Source of the DNA: Bugulina stolonifera
Lineage: Eukaryota > Bryozoa > Gymnolaemata > Cheilostomatida > Bugulidae
Reading direction: 5' to 3'
Assembly (NCBI GenBank): GCA_935421135.1
Contig: OW285193.1
Location: forward strand, 10,588,099-10,652,098
DNA length: 64,000 nt
Below the pieces are notes generated by a model that searched no databases, was not told the origin of the DNA, and saw only the letters and a list, made by a program, of their open reading frames with translations. Both the position numbers and the translations under genes were made by a program. This document shows positions 1-64,000 of this stretch, one piece after another; position 1 is the first letter of the stretch, and each line of letters starts with the position of its first letter.

Positions 1-629
1 CAGATAGAACTACATGTTTCACATGTTTTCACATGAAATAGATACTATTCTAATTATTATTATTAATTTAGACCCTATTGAATTTATACAAGGGAAAAAT
101 TCTAACTCTGATAACTGGCTAATTTATCCACTTGCTTCCTTAGGAAAGTTATGAAGCTACGAAATTGAAATTGGAATTGAAATGTGTTGAGTTTTTATTC
201 TACAGGCATTTCTGCTAAAATCCTAGAACCTAGTTTCATGCCAGAGCCTTGAAATTAAAAATAGATAGGCATTATTTGTACTACCATATGACTATGATTG
301 ATAAGGAGACAGCATCAGAGTACTAGAGCATAATTTATAAACATCATATAGTGTCTCCCCCCCCCCCCCCACTCCACTAGTTCTATAACTACCCCTAGTT
401 GTCTCAGCTGTGGCTGTAATGCGTACATTTTCCTATCGAGTACCATTATTGACAGTATAATATATAAATGGAGTACAGTACCAGGTTTCCAAAATGTACA
501 TGTCCTTTGTTTTCGAAGTTTTTACAAACTGCCTTGAAATTTGCTAAAATACTTAACAGGGTACATATAGTTCTCAACGCAGAACACCATATATATAGTC
601 TAACATTGTTACAGAAATAATGCCCTCAC

Positions 630-809
630 CTGCACAGTTTTAGGAAAGGAGGGATAACTCCAAGCAATCGTTCCACTTGTACACTTGCTGCTGCTATCAA
701 AGTTGAAAATATGTCCTTTTGACAGCGTCTCAAAAGTGCACTCTCCTGCAGCCCAGGCACAACCAAGACTTGTCACCCAAACTAGTATAGTAGTAGCTTC
801 GACCCTCAT
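630..809 (-). CDS. First exon of a secreted or membrane protein (partial)
   Basis: The exon opens with ATG at 809-807 and runs 60 codons to a splice donor (CAG|GTGAGG) at 630/629. The first ~20 residues form a plausible signal peptide: short polar start, hydrophobic core with ILVWV, and small residues (AWAAG) suiting signal peptidase. The remaining ~40 residues contain two cysteines and no domain I recognise. The gene continues leftward out of the window, so its product is unknown. The clean signal peptide followed at once by a good donor makes a real first exon likely, but no second exon is visible to confirm it. Confidence 0.5.
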
Positions 810-2507
810 TCTATATCAGCTTTACTCTACATTCATCCAAATAGTGTAAGATGTCCTTCAGTACTAGTTTATTTATAGTGTAATGTGCTGCTCTTATCTT
901 AATGTATATTATGTAGTATGTACCAGATGTTACAAGGTATGTGAGCTCACAGATGTATCTCTGTTTGCTTCAAATATGTTTGTCATGTTGTTACTCACCA
1001 CTTGATAAAAATATACAGTCATGTAGAACTATGAAGCTTATTCTGTCAACTAGTACAGACTTCAAAACTACAGCAGACAGCCTTAGTCCCAATTATACAT
1101 TTAATATAATTCATGTACATGTACACAAATATAATTGCTCTTATTCTAAGTACCACTGCATTGTTTAGAAGCTCATGTAGACGTGTCAGTCAGCAGCTAC
1201 AGCTAGAAAAATATTGAAGACAAGTGTTGTGATTATCAGTTCCAAGGTTTATTATAAAATAATGTTACTACGTCAAAATACATTGAAAAATCTTAGTGTG
1301 AGCTAGTTCTTTTATTATGAATAGTAAAACAAGACGCATTTTATTTTGATTTGTTTCTAGTATTTCAACGCTCATCCGAGCATGCATTCTATTCATAGCA
1401 TATGTACACTGTAGTACAATCACGCCGTATAGTGTATCATTATTGAGTAATAAATCATCTTTTCTTTCACTGTCTTTGGTATTGTAACAGACAGGGGGAT
1501 ATAGGAAAAATCTCAACACCAGTCTATTTTCAAGAGGTTATGAATTTCACGGTAGGTCCCAGAACAAAATTATTCCTACTACTGTAAGAGTTATCTTCTC
1601 TTTCTTTTGTCAAAATTGCAGCGTAAGTACTTTCAGAGTTGCCCTCTCTTACTGCTAATTTTTTTGTCAAGAGGACAACTCCAAAAATATGTTGAAGCTA
1701 CATGCATCATTGGAGTTGTTTTCTCTTCTACTTTTTATCAAAAAGAAAGAACAACTCCAACTTTACATTTGCTGTCACCGTTTTAGGAGTTGTGCTCTCT
1801 TTGGGTTCATGTGTAAACTTTACTAAACTCAAGAGTGTAATGTTTTGTGTATTGTATAATGCTTATACAATCAGCTAGCTACCCAAATAAACAGGAAAGG
1901 TGGTACTGCACATTTGGACCAATTTTAAAACCTGCTAAATACAAATATAATATTATAGAAAATATGGGCAAATTTGAAATTATAATTATTATTATATTGA
2001 TGCAATAATTATATTCTAAGCATGACTGAAGATGGGAACAGTATGTCAGTAATTAAATACAATTCTGTAGGCCTAATGGACAAATTACTAAAGTTTTAAA
2101 TCATGCCATTATTTGTTATCATAAGATGACAGACAATGCTAGAGCTAAGGGTAGGAAGAATAGAATATTCTGGAATTTGAGTCTCTAATAAGATATAAAA
2201 ACCCAAGATTCTTGAACTTAGCCATAGTTTCAAGCTCTCTAAATGAATGACAGCAGACTTGTGTTGGTTAGACTGGAAGTGAGGCTGAGCTTTTTCATAG
2301 CTATATGTAAATAGCTATGAGGAATTGGCCAAGGTCATGGAAGGAGAAGGAAATTGCATGGAAGATATAGGAGGGTAGATACATAATAGAAGAGAGTATA
2401 TGTATATGCATTGAACCATTGACTAACCTACATAGTAAGTACAAGAGTTATATACTGTATATACTTATTCTATTGAGTGCGCTTAAACTAAGGCTAGTAC
2501 AATGTAC
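810..2507. other. Intergenic stretch with inverted-pair motif repeats
   Basis: I see no convincing gene here. From about 1580 to 1800 the sequence holds at least six copies of a short GAGTTGTCCTCTCTT-like motif in alternating orientation. Copies near 1635 and 1669, and near 1712 and 1748, face each other and could fold into hairpins. The rest is AT-rich and featureless to me. Confidence 0.5.
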
Positions 2508-2699
2508 TTATTCATAAATAATGTAGGTAGTGACTACAATAAGACTGACTCGTAGTGAGCCATTAGCCAGTACACTGAAATATAGCCTAGGAACCTGGTG
2601 TTCTTTATAAGTAACAGGAGTAGTGAGATCAGTAATAGAGTTACATGTAGAAATAGTGCTTCCAGTGTTGGTGCTGTCCTCCCTTTTACACTCATACCT
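2508..2699 (-). CDS. Possible terminal exon, product unknown
   Basis: On the minus strand a pyrimidine-rich tract and CAG acceptor (just right of 2699) precede an open stretch of about 63 codons ending in TAA. It has two cysteines, several Ser/Thr residues and a hydrophobic C-terminus (VSLIVVTTYII) that could be a short membrane or GPI-type tail. No upstream exon was found, so this is only a candidate. It could equally be chance open frame. Confidence 0.2.
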   Translation of the reverse strand, partial: RYECKREDSTNTGSTISTCNSITDLTTPVTYKEHQVPRLYFSVLANGSLRVSLIVVTTYIIYE

Positions 2700-2759
2700 G
2701 AAAGAAAGGGAACGACAGTGAAGCCACCAATAGCAAGACATGTTGTTAGTTAGGCAGCA

Positions 2760-4400
2760 GTTTTATAAATCACCTACACAAACGCATAAATAGAAAATAA
2801 ACAAAGTAGTATAAATATCTAATTGAAACTGGTATTAATGTTGTGTTTTACTATTTTGATGTATTTGACTTGTAATCTGATCCAAATTTATAGAGACATT
2901 GTCGCAATGATAATTACTACTTTAATATATATTCTCTGTGCTACCTGGAGTTTTTCATTTGGCAATATTCTTCTAGCACGGCATCACTAGTTTATTGCTG
3001 AAAGAACATGCTAGAAAAACCTGTCCATATAATTATTATGTGATATATACACCATAGATACCGTCATTCATGCATGTACAAATTATTGCACCGCATTCCT
3101 CAAGCCCAATAATGTTGTTAAATGAATATGCATATCATTTACATTATACCAAGTTACAAGAGTGTAAAAGTCACAGAACTTACTGCACAAATAACAGCCT
3201 TGCACTGCATACCCTTCTTACAGAAAGTTGTCCTCTCTCTATGAACACACAAGAGAAGACAACTTCTACCTTCTACAAGACTATCTAATTTATATGTTCT
3301 ATTCTACAGTGTAAAAGAGTGATGCCCTCCTACAAGAGGTAGCCAGTGATGATCCAATAACAACATTGTCAATCAACCCACTGACCAATCAGAACAGTAT
3401 TCAGCTAGTCTTGTGATCTACAGAGAAGGGTTTGGTTTCCACTTGTTTTGTTTACTAATTATAAGAAGCAATTTTTCACTGTGTTGGTGATGCACAGTAG
3501 TTTACAGTTTGAATCTGACAGTATAGTAGTCCTCCAACTGTGTATGTACAAGTATATATTATGTTATCTGCTTGTTTTTAGACGAGATGCAGGTCTACCA
3601 ATTTTCAAGCAAGTGTGTATCCACTATGCACATTGGTGTTTACTGCATCTCCCCAGCGCGGGAAAGAAGACTTGGTGAGAAACAGATTGAGTTTAGAGAG
3701 GGGGCAACTACCAATTAGCCTAATATCAGTACAAGAACAGACAATGCAACTTGACTGTACTATGAAGTGTTATTTGCATCAGTGGTGGCATGTATCTCTT
3801 TGTCATGAGAGTTACTTGCTCTTGGAACTTGAGACAGCACAGAGAGAACAACTTCGAAAATGTGCTTCTACATGCTAAAATAGGACAAGGGGCCTCATAC
3901 AGGTATCTAGAGAAGTGCAGACTTTCAGAATGTGAAGCGATGAGCTGAATGTTTCTAACACATGCAATTATATGTAAAGATTTCATCACGTATTCTAGTT
4001 GGTACTGAGGCAAATAGCTAGAGTTCTGTAATCTTTCATATTTATTAGTTATTCCATCTGAATGATTTTTATACTTGAATGTTGTGTTTATATATCTACA
4101 TGTTCATTGGTGTCTTTACCTGTATTTATACAATAAAATATCTTTCTCAACTTTTTGTATAGATATATAGTAATTATTCTTTCAATTAGTTTGTCATGTT
4201 CAGATAAGCCATGTATCATTGTGAAATGTTGCAAAGTATAATGATGCTGAAGTTGTCATTTTGGCAACTATTTATTATTGTCGCAAAATAAAATTTTCCA
4301 TGAACTTAATAATGAATAAAAACAACATAATAAAATAATAATAATATACACAAAAAAGCAACAAGATAGAACAAAATATTATATAAAACATAAATGACAA
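2760..4400. other. Intergenic, no supported gene
   Basis: Short open frames occur on both strands but none has a recognisable domain or matching splice partners. An inverted pair of the GTTGTCCTCTC motif lies at about 3222-3265, with arms about 13 bp long. A possible exon-like piece at 3580-3674 (TTTTTAG acceptor, GTGAGA donor) could not be joined to anything. Confidence 0.4.
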
Positions 4401-4406
4401 TAGTGG

Positions 4407-6558
4407 GTTTATCTGTCATTAGGCTAGAGACACAGTGGTGATGGTAGTAGGGATGAAGGTATACTGCTTATACACACAAGTGCTCACACACATTACAACT
4501 ACATGTAATCTCTTAGCCTATGCTCCTAAATCATACAGCCTATCCTCATGACTTGTCTACATGTACATGGTGAGGTGAGTCTATTCTGCTTGTTTAGGGT
4601 CCACGTAGGAGTTAATCCAAACCAATTAACTTCCTGAAACACGGGTTACCTCTCTGGTTGCTGGGCTGTATGAAGTGTCTTTACCTACCACCTACAGGCC
4701 AAGTCAGATCTGATTATTGCGTCTTTCAAGTACCCATGCTGTACTTGTCTAGTCATGCCACAGTACCTGATTGCTGTTGGATGTTATGCTGTATCTAATT
4801 ATGGAGTTAGTCTTAGTTAATCCTACAGTATAGTTTTACCTCAGTGTTTGTGGTCACTACTACCTGGCAAATCACACTTCTTTGGAGAAAGTATGAACTT
4901 CAGAGGTCATTGAGCTAACAACACACTTCTGCTATAATTGGCAAGATTATGAAAAATTCCTAAACACACTCAGAATTATGATCCAGCTAATAAACTCCAT
5001 GTGAGTAGATGTGACCATGGCAACAAGCAAGGAGTAAAGATAATTATAGGGTGTATATAAAACCAGAGTATAAAGATAATTATAGGGTGTAAAAAACCAG
5101 GGAGTAAAGACAATATTATAAGGTGTAGTGAAGATAATTATAGGTGAAGGTATATAAGTGAAGATAATTATAGGGTGCAACAAGCCAGAAAGTAAAGATA
5201 ATTACAGGGTGTAAAAAACCAGGAAGTAAAAATAATTACAGGGTGTGACGAACCAGGAAGCAAAGATAATTATAGGGTGTAAAAAACCAGAGAGTAAAGA
5301 CAATATTGTAAGGTGTAGTGAAGATAATTATAGGTGAAGGTATATAAGTGAAGATAATTATAGGGTGCAACAAGCCAGAAAGTAAAGATAATTACAGGAT
5401 GTAAAAAACCAGGAAGTAAAAATAATTATAGGGTGTGACGAACCAGGAAGTAAAGATAATTATAAGATGTGACAAACCAGGAAGTGAAGATAATTATAGG
5501 GTGCAACAAACCAGGAATTAAAGATAATTACAGGATGTAAAAAACCAGGAAGTAAAAATAATTATAGGGTGTGACGAACCAGGAAGCAAAGATAATTATA
5601 GGGTGTAAAAAACCAGAGAGTAAAGACAATATTGTAAGGTGTAGTGAAGATAATTATAGGTGAAGGTATATAAGTGAAGATAATTATAGGGTGCAACAAG
5701 CCAGAAAGTAAAGATAATTACAGGATGTAAAAAACCAAGAAGTAAAAATAATTATAGGATGTGACAAACCAGGAAGTAAAGATGATATTATAGTGTAGCA
5801 AAGGAGGAAGTAAATATAATTACAGGGTGTAACAAACTAGGAAGTAAATTAGATTGAAGAAGACAGAATTTTTGCTTGTTTACTTGAAGAGTGATTACTA
5901 AAGATAGGATTGATAGTTAATAGAGATATCTTAAAGTTTTAGTAGTGCGTAGTATGAGTGCTATCATAAAATGGAGTTTATTAGCTGGGACTTTGATACA
6001 TGTTTCAAATTTTGTGATATCTTTGCCAATTATAACAGGAGTGTGTTGCTAGCTCAATGACCTCTGAAGGTCACACTTTCTCTAAAGAAGTGTGATTTGC
6101 TAGGTAGAAGTAACCACAAACACTGAGGTAGAACCATACTGTAGGACTAACTAAGGCTGACCCCATAACTAGATACAGCATAACATCCCCCAGAAATCAA
6201 ATACCAGGACAGGACTAGACAAGTACAGCATGGGCACTTGAAAGACACAGCCATCAGATCTGACCTGGTCAGTAGGTGGTAGGTAAAGACACTTCATACA
6301 GCCCAGCAACCAGAGGGGTAGCCTGTGCTTCAAGGAGCAGATTGGTTTGGATTAACTCCTACGTGGACCCTAAACAAGCAGAATAGACTCACCTCACCAT
6401 GTACATGTAGACAAGTCATGAGGATAGGCTGAATAATTTAGGAGCATAGACTAAGAGATTACATGTAGTTGTAATGTGTGTGAGCACTTGTGTGTATATG
6501 AACAGCATCACTCCATCCTTAGTGCCACTGTGTCTGTATAGCCTGATGACTGATAAAC
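4407..6558. mobile_element. Foldback-like element with long inverted arms
   Basis: Sequence 4407-5000 recurs in reverse complement at 5971-6558 with moderate divergence. For example GGGTCCACGTAGGAGTTAAT near 4600 reappears inverted near 6345, and the GTTTAT outer end matches the ATAAAC outer end. Between the arms lies a tandem repeat array. Long inverted arms around a minisatellite are typical of foldback or large MITE-type DNA elements. I see no transposase and no clear target-site duplication, so the exact outer limits are uncertain by a few bases. Confidence 0.75.
5025..5850. repeat. Minisatellite of about 36 bp inside the foldback element
   Basis: Roughly 20 imperfect copies of a unit built from GATAATTATAGGGTGTAA followed by AAACCAGGAAGTAAA. 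A higher-order block of several units (including an AAGACAATATTGTAAGG variant) is itself repeated, near 5100, 5300 and 5630, showing amplification by unequal exchange. It is non-coding; the isoleucine-rich open frame on the minus strand is a by-product of the repeat. Confidence 0.85.
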
Positions 6559-6822
6559 ACACTTTGATAAATCAGAATATTCAATGTGTCTGTGTTTGAC
6601 CTCTTCCATTCTGCATTCACTGCCACAATATAACATCATCCCATCTTGAGCTTCTACAGATTCTACAAATATCATAGTGGTTGATAGAGAATCATAAATG
6701 AAATGTTATAAAGGACTGGTACTAAACATCACAGGAATTAAATACTAAATAAGCAGTTAAATAGAAGGTCTAGTAGTAAACACATATACATACCTGATGC
6801 CGATGAGCAAATGCGTAGCTTT

Positions 6823-9800
6823 CTACCAATAGTTTCTAAGAATAAATTGTTCCATTTCTTCTGATATCTTTAGTGTTCCTAGTCCTACAACACAGAAAGA
6901 TATAATTATGTAACGAGTTTATTGTTATTCCAATCTATGCTAATACTAGTCCTACAACATCTATGTGTATAAGCCAATGAAATATATGATATAATAATAT
7001 AGTATATGGCATTCAAGAGTTGATAACTCCTATCTATCTTTACAAGTTATAGTGACTACCATAGATATTATATATATACATGTTAGGGGGTTTGGCCATT
7101 TTCTATATATATAATGTATTTTTAGCAAGTATAAATTCCTTGCTAAAAATACATTACATATATATACATGTATATCTATAGTGACTACACAGAAATGAGC
7201 AAGTTATTCTGTTAGTGATGTGTGTACATATTAGTATTGAACATTACCTTATAATATAGTTTCCTCGATCTCAATCTTTTATCATCTCCAATAGAAAGAA
7301 TAGTTGATGCCATTCAGAATATGTTCAAAGTCACTCTTCCTAAAGCTGGTAGCTAATACATTAACCACATACAGCTTATAGTTCAACAGCAGACATCTTC
7401 CACTCCTACTGACTGAGTTCCAAGAGCAGAGCTCTCCACATAATTGAAGATCTAGGGTTTACGAATTCCACTGCAAAGTACAACAGGTTGACAACGTCTG
7501 AGTACACGGTACAACAGTATTTTTCTAGGAGAATAGAGAGGAGGAATTATCCAAAGTATTTCCAACTGGTGAAAACACTTGATTTACAGTCAGACATAAA
7601 TTCCTTCAGATGTTTTATAACTTATAAGTACAAACTTATCTCACCTTTTCTGAATGTAAATCTTATCTATCCATGGATCATCATCATCATATTTATAGTT
7701 GGACTCCGTAAGGTGTTCTCTTAATGCGATATACGGGAAGGTTGCTTTAGTATTCAGTGTTTGGTATAGTACTAGTGAGAAATCTGTATGAGATGTAGCA
7801 TGAGATGATATCAGTAGGGTTTGATCGACTTAGCTAAATCCGGCGACTCACAACAAGGTCGCTTATTGGGAGGTGTAGGTTAGGGATGGATTAGGTCCTT
7901 TGGATGTGCACTGGATACGAGAACTGTTTGGCGTCTGTAGTGATCAACCCTTTAGTAGCTTCGTGTCGGGTATAGTGGGTGCTCTGGTTGGGTAGCATCA
8001 GTTCTTTGTCTACAGTAGCCTGATTTAACAAAATTCGAGCGTACATGTACATATCACAATTGTTCCACCTACATGTAGTTTCTCAGACAGGCTAGTCATA
8101 TGTAACCATGAGGTTACCGATGTGGTCAAATGTCTTATGGTTATTACACCATCGAAAAGCCTTGCGATGGATATTCTCAAGCATTTTTACATATTTACAC
8201 ACATGGGGAAAGCAGATTTAGCAGGAGTATTCAAGGATGGGTCGGCACAAGGTAAAGTAGGCAGTACGCTTGGCACGGAGCTTTGCTTTCTTCAAATTGT
8301 GCATGAGCATATGTAGGATAACATTGGCCTTTTCACATATATGGGTAATGTGATTTGTAAAACAAAGTTTGTCATCAATAAGTACTCCAAGATAACGGAT
8401 AACATTTACAGAGCTGATGGGGTGGTTATTTAATGTGTAGAGTGGTAGTATATCATTAAAGAGGTGGGTGATTCTTATGTGTTCGCATTTAGAAACATTG
8501 AAGAGCATCTGGGATTCTTCTGTCCATCGGTGTAAGTTGTCAAGGTCTTTCTCTAGATGGGATTCATCACTGGTAGATAACGTAGGGTGGTATACGAGAG
8601 AGTCATCTGCAAACAGCTTCAGGTGTGATGTGGAAATAACACGGGGCATGTCGTTTATATACATCAAGAACAGCAATGGGCCTAGGACGCTGCCTTGAGA
8701 AGCGCCAGAAGTGACGGGTTTCAGAGAAGAGATTGTGTTGTTTACAGTAACTGGAAGTTTTCAGTTTGAGAGCCAGGAGGGGGTACAGGCTGGGATTTGA
8801 CTGTGGACTCATGTGGAATTGAGCTCAATCAGTTGTTGAAAGTGTATAGTAGTTTCCTAGCCTCTGTTTCATAAATAGTTGATTTGTATAGAACCTGTAT
8901 TGTGGTGAGCTCAGGTAATATAAAGTTGTCTTATCTCTATCCTTATAGACTAAAATGACAGGTTATCTTTTCACTGTATCTCTACTATCAAAGTTCTGAC
9001 ATGGAGTTATCCTCTTTTTTTTAAAGTTTATATGAAGTCATCCTCTTTTTTTTCTCTATGTGGATGTGAGGCTGTCCACTTTATTTCACTCTACTATAAC
9101 ATGAAACTGTCCTCTTTTTTCTCTCTTAGCTCTAATACGAATTTGTCTGCTCCATGTCTTTTATGATATGCAGCAACCCTTGCTCTCCTTCTCTTAACTA
9201 CGATTTGAAGTTATCATCTCTTTTTCTCTTGACATTAACAGGCAGTTGATCTTTTCTTTTACTATCAATGAAGTTATGTTCTCTCTTTCTCTATACTAGA
9301 ATTTTTTTCTCCTTTTCTGGCAGCAATTTTCTATGAAAACAAAAAAAGAAGAAAACTTAGTAGTTAACACAGCAGCTCATGCATATAAACTAATACTTGA
9401 GTTACACAAAAGATTGGTCAATTAGAAGAAATTCCGAAAGGTCAGAAGTTATAGCTGAGTACTTACCTACAGCCAGTATGTTTACTACTTCCATTTCATC
9501 TGATAACTGTGTGTGACACCAGTCTTCATCTTTCTTGGCTAACACTGCAATCCAGTCACCTATGTAAAGAAATACACTAGTTATTAAACATTATATGATA
9601 TTCTAAGCCAGTTGTAGCAAAATTCTTGTCAGGTTCCAACACAACAATGTGAAGTAGAAATTGTATGCCGTTCAAATTCAAAAGCAGGTAACATCAGTTT
9701 AATTTTACGTAACACAATCGAGCATGTAAGTCACGATACAACATTAGGCTAAGATAATATACTGATCAATGTAGGCTTATCATTTGAAAAATTTGAATGT

Positions 9801-10579
9801 GCAACTGTTCGAAAAAGACAGTTTGAAACAGGATGTTTCGAAAGTGGACAGTTCAACACTGAACAGTTCAAAACGCCTAATCCCAAACCCCAACCACCAG
9901 ATTTCAACTAATTTTTATTTTCAATACTATTTTTTCATTTAATTAATTAAATTAATTAAGTAAAATCAATTATCTGCAAGTTGTGTTCTTCTAAATGCAA
10001 TCTACACAGTTTCGAACTGTCCAATTGTGAAACGTCCTTTTTCGAACTGTCTTTTTCGAAATGTCCCTTTACCGAACACATTTTTTGTTCTATTTAGATT
10101 TAAAAGAAAGTAAATTTAATAAAAATTCAGAAAATATTTATGGCTGCTGCGTGGATCAAGTCAGTAAAAAACACTTGGTACTGTTTGTACCTAAGACTAT
10201 TTAAGACTTTGATGGATTGAAATCCTACAGCCAAGAGAGTTGAACTGTAAATAGTCATCGTTACTGTAAACATCAACTTTTACAGTCATAATGTAGTAAT
10301 AGGCCTAGAACCACTAAATTTTGGTCGCATTTTATATGATATGATATGAGTTTGAGTAGTAACATTTCCACAACCTAATCCATGATACTGGACAATAGTG
10401 TATATATGTAACGAGCCATTGATTTAAATTGTTCAACTAGACATTCCCTTCCTAAATATTTTTATGGTGGAGAAGTTGCATCCTTAGAATTTAAAGTCTC
10501 TATTAAAAGTTTTTTGCTATATTCATATTAGAAATAAAATTACCTTCAAGTGTGGCTCCATGGCTGATAAGAATGGTTG
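6823..10579 (-). CDS. Unrecognised spliced gene, last three exons (partial)
   Basis: Three minus-strand exons join in phase: 10579-10544 (ending GAAG|GTAATT), 9559-9467 (CATAG acceptor, GTAG|GTAAGT donor) and 6884-6823 (GTTGTAG acceptor, ending TAG). Together they give about 63 residues of well-behaved sequence containing GDWIAVLAKKDEDW and ending LRNYW. I do not recognise the family. The exact phase match across two introns (2+90+1 and 2+60 nt) and good splice sites support a real gene whose 5' exons lie further right and were not found. A LINE fragment sits in the second intron. The first exon, only 36 bp, is the weakest. Confidence 0.5.
7112..7156. repeat. Perfect short hairpin
   Basis: Arms at 7112-7129 and 7139-7156 are exact reverse complements (18 bp, TTTTTAGCAAG core) separated by 9 bases, and are flanked by TATATA runs on both sides. 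This resembles the end of a small palindromic MITE; no function can be assigned. Confidence 0.7.
8060..8760 (-). pseudogene. Degenerate non-LTR retrotransposon reverse transcriptase fragment
   Basis: The minus strand encodes the middle and end of a LINE-type reverse transcriptase: SGASQGSVLGPLLF, then the catalytic LFADDSLVY (FADD), then RYLGVLIDD and a thumb-like region ending in RPILEYSC. A stop (TAA, at about 8220) interrupts the frame where similar-looking sequence (LENIHRKAF) continues, and upstream the frame is closed by a stop near 8765. The piece is therefore 5'-truncated and inactive. The pattern fits Jockey/CR1-like LINEs. It lies inside an intron of the unrecognised minus-strand gene. 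Confidence 0.85.
9785..10085. mobile_element. Probable MITE with TTCGAA-rich inverted ends
   Basis: The left end (about 9785-9870) contains GTTCGAAAAAGACAGTT and repeated GGACAGTTC. The right end (about 9995-10080) contains the reverse complement series GAACTGTCC, TTTTTCGAACTGTCTTTT. The inverted ends carry internally repeated half-units. The interior is AT-rich and without genes. No target duplication was identified, so the limits are approximate. Confidence 0.55.
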
Positions 10580-10849
10580 CTGTTACAGAGTCTATCAGAG
10601 TCTATTCTTAAGGAGCTGATCTGTAACTATACACGTCGTAGTCTCCAAGTTTAATCACGTCAACGACAGACTCTATAGGCTATGTGCTGATCAGTGATCA
10701 CATATTCTACATTACGCTGATCACATTCCTATGGCATCTGCTTTCATTCTTCTTTTTTGTTGACTGACTTGCAAGTCGTAACCAAGAATTTCTACAGATT
10801 TAGAGCTGACAAATCTGCAAGGTAAAAGAAGTTTATAAGAGATTAACAA

Positions 10850-11015
10850 GCCTGACTGTGAAGTACAAAAGGTTGACAACTCAGATTCAAAAGTAAAAGA
10901 GGTTGACAAGTTTGACTCTGAAGTGAAAGAAGTTGACAAGTCTGAATGAAAGATTCAAAGGGTTGACAAGTCAGACTGCAAAGTGCAAGGATATGGCAAG
11001 TCTGACTGCAAAGTA
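10850..11015. repeat. Tandem repeat, units of about 34 bp
   Basis: Imperfect copies of a unit containing GACTCTGAAGTGAAAGAAG and TTGACAAGTC run through this stretch. The units keep one frame partly open, but a TGA interrupts it and no splice context is visible, so I treat it as a non-coding minisatellite. Confidence 0.6.
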
Positions 11016-11465
11016 CAAATCACTCAATAGTCAATATGAATATGAGTGATTCAATAATCTGACTGAAGAGATTAGACTTAGAGAGACTTCCTAAAGTAAA
11101 TACTGTATTTTTGCATTCAATGATATGATTCATAGCAAGGAGTACTCCTTGTTCATAGTATAGTTTCAGTTTATTTGATTTGAACTTCAAAATGAATTTC
11201 TCTGAATTTATCAAATTATTAATAAATTCAACTCACCTTATTTGGATATGAAATTCAGACTGTATATTTGATATATTCATACATGTACATGTATATTATA
11301 TAGTATAGTAGGTTTAGTGCGTCCATTAGTATTATAATAATTATTAGGATTATTAGTATTTTTATTTTAATTAATAATATTCAACCACCTGTTGAAAGTT
11401 ATTAGCAGTTTCTTAGCCTTTGCTCCATAGTCAATTGGAGACTTGCTCCTATGCCAGTCAAATGA

Positions 11466-11610
11466 CATTTAGGAGTTATACTCTCACTTGTCGCTACTAT
11501 AATATATTTAGGAGTTATACTCTCTCTTGTCGCTACTATAATATATTTAGGAGTTATACTCTCTCTTGTCGCTACTATGATACATTTAGGAGTTATACTC
11601 TCTCTTGTCT
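11466..11610. repeat. 39-bp minisatellite carrying the GGAGTTAT motif
   Basis: Four near-identical 39-bp units start near 11470, 11509, 11548 and 11587. Each begins TTAGGAGTTATACTCTCT and continues TTGTCGCTACTATAATATA. The head of the unit is the same GGAGTT(G/A)T-CTCTC motif found scattered over the window, here amplified in tandem. Confidence 0.85.
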
Positions 11611-11639
11611 CTACCTTGCATAATTGTTAACTAAAATTG

Positions 11640-13265
11640 GGGGTTTGGTATTGTCAATTATAACATTTAATTGGAGCCAAAGTACTTAGGACTCACCAGC
11701 TGTACGTAGTATGTAGTGGTAGTACGCTGTCTGATCTTGATCTACAATGTAGTAAGCTGTGTGGCGTAGGTTCTGGTTCTGTGGTCTAGGATGTGGCGGT
11801 GTTGACTCTATTCCGAGGTCTACAACGAGATAGTTGTTCCGCATATATCTGTGCTCTTTAGTACGCCTTAATATGAGCTACTGGGTAGCATACGATCCAC
11901 CTGCACTCCACACGCTCCACACTGTTGTAGTTTAGTTTAGTTTTTAGCGTTTTTGCTTTAGTGCTTTATTAGTTTTTATTTGGTTTTCTGTTTTGTAGTT
12001 TTTCTTTCATTTTTGTGTTTTCCACTAGCTTATACATTTGTATAATATGTATGTGTACGACTATATCGCCGTCCACTCTTGTCACTGTGTGACTTATCTA
12101 CAGGTATGTCGACAGTCTATACTGCTGTCTCTCCATGCCTCATTTTCACAGTCTACTCTAGGTATCTGTTTATCTATCTCTCTACTGAGACTATTCTACA
12201 GTGTGGGTACTCCTCTCCTATATATACTTGTACCTGTCCGATCTACAGTCAGCCAATCAATTTTAGTGAGGAGTTATATTCTCTCAAGTACACAAGAGTG
12301 GACAACTCTTGTGTCGCTACTAAACATATAAGTAGGAGTTGTTCTTTGCTTCCCTTCTGCTAACTATCTTTTATTATTTAATGTAGCTACTAATCATTTT
12401 TAATATGAAGTTTTTCTTGTCTGTTTCTTTACCATAAAAGCTCTTCCTTTTCTCTCCATTTTCATTTGACTGAATTTTTCTCTAGAGGAAAAATGAGAGA
12501 GGGTAACTTCCTATTTGAATCAAGGAGTGAGATGCAAGTCTTCTTACTCCTTGCCTCCATATTACACATATTCACACCAAAGCTGCAAGAGATGCAAATG
12601 TAGGCTACATGCTCTGTACTTGTACTTGTTCAATGAACTCCTATTGGTTAGAAATGATAATGGTAACTTTCTATTGACATAAATATTGTTGAAGGTCACA
12701 TAGAGTGTACATGTACATGTACATGTATGTTCCGAGAATAGAGAAAACTGGAGGTACAGGGCTAATAGACATCCAGCTGGGCCAGAGAGCAACTGTATGG
12801 TTATCACTGCTGGTAAGAGAGTAGACAACTTCCGTTTACAAAATATTGACTCTTTTTTATATTATTATTATTACGGTATCACAACTGCTTATTCTGGGGT
12901 ACTAGGTGCATAGCTATCCTTATGGCTTATCTCCTTGCTAGTAATCAACCCCTCCAATAGTAGTTAGTAGTTGATAAAGTATATTATAACTTTACTGCAC
13001 CATTCAATATTCAATTTTACTTACTACCATCTGTATAAAAGTTTTCTTTTTTAATCCAACTGGAAAAACTCAGTCTCCATCCAAACTATATTACCACTTA
13101 GCAGTTACAAACATAATCTATAATCTAAGCATAACGGCTGGCAAATGCTGCTAGAACATTAACTTGGTAACTGTTGACAGCTTAGTACCTTATAACCACT
13201 CTAAACATTTATATTGTACATGTATGTACTGCTCTATTAGATTAGCATGACATTGCAGGCACCAT
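11640..13265. other. Intergenic, no supported gene
   Basis: Several short open frames exist, but none shows a domain or coherent splice structure. Further copies of the AGGAGTT-CTCTC motif occur near 12260 and 12332. Confidence 0.4.
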
Positions 13266-13269
13266 TTCC

Positions 13270-13640
13270 TTTATTATCTCAGAAGTACACGTGACATGTT
13301 TGAACAGTGGCAAATCTATTACAACACATAAACTTGTTATATTCTGTTTAATAGCACAGTTGGAACAGGATATCTATAACAAACATGTCTACACCGCTAC
13401 CAAACACACTCAATCCTAGGAAATATACAGTACACAGATGTATCCTCTAGAGATTTGTGCTGGTGACCCCTCACAAACTCATAGTACACAGATGTATTCT
13501 CAAGTGATTTCTACTAGTGACCCCAGGAGAGAACCAGTCACACAAGTTCGTGGTGAGCTTTTACAACATTCCGGGAGGTGCTACTACTACCAACTGGTAT
13601 CACTTCCTGTTGGTGCTACTGCTAACTGGTTTTAGATGTA
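13270..13640 (+). repeat. Dispersed ~350 bp repeat, copy 1 (coding-like)
   Basis: This block is clearly related to 17085-17412. Shared landmarks are TTTGAACAGTGG, TTGGAACAGGAT after an AG, GTGACCCCAGGA, and a 3' end encoding PVGAT followed by two residues, WF and a stop. An open frame in the second half is kept in both copies. It may be an interspersed repeat or a pair of paralogous 3' exons; I cannot tell which. Confidence 0.6.
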
Positions 13641-14099
13641 ATACAGGGGAGATGGCAACTCCATGGTAACTTGTGCTACATGTCAACTGGTACCGCATTT
13701 AGGAAGATGCGTGGTACATTGACTTGAGGGAAGATCATCTTACTGACCATGTTAACCTTGCTACTTTAATTAGTTGAAGACTAAAATGTATAAAAATATG
13801 AAACAGCAAGGATTAAAGTTTGTTGAAGTTCCTAAGAGTCTGTGACAGAAAACCATGTAGTTATGTGTTCTTTCAGACTATCCGGAACAGCGAAAGGGCA
13901 GGGAACTCCGCATACAAGCAGTGTTGGGAAGTCTTGGATGTTGTTGCTACCAAGCTGTATCTTCAACGAAATCACAATTGACAACCTGTCGATCTCAGCT
14001 TATCTGGAACCTTTACTAAGCCAGAGCTCAGCCATGACACCCTAAACAAAGTAAATGACAATTATTTAACAGCACCTTCCAAGACATGTCAGAGATCAC

Positions 14100-14885
14100 G
14101 ACAAACATGTGCCATAGCTATAAAAAATATAGTGGAAAGCATTTATGATATGACGACTCCAAATTTAAAATAAAAGTTGAAAATTTCATGAGCTGAAAGC
14201 ATCAATTGGTACACAGAATTTAAAAGTAAAAATAATTTTCTGCAGAATTTTATTCAAATGTAGTTTTACCATCTCTAAAGTTAAAGAATACAAAATTAAT
14301 ATAATATGATACAGCCACAACTTACAAACCTAGCATAGTTACTTACAGAAATTTATCTGGAGTCCATCAGATGATATTCTGCTGCTATAGGTGTTTGTGC
14401 TCAGGTGAAATATGGCTTGGTACTACTTTATATACTGTTTGAACATAAAAACAAAGCTATCTACATGTAGTAAAATCCTTTAGAGTTCCTTTGAGTACAA
14501 GTCAAGCTACAAATGATATATTGAGTAGCTTTGTATAGCACTGACGATTCTCTCCTCAGCTTCTGTCTAAAGTGTTATAGTTATTTATAGTGTAGCTGTT
14601 GAGCAAACCTGAGACAGTAACAGGCTGCAATGACTGGCAGATGTAGACAACTGCTCTCCGTTGTACATAATATTGTGATGGTACGCCCAGTCGTATCTTA
14701 CATCTGACACTCATTATTGCGTGCATACATGTATATATCTGCTTGTACTTTACTCTTATATTGTTATATATGATTGTATGATTATTTCTAAGTCTTTTAA
14801 TGCCTTTTATACCCATGTACAGAGGCCCGACTTCTCAGAATCCATTGATATTCATTTTGTACATGAATTGGACCATTATAAGCAA
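14100..14885. other. Intergenic, no supported gene
   Basis: No gene with domains or joined exons was found. An exon-like segment on the minus strand near 14350-14385 (TATAG acceptor, GTAAGT donor, about 12 codons) could not be connected to neighbours. Confidence 0.3.
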
Positions 14886-14889
14886 CTTT

Positions 14890-15143
14890 TGTAGAACCCG
14901 ACCTATTTTGGGTCGGCCGTCGGGCTTCCGGCGGCCATCTTGTTGCGCAACTTCCGGACGACCACACGTCGTCTTTTCCCGACGTCACGTCGGCCGGAAG
15001 TCCTTATACTATATAAAGGGCACTGTTTTACTGTTCATTGTCTCAGTCTACACTTGGCTTTCAATAAAGACACATCTATACTTGATACAGGGACTTTCTC
15101 TTCCTTTTACTAGGTCATTCGCTTTGCGAACCGCCTACTAGGT
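14890..15143 (+). mobile_element. Possible solo LTR or retroelement promoter remnant
   Basis: This GC-richer island in AT-rich DNA starts TGTAGAACCCGACC. It has a strong TATA box (TATATAAAG, 15010-15018) and a polyadenylation signal (AATAAA, 15063-15068) only ~50 bp further on, the tight TATA-to-polyA spacing typical of an LTR U3-R. No matching second LTR or target duplication was found, and the right end is uncertain. It could also be a non-LTR promoter fragment. Confidence 0.35.
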
Positions 15144-15149
15144 TGAATT

Positions 15150-17080
15150 ACTCTCTTTCACTGTATAGTCTGAAGGTCGGACTTGAGATCAGATGGGTCG
15201 TCTTTGGTAGTATTTGGGCTACTGAGACCGCTCGATCTTTCATGTAATGCGAAGTCCTATTACCACTCATAGGCACTTCATTTCTGGGTCGATAGTCGTC
15301 CAAGGACGACCGCACCAAATCACAGAAACCATTACAATATTGTGTATTCATGAAGGTATCTAAACATATTATTATCTCCAAGGCCAGGCACCCAGATTGG
15401 GGCATCAAGGAGGTACCCGGTTAACTCTCCTGTACTCCCTTGGTGCTCCAATATGGGTACCTGGTGCATAGCAGTGCTAGCAGATGAATCCAGTTATGAA
15501 ATCAATGTGTTGCATCAGTATTTGCACCACTGCAACAGAACAGAGGGAGTATTTCCAAAATTGACCAAAACCAATCAAAAGGCTGAATAGCTGGTTGAAT
15601 AGTACTTGCTTAGAGCTATTCAAAATGGTCTGCCAGTGCAACAGCAGATGATGTCATCTACCACAAATGGATCTCAAACAAAGGCAGTCTATGTCATCTG
15701 AGTAACCCAGTTAACCTTGTTATAAAGCACATGAAAAAGCTTTTTTTTCAATAACTTTTCTATTAACCAAGAGTTTATAAATTCCTTCTACACTTTTGAT
15801 AACATGATATTTGGCCACCTATATTCTTTTGTCTTTTCGATTTTAAACATCAAGAAAGTGCAATTAGCAAGAAAACTTCTCATTTATTTGAGGGCATACA
15901 ACATCGATAAGACAACTTCTTCATATTTCCTAAAAACTCCCATGAGTGAATAGAGGTAGTGGGTGTCCTATTTTCCAGTATTTTTCCAAAATACACATAA
16001 CTACTTGTGGTAAAACAATATTAGCACTGAAAGAGAAATAGAGAACTAAATTTAGCATAATTGGTTTCCAATTATATTTCTCTGCTCATACAAGAGGGGA
16101 CAACTCAGGAAGACTACCCAGTCTTTGGTGCTACTCCTACTTTAAATAGTGCATTGAATATGAGCAAATAAACTGGTCCGTACAACACAACAGGAAGTAC
16201 AACAACACCACAGAAGAATTAATGAAATGTGCTCCCCTTAATACTCTCTGACAGTGAAGGAACTATTCTAGTAATGCTAAACACACTCAAGTCAATAAAC
16301 ATAATGTCTGAGACCTATAATTATACAGCAGCAGCTCCTTATTCCAGAATGTTTAGCTTTGTACTTACTAATCTTACAACAGAGATAATTATGATGGTAG
16401 ATCTGGAATGGAAACCCAGAAGAATGAAAAGCTAAGATGGATTAAGGAAGTGGGAGACAGACCTTAACAATAAGACAAAAAGACCAAATCTGGGTATAAA
16501 TAAGGGCAAGCACTCTAGTGCAGGCCATGGGCTCTGTCTTGCTTTAATGAGGCACTAGTGGGTGGTTGTATGTAGTTGTAGAGCGGTGCTGAGACAAATC
16601 CAGGGATAAATCAACTAAAGAAGACTTGAAGCAGAATATAATAATATTATATCATATTATTTCTATCTACACAGAAAGCTACAGTCACAAGGTAAGACGA
16701 GTTGCACTATTCACATCACACTAATACTGCTAACATGTGATATCCGTTGAAGAAAATATGTCAAAGGTATTCAATATTTTTATCATAAAACTATTTCCTT
16801 TGATAGTACATGCTAGTCTATTTTTAATGATAAAAGCCATTTTTATATTAAACTTCTGATGATTGCATGAAACACACAATATTTAGTAGCTCATTATTTT
16901 GTTTAAAACACCCATCAGGTAACATCACAACAACAAGAAAATTTAGAGCCCTGTTTAGTTATTTATAGGCTGTAACTCGCTGGCCAAAACTACCTGAGTT
17001 GTTACAACTCCAACTATCAATAGGTACTATGCCACATAAACAAGCATCATGATGTAGAATGTACTAAAATTGTCAATGTC
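15150..17080. other. Intergenic, no supported gene
   Basis: A duplicated short sequence occurs at 15385-15475: CAGGCACCCAGATTGGGGCA and a roughly inverted GGTACCTGGTGC version about 60 bp on. A motif copy (AGAGGGGACAACTC) is near 16093. I find no gene. Confidence 0.35.
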
Positions 17081-17084
17081 AGGA

Positions 17085-17412
17085 GGTGTCCTTTATGAGA
17101 TCAGGTGTAACACGGTTTGAACAGTGGAAGATTTATGACAATAGTAAATCTTGTTTTATTTGGTTTATTGTTGCAGTTGGAGCAGGATGACAATAACAAA
17201 TATCATCATCTATACCACTGCTCAACACACCTCACACACTAGTAGTACGCAGATGTATTCTAGAGCAATTTCTGCCGGTGACCCCAGGAAGGAGCCAGCT
17301 AGGCAAGTTTGTGGTGAACTTGTTCAAAATCCCAGGAGGTACTACATGTACTGCTACCAACTGGTGCCACTTCCTGTTGGTGCCACTACCAGTTGGTTCT
17401 AAATGTTACACA
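17085..17412 (+). repeat. Dispersed ~350 bp repeat, copy 2 (coding-like)
   Basis: Second copy of the 13270-13640 block. The preserved frame encodes STQMYS, then DPRKEP, then QVCGEL, and ends LPVGATTSWF with stop at the same place as copy 1. Many differences between copies leave the frame open, which hints at selection, but a recent repeat with few indels would look the same. Confidence 0.6.
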
Positions 17413-17556
17413 CAAGAGCTGACAACTCCTGCCTGCTATGAATGCAATCACGTAGTATTAATATATTTTTATATACAAGTGTACATGTACATTGTACAAG
17501 TATAACATAGTAGTAGGAGTTCTGAACTGTCCTTGTGTGAATATCATGTATATACA

Positions 17557-17690
17557 TCATGAGTAAATAGAGAACAACTCCTTCTAGAAACTGCAGTATA
17601 CCATATATATAGAGGACAACTCCTTCTAAGAACTACAGTGTACTATAGATATAAGGTGTCTTCGACTCTTCGCGACCTAAATTTCAGACT
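17557..17690. repeat. Direct duplicate of 18970-19100
   Basis: About 110-130 bp starting ATCATGAGTAAATAGAG is repeated almost exactly at 18970-19100. Each copy has two tandem AGAG(A/G)ACAACTCCTTCTA units and ends with the first ~30 bp of a MITE (AGGTGTCTTCG). The copied stretch crosses the MITE's left edge, so duplication followed MITE insertion. Confidence 0.8.
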
Positions 17691-17699
17691 TTCTCTTTA

Positions 17700-18520
17700 G
17701 ACCTTCTTATATGTATGCAACAAACAATGTGTAGCATAAGAAATTGTTTTCAGATTAAAAACATATATAATTATTTTTCTCATACATGTATGTCAACATG
17801 TACATTGCCTTAATTATGGATGGAATAAAAGTCGAAAATATGGTGTCTGTTTGTAAATACTCAACTATAACTTCCTCCAAATTATAACAACTTGTTCCAA
17901 ATGACTCATTCTTTGCACAACCAATGACTCAACTCAATGAGCTTCTGGCTCTAATACTTGGTTGTCCTCCCTTGTGTGGGGAAGATTTTATAGCATAGAA
18001 TTAGTAGGTAGATCAACTCCTTAATCAATCAGAGGCAAGATGAACAGTTTTTGACCTGAGTAACCAATCATCCCTTCCCCTATCTTTGACTCTACAGTAC
18101 TTTCTCTTTAGACCTACTATCTCAATTATTTTCTCCCATTGGTTGGCAAGACTGTGCACACCAAATGTTCACTTTGTAATTGTATCTTCAACTACATGTA
18201 AGTATTATATAAAAATTGAGAGCTGTAGTTTCATCCAAAGTGTTTAGCTGTAGCACAATATCTAAGTCTAGTACTAATAAAAGCATAAAACAAGCTATAG
18301 CTTTGGCTATAAAACACCTTTTATTGTTATCATTTTGATAAAGAGCAAGCAGCATGTGTTATGTACATGACATAGACACCCATGGAAATTTCATCTCACT
18401 TAAAAAACATAGCAAGTAAACTTTTACCCAGTCTAAATTCCTTTCTGAAAAAACATTAAAACACAAGCATGTACAATTCAAAGTGGGAATAATACATAGA
18501 AAAAATACAATGCTTATTGC
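17700..18520. other. Intergenic or 3' flank of PGLS, no feature seen
   Basis: AT-rich sequence between the duplicated block and the end of the phosphogluconolactonase gene. On the minus strand this is downstream of the PGLS stop and should hold its 3' UTR, but I could not fix the polyadenylation site. Confidence 0.3.
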
Positions 18521-18523
18521 AGA

Positions 18524-21496
18524 TCAGAGAGAACTGGAGGCAGCCAGCTGATTGGCTGCCGACTTATCTAGGAACCAGTGCACAGTTGCTGACTTCACTC
18601 TGGCAGCAGGCAGAGCGGGTTCCTCTTTGCCTTCCAACACTCTCTACGACAAGACAATGCACATGATATCCAGCTTATGGTTAATGGTTATTTCAATATA
18701 CAATGTAGAACAATTTTTGTAACCTCTTATTGCACCAGCACTTTAAATTCTGGTCTATTGTTTTACAGCATGGCATTGCTTTCAATGGCTACTTGGGACC
18801 ACATATTATGAGCTATTAGCTGTCCTTGCTGGAAGCCTGCAACATGCAATTAAATTTCACCAGACAAAAGCCTATGCTTCATTTAATGACAACAACTTGT
18901 CTTTTCTTCTGTTTCATAGGATAAGTATGATGGTCAATAATTTCTGCACAGGACTTTATTGGGAAGCTACATCATGAGTAAATAGAGAACAACTCCTTCT
19001 AGAAACTGCAGTATACCATATATATAGAGGACAACTCCTTCTAAGAACTACAGTGTACTATAGATATAAGGTGTCTTCGCGACCTAAATTTCAGACTCAG
19101 GCCAATTTGCTAAAACATTTTCCGGCACACATCCATCACAGAGTCGCAATCACACCGGCCTGGGCCAGAAGCAAAATCCTCATTGTCGCGCGAAGAAGTC
19201 AGGTGAGCCAATGAGTTAGGAATGATTTTGTCTGACCAAGCAAAATCCCAGGCCAATAACCATTCTGGCCTATGTCGGACGGCCATCTTGTGACTTTTAT
19301 TTGCGACTTGGGTCCGTCCAAGAGGTCGTGAAGACACCTATAACAGAGGACAACTCCTAGGAACTACAGTGTATCATAGATAGAAATGTAGAGACAAACC
19401 TTGACCATCTCAGCCTTCCCCTCACCACAGGCGGCAAATGCTGAATGTTTGGCTCTATTGATTACTGGGAATGTCATAGTTATTCTACAGGGTGGTGGCT
19501 TAGGTGAATCTTTAATTGAAGCTATCCACACAGACGCTTCCTACAACAAAATAAATTCAATAATATACAAATCAAATTCCTAGGTGCGGGTACATGGGAG
19601 GGTAGTTGCTCTATTATGGCTGACAGAGCCCTATCCATCTAGGCAAAGATCAATGTGTTGGTTTTGGTAGGACGTAGTGTCATGGAGTGCTGTTGTGATT
19701 GGTTTATATCGGATACAACGACTCCCATTATAGGGGATAGATAAACTCTCTCTATTGGATGAATAAGATTTGATTGTGCTCACAGATTAGCTCTAAACCT
19801 AGCCCATGTACCCAGCTTGACAAACAACAGAAGCTCAATAAAGTGTATATCTAAATTAAAGCCTATGAACTCTAATACACATGTAGCTACGCCTTTACTA
19901 CATAGTGACAATCTTGTTGGACTATAATAGACATAGACTGTATTCATCATATTTGATGTACTTACATCTAAGAGTGGATGACCAGGAAACAGAGAGCAAG
20001 TGTGTCCATCTGGTCCCATACCAAGTAGCAGTAGGTCTAGCGCTGGCCAATCACAATCAGGAAATATAGCTTTCATCTGTTGGGTATACTCTACAGCTGC
20101 ATCTTCAACTAGTACACAATTATTTGACGATATAATTCAATATTATCAAATCACTCAAGATATTGTTTCTCATGTGTTTCAATCAACCCTTGGTAGATAG
20201 AGGAAGATCATGACTGTGACTGTGACATTCAAGTAGGCACACTCTATAATAGGTAGAGACACAGTCACAACATAGGGTGTGAAAAAACTAAAATGAGACA
20301 TATTTTAACTCTAGGTCTAGGCCTACAATTGTATATATCAAATAGACCGATACCATTCAACGGTACGCCACAAATGTATGCATAAAGTCATCGATTGAGA
20401 ATTTTCACTAGCAATGTCGATTTCTCCCTTGAGTTATTGACTTATATAAATATAACTTGGTCACTTACCAGATAGCTGAGGGTTTATCTTGATGATTTGT
20501 TCATCTTTTAGTTCTACTTTTGTCAATAAACTTTCTTTATATAGCTTATAAGTACTGTCGGTATTACCAAAGTCCACATGCCTCTCGTCACAGAAGAACA
20601 CCAACCACTTACTCCAGTCAGTTTTGATACTTGGTAAACCTTTCGTGAGGAACTTTGCAAGACTACCTCCTATAAGTACAATCAAGTTGTGAAATTAATA
20701 CGAATTTATTCAATATTCCACATTCATCAGCATCCAACTTATCTACATATGCTTTAAATTAAATAAACTGGACTAAACAACACTCAAAAAATTTATTATT
20801 TATATCACAATTTTATCTCAATCAACTTGAGAAAATTGGAAAATGATTGAAGGCCTATATGAATAATATTATAATTATTTAATATTTATATGTACATACT
20901 TTTAATGCTTGTTATCTATCTGTTGTCGGTTTATTATATTATATTATTGGCTCTTGTCATAAACAATAATGCTTGCCTCCCTTTTTTTCTCTTTGTTTAG
21001 GCTACTTATTTATTCTCTCCTACAAGTTGTATATAACATTTTTTTTATTTGTGGTCAACAAGTTACCTTTAGCAAAATAATGTTATCTGTAAACTATTAG
21101 AAAACCCAATAAATGTAAATGTAAAGTAAAAAATGGCAAGAGAAGCAAGTTACTATAACTATACTATATCAATATTTTCATTGTATCAGTAAGCAACTAT
21201 TTTTATATTTAAAATAAAAAACCAAATATAAATATTATTATTATAACAAACATAACATCACTGAGATAAAATAAATATTTGAGCTATACAGAACAGTGAG
21301 TTTTGAGCAAGAAGGAAGAGGTGAGAGTCAGAGTAAGAGTTAGGGGTTGGCGTGGTTACATACCAGACACACCAAGAGAAAACCTCCCACAACTTTCGAT
21401 AGCTTCCTGGGCGCATTCCTCGACAAACTTGCACAATGCTTCGATAACAGCTGATTCGTTGTCCTTTACAACGACTGACAATTTAGAATCGACCAT
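18524..21496 (-). CDS. PGLS: 6-phosphogluconolactonase
   Basis: Hydrolyses 6-phosphogluconolactone to 6-phosphogluconate, the second step of the oxidative pentose phosphate pathway, in the cytosol. Five minus-strand exons join in exact phase: 21496-21364, 20669-20469, 20108-19966, 19540-19400 and 18643-18524, all with GT-AG introns, giving 245 residues, close to the animal enzymes. Family signatures are present: [17 protein letters not shown] around residue 70 and [19 protein letters not shown] near 140, with the conserved DSPKPPP-RIT segment and GEGKAEMVK after it. The ATG at 21496 is the first in frame and gives the normal N-terminus. Nothing is missing, so the gene looks functional. A MITE and motif repeats lie in the last intron. 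Identification rests on motifs read by eye. Confidence 0.95.
18970..19068. repeat. Direct duplicate of 17557-17655, in PGLS intron 4
   Basis: Almost exact copy of the block near 17557, with two tandem AGAACAACTCC/AGGACAACTCC units about 40 bp apart. A third, diverged unit follows the MITE at about 19345. The MITE therefore interrupts what was a longer run of these units. Confidence 0.75.
19069..19339. mobile_element. 271-bp MITE with 16-bp inverted ends
   Basis: Left end AGGTGTCTTCGCGACC and right end GGTCGTGAAGACACCT are inverted copies with one mismatch. The flanking triplet ATA occurs on both sides (19066-19068 and 19340-19342), a likely 3-bp target duplication, which fits PIF/Harbinger-type MITEs. 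The interior is GC-richer than its surroundings; a 75-codon open frame on the minus strand is probably meaningless. It sits in the last PGLS intron. Confidence 0.8.
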
Positions 21497-22304
21497 GGTT
21501 AGATGACCAGATTTTCTTGCTTGTTAAAAAGAAAAATTCCAAAATTCCCAACTTCAAGGAAGTGGATATCTGCAGTAAAATAAAGAATCATAGCCTATGA
21601 CTCCTAAGATAAGGCGGGACGTATATTGTTATCCACTTTAGTGAAATATATTATGACCAAAGAGCTCTTTGTTATGACATCGGTTTTATCACTGGCGGCC
21701 ATATTTACTAGGGTAGCAACAGTTTGTTTGCATTGTACATAATGGGGTTGGCAGCTGAAGTTTAGGGTTATGTGCTCTTTGCAATACACCATGAAGTAAG
21801 TGGTGGACACCAATTCTATTACATTACAATTACCTGCCATAAAAAAAACCAAGCCTGCATGCATTACTTGTAATATGTGTATTTAGGGTATTTCAAAACG
21901 AAACATAACCGACTAGTAATCTCAATCTCATGATGACCAGAGTGAGTGAATCTTAGCATGAGATGAAAGAACTAATAGATTTAGGTGAATATAAATCATA
22001 TCATATTTCAATAAATTTCCTTTACTTCCTGCTAGGGGTAAGCCTCTGATAAAATAAGTACTGTTACATGGGATGCATAAGTTATAAACCTACAAATCTC
22101 CCCCCAGCTGGAAGAGGCTAGTTTTCTAACTCATATTTTAGTACTCTACTCTACCCAAACAAGACAGCACAGGCACTATTTCTATGGACTATATACTTGT
22201 GCAATAACTTTAGTGACTTCCAAGTGTATAAGTACTAGCATATGAGTATAGCATATGAAATATGACAACATGTGAAATCGTTCATTTCCAAGCATTTTAC
22301 AATC

Positions 22305-24425
22305 CTAAACAGTCTCTTCTATCATTGAGATCACAATCTGTGGTTTGCTCTTCTGCCTTCTGATATGAAGATCTGATTTAGTGCAGTCAATAGTACCAAG
22401 AGGGTTGTCCATTGGTTGGTTCTCTTCTGGCAGTGAAGGACTTATGCTCACTGCTTGTGCTTTCTTTCTCCTAATCCAACATAAAAGGTGTGTATATACA
22501 CACAATATTATCTACATGTAGCTGTAATAGTTAGATACTACAGGTATGCTATGTATCAGGGTGTCTGTCCAACCAAGTTGTTCGGCTGGTCAAATGAAGT
22601 ACAAATAGTGCAATAGAGTAATAGACCATATATATGAGGTACCGGAATGAACTGTGAAGCAGTCACTGGTTTGAGGTTTACTTGTGTAATAATGGTATTT
22701 TATACATCTAATAGACTAAAAGTAGAACAATATAATAAGTAACAAACTGAATTCACATACCGACTAATACTGTTATTATTCTCATTGCCGATAACCCAAC
22801 TGGTTAGACTGGCGTCTTCTGAATACCGTCTCAAGGACAGTCGGTGAGAATTACTGAAACTTCCGTATTGCCGAGGAACTGTTGGTGTTAGAAGGGGTGC
22901 AGGAGATGAGAGTGATATCGTCCTTGACCCTCTACGAGATGTGGCTTGGCTCTGGCTATGGAATGGCTTGTGTGTTTGATTTGCTCTAAGATATACGTAC
23001 CCATTCATAATACATCAACATACACAATTATTGACAATACTGCTGTTATATAATGTGTTTTCTTATAGAGAATATGTTGAAAGATGTGATTGAAACAAGT
23101 GTGCAGCAATTGTTTCTGTATGTACCTGTACCACATCAGAACTTGCATATTGCTACATATTACTTAATGTTACATATTATTATATATTACATATTATACA
23201 TACGTATTACGTAATATTTCCAAGCGTGTAATATTACATATTGCATAAATTATTAGAACAAATTTTTCCAGGATTATATTATTTGTTTCGACATTTTCTA
23301 TACAATGTCTATATGTAGGACTAACCTTTTACCCACCCAAACCAGAATAGCCAGGAGAATGAAGGCATGGATTATTATTATCACAACCAGTACAACCACT
23401 GTGGGGAAATAATCTACAATGAGATACAATTTGTTATTACAAGAGGTGACATACATAATATGGATATAATATTGTTATATTATATAATGTATGATAACAC
23501 CAATTTATAGTAAGTGTATTGTAGAAGTCCATGTACAGCGGAAGACTAACAAGCATCACAGTTAATCATGTATAATGTTTCCGTAGCTGCATGCTAGTAG
23601 TGCTACATGTGAACAAGAACCGTGTGCATGGAAAAAATAATAAGTCTACCAAAGCCTATGCCTTGATCTTAGACACGGCTCTAAGTGTCTTTAAATTGTA
23701 CTTGATACTCACCATGGTCTGTGACTGCTAGCTTACGCTTTGGCACTACCTGGCAGTCTACAACTATCTCTACAACATAGAAACCTATTGTTTATAGTGC
23801 GGTGGTGCATCAACCAACTAATATCTGAAGCCGTGTTAATGCATGAAACATGAATGTACTATTACTCATGTACAGAAATTTTGCATCAAATACTTTGTTT
23901 CCAGTTTATAAAAGAACTAACACTGGCAATATTAATTTGTTGAGAGTTGTCTTTTCTGAAATTCATACCTGAGGTGCTGGCAGCTAAAAACAAATCAGCT
24001 GGAAGTGCAATTCCTGAGTAATATATTTCATCGTACAAGCAGGAAGTCCCTGGGTATATCTCAACCAACCAGAGGTCAGATTGAGCATAAATAACTGAGA
24101 GCCTATCTGGACATCTGCCAAGGAAAGTGATTGAGATAGAACCTTGATCTGGAGTTATCTGAGTCTTATCTGGAGTTGTCCACACCTCATCTGGAGTTGT
24201 CTGCACCTTATCTGGAGTTATTTGCACCTTATCTGGAGTTGTCTGCACTGTACAGTTATATTTCAGTGCAGACAAGTAGGTGGAGTCAGCCTGAGGTTGG
24301 TAAGCTACGATAACTTCATTTAGGGTGACCACATCTGGCGCCCTTCTTTCTCTATGCGTGATCTCTATGGCTGAGTAGTTCTGAATCACACGAGTGGCTC
24401 CTGTGTGAACCTCACCAATGACCAT
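22305..24425 (-). CDS. Single-pass membrane protein with L-type-lectin-like ectodomain
   Basis: Five minus-strand exons join in phase: lectin-like exon (24425 or further right)-23969, 23769-23713, 23413-23326, 22985-22761 and 22470-22305 (stop). The first exon holds a tandem TTPDKVQ-type repeat, then a stretch (CPDRLSVIYAQSDLWLVEIY ... SGIALPADLFLAASTSG) that resembles the C-terminal strands of leguminous (L-type) lectin domains. Exon three encodes one clear membrane helix (TVVVLVVIIIIHAFILLAIL) followed by WVGKR as stop-transfer. The ~130-residue tail is Ser/Arg-rich, suggesting a cytoplasmic phosphorylated tail. The start is unsettled: the frame stays open upstream of the ATG at 24425 and there is a TTGTAG acceptor near 24465, so one or more 5' exons with the signal peptide probably exist. 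Splicing is well supported; the lectin call is tentative. Confidence 0.7.
24140..24250 (-). repeat. In-frame 21-bp coding repeat (TPDK-type heptads)
   Basis: Five tandem 21-nt units in the lectin-like exon encode seven-residue repeats of the form TTPDKVQ/ITPDKVQ/TTPDEVW. Each unit contains GGAGTT(G/A)T on the plus strand, the core of the motif scattered through the window's non-coding DNA. The repeat keeps the frame and would insert a Thr/Pro-rich, probably O-glycosylated or flexible segment into the ectodomain. Confidence 0.8.
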
Positions 24426-24469
24426 CGATGAGTAAGTTAAAAGGAGATATTGAACGTACGCATTAACTA

Positions 24470-25800
24470 CAATGCAGACGACATATAGGCAAATAGACCA
24501 AAAATGATAAAATCTGCATTGAACAGTGCTGTTACAAGTTTAAATAGCTGGTGTTGAAGACTTGAAGTTTTCCAAAAGACCTCCATGCATATACATGTAG
24601 GCTAGATTTACTTGAGCAGATTGTGAGTTAATAGCTATAGGAAGTATATATTAGTATAATTACATGTACTTGTACATAGTAAATAAATATTTTGGTAGAA
24701 ATATACATTTACTGCATTATTAATCTACAAATATATATAACTTTATATACTTACTCAGACAATTAGAGACCTGCCACATGCTGCCAAAGATGAATTGACA
24801 GAGCCCTGCAAGTACTCTAGCTTGTTGATTCCAGAAAGAATGTCAAATGCAGTCCATATAATTACCAAGACCTGAGGCTGAGTGAAGAAAAAGATGTTGT
24901 GTGCAAATATAAATATTGACCTAATTACACTTATGTATGCAGTAGTCTATACAATGTAATATACTAATATTCACAACATTAAGTTAAACATTAACTTTGT
25001 TCTCCATATATACTCGCGTACTCTGCTGTAAAAAAACAATTACGATTATACTGATTAATGTAAACAGTTCTTTTGTATTTTACTATGCCAAAGAAGGCTA
25101 GACAGATTATTATTGGAACATTATTTGTAGTAAAAGTAGCCCAAAGGATGGAATATTTGGTCAACCTTTGCAACAATATGAAATATCCATCTTTCCCTTG
25201 TCCCTTATGCTGCAAGTATGTGACACCAAAACACTTTATAATCAATGTAGCATAATGTGTGCGTGACTGCTTATGTTCCAGTCACATGCATGTAATATGT
25301 TTATCTAAAAATACTTACCTGACATGCTGGGTAGATCTTGCCTTACTACATGGTCATGCCAAACATGGTGCCAACAATAGTTGCTTGCGGGCATTTTGCA
25401 TACAATGTCAGTTGTTATGATCAAGGTGAGAGGTTTGCGGCTAGAGTTGGGATGGGAGTGATAAAACATTGTGTAGAAGTAACACATAAGGTAGACTTGT
25501 CTCTGCATGTTACGTGCATAGTAGCTTGTTGCATGCTTGCTCTGAAATAAAAACCTTTGCAATTCATGTACATGTATATTTACACTGTATAGTGTATAAT
25601 ATATTTTCATTCTTTTCTATTTAAGGAGTTGTTTTCTCAGGAAGGAAATTGAAACAAAAGTTATTGGGGTCATAGTTTAGGTATTAGTAATACAAGCCTT
25701 CTATGAATAGAGGAAATTATTTAACCTAATTTTCTAGAATAAATAAATAGAAATTCTTAAATATAACTCATATTGTAAATGAAAATGGTATTTTGTAAAT
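24470..25800. other. 5' region of the lectin-like gene, exons unresolved
   Basis: Minus-strand splice signals suggest further exons, for example a CAG|GTAAGT donor at about 25321 and an exon-like block at 24775-24873. The frames do not join cleanly with the lectin-like exon (the second ends in a stop just before its donor), so I do not call them. They may be 5' untranslated exons. Confidence 0.3.
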
Positions 25801-25814
25801 AAAACTTTGGAGTC

Positions 25815-25960
25815 GTCAGAGTCGATTTATTGGTTAATGCGCACATGCTTTGCGCACGCCCTATAGACGTCACATCTGTAACCTTGTTGAACTTTTATCC
25901 TAACCTAGTAGTAACGAGCTGCACCAATGAATTTTCCTGTTTACTTAACCAATCATGCTA
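25815..25960 (+). promoter_or_regulatory. Candidate FOXO promoter region
   Basis: Just upstream of the FOXO first exon this stretch has ATTGG and CCAAT boxes (about 25830 and 25944) and two close TGCGCA elements (25839 and 25853), the second followed by CGCCC, resembling NRF1-type or GC-rich housekeeping promoter sites. No TATA box is visible. The assignment rests on position and these short matches only. Confidence 0.3.
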
Positions 25961-26207
25961 TATGATGTGTTTTAGTGTACAGGTGAGACAAACAACATAC
26001 TCATTTACCATCTGACAATTCATGGAAGCGCTTCAACTTTGCACAATGTATGATATTTTTTGTAGATCGTTTCCAAGTCAAGTGAGTGCGAGTGTCACCC
26101 ACCTCAAAGGAACTAGTACTAGTACTGGCGTACCAAGATTAACTATTCCTGCGAGTTCAGGTTATAGAATAAATCACTGCACCAGCACCGTCAACAACAA
26201 CAACGTG

Positions 26208-29200
26208 ATGGAATCACTAACAAATCAAGATCAAATGATTATAGATCCAAGTTTGGACTTGGAACCACAGACAAGAAACAGGTGTAATACATGGCCATTA
26301 AGGCCAATTGTTGATCCTCCGTCCATTCATGACACTGACAGTAATCATGCAGAAGGTACCATCAAAGAAGAGGAACCCGATGATTTCCCACATGCAGAAC
26401 ACGAAGGTGGATCACCGCAGGCACATAACATTATCAATTCTTGTGCTCAGGATCCATTGAACGTTTCTAATCAACTTGGAGCAAATAACATTGCTGAATT
26501 AGGCTCTCAAGGAGATCTTAGTAATGCAAAGAAACAGTCAGCTCGTAAAAATGCTTGGGGTAAGCTCAAAATTAACATAGCATCTGTTGCAAAAGCTGTT
26601 AACTACTCATGTAGCCGAAGTTTCATTTAGGATATCACCATGAAAATTAATTTGTCAAGTTTACTGTGGGAGTAGCTTGTCATGGTAGTTGGTCTAGCTT
26701 GCAGGCAAAACGTCTCTTGAAGGGTGTGTTAGCTTTCAACAGACCGATTTTGGAAATGGGTGCACATGGAAATCAGGAATTAAGTAATTTATGTCGTTGG
26801 TGTTTCATCAATAAATTGCTGATTTCTGTTGGATTGGTTTTTGGAAATTTGAGGTCAAATTTAGATATTTAATCTAATGACTTGTGCATTTTTTATTGAG
26901 ATTTTATTAAGCTTTACCAGATGTGAATCTTTTACAAATTAGCACTCCTCGGCAAAACTATTCCGCAGCTGCAACCTTGAATCATTGGCACTGTTGAAGA
27001 ACAATGATCTATCATCAACTTATTGCTGTTGATAAGCTGACTAACTTTCGCGTGAACTTACAAATGGGATTTTCCGTTAATTACTAGCTTATTTACGCAC
27101 TCCCCTGTTCAGTTTTTTTATACGCTGTACATAAGCTTAATTGGTCTACCCTATCAAAATCTGACATAGGTAATTCCCTACCATATTTTATTGATTTTAC
27201 CGTGTAGCATGTAGCATATTGCCCGTATTCAGTCTCATTCTGAGATTGCCATGCTTCCGTAAAAATATTTGTGATGTCACATTGTTGAAGCTGCTGGTTG
27301 AATGTAGTTGAAAGTTAATCACCTCACTTCACATTTCAATACCAGTAGAGATAGGCCTATAGCTTCGTATATCAAACAATGGGCAGGGAAGGTGAAAATA
27401 TTGGATAGTGTTGTGCAAGAGTGTTGTGAGTAGGAGATGTGGTGCTATCAGAGCTTTCGTGGCTAGAAATTCTTGTCTCTTAGACAAATTGGGTCAGAAT
27501 GGCTGTCATTGAGAATTTCAATGTTTGAGTTCTTTATTTTCTAAAGTTAATTTTTTCAATATCTGCAGGTAGAAGTACTGCTTGTTTGTATTATTTTATC
27601 TGGTTGGGTTGTTTGTGAGAATTTGCTCCATTCACCCTCTATTATCACTCGGTCAGTATTAAACCACCAAAACCGAAAGGAAGTACTTTACTCAACTAAC
27701 TCTGCAGTCAGTTGTGGTTTCATTGATTGGTCAAGATATTCAATCTGATTTAAAAATAGATTTGAAGGACTTTTTACTACATAGATGTAGATGTACGTTT
27801 GTTTTACTATCACTATACTCAGGCTAGTAGTGTTGGGTGTATAAATTGTCATTCAGGTGTAGAGCCAAACCTTCCACAAATATTTCCTTTCATTTCTGAC
27901 TATAACATTAGGTGAATAATCATACCATTGGCTGAAGGTTGCTGTGCCTGGAGATGTGTGCAAATCACTAGGCACTGTGAAGTGCCATGTTACTATGGAG
28001 TAGGCCTCTGTATCTTGCCAAGTTAATTTTATGAGAGCGTGGAGCAGTTCTAGTCTCTCTACCAGAGTTTCCATTAGCACACCACTCATAGTTGGCACAT
28101 ATCATTGTTTGGGCATCTTTCCAGTCTCTGTGTAAGTTGACAAAAATTGGAGCAAAAGTAATTTTTTTTTAATTTCTATTCAATGGGCGTGATGAGTCCA
28201 ACAATTCCATTACCTTCTACAATATTTGAATTGCCAAGAAGTCGGCAGAAGTAGCTCTCGTCTTACTTATTGATCTGATATTCTTAGCTAATTACTTTTG
28301 GCCTTCACTGCAGAGATTTGAATAAATAATACTAAAGTAAGGTTGTTTGGGTTTGTATCAACATATAGAAGTTCAAATTGATGATGGTGAAAGCAAAAAG
28401 ATGCTTTTGTTTTGAAACATATGATCTAACATCTTTGCTGACTTAGTTCTGCATGATCCGAATTGTGGGTTGACATCAGACTCAGGCGGGTGTTATTCTA
28501 TGTTCAGGATGTTTTGATATTAGAATAATAATTTGTGACACTTCATGTTATTCTTGAACTGGCCGAGGAAAGATGTTTGCTGTCTTTTTATTATATATTT
28601 GCCAAATTAAATGTTGATGTTTCATTGTGGGAAAATAGACAGGCGTTGAAATGTGAACAAAGCTAGGGCTTCTTGATGTTTGAGTTATATAAATATATCT
28701 TCACATGATTTACATCTGCATGTACATCAAGGCCATAATCACTGTCCACTAAATTATAGAGTTACCAAGCTCCTAGTAGGTTCCCTGCTGCTTTGCATTC
28801 CTAGCTATGTAATTATTTTACTGCCTGTACTACTTTTCACCCTGGTAGACGTTACGCAGATTATGAGCATGTAATGGTTGATTGACTAGCAGGCTATTCC
28901 AGTAGTTAGTTCTACTCACTGATAACTAGCAACAGCAGTCAGCTGTTCAAGGCTTATGCTAGGTCAACAAAGCATTGCATGTGCCCATTCAAATCCATAA
29001 CGTATGCTAAAATCTCTGGCAGCACAGCTATTCATTACACAATAGAATTAAGTTATGGAAACTTGTACTATCAAAAGGAAAAAGAGATCCTATGGTATCA
29101 GCTAGTATTACGTTTTGTACTTTGGCATTAATCCAAGTAGCTAATTACGTGATGCTGCTAATAATAGGTAACCCAGAAACCAGCAAATTGAATGAAGCTG

Positions 29201-32200
29201 GCTAATAAGATATTGAATGCATTGTATAGCAGTGCACACAATCTGAATAGAATAATCCTATAATGCTAGCATCAAGTGTATTGACTAAATATCGTAGTTG
29301 ATGTAACCTTCAAACTCCCCTGTGAGCAGGCAGCATATAATAATTAACAAATGTAGCCACATGTAGATACCTGCTGTTGCTGTCACTGTCCACCTTGCTT
29401 CTGCTGTCTATATATAAACTGCAGCTCTTGGTCATCAGATCTCTTTCTCCACCAATTCATACCTAGGTATATGATGTTGTCGTGGTTTATGTTAATTCCT
29501 AGACCAGAAGCATGATATTTGCTATACTCATCACCCTGTACCTTTAATACTTAGGGAATTCTCCGCTTGCACTTTGCAGGAAATGAGTTTTGCTTTTATA
29601 GACTAATTCGATTCAACCAGTTGTCTATCATTTGGATTTGTTTTCTCTCTGACTAAATGTTGAAGTCACACTCTGTCAACTTAGTAATTTATTGATTGGA
29701 GCAGGCAGTGTGAAATGAAGGCCTACATTAGGTTTCAGAGTCATTCTATAGATTTTTATCTTCTACCTTTCTCCAATAATTACAGAATTGAAAGATGTCA
29801 TATGAAAAGCATTGATTTATGAGTTAAATTGATGCATACTTTATTGGGAATTAATAATTCTGCCATTCCACCATGGTATATGATGGACAGCACTGGAAAA
29901 ATATTCCTCATGTATTTCAGCTTATCATGTAACATAAAATACAGGGTGGAGGCAATCCCTTACTAGTTGTCAACCAGCAGTGACGCTGCCTAACTCTCTC
30001 TCTCTCGCTCTGTTTTACAATTTTTATTCAAATGTGACATTTTTGGTCAGTTTTAGTAGACTAAACATAGTAAAAGGTGTGGGCATTAATTGATGGACAT
30101 GTGCTTGCAAGGTATATGTTTGTGTTTTAGGCAACCTGTCATATGCTGACCTTATTACACAAGCCATCCAATCATCACCGGAGAAACGGCTCACGCTCGC
30201 ACAGATCTATGATTGGATGGTACAGAATGTTGGCTACTTCCGGGATAAAGGAGATAGCAACAGTTCAGCTGGTTGGAAGGTATTTATTCTGATCCCAAGA
30301 CTAAAACTTCTTCCATATATTATTAGTATCCAGTCAAGTTAGCATGTGAATGTGGCCAGTAGGCTACAAGTCATATTTTTGTATTTTTTGTGACAAAATG
30401 TTGAATGAAGACATGCAGAAAACTGGTTGTGTAACATTTCATTGATATGATGTAGTAATAGGTGGGTTGACAGCTATGCTTCCATGTTGATAATTTGGTG
30501 TGTTTGACTATAGTTTGTGAACATTTGCCAACTATTTCTAAAGCTCTGTTACTGATTGTAGAACTCAATACGTCACAACCTATCCCTACACAGCCGATTC
30601 ATGAGAATACAGAATGAGGGAGCTGGCAAATCATCATGGTGGGTCATCAACCCAGACGCTAAACCAGGTAAAGCTCCACGCAGACCTCGAGGTAATTCCA
30701 TGGACAGCAGCAAATCAATGAGTATGAAGGCGACGAGGGACAGGGCCATGAAGAGGGTGCGGGAGAAGAAAGCTATGCTCTGCAAGGATGGTACAATTAG
30801 TCCAGGTGAGTAGTGACCGCTGACTGACCAGCAGAACCTGATGTCTCACAGAAGTTCAGAACTAAACAGGCTAGTGACCCAGACTTGATGGAGGTGTTGT
30901 CATTATGCCATTTTGTCGGAGGGTGCTCTTTGTACATGCATGTACATGTACACTGTATGTGTTCAACAGTTCAGTATTGATATTTGAATCTGTTGAAATC
31001 TAATAATTTTATGCAGGTATCTGACTGAATTGAGGATGTATTTGAAGTGTGTCTGAAAATGTATCAGATTTTTGTGATGATATGGGCAAAGGGTGATCAA
31101 GGGAAGATGTGAATTCCACTGCCTCTAATGTACTCAAATGTGGTTATGTGGTTAGGATTGGCATTCCACTACATAAACTGGCTATTTATTTGATTCATCT
31201 ACTGAAATAGTTGAGCTAGTAACTGGGAATGATCAAGGGACAATACATTGACAACTTACATGTACATGTAGAAACCTTATACACCTACATGTACCTACAC
31301 TCAACTGTACCTACACCTACATGTACATACACCTACATGTACCTACACTCAACTGTACCTACACCTACATGTATCTACAACCTACTGTACCTACACTCAA
31401 CTGTACCTACACTCTACTGTACCTACACCTACATGTACCTACACCTACATGTACCTACACTCAACTGTACCTACACTCTACTGTATCTACACTCTACTGT
31501 ATCTACACTCTACTGTACCTACACTCTACTGTACCTACACCTACATGTACATACACCTACATGTATCTACAACCTACATGTACCTACACTCTACTGTACC
31601 TACACCTACATGTACATACACCTACATGTATCTACAACCTACATGTACCTACACTCTACTGTACCTACCTCCCCTACTTATATCTAAATGTACTTATGTA
31701 TACTTGTAGTATCTCCAGCAAACGAGTTCACACTATCTCCTGGAGATGGTGGTTACAGAGACAGAGCCAGTAGCTTTGCTAGCAACGCTAGCGGTAGAAG
31801 ATCTCCTGTACACGACTTTGACCAGGATGTCAAGGTCAGTCAGTCAGTCAGTCAGTCAGTCAGTCAGTAACATACTATTATGTATCATGGTTTGACCAGT
31901 GTACTTAGATGTGGGAGAACATGGAGTACATATCTCTCTGCCGCCTCTGTGGATGAACCCAACAGGATAGAATACTGTATTATAGTAATGTATGCAGGTG
32001 GCTGGTCTGTTGTCAGTAGCACTTTACTGTGCATTGGGGCACACTGCTGCCAGTACCACTTGGTACCAGTTGCTGTTAACCACCCAGTAACTGTAGCTGA
32101 GCAGCTGCATCCGTAGATTACGTAACCTCTGTTCTGCTATATTTAGTTGAACACAAAGCCCTGTGTTGGCAGCTGATTGGGCTACAAAGCTCCATTTACT

Positions 32201-35200
32201 CTCCCAAAGTGTAAATGGGTGCCTTGCATGCAAATATTAGCAGAATATACAATATGGCCATCTGCAATAGGCTTGGGTTAGCCATTGATAGATATAATAG
32301 TTGCATTGTATAGTATTACATAACATTGTATAGACTCAGGGTATTAGCTGGCATACCCACTCATGGATCAATTCAGTATCTCACTGAGTATGATCACTCA
32401 GTATGATCACGTGGAGTGATCGCCTCTCTAGTCAGGCACTTACTACCACTTGTATAACACAAGGGATGATGTCACAATATCATGACTTCATTATATTAAT
32501 TACATTCAGGTGTCCATTGCAGTGTTCATATCAGTTGACCAGTTGTTCTACATTTTAACACTTCTCATGGCTGATCATACATCATTCTCTCCTCCAGTAT
32601 TTATCTTTTAGTATCTTCAGCTGCGCATTCATCAGCATATTAGTTTAAATACAAGACTATTATTTAATTCCATACCCATAGAATAGCTGAATATAATCAC
32701 ACACTTTGAGTTTGGCTAGCCACTCAAATCCACTCAACTCTTTGTGTTGGAGATTTGGGCTGGTGATTTTTCCACTTGGTTTCTCAGATGTCGTGGGATA
32801 ATTTGCATTGACACTATACCAGTCAAAACCAGCCTGCCATGTCATGTCTGATTAGCAATCCTCTGGTGTTATGGAATACTGTGGCGTTGATAGCTTGGTT
32901 GCTGTGGTAGTTTTGGATTGGTTTATATATATTCTTGACCATTTTTATTCATCTGAAAGTCTCTGGTTTAGCCGATGTCCACTGATGTCCAGTTCCTGTC
33001 CCATAAAGATGTTTTCGGTTTTTGGTAAATAATGTACTTCTTGACTCTTGTAGATGTATTACTCCCATTGCTTGGTTATTAACACCTCGTCGTCTAGACT
33101 ACATGAATTAGTCAACTTTTGCTGTTGTCGTCACCTCTGCTGATATTTAATATAATGTGATGTAGCAACTAGATTTCACACTAAATATATGCAATTCGCT
33201 TACATGGTGTAATGTCGCTGTGATTTTCCTTACAGTTATCGCAGTGGGACTCTGACAACCGACTAGACTATGAATACCCCATGGACACAAGTGGGAAACT
33301 GGCAGATGAACTTGACCTCTTGGGTCTCAAGTTTCCTGAGATGTCAGGTGGTAGTCTGCTGAATGAGTTGGAGGAAATTAATGAACCTTACAACGAGCCC
33401 GGATCATCCAACATGCCTCCTCATAGCATGTTCGCTGGTAAACCTTGTAAGTAACACATAATAAAACACAGTGTAATGCCTTGAAACCATCTCCCCTCTA
33501 TGATACCTTACTGGCACTAAAACCTCATTCTCCTGCTCCCCTATCTCTAATCTAACAGTAAGAAATGGGTTCTGTAAATTGATCTAGATTCAACTTCATT
33601 TAGTACCCCAGTCTTGCTATTAGATTCAAGTAAGAAGGAACAATAGCACATTCTAGGTGTTGAGGTTTGAGCTGTAGCTCCTGTGTTCTAGGCTCAGGTG
33701 CTAATGCAGTAGCAGTTTACATATCTAGTGAATAACAAAGTGCTAGTGGGTATTTTTATTACTTGTGAGCCTGAGCAAGATTAATTGCTTTTATTAGGAG
33801 AAGAAAACAACATTTTCTTTGGTATCTACCCAGTAGACTACACTGTGGACTAAAGGAAGGTTATGTCTATAAGTAGGTCTGGGTTTATCTAGTGTTCCAG
33901 TATCATCATCATTTTGGTTTGGAACTAGACTAATGTCTAATAGTACTTCTGACCTGTTTAGATACCTGTTGACCACTGCCATGGTATAATTGCTATTGTA
34001 TTGCCTGTACTATCTTTTATAGTCCTTACTCTGTTTTTGTACATCTGCAACTGTTCTCTTGCTTTACAGACAGCACATATCTACAGAGTAATGATACAGG
34101 CAGTAACTACAACAGTCAGCCTCCCCCACCCTACCCAGACCAACAACAGCAGTATAACAACCAGACAAACTCACAAAATGTAAGTAATCCCGAACCCTCA
34201 TATCATATACTTATGCCACAGCTATGCCTTCAGAATTGACTTTTATGAGGAATGTTGACCAAGTTGCAAATTGGATATGAATTGCTAACAAATGTACTAG
34301 CAGCTCTTGTAGCAGTAACTCATACGTTCTAGTCACAATAATTGATACTGTTCACTTGTTTTATACATCCATGTAGTTATCTGAGTGATTACTGGATTTG
34401 GCCATTCCTTTTCTATACGATCAGCGATAGATTCCTTCCAAAGAGATAGATAATGTCATATATATAATTATCTGTTAGTCGATTGGTCTCGCCATTTTGT
34501 ATTAATGACTAATATTTGTTGACCTGTAGTATAACCTGGCCGCGACCTTAGTTGTGTCATCTCCATCATAGAGAAGGATCTCTATGATTCACTTGTCTCT
34601 TATCAGTTAAGTGTCCTCGTAGACCCCACCCGTTGCTCATGTTACCCTCCACAGGCCATTAGTTGTGCACGTACTGAAGTTCATGTGACAGTGCGGTCCT
34701 GTCTTATCACCTGTGGTGTTCACTGTGGTGTTCAACTGGCCAAACTGACTGTGAATCGAACAAGTAGGCTACACTTGATCCTAGTTGAATGTTTTGCTCT
34801 GAGGAGTCCAGAGTCGAATGACATGAAGCAATCAACCGTATTGCCATCTACTAAATCAGGATCTGTCCGTTGCCAGAAAGAGGTTCCAAAATTTTGAACA
34901 ATAATCCTGGCACCATTATATTCGGTATTCGCTGGGAACTGAGGTGCTGGGGGTAAAAAATTGCCACTCTGGTTACTGGGCAATGGACATGCAAAGTATT
35001 TACGTATAGGTCTGCAGACTGTACACTGTGCTAGCCGTCTATGTCGGTCAACTACCTGCAAAATGCTGGCTGTTTGATCATATGGGTTTGTTAGGCACCT
35101 TACAGTGCTTTGACTCGATGTTTCGTAAAATACCCCGTACTTTTCATAGTACATAGTACTGTAATGGGACTGGAAACAGTAAGATCTGTAGTGTAGAGGC

Positions 35201-38182
35201 GTCAGAAGCGTCGCCGACTGGTCAGACCAGATGTGCTCAAGATGTGAAGAGATAACTGGCACTATACTACTGCTTGGCAGGCATCCATAATACCTCTGTT
35301 GTGTTGCCTGTTCAGTTGATAGATATCACGGGATAGACTTTTATGGATGAAAGTAGGAGTAGCAGTAGGAATGGGTAACTGCAGCAGTAGGAAGGGGTAA
35401 CTGCAGCAGTTGGGAGGGGTAACTGTAGCAGTTGGAAGGAGGGCTCACTTCACTTATTTTATTCTTAATTTTTACTACAGGCACGATTTAAAGATCCCAT
35501 GATGACGAGTTATTCAAACATTAGTAACGGAAATAACAACACACTTAGCCCTAGTCTTGTTCCCAGAGTTCCACAGTATGCCACCGGATACAGTAATGGT
35601 ATTATAGCTACACAGAGTGCCTCTACCGCAGCACAACGACTAACACAAGCCCAGAATTCTCAGGCACAGCAGCCAAAGGTGAGTATATATATGTATGCAT
35701 GTACTGTGGTTGATGTACATGTAGTTATTGCTAGGTGATACCGGCTAAACTATCTCATCTGGTGTATGTTTGTACTGAAACGTACTGTCGCTGAGATTGG
35801 TCATAGCCTGAGCTTTAACAGAAGCAATAATACCTGGTTTCTTAGTCTAAATAATTTCATATTTTTACTTGCCACTTATCGATTGTGGCTTTTTAAGCCT
35901 TTTAAACTCAGCCAACTGATTATTTGAGACTTGGAAAGTTGCCCAGATGTGGAGGACATTGCCGTTAGGAATTCAGGTAGAGATTGGCACACTGGTTTGA
36001 TCTGGGAGGTGGGCCAGGATTGTTATTTACTGCCCCTGTGTTTTCCCCTGTTATCAAGTTTAGCCATAAACAAGTCCATGAAACGGTTCATTTCGACATT
36101 AAGAAATTGTAATTAAACTAATTATGCTCAAACCACAAAGTCATGGGTGCATGGCCTCACCGAGACTGATCTAATGATTGACTGTAGAGTTGTTGGCACA
36201 TGCCTGTCACTTACATGAGGTTGAGGGATTGATTTCTATTACATACTTATATGATTGAGTTATATCAACATGGGAGAATGCAAACAAAATATATAATGGG
36301 TTGTTAGAGCTCAACTTGGTTGATAAAAGTTATTAGCATTTGTTAGTTAGCCTATTTATAGAGGATATTACTATCTATCTTTGTTATGTAATTATGCAAT
36401 GACTTAGAATCAATCCCTCTAGGAGAGCAAATACTGATTCAATCATCAACTGGTTAAACACAGTTAGATACTGACTGATTGTGTGTAGATAGAGTCCAAG
36501 CTGTCAGATTATCCTTCACACATGAACAGCTTATTGTCGTCATCTGTTAGACACTATCCTAGCAGCAAATAGATTAATTTACAATGACCTTAATTTACAT
36601 GAACATAAGCTTTGGGACTCAGTTACCTTATAGGTAATCAATTAATGGTCACTCAGTAATTTATTGGTTCTTTTGTGGTCAAAGGAAATAGTTTGAGCTT
36701 CAACTATTGTGCAATGTTCTTGAAATTGTTGAATTCAATCAATTGAAGTGTCAATCAGGTGACAGGTTTATTAACCTGGTCACTAATGTCTGAAGATTTG
36801 CACCTTAAAAGTGTGTATTTGTTCAGGTGGCCAGAATTATACTGGTTTGCTTACCTTACCATGTATATGTGTTTCAGGTGTTGCCAAGTTCCATACGAGC
36901 TGCTTTAGGAAACAACGTACCCATGTCACGATCAAATCAGATCTCGCCTTCGTTGAAGAAAAGTGCACCAATACTAACCTCTCAACTTCTAGACTATTCA
37001 CCAGCACCTCAGCAGCAACAGCCAAATCCATTCTCCCCCAATCAACCTCAGGTACTAATTTACATCATTCTAAATCGATTGGTGCAGTAGTGCTGACTAA
37101 CACATGGGCTGTCGTGCTCCTACTGTTATCCTTTCTTTGTATGTTGTTGGCAACTCAAGCTCATAGGATATGTTCTCAATTATATTGCCTCAGAGTAGGC
37201 TGGCCTGGTCACCCTGCTCGATGGTCAGCCTGTACCACTGACCTCTACCATTCATCACACATATAACACAGAACTACCAAATTTGAGATCATTGAATATG
37301 CGATGTGATGCACATCATGTTTTATAACCACCAACAGCAACGACATATGTTTACCTTGTAGGTCATAAACCAGTCTCATCAGCAGCAGTTGACGTACAGT
37401 CAGTACACTGGTGGGCAGAGACAGGATCAGGACGTGCCTAACTACATGTATAATAGTAACGCACAAATGTCCACTCCTCTCAACTATTTACCTAATGACC
37501 TTGACCTCGAGATGCCCGAACTGCTGTCATGTGATGTGGATGAGGTGAGATATGTTCACATGACTAGGTTATATCTGTTACCCCAACTCTCTGTAATATG
37601 CAGGGACTCCTCTCCTGGTAACTGTAGTGCTATTTTTATGGTAATTGGTGTTGTGTACTGAAAAACTGATTTCATTAGCTTCCAGTCAAGAGAAGGTCTT
37701 CCTACTTCATCTATTACAATGTGATGCTGTGTTTATGTACCTTTGACTTTGCAACCATAGTTATTGAAATGTCAGGTATGCTGCCTTATGCCCACCCATG
37801 CAGAATGTAGTTAGAGTGTTTGCTTCTTTTCAGTTTAGGTAGTTAGTATATTTTACAAAAATTCCAATTATAGTGTATATTTAAATTAAACTTTTGTTAT
37901 TGGCTGAATTTTTATTGATGCCATCGCTGGGTTGACGCTTAGCCCATAGAGCCAGGCTGTTTAGCCCATAGCATGAGACTAGCCTGTTAGATACACATGC
38001 TCTCTGGCATCCACGCCTTTAGTGAGATACTGGTGTAACTTGACTGAGCTTCTCTCTCTCTATATGTTTAGATAATCCAGCAAGAGCTACAGATGGACGG
38101 TGGGCAGCTTGACTTCTCAGGATTTGATGGGTACTCACAACAACAGCAGCAGCAGCAGCAACAGTCTGGCAGCCGATCATAA
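26208..38182 (+). CDS. FOXO: FOXO-type forkhead transcription factor
   Basis: Insulin/AKT-controlled activator that shuttles between nucleus and cytoplasm. Ten exons join in exact phase: 26208-26559, 30131-30279, 30562-30805, 31710-31834, 33236-33446, 34070-34179, 35481-35678, 36878-37051, 37362-37544 and 38072-38182, giving 618 residues. The forkhead domain (about 113-212) has [25 protein letters not shown] and the FOXO-specific GDSNSSAGW insertion. All three AKT sites are present: RNRCNT (T28), RPRGNS (S213) and RDRASS (S270), the last followed by spaced serines as in CK1-primed sites. A leucine-rich segment ([12 protein letters not shown], about 315) may be an export signal. There is a PPPPYP motif (WW-domain ligand), and the C-terminal activation motif ([11 protein letters not shown]) and a polyQ run close the protein. 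The ATG at 26208 has better context and fits the family; the frame is also open from an ATG at 26022, adding 62 residues. Confidence 0.97.
26560..30130 (+). other. FOXO intron 1 (3.6 kb)
   Basis: Donor G|GTAAGC at 26560 and acceptor TTTTAG at 30130 split the forkhead domain inside the WGNLSY glycine codon. I find no nested gene. Short open frames within it have no domains. Confidence 0.85.
31260..31680. repeat. Minisatellite in FOXO intron 3
   Basis: Tandem mixture of two short units, CTACACTCTACTGTAC and CTACACCTACATGTAC, about 25 copies. It creates long Tyr/Thr/Leu-rich open frames in all three plus-strand frames, which are artefacts. It ends about 30 bp before the exon 4 acceptor at 31709. 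Confidence 0.9.
31835..31868 (+). repeat. GTCA microsatellite that forms the exon 4 donor
   Basis: Exon 4 ends AAG at 31834 and the donor GTCAGT begins a run of about eight GTCA tetranucleotides. Every unit repeats the same GTCAGT donor sequence, offering a series of alternative donors in 4-nt steps. Confidence 0.85.
35345..35450. repeat. Short tandem repeat before FOXO exon 7
   Basis: Four imperfect units of about 24 bp, GGTAACTGCAGCAGT plus a G/A-rich spacer, end about 30 bp before the exon 7 acceptor at 35480. Confidence 0.7.
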
Positions 38183-41100
38183 TTGTGTAAATATGTGTAG
38201 AACTTTATAACTTTCTACTTACAAATAAGCTTTGAGCTTCTTTCTAGGGAAATGGATAGATGATTGAATGGAACGATGTCATTGGTCAGGTCAATGGCTG
38301 CCTTGTAGGTTAATATGTGTGTGTGTGTAAATTATCTTTTCATTATACTGCTCAGGTACTGTGTCTAAAATTAAGCTACATCATAAAATGACCCTATTTT
38401 TATTAATCTGGCCTACATCAGTGTAAGGTTGTGTTTTTGTATCTTTCATATCATTGGTTGAGTGATGAGTCCGATCACTAATATATAGTCCTAGTTTAGT
38501 GGTCCCTACTCCCCTTGCTTGGGATTCCCTGTTATGCCCCCTACCTATTATTCTCTTGTAAAGTGGAAATCAGACTATTTTGACACCTGTAAACACTTGG
38601 TCTATGTTATTAAAAGACATTTTTAAACTTGCTAACCAACTACTAGTCCCATGGGATATTTTTGTATATAGATGTCAGTTCCATGAACTGTTTCAACATA
38701 CAATGATACTTGTAGATTACCATATGCTAACTGCAAAAATCATTTATATTATCATCATTATTAGTTAATTATTGTTGTATATAATTTATAATTGTACATC
38801 ATCATCTGCAGACAGTGAAAGCTGTAACACTGCTGTCACCATATTATTATTGTATTTTATATCCGTATTATTTTTTATAGTAAGAATTACATTACTGTAG
38901 GTTCATTCAATGTGATAATTTATCTCGTAGTTTTTAGGTTTGTATTGTTACCAGTATCAGTTTTCTTAGACACCGAACATGTAATAGATTTTTTCTCAAG
39001 TAACCAATAATGCTAATGACATGAGACCATGCTTTTTATGTAAACTTCAGATGTAATTATTGCGTACATGTGCCGCCATCTTTTTTATCGTACTGGGTAC
39101 AGACTGGTATATGATATAACCTTGCTTGAAGACATCTTGTGTTGGGGCTATTTAATGCATTAGTTCTTTATGATAGACGCATTAGTTCTTTATGATAGAG
39201 TAACTTTTCAATATACATGACTTCGCATCGGTTCTACAGTTACCCTTTATTTAGCAGGGAATCTTTTTAAATAGTAGTTTGTTTTGATTAAAATATATGT
39301 TGTTTTACGTGTAGTGTTCCAGTCTCAATCTAGATATAGTTTTTTTCAAGTGGCATCACATCAACTAGATTTGGTGCTGCCAAGAAAAATCTAGCTCAAA
39401 CACCTCGGGACGGAGTATTTTTTACCTATGTTAACCTTGATTGTGCTAATATTTTATTATATGGGCTAAAATTGTTCATCATTTATTATATTATTCTATG
39501 AATTAAAACTATTGTCACAATTAATCTACTATATATAAATATATTACTATTATGTGTATACCAAGTTATTATCAAGTTATATAATATGTTACATTTAATT
39601 ATCTAATGATTTACTAAAATATATGTACATTGTACTTATCATCTCCATCTTGGTTGTATTTACATACCTCAACTTCTGGTTGTCTAAATTTGTAATAGAC
39701 CAACAAGTTCTATCCATCTCAGCAATGGTGGTAACTGCTGGAGAAAGTGGTATATTCAATGATTCTGTTGCCTAACAATCCAACTTGAAGTAAAAATTCC
39801 TGCCCCTAATTTTGAACTGAGAAACTTGGGTGGTTTGTGACAGTGACTGATCTAGGGACACTGAAGGATGGAAATACATTCAGCAGATACATTTCCACTG
39901 GTAGTCCTTTCTGGTCTGGCGGTTGCTTTGATGGTGTAACCAGTGCTCTGTGCATGCAATTAATGTTGATTTATTCAACAGACCTGCATCTAATAATACA
40001 ATATGTAATACTATTTATATCAGTGTGATTATATAAGGATATAACTGAAGATTGCATGAATATTACCAGATATCTGGCCTTGATGAGAATTTATCCTAAT
40101 TCCAAATTGAAGTAGGAAATAGAATGTCTTCTGTATTTTTAGTTTTACTAACTCTCAACATGATTCTTAGTCTATCTAAATAGTGTGCTGTTACCTAGTA
40201 CTGGACCAACTAGACCCAACTACTTTAGTATTACCCAGCAGGGAATTAACAACCTATTCACTGTGTATTATAATCAACTTGCTTACTATAATTATGTGCA
40301 TCTAAACAGATGTTACATAACTTATCAGTATCTGCACTGTACCAAATGTGACTAAAGCTTACAGAGGCTCAATATAATAATCATGATATCTTGCCAGAAA
40401 TACATCATCTGTAAATATAATGTACATGACATTGTAGAACATTATTGGCCTTCCCAAACAGCACATTTTAATTCTGGAATGCTGCCAATAAAACTTAGTA
40501 CTGTACTGCTAAGTTATGTGGCTGGTTGCCATTTACTAATAAAATGATAATAATCAATGTTACTATGCATAGTAGCTAGTAGTAGAAACTATTCATTCCT
40601 TTCCCTTAGTACAAGTGCACTAAACCAGTATTGTTTACCTTATTAATAGAAGGGACTCAATTTAATGTCACAGATTTGATTCAATCTATTCACTGATTTC
40701 GCAATATTAGCTTTGCCTGCTGTTTACATCTTTGACTGTGTGAATGCTCCTTTATGAATCTTTACTACATGGAGTGATAGATGTGCACTCACTACTATCA
40801 GTTGGGTGTATGCTCAGGGAAGTAAATTCACCAGCCCTGTAGTTGTTGTTGTTACATCACTCTTAACTCCTTCAACTGTTGGCTGACCTATTTTCAGACA
40901 CTTGAGTGATGTAATGGAATATTTTTACATGGCTGTACCCCATGATTTTAAATTCTTGATTCCAATTTGTAAACAAATCTTTAAATCCTTAATAGTATTG
41001 AAGTAATATATTATAACACTGTAAGCATCATATTATGTGTGAAAACATAATGACTAGAATGGTACATTTTCACAACAAGATTTGGGGGGGGGGGGGGTGT

Positions 41101-41732
41101 AATTTGTGAAAAATCACCAATTGATCACAATTAGCCAAGACAAAGAGATAAAGACAGGTAATGTAAAATATTTGTGGAGTTACAAATTTTATTGGAGAAT
41201 ATTTTCGTAATTTCAACCACTCTAACACAATATGCTGTACAGCGTATAATAGTTTTTATCTACCTACCCTATGTATGACACTGATAGTTTTTCCTAATCT
41301 ATGTTACCAAGTGCAAATCTGTGATTGCTATATCTGATATAATACATGTTGGTCATCACTATACTCATGTCATGATAGGACGATAAAAATACTACAATCA
41401 CTAGTACTAAATATTGCATCATGTTACAGTTCAATTCTGGAAGTAGCTCCCGGCTCTAGGGCTATATGTAGAAATAGTAGAGAAATGCTACATGAGGAAC
41501 TACCTGGTAGACCTTACAACTAATCATTTGGAGTTATCAATTCTTGTGGAATTGAACTTCATAAATGCTAATAAGACAGTCCTCCAGAAGAATTGCAGCT
41601 TACATCATTGACTGGCCTGGCCTCCTTATATTACCAAAGATTGTGAAACATTAGACTGTAGTGCAATATATTATATGTCAGTGATTGATTCCACTGGTTG
41701 GTAAATGTATTAATTAACCCACAATGTGTTTA
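38183..41732. other. FOXO 3' UTR and intergenic DNA
   Basis: AT-rich, with a GT microsatellite near 38320 and a G14 run at about 41083. The first canonical AATAAA I noticed on the plus strand is at 40487-40492, over 2 kb past the stop, so the real polyadenylation site may use a variant signal. No gene is supported. Confidence 0.5.
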
Positions 41733-41736
41733 CAGC
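41733..41736. repeat. Target-site duplication (left) of the Ty3/gypsy element
   Basis: CAGC immediately precedes the left LTR and CAGC follows the right LTR at 58422-58425. An extra shared A makes a 5-bp reading (ACAGC) possible. Confidence 0.85.
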
Positions 41737-42431
41737 TGTAATAGTTGGCCGGTCAAAGCCACTATTACTTCACCTAACTACACCCAAACGGATGCCACAC
41801 TAACTACAACTTGACCTCCCTACTGTTCACCCAGTAGGACGGTCATCCAGGCTATAGCCTATCCCAAAGGATAGCTCCCCGGTTGTCCAAGTCCAATTAT
41901 AGGATTAGCCTATAACGGTCTTGTAAATCTAATAATAATAACTTACTTGTAAGCAGAGTAGTTGTAATCCAATAACAGAGAGTAGTTGTTGATTCCAGAG
42001 TTTATTTTTAACTAACTAATATGATACAAGACAGCTGCTTTTATACTAACTCACAAAACCACAAGTAGATTACAAAAGATGATGAAATAGACGGCAGCCG
42101 GAACCAACCGTCACTGGATAATTAGTTACAGAACGACATAATGGTTAGCGTGACTAGCCTTCACTGGACTCTATTCATAAGACAAAAGATAATAGTCTAT
42201 TATAATAATCCGTTATTGTAAAGATAAACAATCTACTGTAGTTATAAAAGAGGTGTTCATTACTAACCACACCTTCTAGAATATAATTGCTATTTACTAG
42301 GCAGAGTAAACAATATATAATGACATGTTACATAATAGGTAATCATAAGTGTTTAGCTTTGGGTCCTTGGCCTAGTTAACCTACGCAGTGTTTTGAGAAT
42401 GCGTTGTAGAACAGGGGCTTTGCCCACAACA
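41737..42431 (-). repeat. 3' LTR of the Ty3/gypsy element
   Basis: 695 bp, TG...CA ends in plus-strand reading (TGTAATAG to ACAACA), collinear with 57727-58421 and the same length. The last ~79 bp overlap the C-terminal codons of pol, which stops at 42353. Confidence 0.97.
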
Positions 42432-42443
42432 CACCCCCCTCCA
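42432..42443 (-). promoter_or_regulatory. Polypurine tract
   Basis: On the minus strand the purine-rich TGGAGGGGGGTG directly abuts the start of the 3' LTR, the expected place for plus-strand DNA priming. Confidence 0.85.
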
Positions 42444-44390
42444 TTAGTTGCCCCAGGGGTCAAACTAATACAACTAGGCTCCTGTTCCCTTTCCTTATCT
42501 TCCTTGGCATCTTGAATAACTTGGTTAGGTACTTCTGTAGCTATTATCGGGGTGACTTGGTCAGTCTGAGACGTCTGTACAGCACCATAACACTGGAAGT
42601 CATCATAGCGGGCAGGAAGCTTGGTCTGGCGACGGGGTCGTCCTGTCGGGACTGATGGGGGTTCCGGTCTTGGTGCCGATGGATCCAGCTCAGCATTACT
42701 CTCTGCTGTATCACTACTGTTCTGTTCCTCTGACTCGGTCTGTCTAGGTTCCTCTACAGGAGGAACAGTAGTCGTTCCCGAAGTTCCCATGGGGGAGGTT
42801 CCGCCATCACCAGGTTGTGGCCTCACTCCATCTGGCTTCTCAGTCTCAGGGGCGACTTCTGGAATGGCACACTCTACCACAGGGTCCACTGACTTCCCCG
42901 AACAACCCTGTCGGTTCTGCTTTGTTCGGGCACCCCGCATATTTGGCCGCTGAGCCAACTCCCTAGTTCCAGGTGCCTGACCCACACGCTCAGAGCAGGG
43001 ATGAAAGAGCTTGAGGCGACATTCATTCTGTACAGAAACTTGTCCCTGCCTCTCTATCTCATATGTGTGGTTGTCATAGGCCTTCCGTATAGTATATGGA
43101 CCTACAAACTTCGGTTGCAACTTGGCACTTTCTCCCTTCCGCCTACGGCGGTTGGTCAATAGCACCATATCACCTATTGAGAACAAGGGAGGTTCTTCCT
43201 GATCGGCTTGCCGTACTCCGGCCTGTTCCTGTCGGAGAACCTCATGGACTTGTTCCAATCGTCGTTGCACCTCCAACACATATTCACTCCTGGTCTGTCC
43301 AGTGACTGGAGGAGGATTATCCTGCAGCTGGTCCGGCAGTCGGAGCTCTCTTCCCAACAACAGAAGGTTGGCTGTCTCCCCGGTAGAACTATGCGGAGTG
43401 GCTCGAAATGCCCGCATCACTTGGGGCAACAAGAGGTCCCAATCCTCTTGGTCCCTATTCAACAGCAGTGCCCTCAGTGAGTCTCCCAAACCCCTATTAC
43501 CCCTTTCCACAATGCCATTGGACTGTGGGTGATAGGGTGTAGTGTGCGTTTTGTCCACATTCCAGAGTCGGCAGAGCTCAGCCATTAGCTGTGACTCAAA
43601 TTGAGCTCCCTGATCTGTGTGTATTTGCTCAGGCAATCCAAAATAGCAGAACACCCGCTCATCTAGAGTAGTTGCCACCACCGGTGCTGTAGCTTCCGGA
43701 ATAGCTATAGCGTCTCGCCACCGACTGAAGTGGTCGGTTAACACCAGGATCCACTGGTTTCCCCTTGGTGTGCGTGGCATGGGCCCAACCAAGTCTACGG
43801 CCACTTTCTGCCAGGGCCGGCCAGCATAAAGCCGTTGGCGACTAACAGGTTGTTTGGTCCCACCATGTTTGGCTGCCTGACAAATCTCACAGGTTGCAAT
43901 AGCCCGTTTGACCTGAGTGGTCATCCCTGGCCAGTACCAGGTCAGCTGGAGCCTGTTAATGGTCCCGACAATACCAGCATGAGCCAGGTTATGGGTCCTC
44001 CAAATGGTAGCCAAACGGAGGCCGGTTGGACATACTGCACACCACCTGGGACGGCCATGGGGAGATATCCGTATCTCAAGCACTCCACCCGTCCCAATCC
44101 GCATGGCCCCCGCTCGACCGTGGAGCTTCCGTAACTCACTGGAACCAGCGTTCAGCTGTTCCTCTGACGGCCCTTCTCCAGTGGCTATTGCCTCATACAT
44201 AACAGCTACGGGCCCCTGTCCACTGCGTTGCAACTGGCTCAGGTTATCCTGGTCCACCTGCCTTAGCTCCTGCTCTTCCACCGACCCTTTGTCCATTCCC
44301 AGATCAGCACCTGGTTCGCAGACGTCAGTGGTGGCTTGGGGCCAGCGTGGCGGTCCTCCGTCTCTCTGTTCTATCCGTGTACACTGCTTG

Positions 44391-44396
44391 CACTCC
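44391..44396. repeat. 6-bp target-site duplication (left) of the nested element
   Basis: CACTCC here and at 54054-54059, directly abutting the inverted termini. Removing the element and one copy restores an unbroken pol reading frame, which confirms the limits. Confidence 0.95.
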
Positions 44397-44939
44397 AGTA
44401 GTATAGTCAGTGCAGATCTACACAGACACCCGGCCCTTTCCGCGTCGTATTAGCCCTAGATCCAAAAACTCCCCGGGCGGACGACCACCCCACCCGTCCT
44501 CTCGCCCCTCCTCTCCCCTAAACCTCACTCTATGTGCAAAGCCCTAGAACCTACTCCCCCCCATCGCGGGTGGGGTTTCAAAAACCTCATCGGCTGTTCC
44601 GCGGAACCCAGTCTAAAGAGCAAACCCCTCGCCCCGTCCCACGGCTCGGGCGAGGGGGCGCGCGCGTACGCGCGCGCCCCCCCGCCCCGCGAACCCCACC
44701 CGTCCTCCCTCCACCCGTCCCCGCCCCTCCCCACCCCTCCCCACCCCAAACCCCTCCGCCTCGCCCTCCGCCTCGCGGCGGTTCTCGTTCGCGAGTCCAG
44801 CCGTGGCCCCACGCCGCCCTCCCCCCGCCCATCCCCCGCCCCTCCCCGCCCTCCCGCCCCAACGACCCGTCGCGACCCTCGCGGGCGGACCGTCGGCTGG
44901 AGTAGGGTGAAGCGAAGGAAAATACGGGTTAGAGTAATG
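44397..44939. repeat. Left terminal inverted repeat of the nested element
   Basis: About 543 bp, matching 53509-54053 in reverse complement with only small length differences. The outer ~70 bp is ordinary sequence; the inner ~400 bp is very GC-rich and strand-asymmetric (C-rich on plus). A perfect 28-bp palindrome of alternating CG centred on GTAC lies at 44654-44681. Long open frames inside it on both strands are compositional artefacts. Confidence 0.95.
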
Positions 44940-44954
44940 GTGTGTGATGTATTC

Positions 44955-45360
44955 TAGAATAGATGATATACGACTATGAAAATATGAGTCAGGGTAATGA
45001 TACACGAGTTTGTTTTAATTTTCAATGCGTTTGAGAGTAATAATATAAAATCAATCGATAAAAAACTTGATATGTGACTACGAAAAATATGAGTAAGGGT
45101 AATGATACGCGAGTTTGTTTTAATTTTCAATACGTTTGAGAGTAATAATATAAAATCAAGCGATAAAAAACTTGATATACGACTATGAAAAATATGAGTA
45201 AGGGTAATGATACACGAGTTTGTTTTAATTTTCAATACGTTTGAGAGTAATAATATAAAATCAATCGATAAAAACCGATATACGACTATGAAAAATATGA
45301 GTAAGGCTAACGATACACGAGTTTGAGAGTAATAATATAAAATCAATTGATAAGTAGACA
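44955..45360. repeat. 105-bp tandem repeats beside the left terminal repeat
   Basis: Three and a half copies with starts near 44964, 45069, 45174 and 45277, each containing GATATACGACTATGAAAAA, GGTAATGATACACGAG and GAGAGTAATAATATAAAATC. AT-rich, in sharp contrast to the adjoining GC-rich inverted repeat. They lie downstream of the leftward gene and may act as its terminator, but this is a guess. Confidence 0.9.
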
Positions 45361-45391
45361 CGAATGAGTGTGAATGACAAAAGTTTTTGCC

Positions 45392-46706
45392 TCAAAACTG
45401 TGCAGTGGCGGGGAGGAGACGCTCGCCGAGGATGGAGTCTAGAATGGCACAATCGTAGAATGTTCTCCCGCTCTTGGAAGTCTTCTGTCCCTTGTACACC
45501 ATCACGGAGGGGAGGAGCTCTTTCATCGAAACTGCCAGACGTCCCGGAAGGAAGACTTCTCCCTTTTTTTCTTCGTTTCCAATCCGGCACTCGTAGGTGG
45601 CAATGGAGTTGCTCGCATTATCACCATCACCGCATCTTGGGACGTATGTGGGTCGGAGCGCGGTCACCACCAGCACAGAACCAACGGGGAAGGAAGATAG
45701 CGTTTGCACTCGAAAAAATTCTTCCAACTGGGCCAAGGTCTTCTTTCTCAAGTCACCGGCCAGCTTTTTCATGGCTGCTCCTGGCAGGGAGCACACGCTC
45801 TCGATACGGTTGAATGTGTTTTGTCCTTTAGCGGTCTCCTGCTGTCCCAAGTACACCATGATCCTAGGTGGAAGGGTAAGGTCCTTTAGCTCCTCTTCTT
45901 TGACATCCGCTAGCTTGGGCATGGCGTGACGAATGTTGGTGTGAAAGCTGATGCAATGTCTCATCCCCTTGTCATCCACATAGCTTGCCCTGGCTAAGAA
46001 TGCTTTTCCGAATGCCGTTTCAACCACCGAACCTCCACTCACTTCTAGCACAGTTCCTGGCTCTAGCTCCGACAGCTTCACCGTTGTCTGCAGAGAGCTC
46101 CTCTTCTCCGGTCCCATGCTCCTACAATAATGAAAGTGGTGTATATAGATCCGACAAAGTGGTTAAACGGGAGAAAGATAGTACGGTAATTTATAGATAT
46201 ACGAATAGGGCTACTTACATTAGGGTTGCCGCCACTGCACGAGCTTTCTCCAGGCTTAGTCCCCCGCTCTTTTTCTTCCCCTTGCAAGGGGACTTGGTAG
46301 CTTTTTTTCCCTTCGTCGTCTCACCACCATCCATTTCTTCCGTAGCCGTATCGGCTCCGTGGCCATCATCATCATCATCTGATATTACAATCACCTGGGG
46401 TTTCTTTTTTTTCTTAGCACAGATTTCATCTCCTTTTGGGTTCTTCCTCTTCTTGGTTGTTGTGGTCTCGCCCCTATCCGAGGCCCGCTCCGGGGAGGAC
46501 GGAGAGTCCGCCATGTTAGAAAGATCCTTTCGGGCAAGACTCCCCACTCCTATTATTTTCCCCTTCTTCCGTGCCTCTTTTAACGCATCCACCTCTTCTT
46601 TCCTCTTCTGACTGCACTCTTCTTCTTCAATAATTCCATCCATTTGTGAGTCCGTTAAGCCCGCAAATAACTCTTCTTGGTTCTGGACTATGTTGTCAGT
46701 ATCCAT
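45392..46706 (-). CDS. Two-exon accessory protein of the nested element
   Basis: Exons 46706-46219 and 46121-45392 join across a 97-bp intron (AAT|GTAAGT donor, TTGTAG acceptor) in phase, giving 405 residues. The first ~165 residues are charged and probably disordered: lysine clusters (KKRKNPKG, KKKKK) fit a nuclear signal, and VIVISDDDDD looks like a SUMO-interaction motif. The C-terminal ~240 residues appear to be two related halves, each with a G-x-VL-V strand and ending LPP/LLP-x-x-MVYxGQ-x-T/K...G. Beta-rich tandem halves in a replicon next to a DNA polymerase suggest an OB-fold-like single-stranded-DNA-binding protein, but this is inference from pattern alone. It is divergent from the polymerase gene across the 31-bp array. 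Gene structure is firm, function is not. Confidence 0.8.
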
Positions 46707-46789
46707 TGATAATGTACTATTGTAGTAGTGTTCCTGTACAGTAGTGATGTGCTGAACTTTGAATGCTGAGACTGTGATCCCACTCTCCC

Positions 46790-46795
46790 TTTATA
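46790..46795 (-). promoter_or_regulatory. TATA box of the leftward gene
   Basis: TATAAA on the minus strand (within GTATAAAGGGAGAG), 85 bp ahead of the ATG at 46706 and just outside the 31-bp array. Confidence 0.65.
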
Positions 46796-46839
46796 CATCT
46801 GCTCATTTCTTGACTCCTCCCTTTTTAATATCCAATCCC

Positions 46840-47270
46840 AATGTGTCCCGATGCATCCCGATGTGAATCCGAAGCTTCCCGATGCATCCCGATGTGATTC
46901 CGAAGCTTCCCGATGCATCCCGATGTGAATCCGAAGCTTCCCGATGCATCCCGATGTGATTCCGAAGCTTCCCGATGCATCCCGATGCATCCCGATGTGA
47001 TTCCGAAGCTTCCCGATGCATCCCGATGTGAATCCGAAGCTTCCCGATGCATCCCGATGTGATTCCGAAGCTTCCCGATGCATCCCGATGTGATTCCGAA
47101 GCTTCCCGATGCATCCCGATGCATCCCGATGTGATTCCGAAGCTTCCCGATGCATCCCGATGTGAATCCGAAGCTTCCCGATGCATCCCGATGTGATTCC
47201 GAAGCTTCCCGATGCATCCCGATGTGATTCCGAAGCTTCCCGATGCATCCCGATGTGTCCCGATGTGTCA
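46840..47270. repeat. 31-bp repeat array, left arm
   Basis: About 14 nearly perfect 31-bp units. Each carries CCCGATG twice, an ATGCAT palindrome, then GTGA(T/A)TCCGAAGCTT with an AAGCTT palindrome. Units alternate between ATTCC and AATCC versions and two have an extra 10-bp CCCGATGCAT step. The arm meets its reverse complement at about 47270. Confidence 0.97.
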
Positions 47271-47607
47271 ATTCACATCGGGGTGCATCGGGATGCATCG
47301 GGATGCATCGGGAAGCTTCGGAATCACATCGGGATGCATCGGGAAGCTTCGGATTCACATCGGGATGCATCGGGAAGCTTCGGAATCACATCGGGATGCA
47401 TCGGGAAGCTTCGGATTCACATCGGGATGCATCGGGAAGCTTCGGAATCACATCGGGATGCATCGGGAAGCTTCGGATTCACATCGGGATGCATCGGGAA
47501 GCTTCGGATTCACATCGGGATGCATCGGGAAGCTTCGGAATCACATCGGGATGCATCGGGAAGCTTCGGATTCACATCGGGATGCATCGGATTCACATCG
47601 GGGTGGT
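47271..47607. repeat. 31-bp repeat array, right arm (inverted)
   Basis: About 11 units of the same 31-bp repeat in opposite orientation (GGAAGCTTCGG...CATCGGGATGCATC). With the left arm it forms an almost perfect inverted repeat of more than 300 bp per arm with a centre of only a few bases (TCAATTCACATC region), able to extrude a huge cruciform. Confidence 0.97.
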
Positions 47608-47654
47608 ATTGCCAAGGGTGGGGAAATGGTTAGACTCCGCCCACTGAATACTAC

Positions 47655-47661
47655 TATTTAA
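47655..47661 (+). promoter_or_regulatory. TATA-like box of the polymerase gene
   Basis: TATTTAA, followed about 20-30 bp later by TCTCACTCT, a plausible initiator, and then by the non-coding first exon. It mirrors the TATAAA on the other side of the array, giving a symmetrical divergent promoter. Confidence 0.5.
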
Positions 47662-47689
47662 GGTATGAGTTTCTCACTCTAGCAGTATG

Positions 47690-47964
47690 AACAATCAGCC
47701 TCTGGTCAACAGAGTGAGAGTAAACAGAGACAGCTACCTACTAGTCAGCACCTGATCAGAGATGTCAACAAGTACAACATAAGGTTAGTGCTAAATAGGG
47801 TAATCGGCAGCAATTGTGAAGTGTCTATTGTATATAACGCTATTGAGCCAAAAACAAAAAAAATTAACTTACACCCTACTACTATATATTTTTTATAGGG
47901 AGACTAAACAGAGACACCTACCTACTAGTCAGCACCTGATCAGAGATGTCAACAAGTAAAAAAG
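47690..47964 (+). repeat. Duplicated 5' exon-intron unit of the polymerase gene
   Basis: The segment CTACTAGTCAGCACCTGATC ... GTCAACAAGTA followed by a GTTAGTGCTAAAT donor occurs at ~47735-47800 and again at ~47905-47975. Each is followed by a similar intron ending CTTACACCCTACTA ... TATAG. In copy one the potential ATG frame hits a stop (ACA ACA TAA); in copy two it stays open into exon 3. The start codon therefore lies in the second copy and the first is 5' UTR. Confidence 0.8.
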
Positions 47965-50900
47965 GTTAGTGCTAAATGAGGTAGTTGGTAACAATTGTGG
48001 ATTGCTAATAGTAGTATGAGGTAAAAGAATAACTTACACCCTACTATTTTGTATTTTTATAGGGGGGGAGAGCTCTCGTCAGGCCGAGCACACTTGTCAA
48101 CTATGCGGTCTGGTTCTCAAAACAGCGTTTTCTCTAGACAGGCACACGAAGAGAATGCATGCACAGGCTCACCCACACAAGTGCCCGGTTTGTGGTGGAT
48201 GTTTTGATGGGAGGAGAAAGCTAGGTCATCACATGAGACGATTTCATAGCGAGGCCAAGGCGGAAAAAGATGAGGGGGATGCAGAGAAGTTTGATGATGT
48301 TTTCTGGTCCAAACCTCCAACAGCTGAAGAGGGGGATGAGATGGGGGTGCTACTAGCCCGCTATTGGAGCTCGATCAGGTCCACAATACACTCTCGTCCT
48401 GTAGAAGACATTCTCAACGTTCGAGTGTGGAGAGGGGAATGTGAAGATGAAGGAGATGAAGAGGTGTGGACTAAATTGAGAGCGATGTGGAAGAGAGTAC
48501 CTTGTACTGTGAAGATTAACTGTAGCGCTGGAGTCATCCTCGAGCATAAGACCAGTGGAGAGTTGCGCTACTTTCACTCATCAAGCAACAATGCCGCGTT
48601 CTTCCCCAAGCCAAGACTGATCAGAGCAGAGAATGAGATGAGAGAGTTTTGCGAATCTGTGCAGGAGCTCGACTTGAGAGAGAGGTCAGCACAAAGGAGA
48701 CCGAATACCGCTTGGGCTTTACGTCACATTGCGAATCTGACATTCTACATCTATAAACTCCTAGAGATTGGCAAGGTGGGCGGTGTAGTGAGCAAACTCC
48801 CAGACTACATACTTAACAACCGACATGTGATAGCACTAGATGTAGACTTTTGGGCCAGAGGAGGTGCCCGTCCCTACCCAGACAAATTGTGTTTCTTTAG
48901 ATGTTTGGCCATGATGTATGACTGTAACTGCGACCCAAAGAAGGGATGTTGCTGTCATCGCCCCTCTCAGACCACAACACATCGCTTGTTTAAACAATAC
49001 ATGAGACAATCTAGATCTTCTTCCCCACCCTCATCAACTTTGTCAGACTTTCCCGGGGTGGGCGCGAGTGATCTGCTGGCCTTGGAAGATCATTTTGACA
49101 TATCTATAATAGTCTTCTGCCTAACTGATGAGGGGGTAGCTCCGATAGTTTGGTCATCTGGGGCACGAAACAAAGCCCGTAAACTCTTTGTCAACATGTA
49201 CGAAAAACACTTCAGCTGGATAAAGAATGTTGATTCGTTTGCCAGATGTTTCACCTGCAAGTTGTGCGATGGCGCTTTCACACGTTTGTCCAGCCTACGG
49301 CGACATAAGTGCTCGCCAGAGGAAGCATCGGTGTTTGTTTTCCCTGGTGGAACGTTTGGACCCCCGCCAACCATATTCACAAAACTCAAGCGAGTGGCGG
49401 GAATAGAGGTGGTGAACCCCGACCTCTTATACTACCCCTACTATATCACCTATGATATTGAATGCTTCATGCCAAAAGACAACCTACAAACTAACACCTC
49501 CACAATGACTTTTAGTGCAAGACACGAGTTACTGAGCATATCTGTATGTTCTAACGTCCCGGGGTTTGAGCAGGCCAAGTGCTTTGTGAGGAGTGTCGAC
49601 AGCAAGGATGGAACGAAGTGCATTCGTCAATTCGTCCACTACATAGCAAAGATTGCTGACGTGGCAGGAGATTTGTTCGGAGAAAGATTCCGGGATGTAC
49701 GCAAGCGACTCTCTACTTTCCTTGCGGATCGGGCGGATAGAGAAGAAGCCTTTGCTGACGAAAAGTTCTCTAACGTCTCGACTTACAGGGTGAAGTCCGG
49801 TCTCTCCGGATTAGAAAGAGAGTTAGAACAGCACATCTCCAGCGTTCCGGTGGTTGGTTTCAACTCACAAAAGTATGACCTAAATATACTAAAGGGACCT
49901 TTGCTTCGCTCTCTACAAGAGGAGGAGGGAGAAGATTTTGTCTTCATCGTTAAGCGTGTTAACAGTATGTCCTGCGTGGAGAGTAGACGTTTTAGGTTCC
50001 TTGACATATGCAACTTTATCGCACCGGGCTTCAACTACTCCAAATACTTGAAGGCATTTGGCGTGTCAGAGAGTAAGGGATTCTTTCCTTACGACTGGGT
50101 AGATTCCCTGAGAAGGTTGGATTATTATGGACTCCCTCCCCGAGAGAGTTTTTTCAACTCGCTGACTCAGCAAGAATTGAGCGAGCAAGATTATCACCAC
50201 TGTCAGGTCGTGTGGGAAAGAGAGAACATGGAAACGTTCAGGGATTTTCTCATCTGGTACAACAACCTCGATGTGGCCCCATTCATCGAGGCCATTGCAC
50301 GTCAGAGCTCTATCTATCGACAAAAGGGTATTGACATGTTGAAATCCGCAATCTCGCTTCCAGGCTTGGCTATCAGATGGTTGTTTATGGAGGTGGAGGC
50401 CCGACCTTATGGCTACTCTCCTCCACAAGCCGCTCTTCCGCTGCATAGGTTAATGTCTCTCCGAGACGAACTTTGCAACTCGCAACCCATATGTCTGTTC
50501 GATGAGGAGAGCAAAAGTCTGTACCATACTCTTCGCGATAACCTCGTGGGAGGGCCAAGCATTATCTTTCACAGACATCATGAAGTTGGAGTGACCTCTA
50601 TTCGAGAGAAGATGTATGGCACATCCGCAAAACCCTGTAGGTCCATTCTGGGAGTTGATGCCAACGCCCTCTACCTATACTGTATGATGGGGAATATGCC
50701 TACGGGTTATCCCAGGCGGAGGCTAGAGAGCCGAGGCTTTGCTCTAGAGCCTATTAAAAAGTTCAGCAAAGTGGCGCATGGTTGGTTAGAGTTCCAATCG
50801 TGGAAGAGAGGAGAGGTCATCCTTCACCAACAGAATGGAGGAGAAATGAGGATAGGCTGTCACAACCTACCAGTGGATGGTTATAGCGAACAGAGTCGGA

Positions 50901-52617
50901 CGGTGTACCAATTCCACGGTTGCTACTGGCATGGGCACGAGTGCGAGCTAGGAGGGAACGGAAAAGGTGTCAGAAACATGACGAATGAAGAGCTCCGGGT
51001 GGACACTGCAAGGAAAGAAGATTACATCAAGGCTCTAGGCTATAAGCTCATCACCACTCGGCAGTGTGAGTGGGAAGCGCGAGTTCGTTCGGATGTAGAA
51101 GTTAGGACATTTCTCGCCATCTTCTTTTCTTCTCTCTATCCGGAGAGGGGTTACGTCAACCTCGATAAGATAATCAATAACATTCGTAGTGGAGAGTACT
51201 ATGGTTTAGTGGAGTGTGACATTTCCGTACCCGAAGAGCTAAAAGCGAAGTTCTCTGAGATGGCACCTATTTTCAAGAATATAAACGTGGGAAGAGAACA
51301 CCTTAGCGAACACATGCGCGCTTTTGCCGAACAGAACGGATTCTTGAAGAGACCTCAGCGAATGCTCGTGGGGAGTCTTTTTGGCGAGCGAATCACACTA
51401 CTCTCCGATCTGGCTAGATGGTATCTAGATCAAGGTTTGATAATTACCAGGATCTATCAGTTTGTTCACTTTATCCCACGAGCCATCTACAAAGACTTTG
51501 GTTCTTCGGTCTCAGACGCAAGAAGAGGTGGGGATGTGAACCCCGACCTGGCCCTCTTGGCCAGCACCAGCAAGCTCGTTGGGAATTCAGCCTACGGAAA
51601 GACCATAACAAATAAAGAGAAACATAAGACTGTCAAGTATGTGGAGACAGTAGAGGAGGCGGCTGTCAAAGTGAGGAGTAGGCACTTTTCTAGTCTAAAC
51701 GAAGTTGATGAAAACTACTTTGAGATAGAGCTTCACAAGAAAAAGGCAAGTGTTGACAATCTTTTTTTTTTATTTTGATTCTTGATTTGACGAAACTTTT
51801 TCTGAGTGGTAGGGTAAACTCTCTCTCTCTCTTTCTTTCTTTTAGATTCGAATGGATGTTCCATCTGTCGTAGGATTCGTTATCCTCCAGAGAGCCAAGT
51901 TGAGAATGCTAGAATTCTACTACGACTTTATGGATAGGTAAGTAGCACTAGACTATACAAAGATTTTATCAAATCCTTCTCTATTTATTCTTTGGTGTCA
52001 ACCCCAACCCCCCCCCCCCCCCTACAACCCGTCCGTTTTATTTTCACAGATTCGTCAGCAGAGAGGACTTTGAGTACGTAGAAATGGACACGGATAGCGC
52101 TTACATGGCTCTGAGTGCTCGTAGTATAGATGAGGTCATCCGAAAAGATAAAAAAGAAGAGTTCTACAGAGAATATGGTAGATGGTTTCCCAGACCCTTC
52201 TGCGATAGGCACAAGGAAGACTTTATCACGACCAAGGTGCTTGGCCAAGAGTGGGAGATGAGGGAATGTTGTGAGAAGGTGCAACGATACGAAACACGAA
52301 CCCCCGGCCTGTTTAAGGAGGAGTTTCGGGGGGAGGGGGTCATCGCGCTCAACTCAAAAACATACTTTTGCTGGTCCGCTGATGGTGATAGCAAGTATAG
52401 CAGCAAAGGACTAAACAAAAGAGGAAACGCCCTAACCAAAGAGAAGTTCCTCTCCGTGCTCAGGACAGGGGAGTCGGTGAGAGGGGACAATCGGGGTTTT
52501 ATCAGAAGAGGAAACCAAACGTATAGCTACACCCAGCTAAAGACCGGACTCACCTACTTCTATGGTAAGCGGAAGGTTGCAGAAGACGGGGTGAGTACGA
52601 GTCCTATAGAATGCTAG
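47946..52617 (+). CDS. polB: Protein-primed family B DNA polymerase (Polinton type)
   Basis: Replicative polymerase of the nested element. Exons 47946-47964, 48063-51745, 51846-51937 and 52050-52617 join in phase to 1,453 residues. In order: two C2H2 zinc fingers (~20-65, CQLCG...H and CPVCG...H); a Cys/His module with DKLCFFRCLA (~281) and KHFSWI (~387) that recalls OTU-like cysteine proteases (tentative); a third zinc finger (~402, CKLC...HKC); the 3'-5' exonuclease motifs YDIECF (~469) and VVGFNSQKYDLNI (~605); polymerase motif A at DANALYLYC (~869), motif B KLVGNSAYGKT (~1175) and motif C MDTDSAY (~1277); then KTYFCW and the terminal YFYGKRKV. No stop or frameshift interrupts it. Intron 2 begins GCAAGT, a rare GC-AG intron. 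A polyadenylation signal (AATAAA) lies at 52791. It is apparently intact and could be active. Confidence 0.95.
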
Positions 52618-53037
52618 TACTGATTTCTCGGAGATGAGACTACTTCATTCGATAAATTGGAGAGTAAACGAACAGTGCATCATAACCCTTGTACATATAC
52701 CCGTATAATTTTTTTCACATTCACTCTCTATTGTAAGGGGTCTCCGTCCTCAAAACGGAGGGTTTACCGGTTGTAGCCTTAAAACCGAGCAATAAAACAC
52801 TAGCTAATACATTAAAAACCATTTACCTCTCCAAACCAAAGGGGTAGACGATACTAGCGCAGCTTCCGCTCATACTCACCCCTTATCAGTTCACATTTCT
52901 TCTATTGTCTTCATTCGTAGGTGGGGGGTGACATCGCACGCGCACGATGCGCTCTCTCCCTATCGGAGTTTGCTACCCGGGGGAAAGTGGACGCGGTGGT
53001 CAAAGAAATTGGTGGCGAGTCAACGACATCATCGTAG
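52591..53037 (+). other. Alternative 3' end of the polymerase gene
   Basis: Inside the last codons, GACGGG|GTGAGT (52590/52591) is a good donor, and TTCATTCGTAG at 52910-52920, with a long pyrimidine tract, is a good acceptor. Splicing them is phase 0 and replaces the last residues (VSTSPIEC) with a 38-residue tail of normal composition (VGGDIARARCALSLSEFATRG and so on), ending TAG at 53037. The AATAAA at 52791 lies within this intron, so intronic polyadenylation versus splicing would choose the tail. Confidence 0.5.
52791..52796 (+). terminator. Polyadenylation signal of the polymerase gene
   Basis: AATAAA 174 bp after the polymerase stop codon. A small inverted repeat (CTCCGTCCTCAAAACGGAG, about 52742-52760) lies just before it. 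Confidence 0.6.
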
Positions 53038-53052
53038 AGGCGGGTCTATTTG

Positions 53053-53056
<4 letters not shown>

Positions 53057-53101
<45 letters not shown>
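53057..53101. repeat. (ATG)n microsatellite
   Basis: About 15 tandem ATG triplets. They produce poly-Met, poly-Asp and stop-containing frames, so the open frame through them is not evidence of a gene. Confidence 0.95.
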
Positions 53102-53102
<1 letters not shown>

Positions 53103-53187
53103 CGATGGCGATGAGAAGACAAGCGTCCATCTATCCCGTTTATCTATTTCTATTTCTACCCCTCCGAGCGATGATGTCGTCGGCTAA

Positions 53188-53442
53188 CCTCCTCGCGAAG
53201 TCTACGGTTTGAAGCGCGGAAGAGCCACCGCCTTCACTTTCTCTCGCCGCTCGTCACGGGGACGGGCGATTTCCCTAGGGGAGGGTCCGGGGAAAATGAG
53301 GGTTAAGACGCGAGTCTTTCATCGAAGGTCCGGGGGCGCTCGAACGGAGGAGCGCGCGAGTGCGGTGTCACCCCGACCAGTTCAGTCTCAACAGTCCCCG
53401 GCGAAGAAATCATCCGGAAGCACCACCACCACCACTCGGTAA
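53188..53442 (+). pseudogene. Arg/Lys-rich open segment, possible truncated gene
   Basis: An open frame of 85 codons with no ATG near its start, very basic (RRSSRGR, KMRVKTRVFHRRS) and ending TTTTTR next to CTCG|GTAAGT, a perfect donor consensus. Strongly basic proteins occur in related elements and viruses as DNA-condensing proteins. Because the GC-rich terminal repeat follows only ~65 bp later, any downstream exon is absent, which would fit an internally deleted element. It may equally be chance in GC-rich DNA. Confidence 0.3.
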
Positions 53443-53451
53443 GTTTTTTAT

Positions 53452-53465
53452 AGTAGTATAGTCAG
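53452..53465 (+). repeat. Internal copy of the element's terminal sequence
   Basis: AGTAGTATAGTCAG, identical to the first 14 bp of the left terminus (44397-44410) and in the same orientation, sits 44 bp inside the right inverted repeat. Confidence 0.6.
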
Positions 53466-53508
53466 CGTCGTAAACTCTGCACGGGCACTCCGCACGGGTG
53501 TAGCCTAT

Positions 53509-54053
53509 CATTACTCTAACCCGTATTTTCCTTCGCTTCACCCTACTCCAGCCGACGGTCCGCCCGCGAGGGTCGCGACGGGTCGTTGGGGCGGGAGGGC
53601 GGGGGAGGGGCGGGGGATGGGCGGGGGGAGGGCGGCGTGGGGCCACGGCTGGACTCGCGAACGAGAACCGCCGCGAGGCGGAGGGCGAGGCGGAGGGGTT
53701 TGGGGTGGGGAGGGGTGGGGAGGGGCGGGGACGGGTGGAGGGAGGACGGGTGGGGTTCGCGGGGCGGGGGGGGCGCGCGCGTACGCGCGCGCCCCCTCGC
53801 CCGAGCCGTGGGACGGGGCGAGGGGTTTGCTCTTTAGACTGGGTTCCGCGGAACAGCCGATGAGGTTTTTGAAACCCCACCCGCGATGGGGGGGAGTAGG
53901 TTCTAGGGCTTTGCACATAGAGTGAGGTTTAGGGGAGAGGAGGGGCGAGAGGACGGGTGGGGTGGTCGTCCGCCCGGGGAGTTTTTGGATCTAGGGCTAA
54001 TACGACGCGGAAAGGGCCGGGTGTCTGTGTAGATCTGCACTGACTATACTACT
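53509..54053. repeat. Right terminal inverted repeat of the nested element
   Basis: About 545 bp, reverse complement of 44397-44939, including the 28-bp CG palindrome at 53769-53796. The near-identity of the two repeats suggests recent insertion or copy correction during replication. Confidence 0.95.
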
Positions 54054-54059
54054 CACTCC
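54054..54059. repeat. 6-bp target-site duplication (right) of the nested element
   Basis: CACTCC, matching 44391-44396. Confidence 0.95.
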
Positions 54060-56866
54060 AAACAAGTCTGTCGACTCAATCCGTCGGCATTCCCGTGTTT
54101 AGGGCCAGCCCTATGCTCTAGTTTGTACCGGAATTCCGCCAGGATTTCAAGCCATCGCGCCACCTGGTGCGAAGGCTCCTTTCTCCTGCTCAGCCATAAC
54201 AGAGAGGCATGATCCGTCCGGAGGCGAAACTCTTGTCCATACAGGTACGGCCGAAAGTAGTTTACTGCCCTTATGACTGCCAGCAACTCTCGCCGGGTCA
54301 CACAGTAGTTCCTTTCTGGAGGTGTCAACGTTTTACTGAAATAGGCAATCACACGTTCTTTCCCGTCCTGTATCTGAGAGAGCACGCCTCCGACCCCAAC
54401 GGCGCTGGCATCGGTGTCCAGGATGTACTGCAACTTGGGCATAGGATACCCCAAGATGGGAGCCTGGATCAGCCGATCCTGGAGAACTTTGAACGCCTCC
54501 TGCGTTCTCTCATTCCACTCCCATTCTGCAGTTTTAACTGTCAATTCCGTCAAGGGCTTGGCTATTGTAGCAAAGTCTGGTATATATTGCCTATAGTAGC
54601 CAACCGTTCCCAGAAAAGCCTGGAGCTGTTGTATGTTCTGCGGAGAGGGCCAGTCCCGTATAGCAGATATTTTCTCTGGATCAGTGGACACTCCTTCACT
54701 ACTGACTATGTGGCCCAAATACCGAACCTTGGGCTTCAGAAGCTCGCACTTCTCAGGCTTGAGCTTAAGTCCAGCAGTCTTGAGACGCTGTAAGACTTCT
54801 CGAAGCCGAGAAAGGTGGGTCTGAAGGTCGGGGGCTATTACCACAATGTCATCCAAGTAAAGAAGTAGTGTCTTCCAATGCAGACCTTGGAGGACCTTCT
54901 CCATAAGCCGCTGAAACGTGGCTGGGGCTGAGGTCAATCCAAAGGGTAGCACCTTCCACTTCCAGAATCCAGAGCGGGTGACGAAGGCCGCCTTTTCACG
55001 GGCGTCCTCATCGAGAGGCACTTGCCAATACCCACTGACCAGGTCTAGTGTGCTGAAGAAGCGACTGCCTGCTAAAGCATCCAGACTTTCGTCAATCCTG
55101 GGCAGCGGGTATGCGTCCTGGTGGGTAACGGCATTTAGCCGTCGGTAATCCACACAGAACCGCCACGATGAGTCTTTCTTCCTCACCAATACCACAGGAG
55201 AACTCCAGGCTCCCTCGGCCGGTGTGATCAACCCCTTTTGAAGCAGCTGCTGAACCTGTCGTTCAGCCTCGGCTTCCTTTTCTGGTCCCAGACGGTGCGG
55301 TGGTTGCCGTATTGGTCTGGTCCCTGGCAGCACAGGTATGCTGTGCTCCATCAGGTTGGTCCGACCGTAGTCCTGATCCCCGGTGCTAAAGACCGAGCCA
55401 TATTCCAACAGTAGCTGGGCTAGGTCCTTCTTCCCTGCATCCCCCTCACAGTGTGGCAATGCTGCCTGATATAACTGTTGAAGATGCTCCGGGACTAACT
55501 TAGCACCCTTCTCATCAGGCCCATGCCTAGGGAGACCCGGTGTGTCAACTTTACGGACCACTCCGCGGGCTACTCGCTTGGGTTTCCCCTTAGGCACCTG
55601 ACGAGGAGGTGGGGGTCCTCTCTGTGGTCCGCTAGTACCTCTCTCTATGCCCTTTTTGACCACATCCGCCCAACTCCGGCTATCTCCGCCACTCTGGGTG
55701 TCCTGCTCATCCACCCCCAGGTATGAGCCCAGTGTCATACCAGCTCGAAGTTTCAGGGGATGACCCGTTGGGTTAAGACAGCGCACCATCAACCGGCCCT
55801 GCGGGTTGGGTTGACTGAGACTGGCCGCTACCAACGGTCCAGTTTCCTGTGTCTCTACGCTCCATGCTTCAACTATTCCCAACGGAGGAGGGTCTCGGAG
55901 ATTAACCCGTCCCAGCAGCAGCATTTCTGAGTTTGGCGGCACAACGCTGGTGCGTACTAACTGGACTCTACCAAGTAAGGGTCGTCCATGCCGGTCAGTG
56001 CATATTAGCTCCTGACCTGCTAACGTGACCACTGGCCTATCAAAGTCCATAGTGCACCGGTGTTGGGAGAGAAATGGCATGCCCAAGATGGCATCCTCAT
56101 TGATACGGCATACCACAAACGTTTCCTCAGTCTTAACCTCCCTGACTCGTATCGCCAGCCGGAGGATTCCAAAGAAGGGAAGTTGTGTCCCGTCCGCCAT
56201 CAATCCATGAGAGTCACATTTCTCTATTCCCGCTCTGATCCCAGAGGGCAACCGGTCGTACACTCCCTTGTTTAAGAGATTAGTTGTACACCCGGTGTCC
56301 ACCAAGAAATGCACAGCCTGTCCAGCAACCTTTCCGGGAAGAAAGTGGCTGGCCTGATAAGGCTTCTCTGCCACCTCTGCACTCCTGAGCTGCAGAGGCC
56401 TGGTTCCTGGGTTATCAGGCAACGGTGCCGGTACCTCTGAAGGTTTCCCTTCTCCAGACGCAGTACCCCGTTTTGCCTCTGCTAACCGTCTCCCTCCTTG
56501 ACAACTAGGTTGCCCCTTCCTAGTCGGTTTCTCAGGCAACGGGACCAGTGTAGTGGGTTTGTTCTTCCTACGCACTACCCCTGGTCCTTGCCTCTCTTGC
56601 CGTTTCCGTTTCCTACCAGAACCGCGGCAAGACTGCTCAGCAGTAGACGGGCATGGAGGAGATTCTTCCACCGGACTTTGCTCCACCGGCACTCCCGCTT
56701 CCTCCGTCTTACTCTGCTCCAAGACCTCAAAAGGATTCCGAGTCCGGAAAGTGGGCCCCTGACGGGGGGCTGACTTTTGGCAATGCCGCCGTGGCACGCG
56801 CCAGCCCTCCGAATCCACTTTCCCTCGTTTACTATACTTCGCCCGCCGGCCAGTGTAGGTCTTCAC
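54054..56866 (-). pseudogene. pol: Ty3/gypsy pol, N-terminal part: protease, RT, RNase H
   Basis: Open from about 56866 to the insertion edge, where a stop made partly of inserted DNA (54055-54053) ends it after about 936 residues. An aspartic protease with FLVDTGCTTNLL lies near 190. Reverse transcriptase runs from about 510, with WRFCVDYRRLN and catalytic LLLYLDDIVV (YLDD ~669). RNase H has ILDTDASAVGVGG (~817) and RTDHASLLWL. The end (HGNADGLSR) is the usual link to integrase, whose frame resumes across the insertion. A basic, proline-rich N-terminal region precedes the protease. The frame is -1 relative to gag and overlaps its stop, so expression needs frameshifting or reinitiation; the codon at 56866 is GTG, not ATG. 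Only the nested insertion disrupts it. Confidence 0.96.
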
Positions 56867-57675
56867 TGCCGGGGGCTCACCCCGTTTCCCGGAACCTGGG
56901 ATTCCACTCCTTTCAATGGTTCCTGGGGTTTATGCATACCCGCCTTCAATTCTCGCATCTCCTGAGTTAATTGCAGGACGGCTTGTGACAGTGCCAGGAA
57001 ATCTGGGTCACCCGTCTTTACCCGTGTGACCGGCTCTGCTAACTCATTTATGCAGCGCAGGGCAGGAGTTCCTCCAACCTCTGAGTTGGTTCGAACCCGC
57101 AAGAACTCCTTTCCCGCCTGGACGGCTCTTTCCAGATCTGGAGCACTTACCGCTAGTAAGTGACGCTGCAGCTGAGGACTATCCAGTGTTTGAATAAAGG
57201 TCTCCAAGGCCATAGTAGTCCGGTAGCTCTCCGAGAGCTCACCATGGGCTATGTCTACTAGCCGCTGAACCTCCATGGCATAGTCTTGGAGAGTAACACT
57301 GTTACCCTTCCTCATTTGCCCTAGTCTTAGCCTAGCCTCTCGGGTTGAGAGCCCATATCGAGATCTTAAGGCTACTAGGATTCCTTCCAGACTGTCCGGC
57401 CGCCCACAGTCACGGGCTGTACCCTGGAGGGCTTCTCTCAGGTGGAGTAAGGTAGCCATTGGTCGCCACTCATTGGCCTCTGCTACCATCTGGAACTGGC
57501 GGATAAACAACTCTACATCTCCGTCCCCGTCAAAGTGTGGAGGCTTAAATGCCTGCTGCACGGGACGGGACCCCTGCTGTAGCAGTCGTTCTACTAAATC
57601 CGCCAGCCTATCCAGCCCACTCCTCTCCTGACCCTCATTGCTGCCAGCCCTGTCAGTGCCTTGAGCACTCGGCAT
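56863..57675 (-). CDS. gag: Ty3/gypsy gag
   Basis: 270 residues from an ATG at 57675, about 50 bp after the primer-binding site. The central part (FDGDGDVELFIRQFQMVAEA ... LQDYAMEVQRLVDIAH) matches the retrotransposon Gag/capsid pattern of Ty3/gypsy elements, which forms the particle that packages the RNA. There is no CCHC zinc knuckle in this frame, so RNA binding may rest on basic residues, or on the basic N-terminus of pol. The stop overlaps the start of the pol frame by a few bases (-1 shift). Intact. Confidence 0.93.
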   Translation of the reverse strand: MPSAQGTDRAGSNEGQERSGLDRLADLVERLLQQGSRPVQQAFKPPHFDGDGDVELFIRQFQMVAEANEWRPMATLLHLREALQGTARDCGRPDSLEGILVALRSRYGLSTREARLRLGQMRKGNSVTLQDYAMEVQRLVDIAHGELSESYRTTMALETFIQTLDSPQLQRHLLAVSAPDLERAVQAGKEFLRVRTNSEVGGTPALRCINELAEPVTRVKTGDPDFLALSQAVLQLTQEMRELKAGMHKPQEPLKGVESQVPGNGVSPRQ

Positions 57676-57707
57676 CCTGTGTCGTTAGGTGAAAACGGGA
57701 TCTGCCT

Positions 57708-57725
57708 ATCCCACCGCTGCCACCA
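57708..57725 (-). promoter_or_regulatory. Primer-binding site, tRNA-Leu type
   Basis: On the minus strand TGGTGGCAGCGGTGGGAT begins one base after the 5' LTR. Its complement ends CACCGCTGCCACCA, which matches the acceptor end of animal tRNA-Leu as I know it, so reverse transcription is probably primed by tRNA-Leu. Confidence 0.85.
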
Positions 57726-57726
57726 A

Positions 57727-58421
57727 TGTAATAGTTGGCCGGTCAAAGCCACTATTACTTCACCTAACTACACCCAAACGGATGCCACACTAACTACAAC
57801 TTGACCTCCCTACTGTTCACCCAGTAGGACGGTCATCCAGGCTATAGCCTATCCCAAAGGATAGCTCCCCGGTTGTCCAAGTCCAATTATAGGATTAGCC
57901 TATAACGGTCTTGTAAATCTAATAATAATAACTTACTTGTAAGCAGAGTAGTTGTAATCCAATAACAGAGAGTAGTTGTTGATTCCAGAGTTTATTTTTA
58001 ACTAACTAATATGATACAAGACAGCTGCTTTTATACTAACTCACAAAACCACAAGTAGATTACAAAAGATGATGAAATAGACGGCAGCCGGAACCAACCG
58101 TCACTGGATAATTAGTTACAGAACGACATAATGGTTAGCTTGACTAGCCGTCACTGGACTCTATTCATAAGACAAAAGATAATAGTCTATTATAATAATC
58201 CGTTATTGTAAAGATAAACAATCTACTGTAGTTATAAAAGAGGTGTTCATTACTAACCACACCTTCTAGAATATAATTGCTATTTACTAGGCAGAGTAAA
58301 CAATATATAATGACATGTTACATAATAGGTAATCATAAGTGTTTAGCTTTGGGTCCTTGGCCTAGTTAACCTACGCAGTGTTTTGAGAATGCGTTGTAGA
58401 ACAGGGGCTTTGCCCACAACA
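57727..58421 (-). repeat. 5' LTR of the Ty3/gypsy element
   Basis: 695 bp, matching the left LTR except at two positions seen by eye (58140 and 58150). It should contain the promoter for the leftward transcript. Confidence 0.97.
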
Positions 58422-58425
58422 CAGC
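58422..58425. repeat. Target-site duplication (right) of the Ty3/gypsy element
   Basis: CAGC, matching 41733-41736. Confidence 0.85.
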
Positions 58426-59889
58426 TCACCATTAGTGTTGGCCTACATGGCAAGGTGAATTTCAAATTAGCACCTAATAAATGCAGCTAGCTGTTTGACC
58501 TTCGTATGCACCTTGAGGTGAATCATACTCTCTGTATAGCGTGAGTCAAGAGTGTTTACTACTCTCCGTAGAAGACAATTACTAGCGTTATTTGTATAGC
58601 AGGTTTCCAAACACTACTTAGTATTTACTATGCATTGCAACAGTCAATGAGTAGCCAATTTATTTCCTAGATAAGAGACAATACCTATGTTTGTTTTATA
58701 TAGGTCAATAATAGTGACAAACATTAAAATATAGAGAGATTAGTTAGATTGGGTTTAAAGCCCTCCAAAATTGGAGTTAATGTGATTTGTGGAACTTAGG
58801 CTGAAGGTGCCCAAGTTCTAGAATCAAATAGAAAAATTCCCAGCTATGTTTTGAAAGGTTTGCATCCCAGGATAAAAATTTGGTTTTCAAGAGGGATGAC
58901 AGCAAGCAACCTAACATAATTTAGCTGAGTCTTGAGATGCTGATAAAGACAGTTTATACTTGTAAGTTGTTCACTTGTAGAAAATGATAGGTCAGGTAAT
59001 ACTCGGTAGTGTGATTAATTAGATATGGCTTAATTTTATTAGTTCTTTCTAGGAACATAAATATAAATGTATATTTATAGAACTACGTTAGCTAGAGACT
59101 GATTATATCTGCTGATCTGACTAAACCATGATACCACCTTTAGTTTTACACACTGTTTCTATAAAAATGGGATAGGGAAAAATGAGGAAAATATACATTT
59201 CAATAAAATAATTTGAATCAAGCCTGATTGAAAATGAGCTGATAACAGCCATACATGTAGATTCTATGTTCAGTAATAAAATGTTTATCAAAGAATAAAC
59301 CGCCAACAGATGACTCAAGGAAGAAAGCGGGACTAGATAGTAAACTGTGTTTAATTGACAACAAATTAGAAATTATCTTCTCAAGAGCACACAACTCCTG
59401 CTTGCACAACGAATAATTGCACTGAACCTTTCAAGTATGAACTAAATGCTATGCTAGACTATTGAAACTAAAAACTATGTCGACTAATAATTACATAATG
59501 ATGTAAATAACTAAAAATACATTACTTCAGATTCATCCACATGAGATGGCTAACCTTCGATGTCTAACCCAGAAGGCAATAATAAATGATTAATAGTGGA
59601 CTAGAACTATAGAATCAGTGATTGTTCAACATACTGGCCCACAATATACACTTTGTTGCTTCAGTAGGTAAAATGGCACCTCACAAGGTATTAGCTGTGC
59701 CAGCATGGGTAAATACATAAAAATACAATAATGTATCTATTCAAGCCATTATATGAGTGAAAGTAAACAACCCATATATATGTGTGATTGCGATTGGTGC
59801 AGTTACAGTGCATATGGATTGTGGTTTTATCTGATTGATTCTCGTCTAATGATTTCATATTTAAAGACCCTATAATTAGTATGACAACC
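58426..59889. other. Intergenic, no supported gene
   Basis: AT-rich DNA between the retrotransposon and the 3' end of the carrier gene. A CACACAACTCC motif copy lies near 59390. No domain-bearing frame is present. Confidence 0.5.
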
Positions 59890-62800
59890 TTAGAAATAAG
59901 AAACTACCTTTTCACCTATACCTAGGTAGTAGACGACTTGGGCTATCCCAAACAACGGCGCAACGACCATCACACGGCAGAAACCTCCCTTGTAGAATGC
60001 TCGTACTCCCTCCGATTTGAACACCTTCCTGAAATAACCCATAATGCAACATTCAACTTAATGTGCAACATGTAGACCTATTATTCTAAAACCTCTGCAA
60101 ATACTTGTATTTATGTACACCTATTCACGTAGTTGTGGCCAAAAGCACAATACTATGAGTCCCAGTAAAGAGCTGTCTCACACCAGGTGGTTTGTCACTA
60201 GATAATCGGAACTAATTTAAATTCTGGGATCATTAAATAGTTAATAGTCATGTTCATGAAATGCTCAGAACATGGAACTTCAAGATGCTGTTCCTCCCTA
60301 CTTGTTCAGAGTAAAAATCTGATAAGATGAACTTTTAGCAGACCTTACACATCGCATCTACTCTCTCCAATACAATCTACTGTATTGGGAAAATATTTTT
60401 TAATAATTTCAGGGAGTTTAAAGAGATCAGGGGATTGTTGTTAATGTAGAGGAGTTGTGCAGCTTCACTGGTAGACAGACTAAACGAATATTTCCATTGT
60501 CAAGATGACCGTGAAGCAAGTTACTTGCCATCAATAAAAATAACCATGATATGATGACATAGATATGAAGCATACCAAGTGATGACATAGTAGACCGTAA
60601 GTGATGACATAGCAGAGCGCAAGTGATGACATATAAACTATAAATGATGAGTGAAACTTACGAGAAACAATCAGCTATTCCTTTATACGTCTCTTCACCC
60701 TTCCCATGATGCAGCAGCTGTAGACGTGTTTTGACAACTAAAATTGAATTAAATTGCCGTGAAGGAAGAGCATTGATTGACAAAACGCAAACAGTACAAA
60801 GTAAACACGTATGGGTGGTACAACGGTGACTATGGTGATCATTGATTAAATTAGGAGTTGTCTTCTATTGTGCCAGTTATCAACACAGCCAAATTTCCGC
60901 AGTAACAGTGGGGCTGAAAAGCAAACGCGAAACTTAGACAGCTGTCTAGAAAGTAATTCGGTGAACTTGTCTCAGGTTTTAAATTTACAGGCATTCCTAT
61001 ATTTCGGATTTCTTAATTTTACATGATGGAGAATCAGATACATTATGTACTAAGGTATAAAATTGATGAAAAAAGAGTTTAAAACAGAAATGTTTGCTGT
61101 TAAATGTCCTTTTCAAATGTACAATGGGCCCTTGATTACTAGAATTTCCTCCAAAAATGCAATGTAATGTGGCTGTGAGCTTATAAAATACAAACATATC
61201 CATGTGGGTTACATAACAAACAAAGTGCAGGTTGCACCTACCATCAAATGGTGTAACCATAAAGGAGCTGATACCACCAGCAGCTACCCCTGCAAGAAGT
61301 GTAACGTAGAACACAGCTGCATCACCAGCTCCACTATTTCTTCTTTTACCCTGAATTAGAAATATTACAGTCAGTCACTAAAATGGTATGATGGTTAGCT
61401 TCAACAACTTGTCATATTTTTATTGATATATGCTTTTTATACGATAAAGTTTCAATCAACCCACCAGACCATTTAGATGAGCAAAGAGGGGGAAATAGAT
61501 AGCGCTAAAAGTAACGTCACGAAGTAGCGTAGCATATGATCCCTTGTACAGTCCCACAATACCTTTCTCTTTAAGCAGCTGCAGAGTAAGAGCGGTAGCG
61601 GTGAGTGGACGGGCCGAGGCAACAGTTGAGCCAGCGCCATCTGCAACAGCATTCATAACGACTTCCATGCCAATAATTCAGAAGGAATAAATGCTGTATC
61701 AACATAATTGGCTGAATTGACATTTTCTTTGTTCCCTTGCAATGAGAATTCGTATTGTCATTGGCTTTTTAAAACAATACTGTTAGATATGAACTCTGTT
61801 GATTAATACAGAACATTATCAGAGTTGTAGAATGTATTAGTGACTCAAAGAGCACATAAATCAGAGGTCGACGAAAATTGTGGCCTTGAATGAAATTCTA
61901 AACACGATACGAATGCTAAGTTGCATAAATAAGTGGAATAGAGAGAACCATTAATAGCTAATATTTAGTTATATGGTACTACCTAGTGTAGCCTTAGATC
62001 TGCCTGCATCCTGCAACTGTATTTTGAGGAGCTCCATTGGAGTGGTGATGATCACCTGACAGCAACCAGCACCTGCCCCTGAGAGCACCTCACTACCAAG
62101 TGACAACTTTCCACTAAAATATAGATGGTAAATTAGTGCATAGCTTAGGTTACTTAGGAGTAGAAAGAAACTGTAGACCACACCTCTAAAATTTAAGCAA
62201 TACAGACAGAATAACTGTGCTATCTCGATCAATAATATAGGCCTACTACAGCTAATTACCGCACTGTACAACATTATTATTACTCAGAATTCATTATTCG
62301 ATCTCAAACTTGAAAAGAACAATTGCTCTGGTCGTATTGATGTTGTTGTCAGTTGTGACTTACGTCTTCTTGTCAGTCAAGCGATGCCTGAAGAAGTCAT
62401 TGCCAACCAGTTTGATCACTTTTTCAGGCGTTATCAGCAGCAAGTTAACCCCTGAACCTGTAAGAATAAAGGGAGATAACTCCTCAATTAAACATGTACA
62501 TGTATATGACATAGCGAGGAGGCCTGGACTAGTTTTATCCGCATAGTAGCATGGAGAGAGGAGGTAGGCAGGCCCACCGTATAGTTCTGAGATCTAGACT
62601 GACTTATGCTTACCTGTCACTAAGTTTTAAATAAAAATCGGCATTAAAACTAAAATATGACTGTGTAATCCTGAAAGACTACTAGCCTGAGCTCCAAAGT
62701 CCTCTAAAGGAATGGGTGCATATCATGTTCATAATTCACTGGTGCACGTTTACATTCCACAATAGATCACAAAAACACTCACCCAACCAATCAGAGGACT

Positions 62801-63927
62801 TGAAACCCAGACTATGAGGTCTTTATATCAATATTCAAAGTAGTTTTCAATGTAAATCCAAAGCAAACAGATAGGAGCCATTAGTACTAAGTTATTACAA
62901 AGAGAGAGCAACTTCAATAATTACTATACTAAATGTGAGTGATTGAGCATAATCCAACACCGTGTACATGTATAACAAAACAGTGTATATGAGACACACT
63001 ATTATACATGTACACTTTACTTACATGTATTATATCTGTATTATGTAAGAAAGCATTGCAGACAAATATATGCGGAATTAGTAACTTACCACTCCATCAC
63101 AAGGGAGAGATAGGAGAGACTGGATAAATAAAAGTACAGAAACAAACTAGACGCCTAAATAACATACGTAGCTATTATTCTAATACTATAGTAATACATT
63201 TTTCTTTTTTATATAGCTTACAAGACACCACTAAATTTCAACCAAAGAAGGGAATATAAAAGATGGATATTACGCAGACGGAAAGGGCGAACTATGATAT
63301 GTACAATGTATAACAGTCCAAGTAACCATATGAAAATAACCATAATTTTTATATCCACCAAGAAGCCAGCAATATTAGAAATGCTTATTATTAAGTAGTA
63401 ATGCATTACTAGGGCACCTTAGCAATCCACAAACATTTCCATCGATAATTCAACCAATCATATTATCAGTTTGTGACAATAGAAGTAGAGGAACCTAATA
63501 GTTGAGGTAGAAAGATAGAGAGGGGGGTCACACATAGCACCCTGGAGAATCACTAATTATTTGATAGTTAGGGATAAAGTAGAAGAAACAGTGTAATTGT
63601 AGTTGGGGAATAAGTAGTTTTCTACTGGCGCCAGTGACTAGCTAGCAGTTAGCAAATAATGACTAAGTACATAATATACAGCATATCAAAGATAAGCCTG
63701 GGTACCAGGCTGAAAACTAATGGTGAGTTCACACCGTAACCCAGGCGAATGACAATTGGAGTCCCAGTGCTATAGATGATATACCAGGATATAATAATAA
63801 TCAAACTGCACTTGAATGAAACTGATCGCATGGAACTGCTTGGTAGCTGAGTACATTGGGATACAGCTTACCTCTGTACATGCCAAAGAATCCTTCATTT
63901 CGAAATGTCTTCACCCCACAATCAAAC
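59890..63927 (-). CDS. SLC25A22: Mitochondrial glutamate carrier (SLC25A18/A22 type), 5' end missing
   Basis: Inner-membrane carrier exchanging glutamate, with proton, into the mitochondrial matrix. Seven minus-strand exons join in exact phase: 63927-63872, 62457-62364, 62113-61983, 61640-61465, 61350-61242, 60737-60662 and 60028-59890 (stop TAA), about 259 residues. The second and third mitochondrial-carrier signatures are present ([10 protein letters not shown] and PFDVVKTRLQ), with [54 protein letters not shown] and [16 protein letters not shown]; the last three patterns are those of glutamate carriers rather than other SLC25 members. The first signature and first helix lie in exons beyond 64000. 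The terminal frame runs through GEKVVSYF to the stop without another intron. It appears functional. SLC25A18 and A22 cannot be told apart here. Confidence 0.95.
62458..63871 (-). other. Intron of the carrier gene (1.4 kb)
   Basis: Between the exon ending GTAC AGAG|GTAAGC (63872) and the exon starting after CTTACAG (62457). AT-rich, with several ACATGTA copies and no recognisable nested feature. Confidence 0.8.
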
Positions 63928-64000
63928 CTTAAACAAACGAGCAGTTGATACAGCCATGATGGTAAAAATAACTAGGGAACTGTAACATGATACACCTATG

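What the first reader, a model, noticed from the sequence alone, without database searches (positions are those of the whole stretch)
44397..54053. Minimal Polinton-like element: DNA polymerase B plus one accessory gene, no integrase or capsid seen
The sequence shows exact termini (AG...CT), ~543 bp inverted repeats, a CACTCC duplication and an intact 1,453-residue protein-primed polymerase, but only 9.66 kb and no integrase, ATPase, protease or capsid frame. Known Polintons carry these genes. Either this is a deletion derivative mobilised by a full-length relative, or it belongs to a distinct self-replicating lineage that integrates by other means.
Basis: partly seen in the sequence, partly recalled or inferred. 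Interest (0 to 1): 0.9.

Follow-up and report, generated by a model that had tools for sequence, protein, structure and literature searches.

The report
Replication half of a split Polinton
This genome carries many young copies of a virus-like mobile element that holds only the DNA-copying genes, alongside another abundant element with nearly the same ends that holds integration and packaging genes, as if one Polinton had been split into two cooperating parts.

Summary
Window 44397-54053 is a 9,657-bp element with (AGT)2//(ACT)2 ends, 543/545-bp inverted repeats without a substitution, and a CACTCC duplication, nested in a young Gypsy. It encodes a group-I Polinton polymerase and one spliced tandem-OB gene of ssDNA-binding type; no integrase, ATPase or capsid gene was found. 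It is not a lone derivative: its exact end occurs 353 times and 96 of 165 paired copies are 9.6-9.8 kb; 30 end loci differ from it by 0-5 substitutions per 1.2 kb, plus indels. A second element, B, supplies the missing functions: its end occurs 546 times; integrase-bearing copies are mostly 10.6-10.9 kb (13 of 18). Pieces of three B copies code for a Polinton integrase with intact triad, a packaging ATPase and relatives of two capsid-module genes, and no polymerase. B's terminal 35 nt match A's at 31 positions; the one-piece group-I Polinton in the same genome matches at 15-17. Best reading: a two-part Polinton, A copying, B integrating. Action in trans, and about 5 kb of B not read, remain open.

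The parts
44391..44396 (.). left copy of the 6-bp target-site duplication CACTCC
44397..44939 (+). left terminal inverted repeat, 543 nt, begins AGTAGTATAGTCAGTGCA
44979..45293 (.). three tandem 105-bp subterminal repeats
45392..46121 (-). accessory gene, exon 2: tandem OB-fold protein (241-aa frame), predicted ssDNA-binding protein
   Evidence: 150 scored genome copies at 98-100% identity, 5 of 150 with a stop
46219..46706 (-). accessory gene, exon 1: charged N-terminal region with a VIVISDDDDD stretch; GT...AG intron 46218-46122 keeps the frame (by reading)
46774..47652 (.). 31-bp minisatellite in two inverted blocks
48020..51745 (+). protein-primed DNA polymerase B, main exon (start at 48155 or in an upstream exon, not settled): weak C2H2 fingers, terminal-protein-like domain, OTU-like domain, exonuclease, palm with Vsr-like insert
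51846..51937 (+). polymerase exon (IRMDVPSVVGF..KLRMLEFYYDFMD)
   Evidence: homologues; borders by reading
52050..52617 (+). polymerase last exon, motif C MDTDS and C-terminus
53452..53465 (+). internal copy of the terminal 14 nt AGTAGTATAGTCAG just inside the right repeat, facing like a left end
53509..54053 (-). right terminal inverted repeat, 545 nt
54054..54059 (.). right copy of the target-site duplication CACTCC
41737..58423 (-). host of the insertion: Ty3/Gypsy LTR retrotransposon, 697-bp LTRs with 2 mismatches; its pol frame is continuous across the empty site

Best explanation
The element (A) is the replication component of a two-part Polinton. Shown: A carries a protein-primed polymerase with its own terminal-protein-like and OTU-like domains plus an OB-fold gene, has moved recently and often with 6-bp duplications, and has no integrase that I could find. 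Shown: a second abundant element (B) codes for a Polinton integrase, and in other copies a packaging ATPase, next to two capsid-module relatives, and shares A's end sequence (31 of 35 nt) and 6-bp duplication. Inferred: A's polymerase starts on its terminal-protein domain at the shared AGTAGT end and copies both A and B as linear DNA; the OB protein coats displaced strands; B's integrase inserts both. A possibility only: B's capsid proteins package both.
For: Copy number and youth: 353 exact A ends, 96 of 165 pairs at 9.6-9.8 kb; 30 end loci differ from the window by 0-5 substitutions over about 1.2 kb, plus indels, and their flanks are unrelated except for one 313-bp match between the two flanks of a single insertion. 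13 insertions (window, 11 simple pairs, one composite) have perfect, different 6-bp duplications, position 3 a pyrimidine in 13 of 13. Replication kit: polymerase, OTU and Y-family-polymerase fold matches, the pattern described for terminal-protein plus vOTU domains (PMC11071308, passages); tandem-OB gene. B: integrase with rve and chromo domains, triad intact; 74 of 111 scored integrase matches have its 359-aa frame at 41% identity (my count); ATPase beside it in two copies; relatives of the one-piece Polinton's next two genes at 35% and 48%, in the order integrase, minor capsid, PW given for vertebrate Mavericks. B ends: TSD AACATC, 31 of 35 nt shared with A, 18 unbroken; 546 exact ends, control 0; 18 of the 48 listed pairs contain a scored integrase, 13 of them 10.6-10.9 kb. 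A polymerase and B integrase are about equally far (37%, 40%) from the one-piece Polinton's.
Against: No activity was measured. No B copy was read end to end: about 2.2 and 2.05 kb on its left and about 1 kb on its right were not seen, so major capsid protein and protease are expected, not found, and the lack of polymerase is inferred from gaps too small for a 3.6-kb exon. 30 of 48 listed B-ended pairs hold no scored integrase (111 of 397 candidates were scored), with an unexplained 9.5-kb class among them; of the 34 scored integrases in that stretch 16 lie outside exact-ended pairs, 7 of those from other integrase families. Only 4 of 150 scored ATPase candidates were of the weak type found in B, two of them read as B, so most B copies may lack a recognisable ATPase. 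A and B repeats diverge after 35 nt. One-piece Polintons with AGTAGT-type ends are in the same genome and could supply integrase or polymerase. Palindromic symmetry of the target site is not significant (P = 0.09).
Confidence: 0.7

Rival explanations
1. A is a parasite, not a partner: it replicates itself and borrows integrase from B or from the one-piece Polintons, while B gets its polymerase from the one-piece Polintons or is itself only a defective family.
For: One-piece Polintons exist in the genome: group I at C1:22,072,416-22,089,691 with integrase and TSD GCAGTG, and six group-II copies with ATPase and integrase, one lying in a 15,049-bp span between AGTAGTATAG ends whose duplication was not checked. 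No capsid gene was found in A.
Against: Group-I one-piece ends match A at 15-17 of 35 nt, B at 31 of 35. Group-I integrase copies at 99-100% are 2, plus one 95% fragment, against 74 of 111 scored matches of the B type. A and B ends both number in the hundreds.
Confidence: 0.18
2. Non-autonomous deletion derivative of a full-length Polinton that carries the same repeats.
For: Deletion derivatives of this family do arise: a 7.66-kb copy lost 1,070 bp of polymerase and has one end replaced by an inverted copy of the other. Four of the six pairs above 10.5 kb were not read.
Against: Of the two long copies read in part, one is the standard element with an LTR-flanked insert and the other the standard element with unidentified extra length. 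Polymerase 37% identical to the one-piece copy, own introns and an OB gene not found near the one-piece copies.
Confidence: 0.07
3. A self-sufficient capsid-less linear replicon, like the cytoplasmic linear plasmids that descend from polintons, which enters chromosomes by host repair or by a nuclease of the polymerase itself.
For: The parts expected for protein-primed copying are present; loss of the morphogenetic module in linear plasmids is a known parallel (PMC11071308, passages).
Against: Precise ends, constant 6-bp duplications and a biased target centre point to an integrase. The Vsr-like insert is shared by the group-I polymerases aligned.
Confidence: 0.05

Closest known systems
Polinton/Maverick, group I (vertebrate and marine invertebrate elements; adintovirus-like polymerase)
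   Same: (AGT)2//(ACT)2 ends, 6-bp TSD, long TIR, pPolB with Vsr insert and OTU-like domain (PMC8097293 section 7 and passages; PMC10328495 passages; PMC11071296 passages)
   Different: 9.65 kb instead of 12.7-24.6 kb; no integrase, ATPase, protease or capsid gene found; introns in both genes, whereas intact vertebrate Mavericks are reported intronless; adds a tandem-OB gene
Cytoplasmic linear plasmids (pGKL type)
   Same: protein-primed polymerase with fused terminal-protein and OTU-like domains and no capsid module (PMC11071308 passages)
   Different: A is integrated in chromosomes in many copies with target-site duplications
Bidnaviridae and other multipartite viruses
   Same: polinton-type polymerase in a virus with divided DNA (division into parts recalled and in a passage of PMC11071296; polymerase origin in a passage of PMC11071308)
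   Different: there the partner genes are parvovirus-like; here both parts are Polinton modules, both are integrated, and they share ends

Membership tests
Polinton/Maverick (as a one-piece element) | protein-primed family-B DNA polymerase | tested here: met
   Pfam PF03175 2.2e-6, just over its cut-off; 868 relatives at E <= 0.001, 120 listed
Polinton/Maverick (as a one-piece element) | retrovirus-like integrase gene within the element | tested here: not met
   no rve match in the gene frames and 10 of 89 further frames; the longest unassigned stretch is 0.9 kb, shorter than the 312-369-codon Polinton integrase frames read in this genome
Polinton/Maverick (as a one-piece element) | packaging ATPase, protease, major and minor capsid genes within the element | tested here: not met
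   profile search of selected frames only
Polinton/Maverick (as a one-piece element) | terminal inverted repeats with AGT-repeat ends and 6-bp TSD | tested here: met
Polinton group I polymerase | about 140-aa Vsr-like insert in the polymerase | tested here: met
   weak PF03852 match, E 0.004, below its cut-off, and invariant VDG...GC..HG..C columns in 12 aligned sequences
Polinton polymerase | N-terminal terminal-protein-like domain followed by OTU-like protease | tested here: met
   AlphaFold model of residues 1-425, pLDDT 82; best Foldseek hits are OTU domains and, lower, Y-family polymerases, best E 5e-3, none at or below 0.001; Cys246 and His352 invariant in 28 sequences
Tandem-OB ssDNA-binding proteins (RPA/POT1-like) | two OB folds in a row | tested here: met
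Tandem-OB ssDNA-binding proteins (RPA/POT1-like) | binds single-stranded DNA | not testable with these tools
   needs a binding assay
Two-part Polinton (proposed) | polymerase and integrase/packaging genes on separate elements with shared ends | tested here: met
   pieces of three B copies, about 5 kb of B unread
Two-part Polinton (proposed) | each part depends on the other | not testable with these tools
   needs experiments or comparison of related species

The most novel reading that the evidence does not exclude
A segmented, integrating, virus-like DNA element of a probably animal genome: one Polinton genome split into a replication segment (polymerase with built-in terminal protein, plus OB protein) and an integration and packaging segment (integrase, ATPase, capsid module), both abundant and young in the chromosomes, held together by a shared 18-35-nt end and needing each other to move.
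Probability: 0.55. Interest if true: 0.93.

Novelty: new variant of a known kind. Interest (0 to 1): 0.88.

Why it matters
Polintons are seen as ancestors or close kin of many eukaryotic DNA viruses and as capsid-coding 'self-synthesizing' transposons. A natural split of replication from integration and packaging would make the separation of transposon-like and virus-like functions testable in one genome, give a DNA example for theories on how multipartite genomes arise, and supply a very small natural gene set for copying a Polinton. My full-text searches, seen as listings plus passages of six papers (with 73, 136) and one named section, showed no report of a split Polinton; papers outside that library were not searched.

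Tried and rejected
Viral-contig scans with the polymerase and OB-gene alignments found no relative. The prokaryote contig scan gave an 81-residue match at the end of a contig that otherwise reads as bacterial (L001) and a distant polymerase contig (L002). Rfam found nothing. The phage collection gave no match. Only 3 proteins match the OB gene, even with a profile, so its spread in other Polintons is unknown; tblastn found no relative in the four pieces L071-L074 around one group-I and one group-II polymerase. The family PF03175 itself missed most copies of this polymerase in the genome (11 matches), so it is no measure of copy number. I first thought that the 7.5-8.5-kb copies were the second component; the one I read is a deletion derivative, the others were not read. 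I thought the 13-14.5-kb copies might be full-length relatives; of two read in part, one holds an LTR-flanked insert and one unidentified extra length. The 14-nt internal end motif at 53452 remains unexplained. The host organism was not identified.
Full report
Observation. The element lies at 44397-54053. Both ends, AGTAGTATAGTCAGTGCA and its reverse complement, and the CACTCC duplication are as described. The repeats are 543 and 545 nt with no substitution and two 1-nt indels. It sits inside the pol gene of a Ty3/Gypsy element whose 697-bp LTRs differ at 2 positions; leaving out the element and one duplication gives an open Gypsy frame across the junction. The insertion is therefore younger than a young retrotransposon.

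Genes. The polymerase frame matches PF03175 at 2.2e-6 and 868 database proteins at E <= 0.001, the best-scoring at 54% identity. In a quick tree of the window and the 120 listed relatives it falls in a set of 50 rows with full branch support, none of which carries an organism name; named rows from sea cucumbers, starfish and amphioxus lie outside it. It has the Vsr-like insert that defines group I Mavericks (PMC10328495, passages). A model of its first 425 residues matches OTU proteases and, lower, Y-family polymerases (best E 5e-3, none at or below 0.001), which is the signature described for the terminal-protein and OTU domains of Polinton polymerases (PMC11071308, passages). The accessory gene has two exons. 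Its second exon is modelled as two OB domains and matches RPA and POT1 (E 1.7e-5, low whole-model TM-scores); a second aligner gave middling scores, mostly to OB-fold proteins, for the second domain. Only three proteins of the database match it, at 100%, 43% and 25%, so the gene is conserved but seldom seen.

Gene absence. Pfam scans of the gene frames and ten further frames, of 89 stop-to-stop frames of 45 aa or more, found no integrase, ATPase, protease or capsid domain. Outside the genes, the internal repeats and the terminal repeats the longest stretch is 0.9 kb.

Copies in the host genome. The genome holds 234,951,659 bases in 27 contigs. A 264-base piece of the repeat gave 670 candidates, all 40 scored ones identical. 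The OB gene gave 340 candidates; the 150 scored were 98-100% identical and 5 of 150 had a stop. The 35-nt end occurs exactly 353 times, the backward control never; 348 were listed and form 165 pairs: 96 of 9.6-9.8 kb, 24 of 7.5-8.5 kb, four under 3 kb and six above 10.5 kb, with 18 ends unpaired. Thirty end loci differ from the window by 0-5 substitutions over about 1.2 kb, with up to three indels, and their flanks are unrelated except one 313-bp match between the two flanks of a single insertion. Twelve pairs among them have perfect 6-bp duplications, all different; with the window the third position is a pyrimidine in 13 of 13 (shuffles reach that at P = 0.0004), while palindromic symmetry of the whole site is not significant at P = 0.09. 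The 7.66-kb copy lacks 1,070 bp of polymerase, and its accessory-gene end is replaced by an inverted copy of the other end, a rearrangement natural for a molecule copied from its ends (inference).

Where is the integrase? The genome contains one-piece Polintons: a group-I element of 17,276 bp with TSD GCAGTG, an integrase (rve match just under its cut-off, chromo domain above it) and weak double-jelly-roll and adenain-like matches below cut-off, a second copy of its integrase at 99%, and six group-II copies with packaging ATPase. Searching with the group-I integrase gave 111 scored matches of 397 candidates; 74 of the 111 (my count) share a 359-aa frame at 41% identity. The copy read (C1:14046001-14049000) codes for that integrase (rve 2e-11, chromo 1.2e-6, catalytic D, D and E present), a 256-aa and a 97-aa-plus protein related at 35% and 48% to the next two genes of the one-piece element, and two more frames. 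Their order, integrase then minor capsid then PW, is the one described for vertebrate Mavericks (PMC8097293 section 7); the capsid naming rests on that order, as Pfam matched neither. Two further copies, first met through the ATPase search, add a packaging ATPase on the other side of the integrase. Only 4 of 150 scored ATPase candidates were of this weak type, so I cannot say that most copies keep it.

The shared ends. One such element spans C1:5,414,706-5,425,529, 10,824 bp, with TSD AACATC and repeats identical over the 124 nt compared. Its first 35 nt equal the window element's at 31 positions, the first 18 without a break, after which the two diverge. Group-I one-piece ends equal them at 15 (left) and 17 (right) of 35, with 8 and 11 unbroken. 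The B end occurs exactly 546 times, control 0. Of the 48 pairs formed from the first 100 places, 18 enclose a scored integrase, 13 of them 10,614-10,886 bp; of the 30 without one, ten are 9,511-9,594 bp and were not read except for one 350-base sample without a recognisable gene. Of the 34 scored integrases in that stretch 16 lie outside such pairs, 7 of them from other integrase families. In B the unread gaps are at most about 2.2 kb, too small for the 3.6-kb polymerase exon, and the samples between them show no polymerase.

Interpretation. A has what is expected for copying a linear DNA from protein-bound ends, and nothing that I could find to insert or package it. B has integrase, in some copies ATPase, and capsid-module genes and, as far as read, no polymerase. 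They share ends, duplication length and the scale of their end counts, and are about equally far from the one-piece group-I Polinton (37% and 40%). The simplest account is a Polinton split in two, A copying both and B inserting both. The AGTAGT end is a repeat that suits jump-back initiation as in adenovirus (recalled). What is not shown: any activity, B's major capsid protein and protease, and mutual dependence. I put 0.7 on A being replicated by its own polymerase and inserted by B's integrase, 0.55 on a mutually dependent pair.

Noticed in passing
C1:3,987,912-3,997,479 and nine more B-ended pairs of 9,511-9,594 bp: A tight size class with B ends and no scored integrase; could be a derivative or a third component. 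One 350-base sample showed no recognisable gene.
   Followed up: partly
C2:27,651,832-27,664,392: An A copy with a second left end 2.9 kb inside; the outer ends share TSD CGCATT, so the composite seems to have been inserted as one unit.
   Followed up: partly
L083 (C1:14043601-14043950): A copy of B contains 30 bases identical to exon 1 of A's accessory gene, about 10 bases from the break point of the 7.66-kb A derivative; hints at recombination between A and B.
   Followed up: no
window 53452-53465: Internal copy of the terminal 14 nt, just inside the right repeat and facing like a left end.
   Followed up: partly
C9:9,124,878-9,139,394: An A copy carries an insert with 234-bp direct repeats at its ends and a 1,337-aa frame (not scanned), probably an LTR retrotransposon, inside the accessory gene.
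   Followed up: partly
C3:20137451, C11:6831088, C9:3745257, C8:7260805: Four integrase copies 73% identical to the group-I one, each with one in-frame TGA.
   Followed up: no
window 41737-58423: The Gypsy element has nearly identical LTRs but no matching target-site duplication of 4-6 bases at the borders examined.
   Followed up: no
window 4469-4966 and 6001-6498: 498-nt inverted repeat, 89% complementary, around 1 kb with strong GC skew and tandem repeats of 34-bp spacing.
   Followed up: no
L002 (CAISOX010000020.1): A contig binned as Alphaproteobacteria codes for a 1,280-aa frame with a polymerase match at 22% identity; perhaps a eukaryotic element or virus in the bin.
   Followed up: no
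C9:6,530,808-6,531,307 and three other A pairs under 3 kb: Miniatures of A, 500 to 2,715 bp between exact ends; not read.
   Followed up: no
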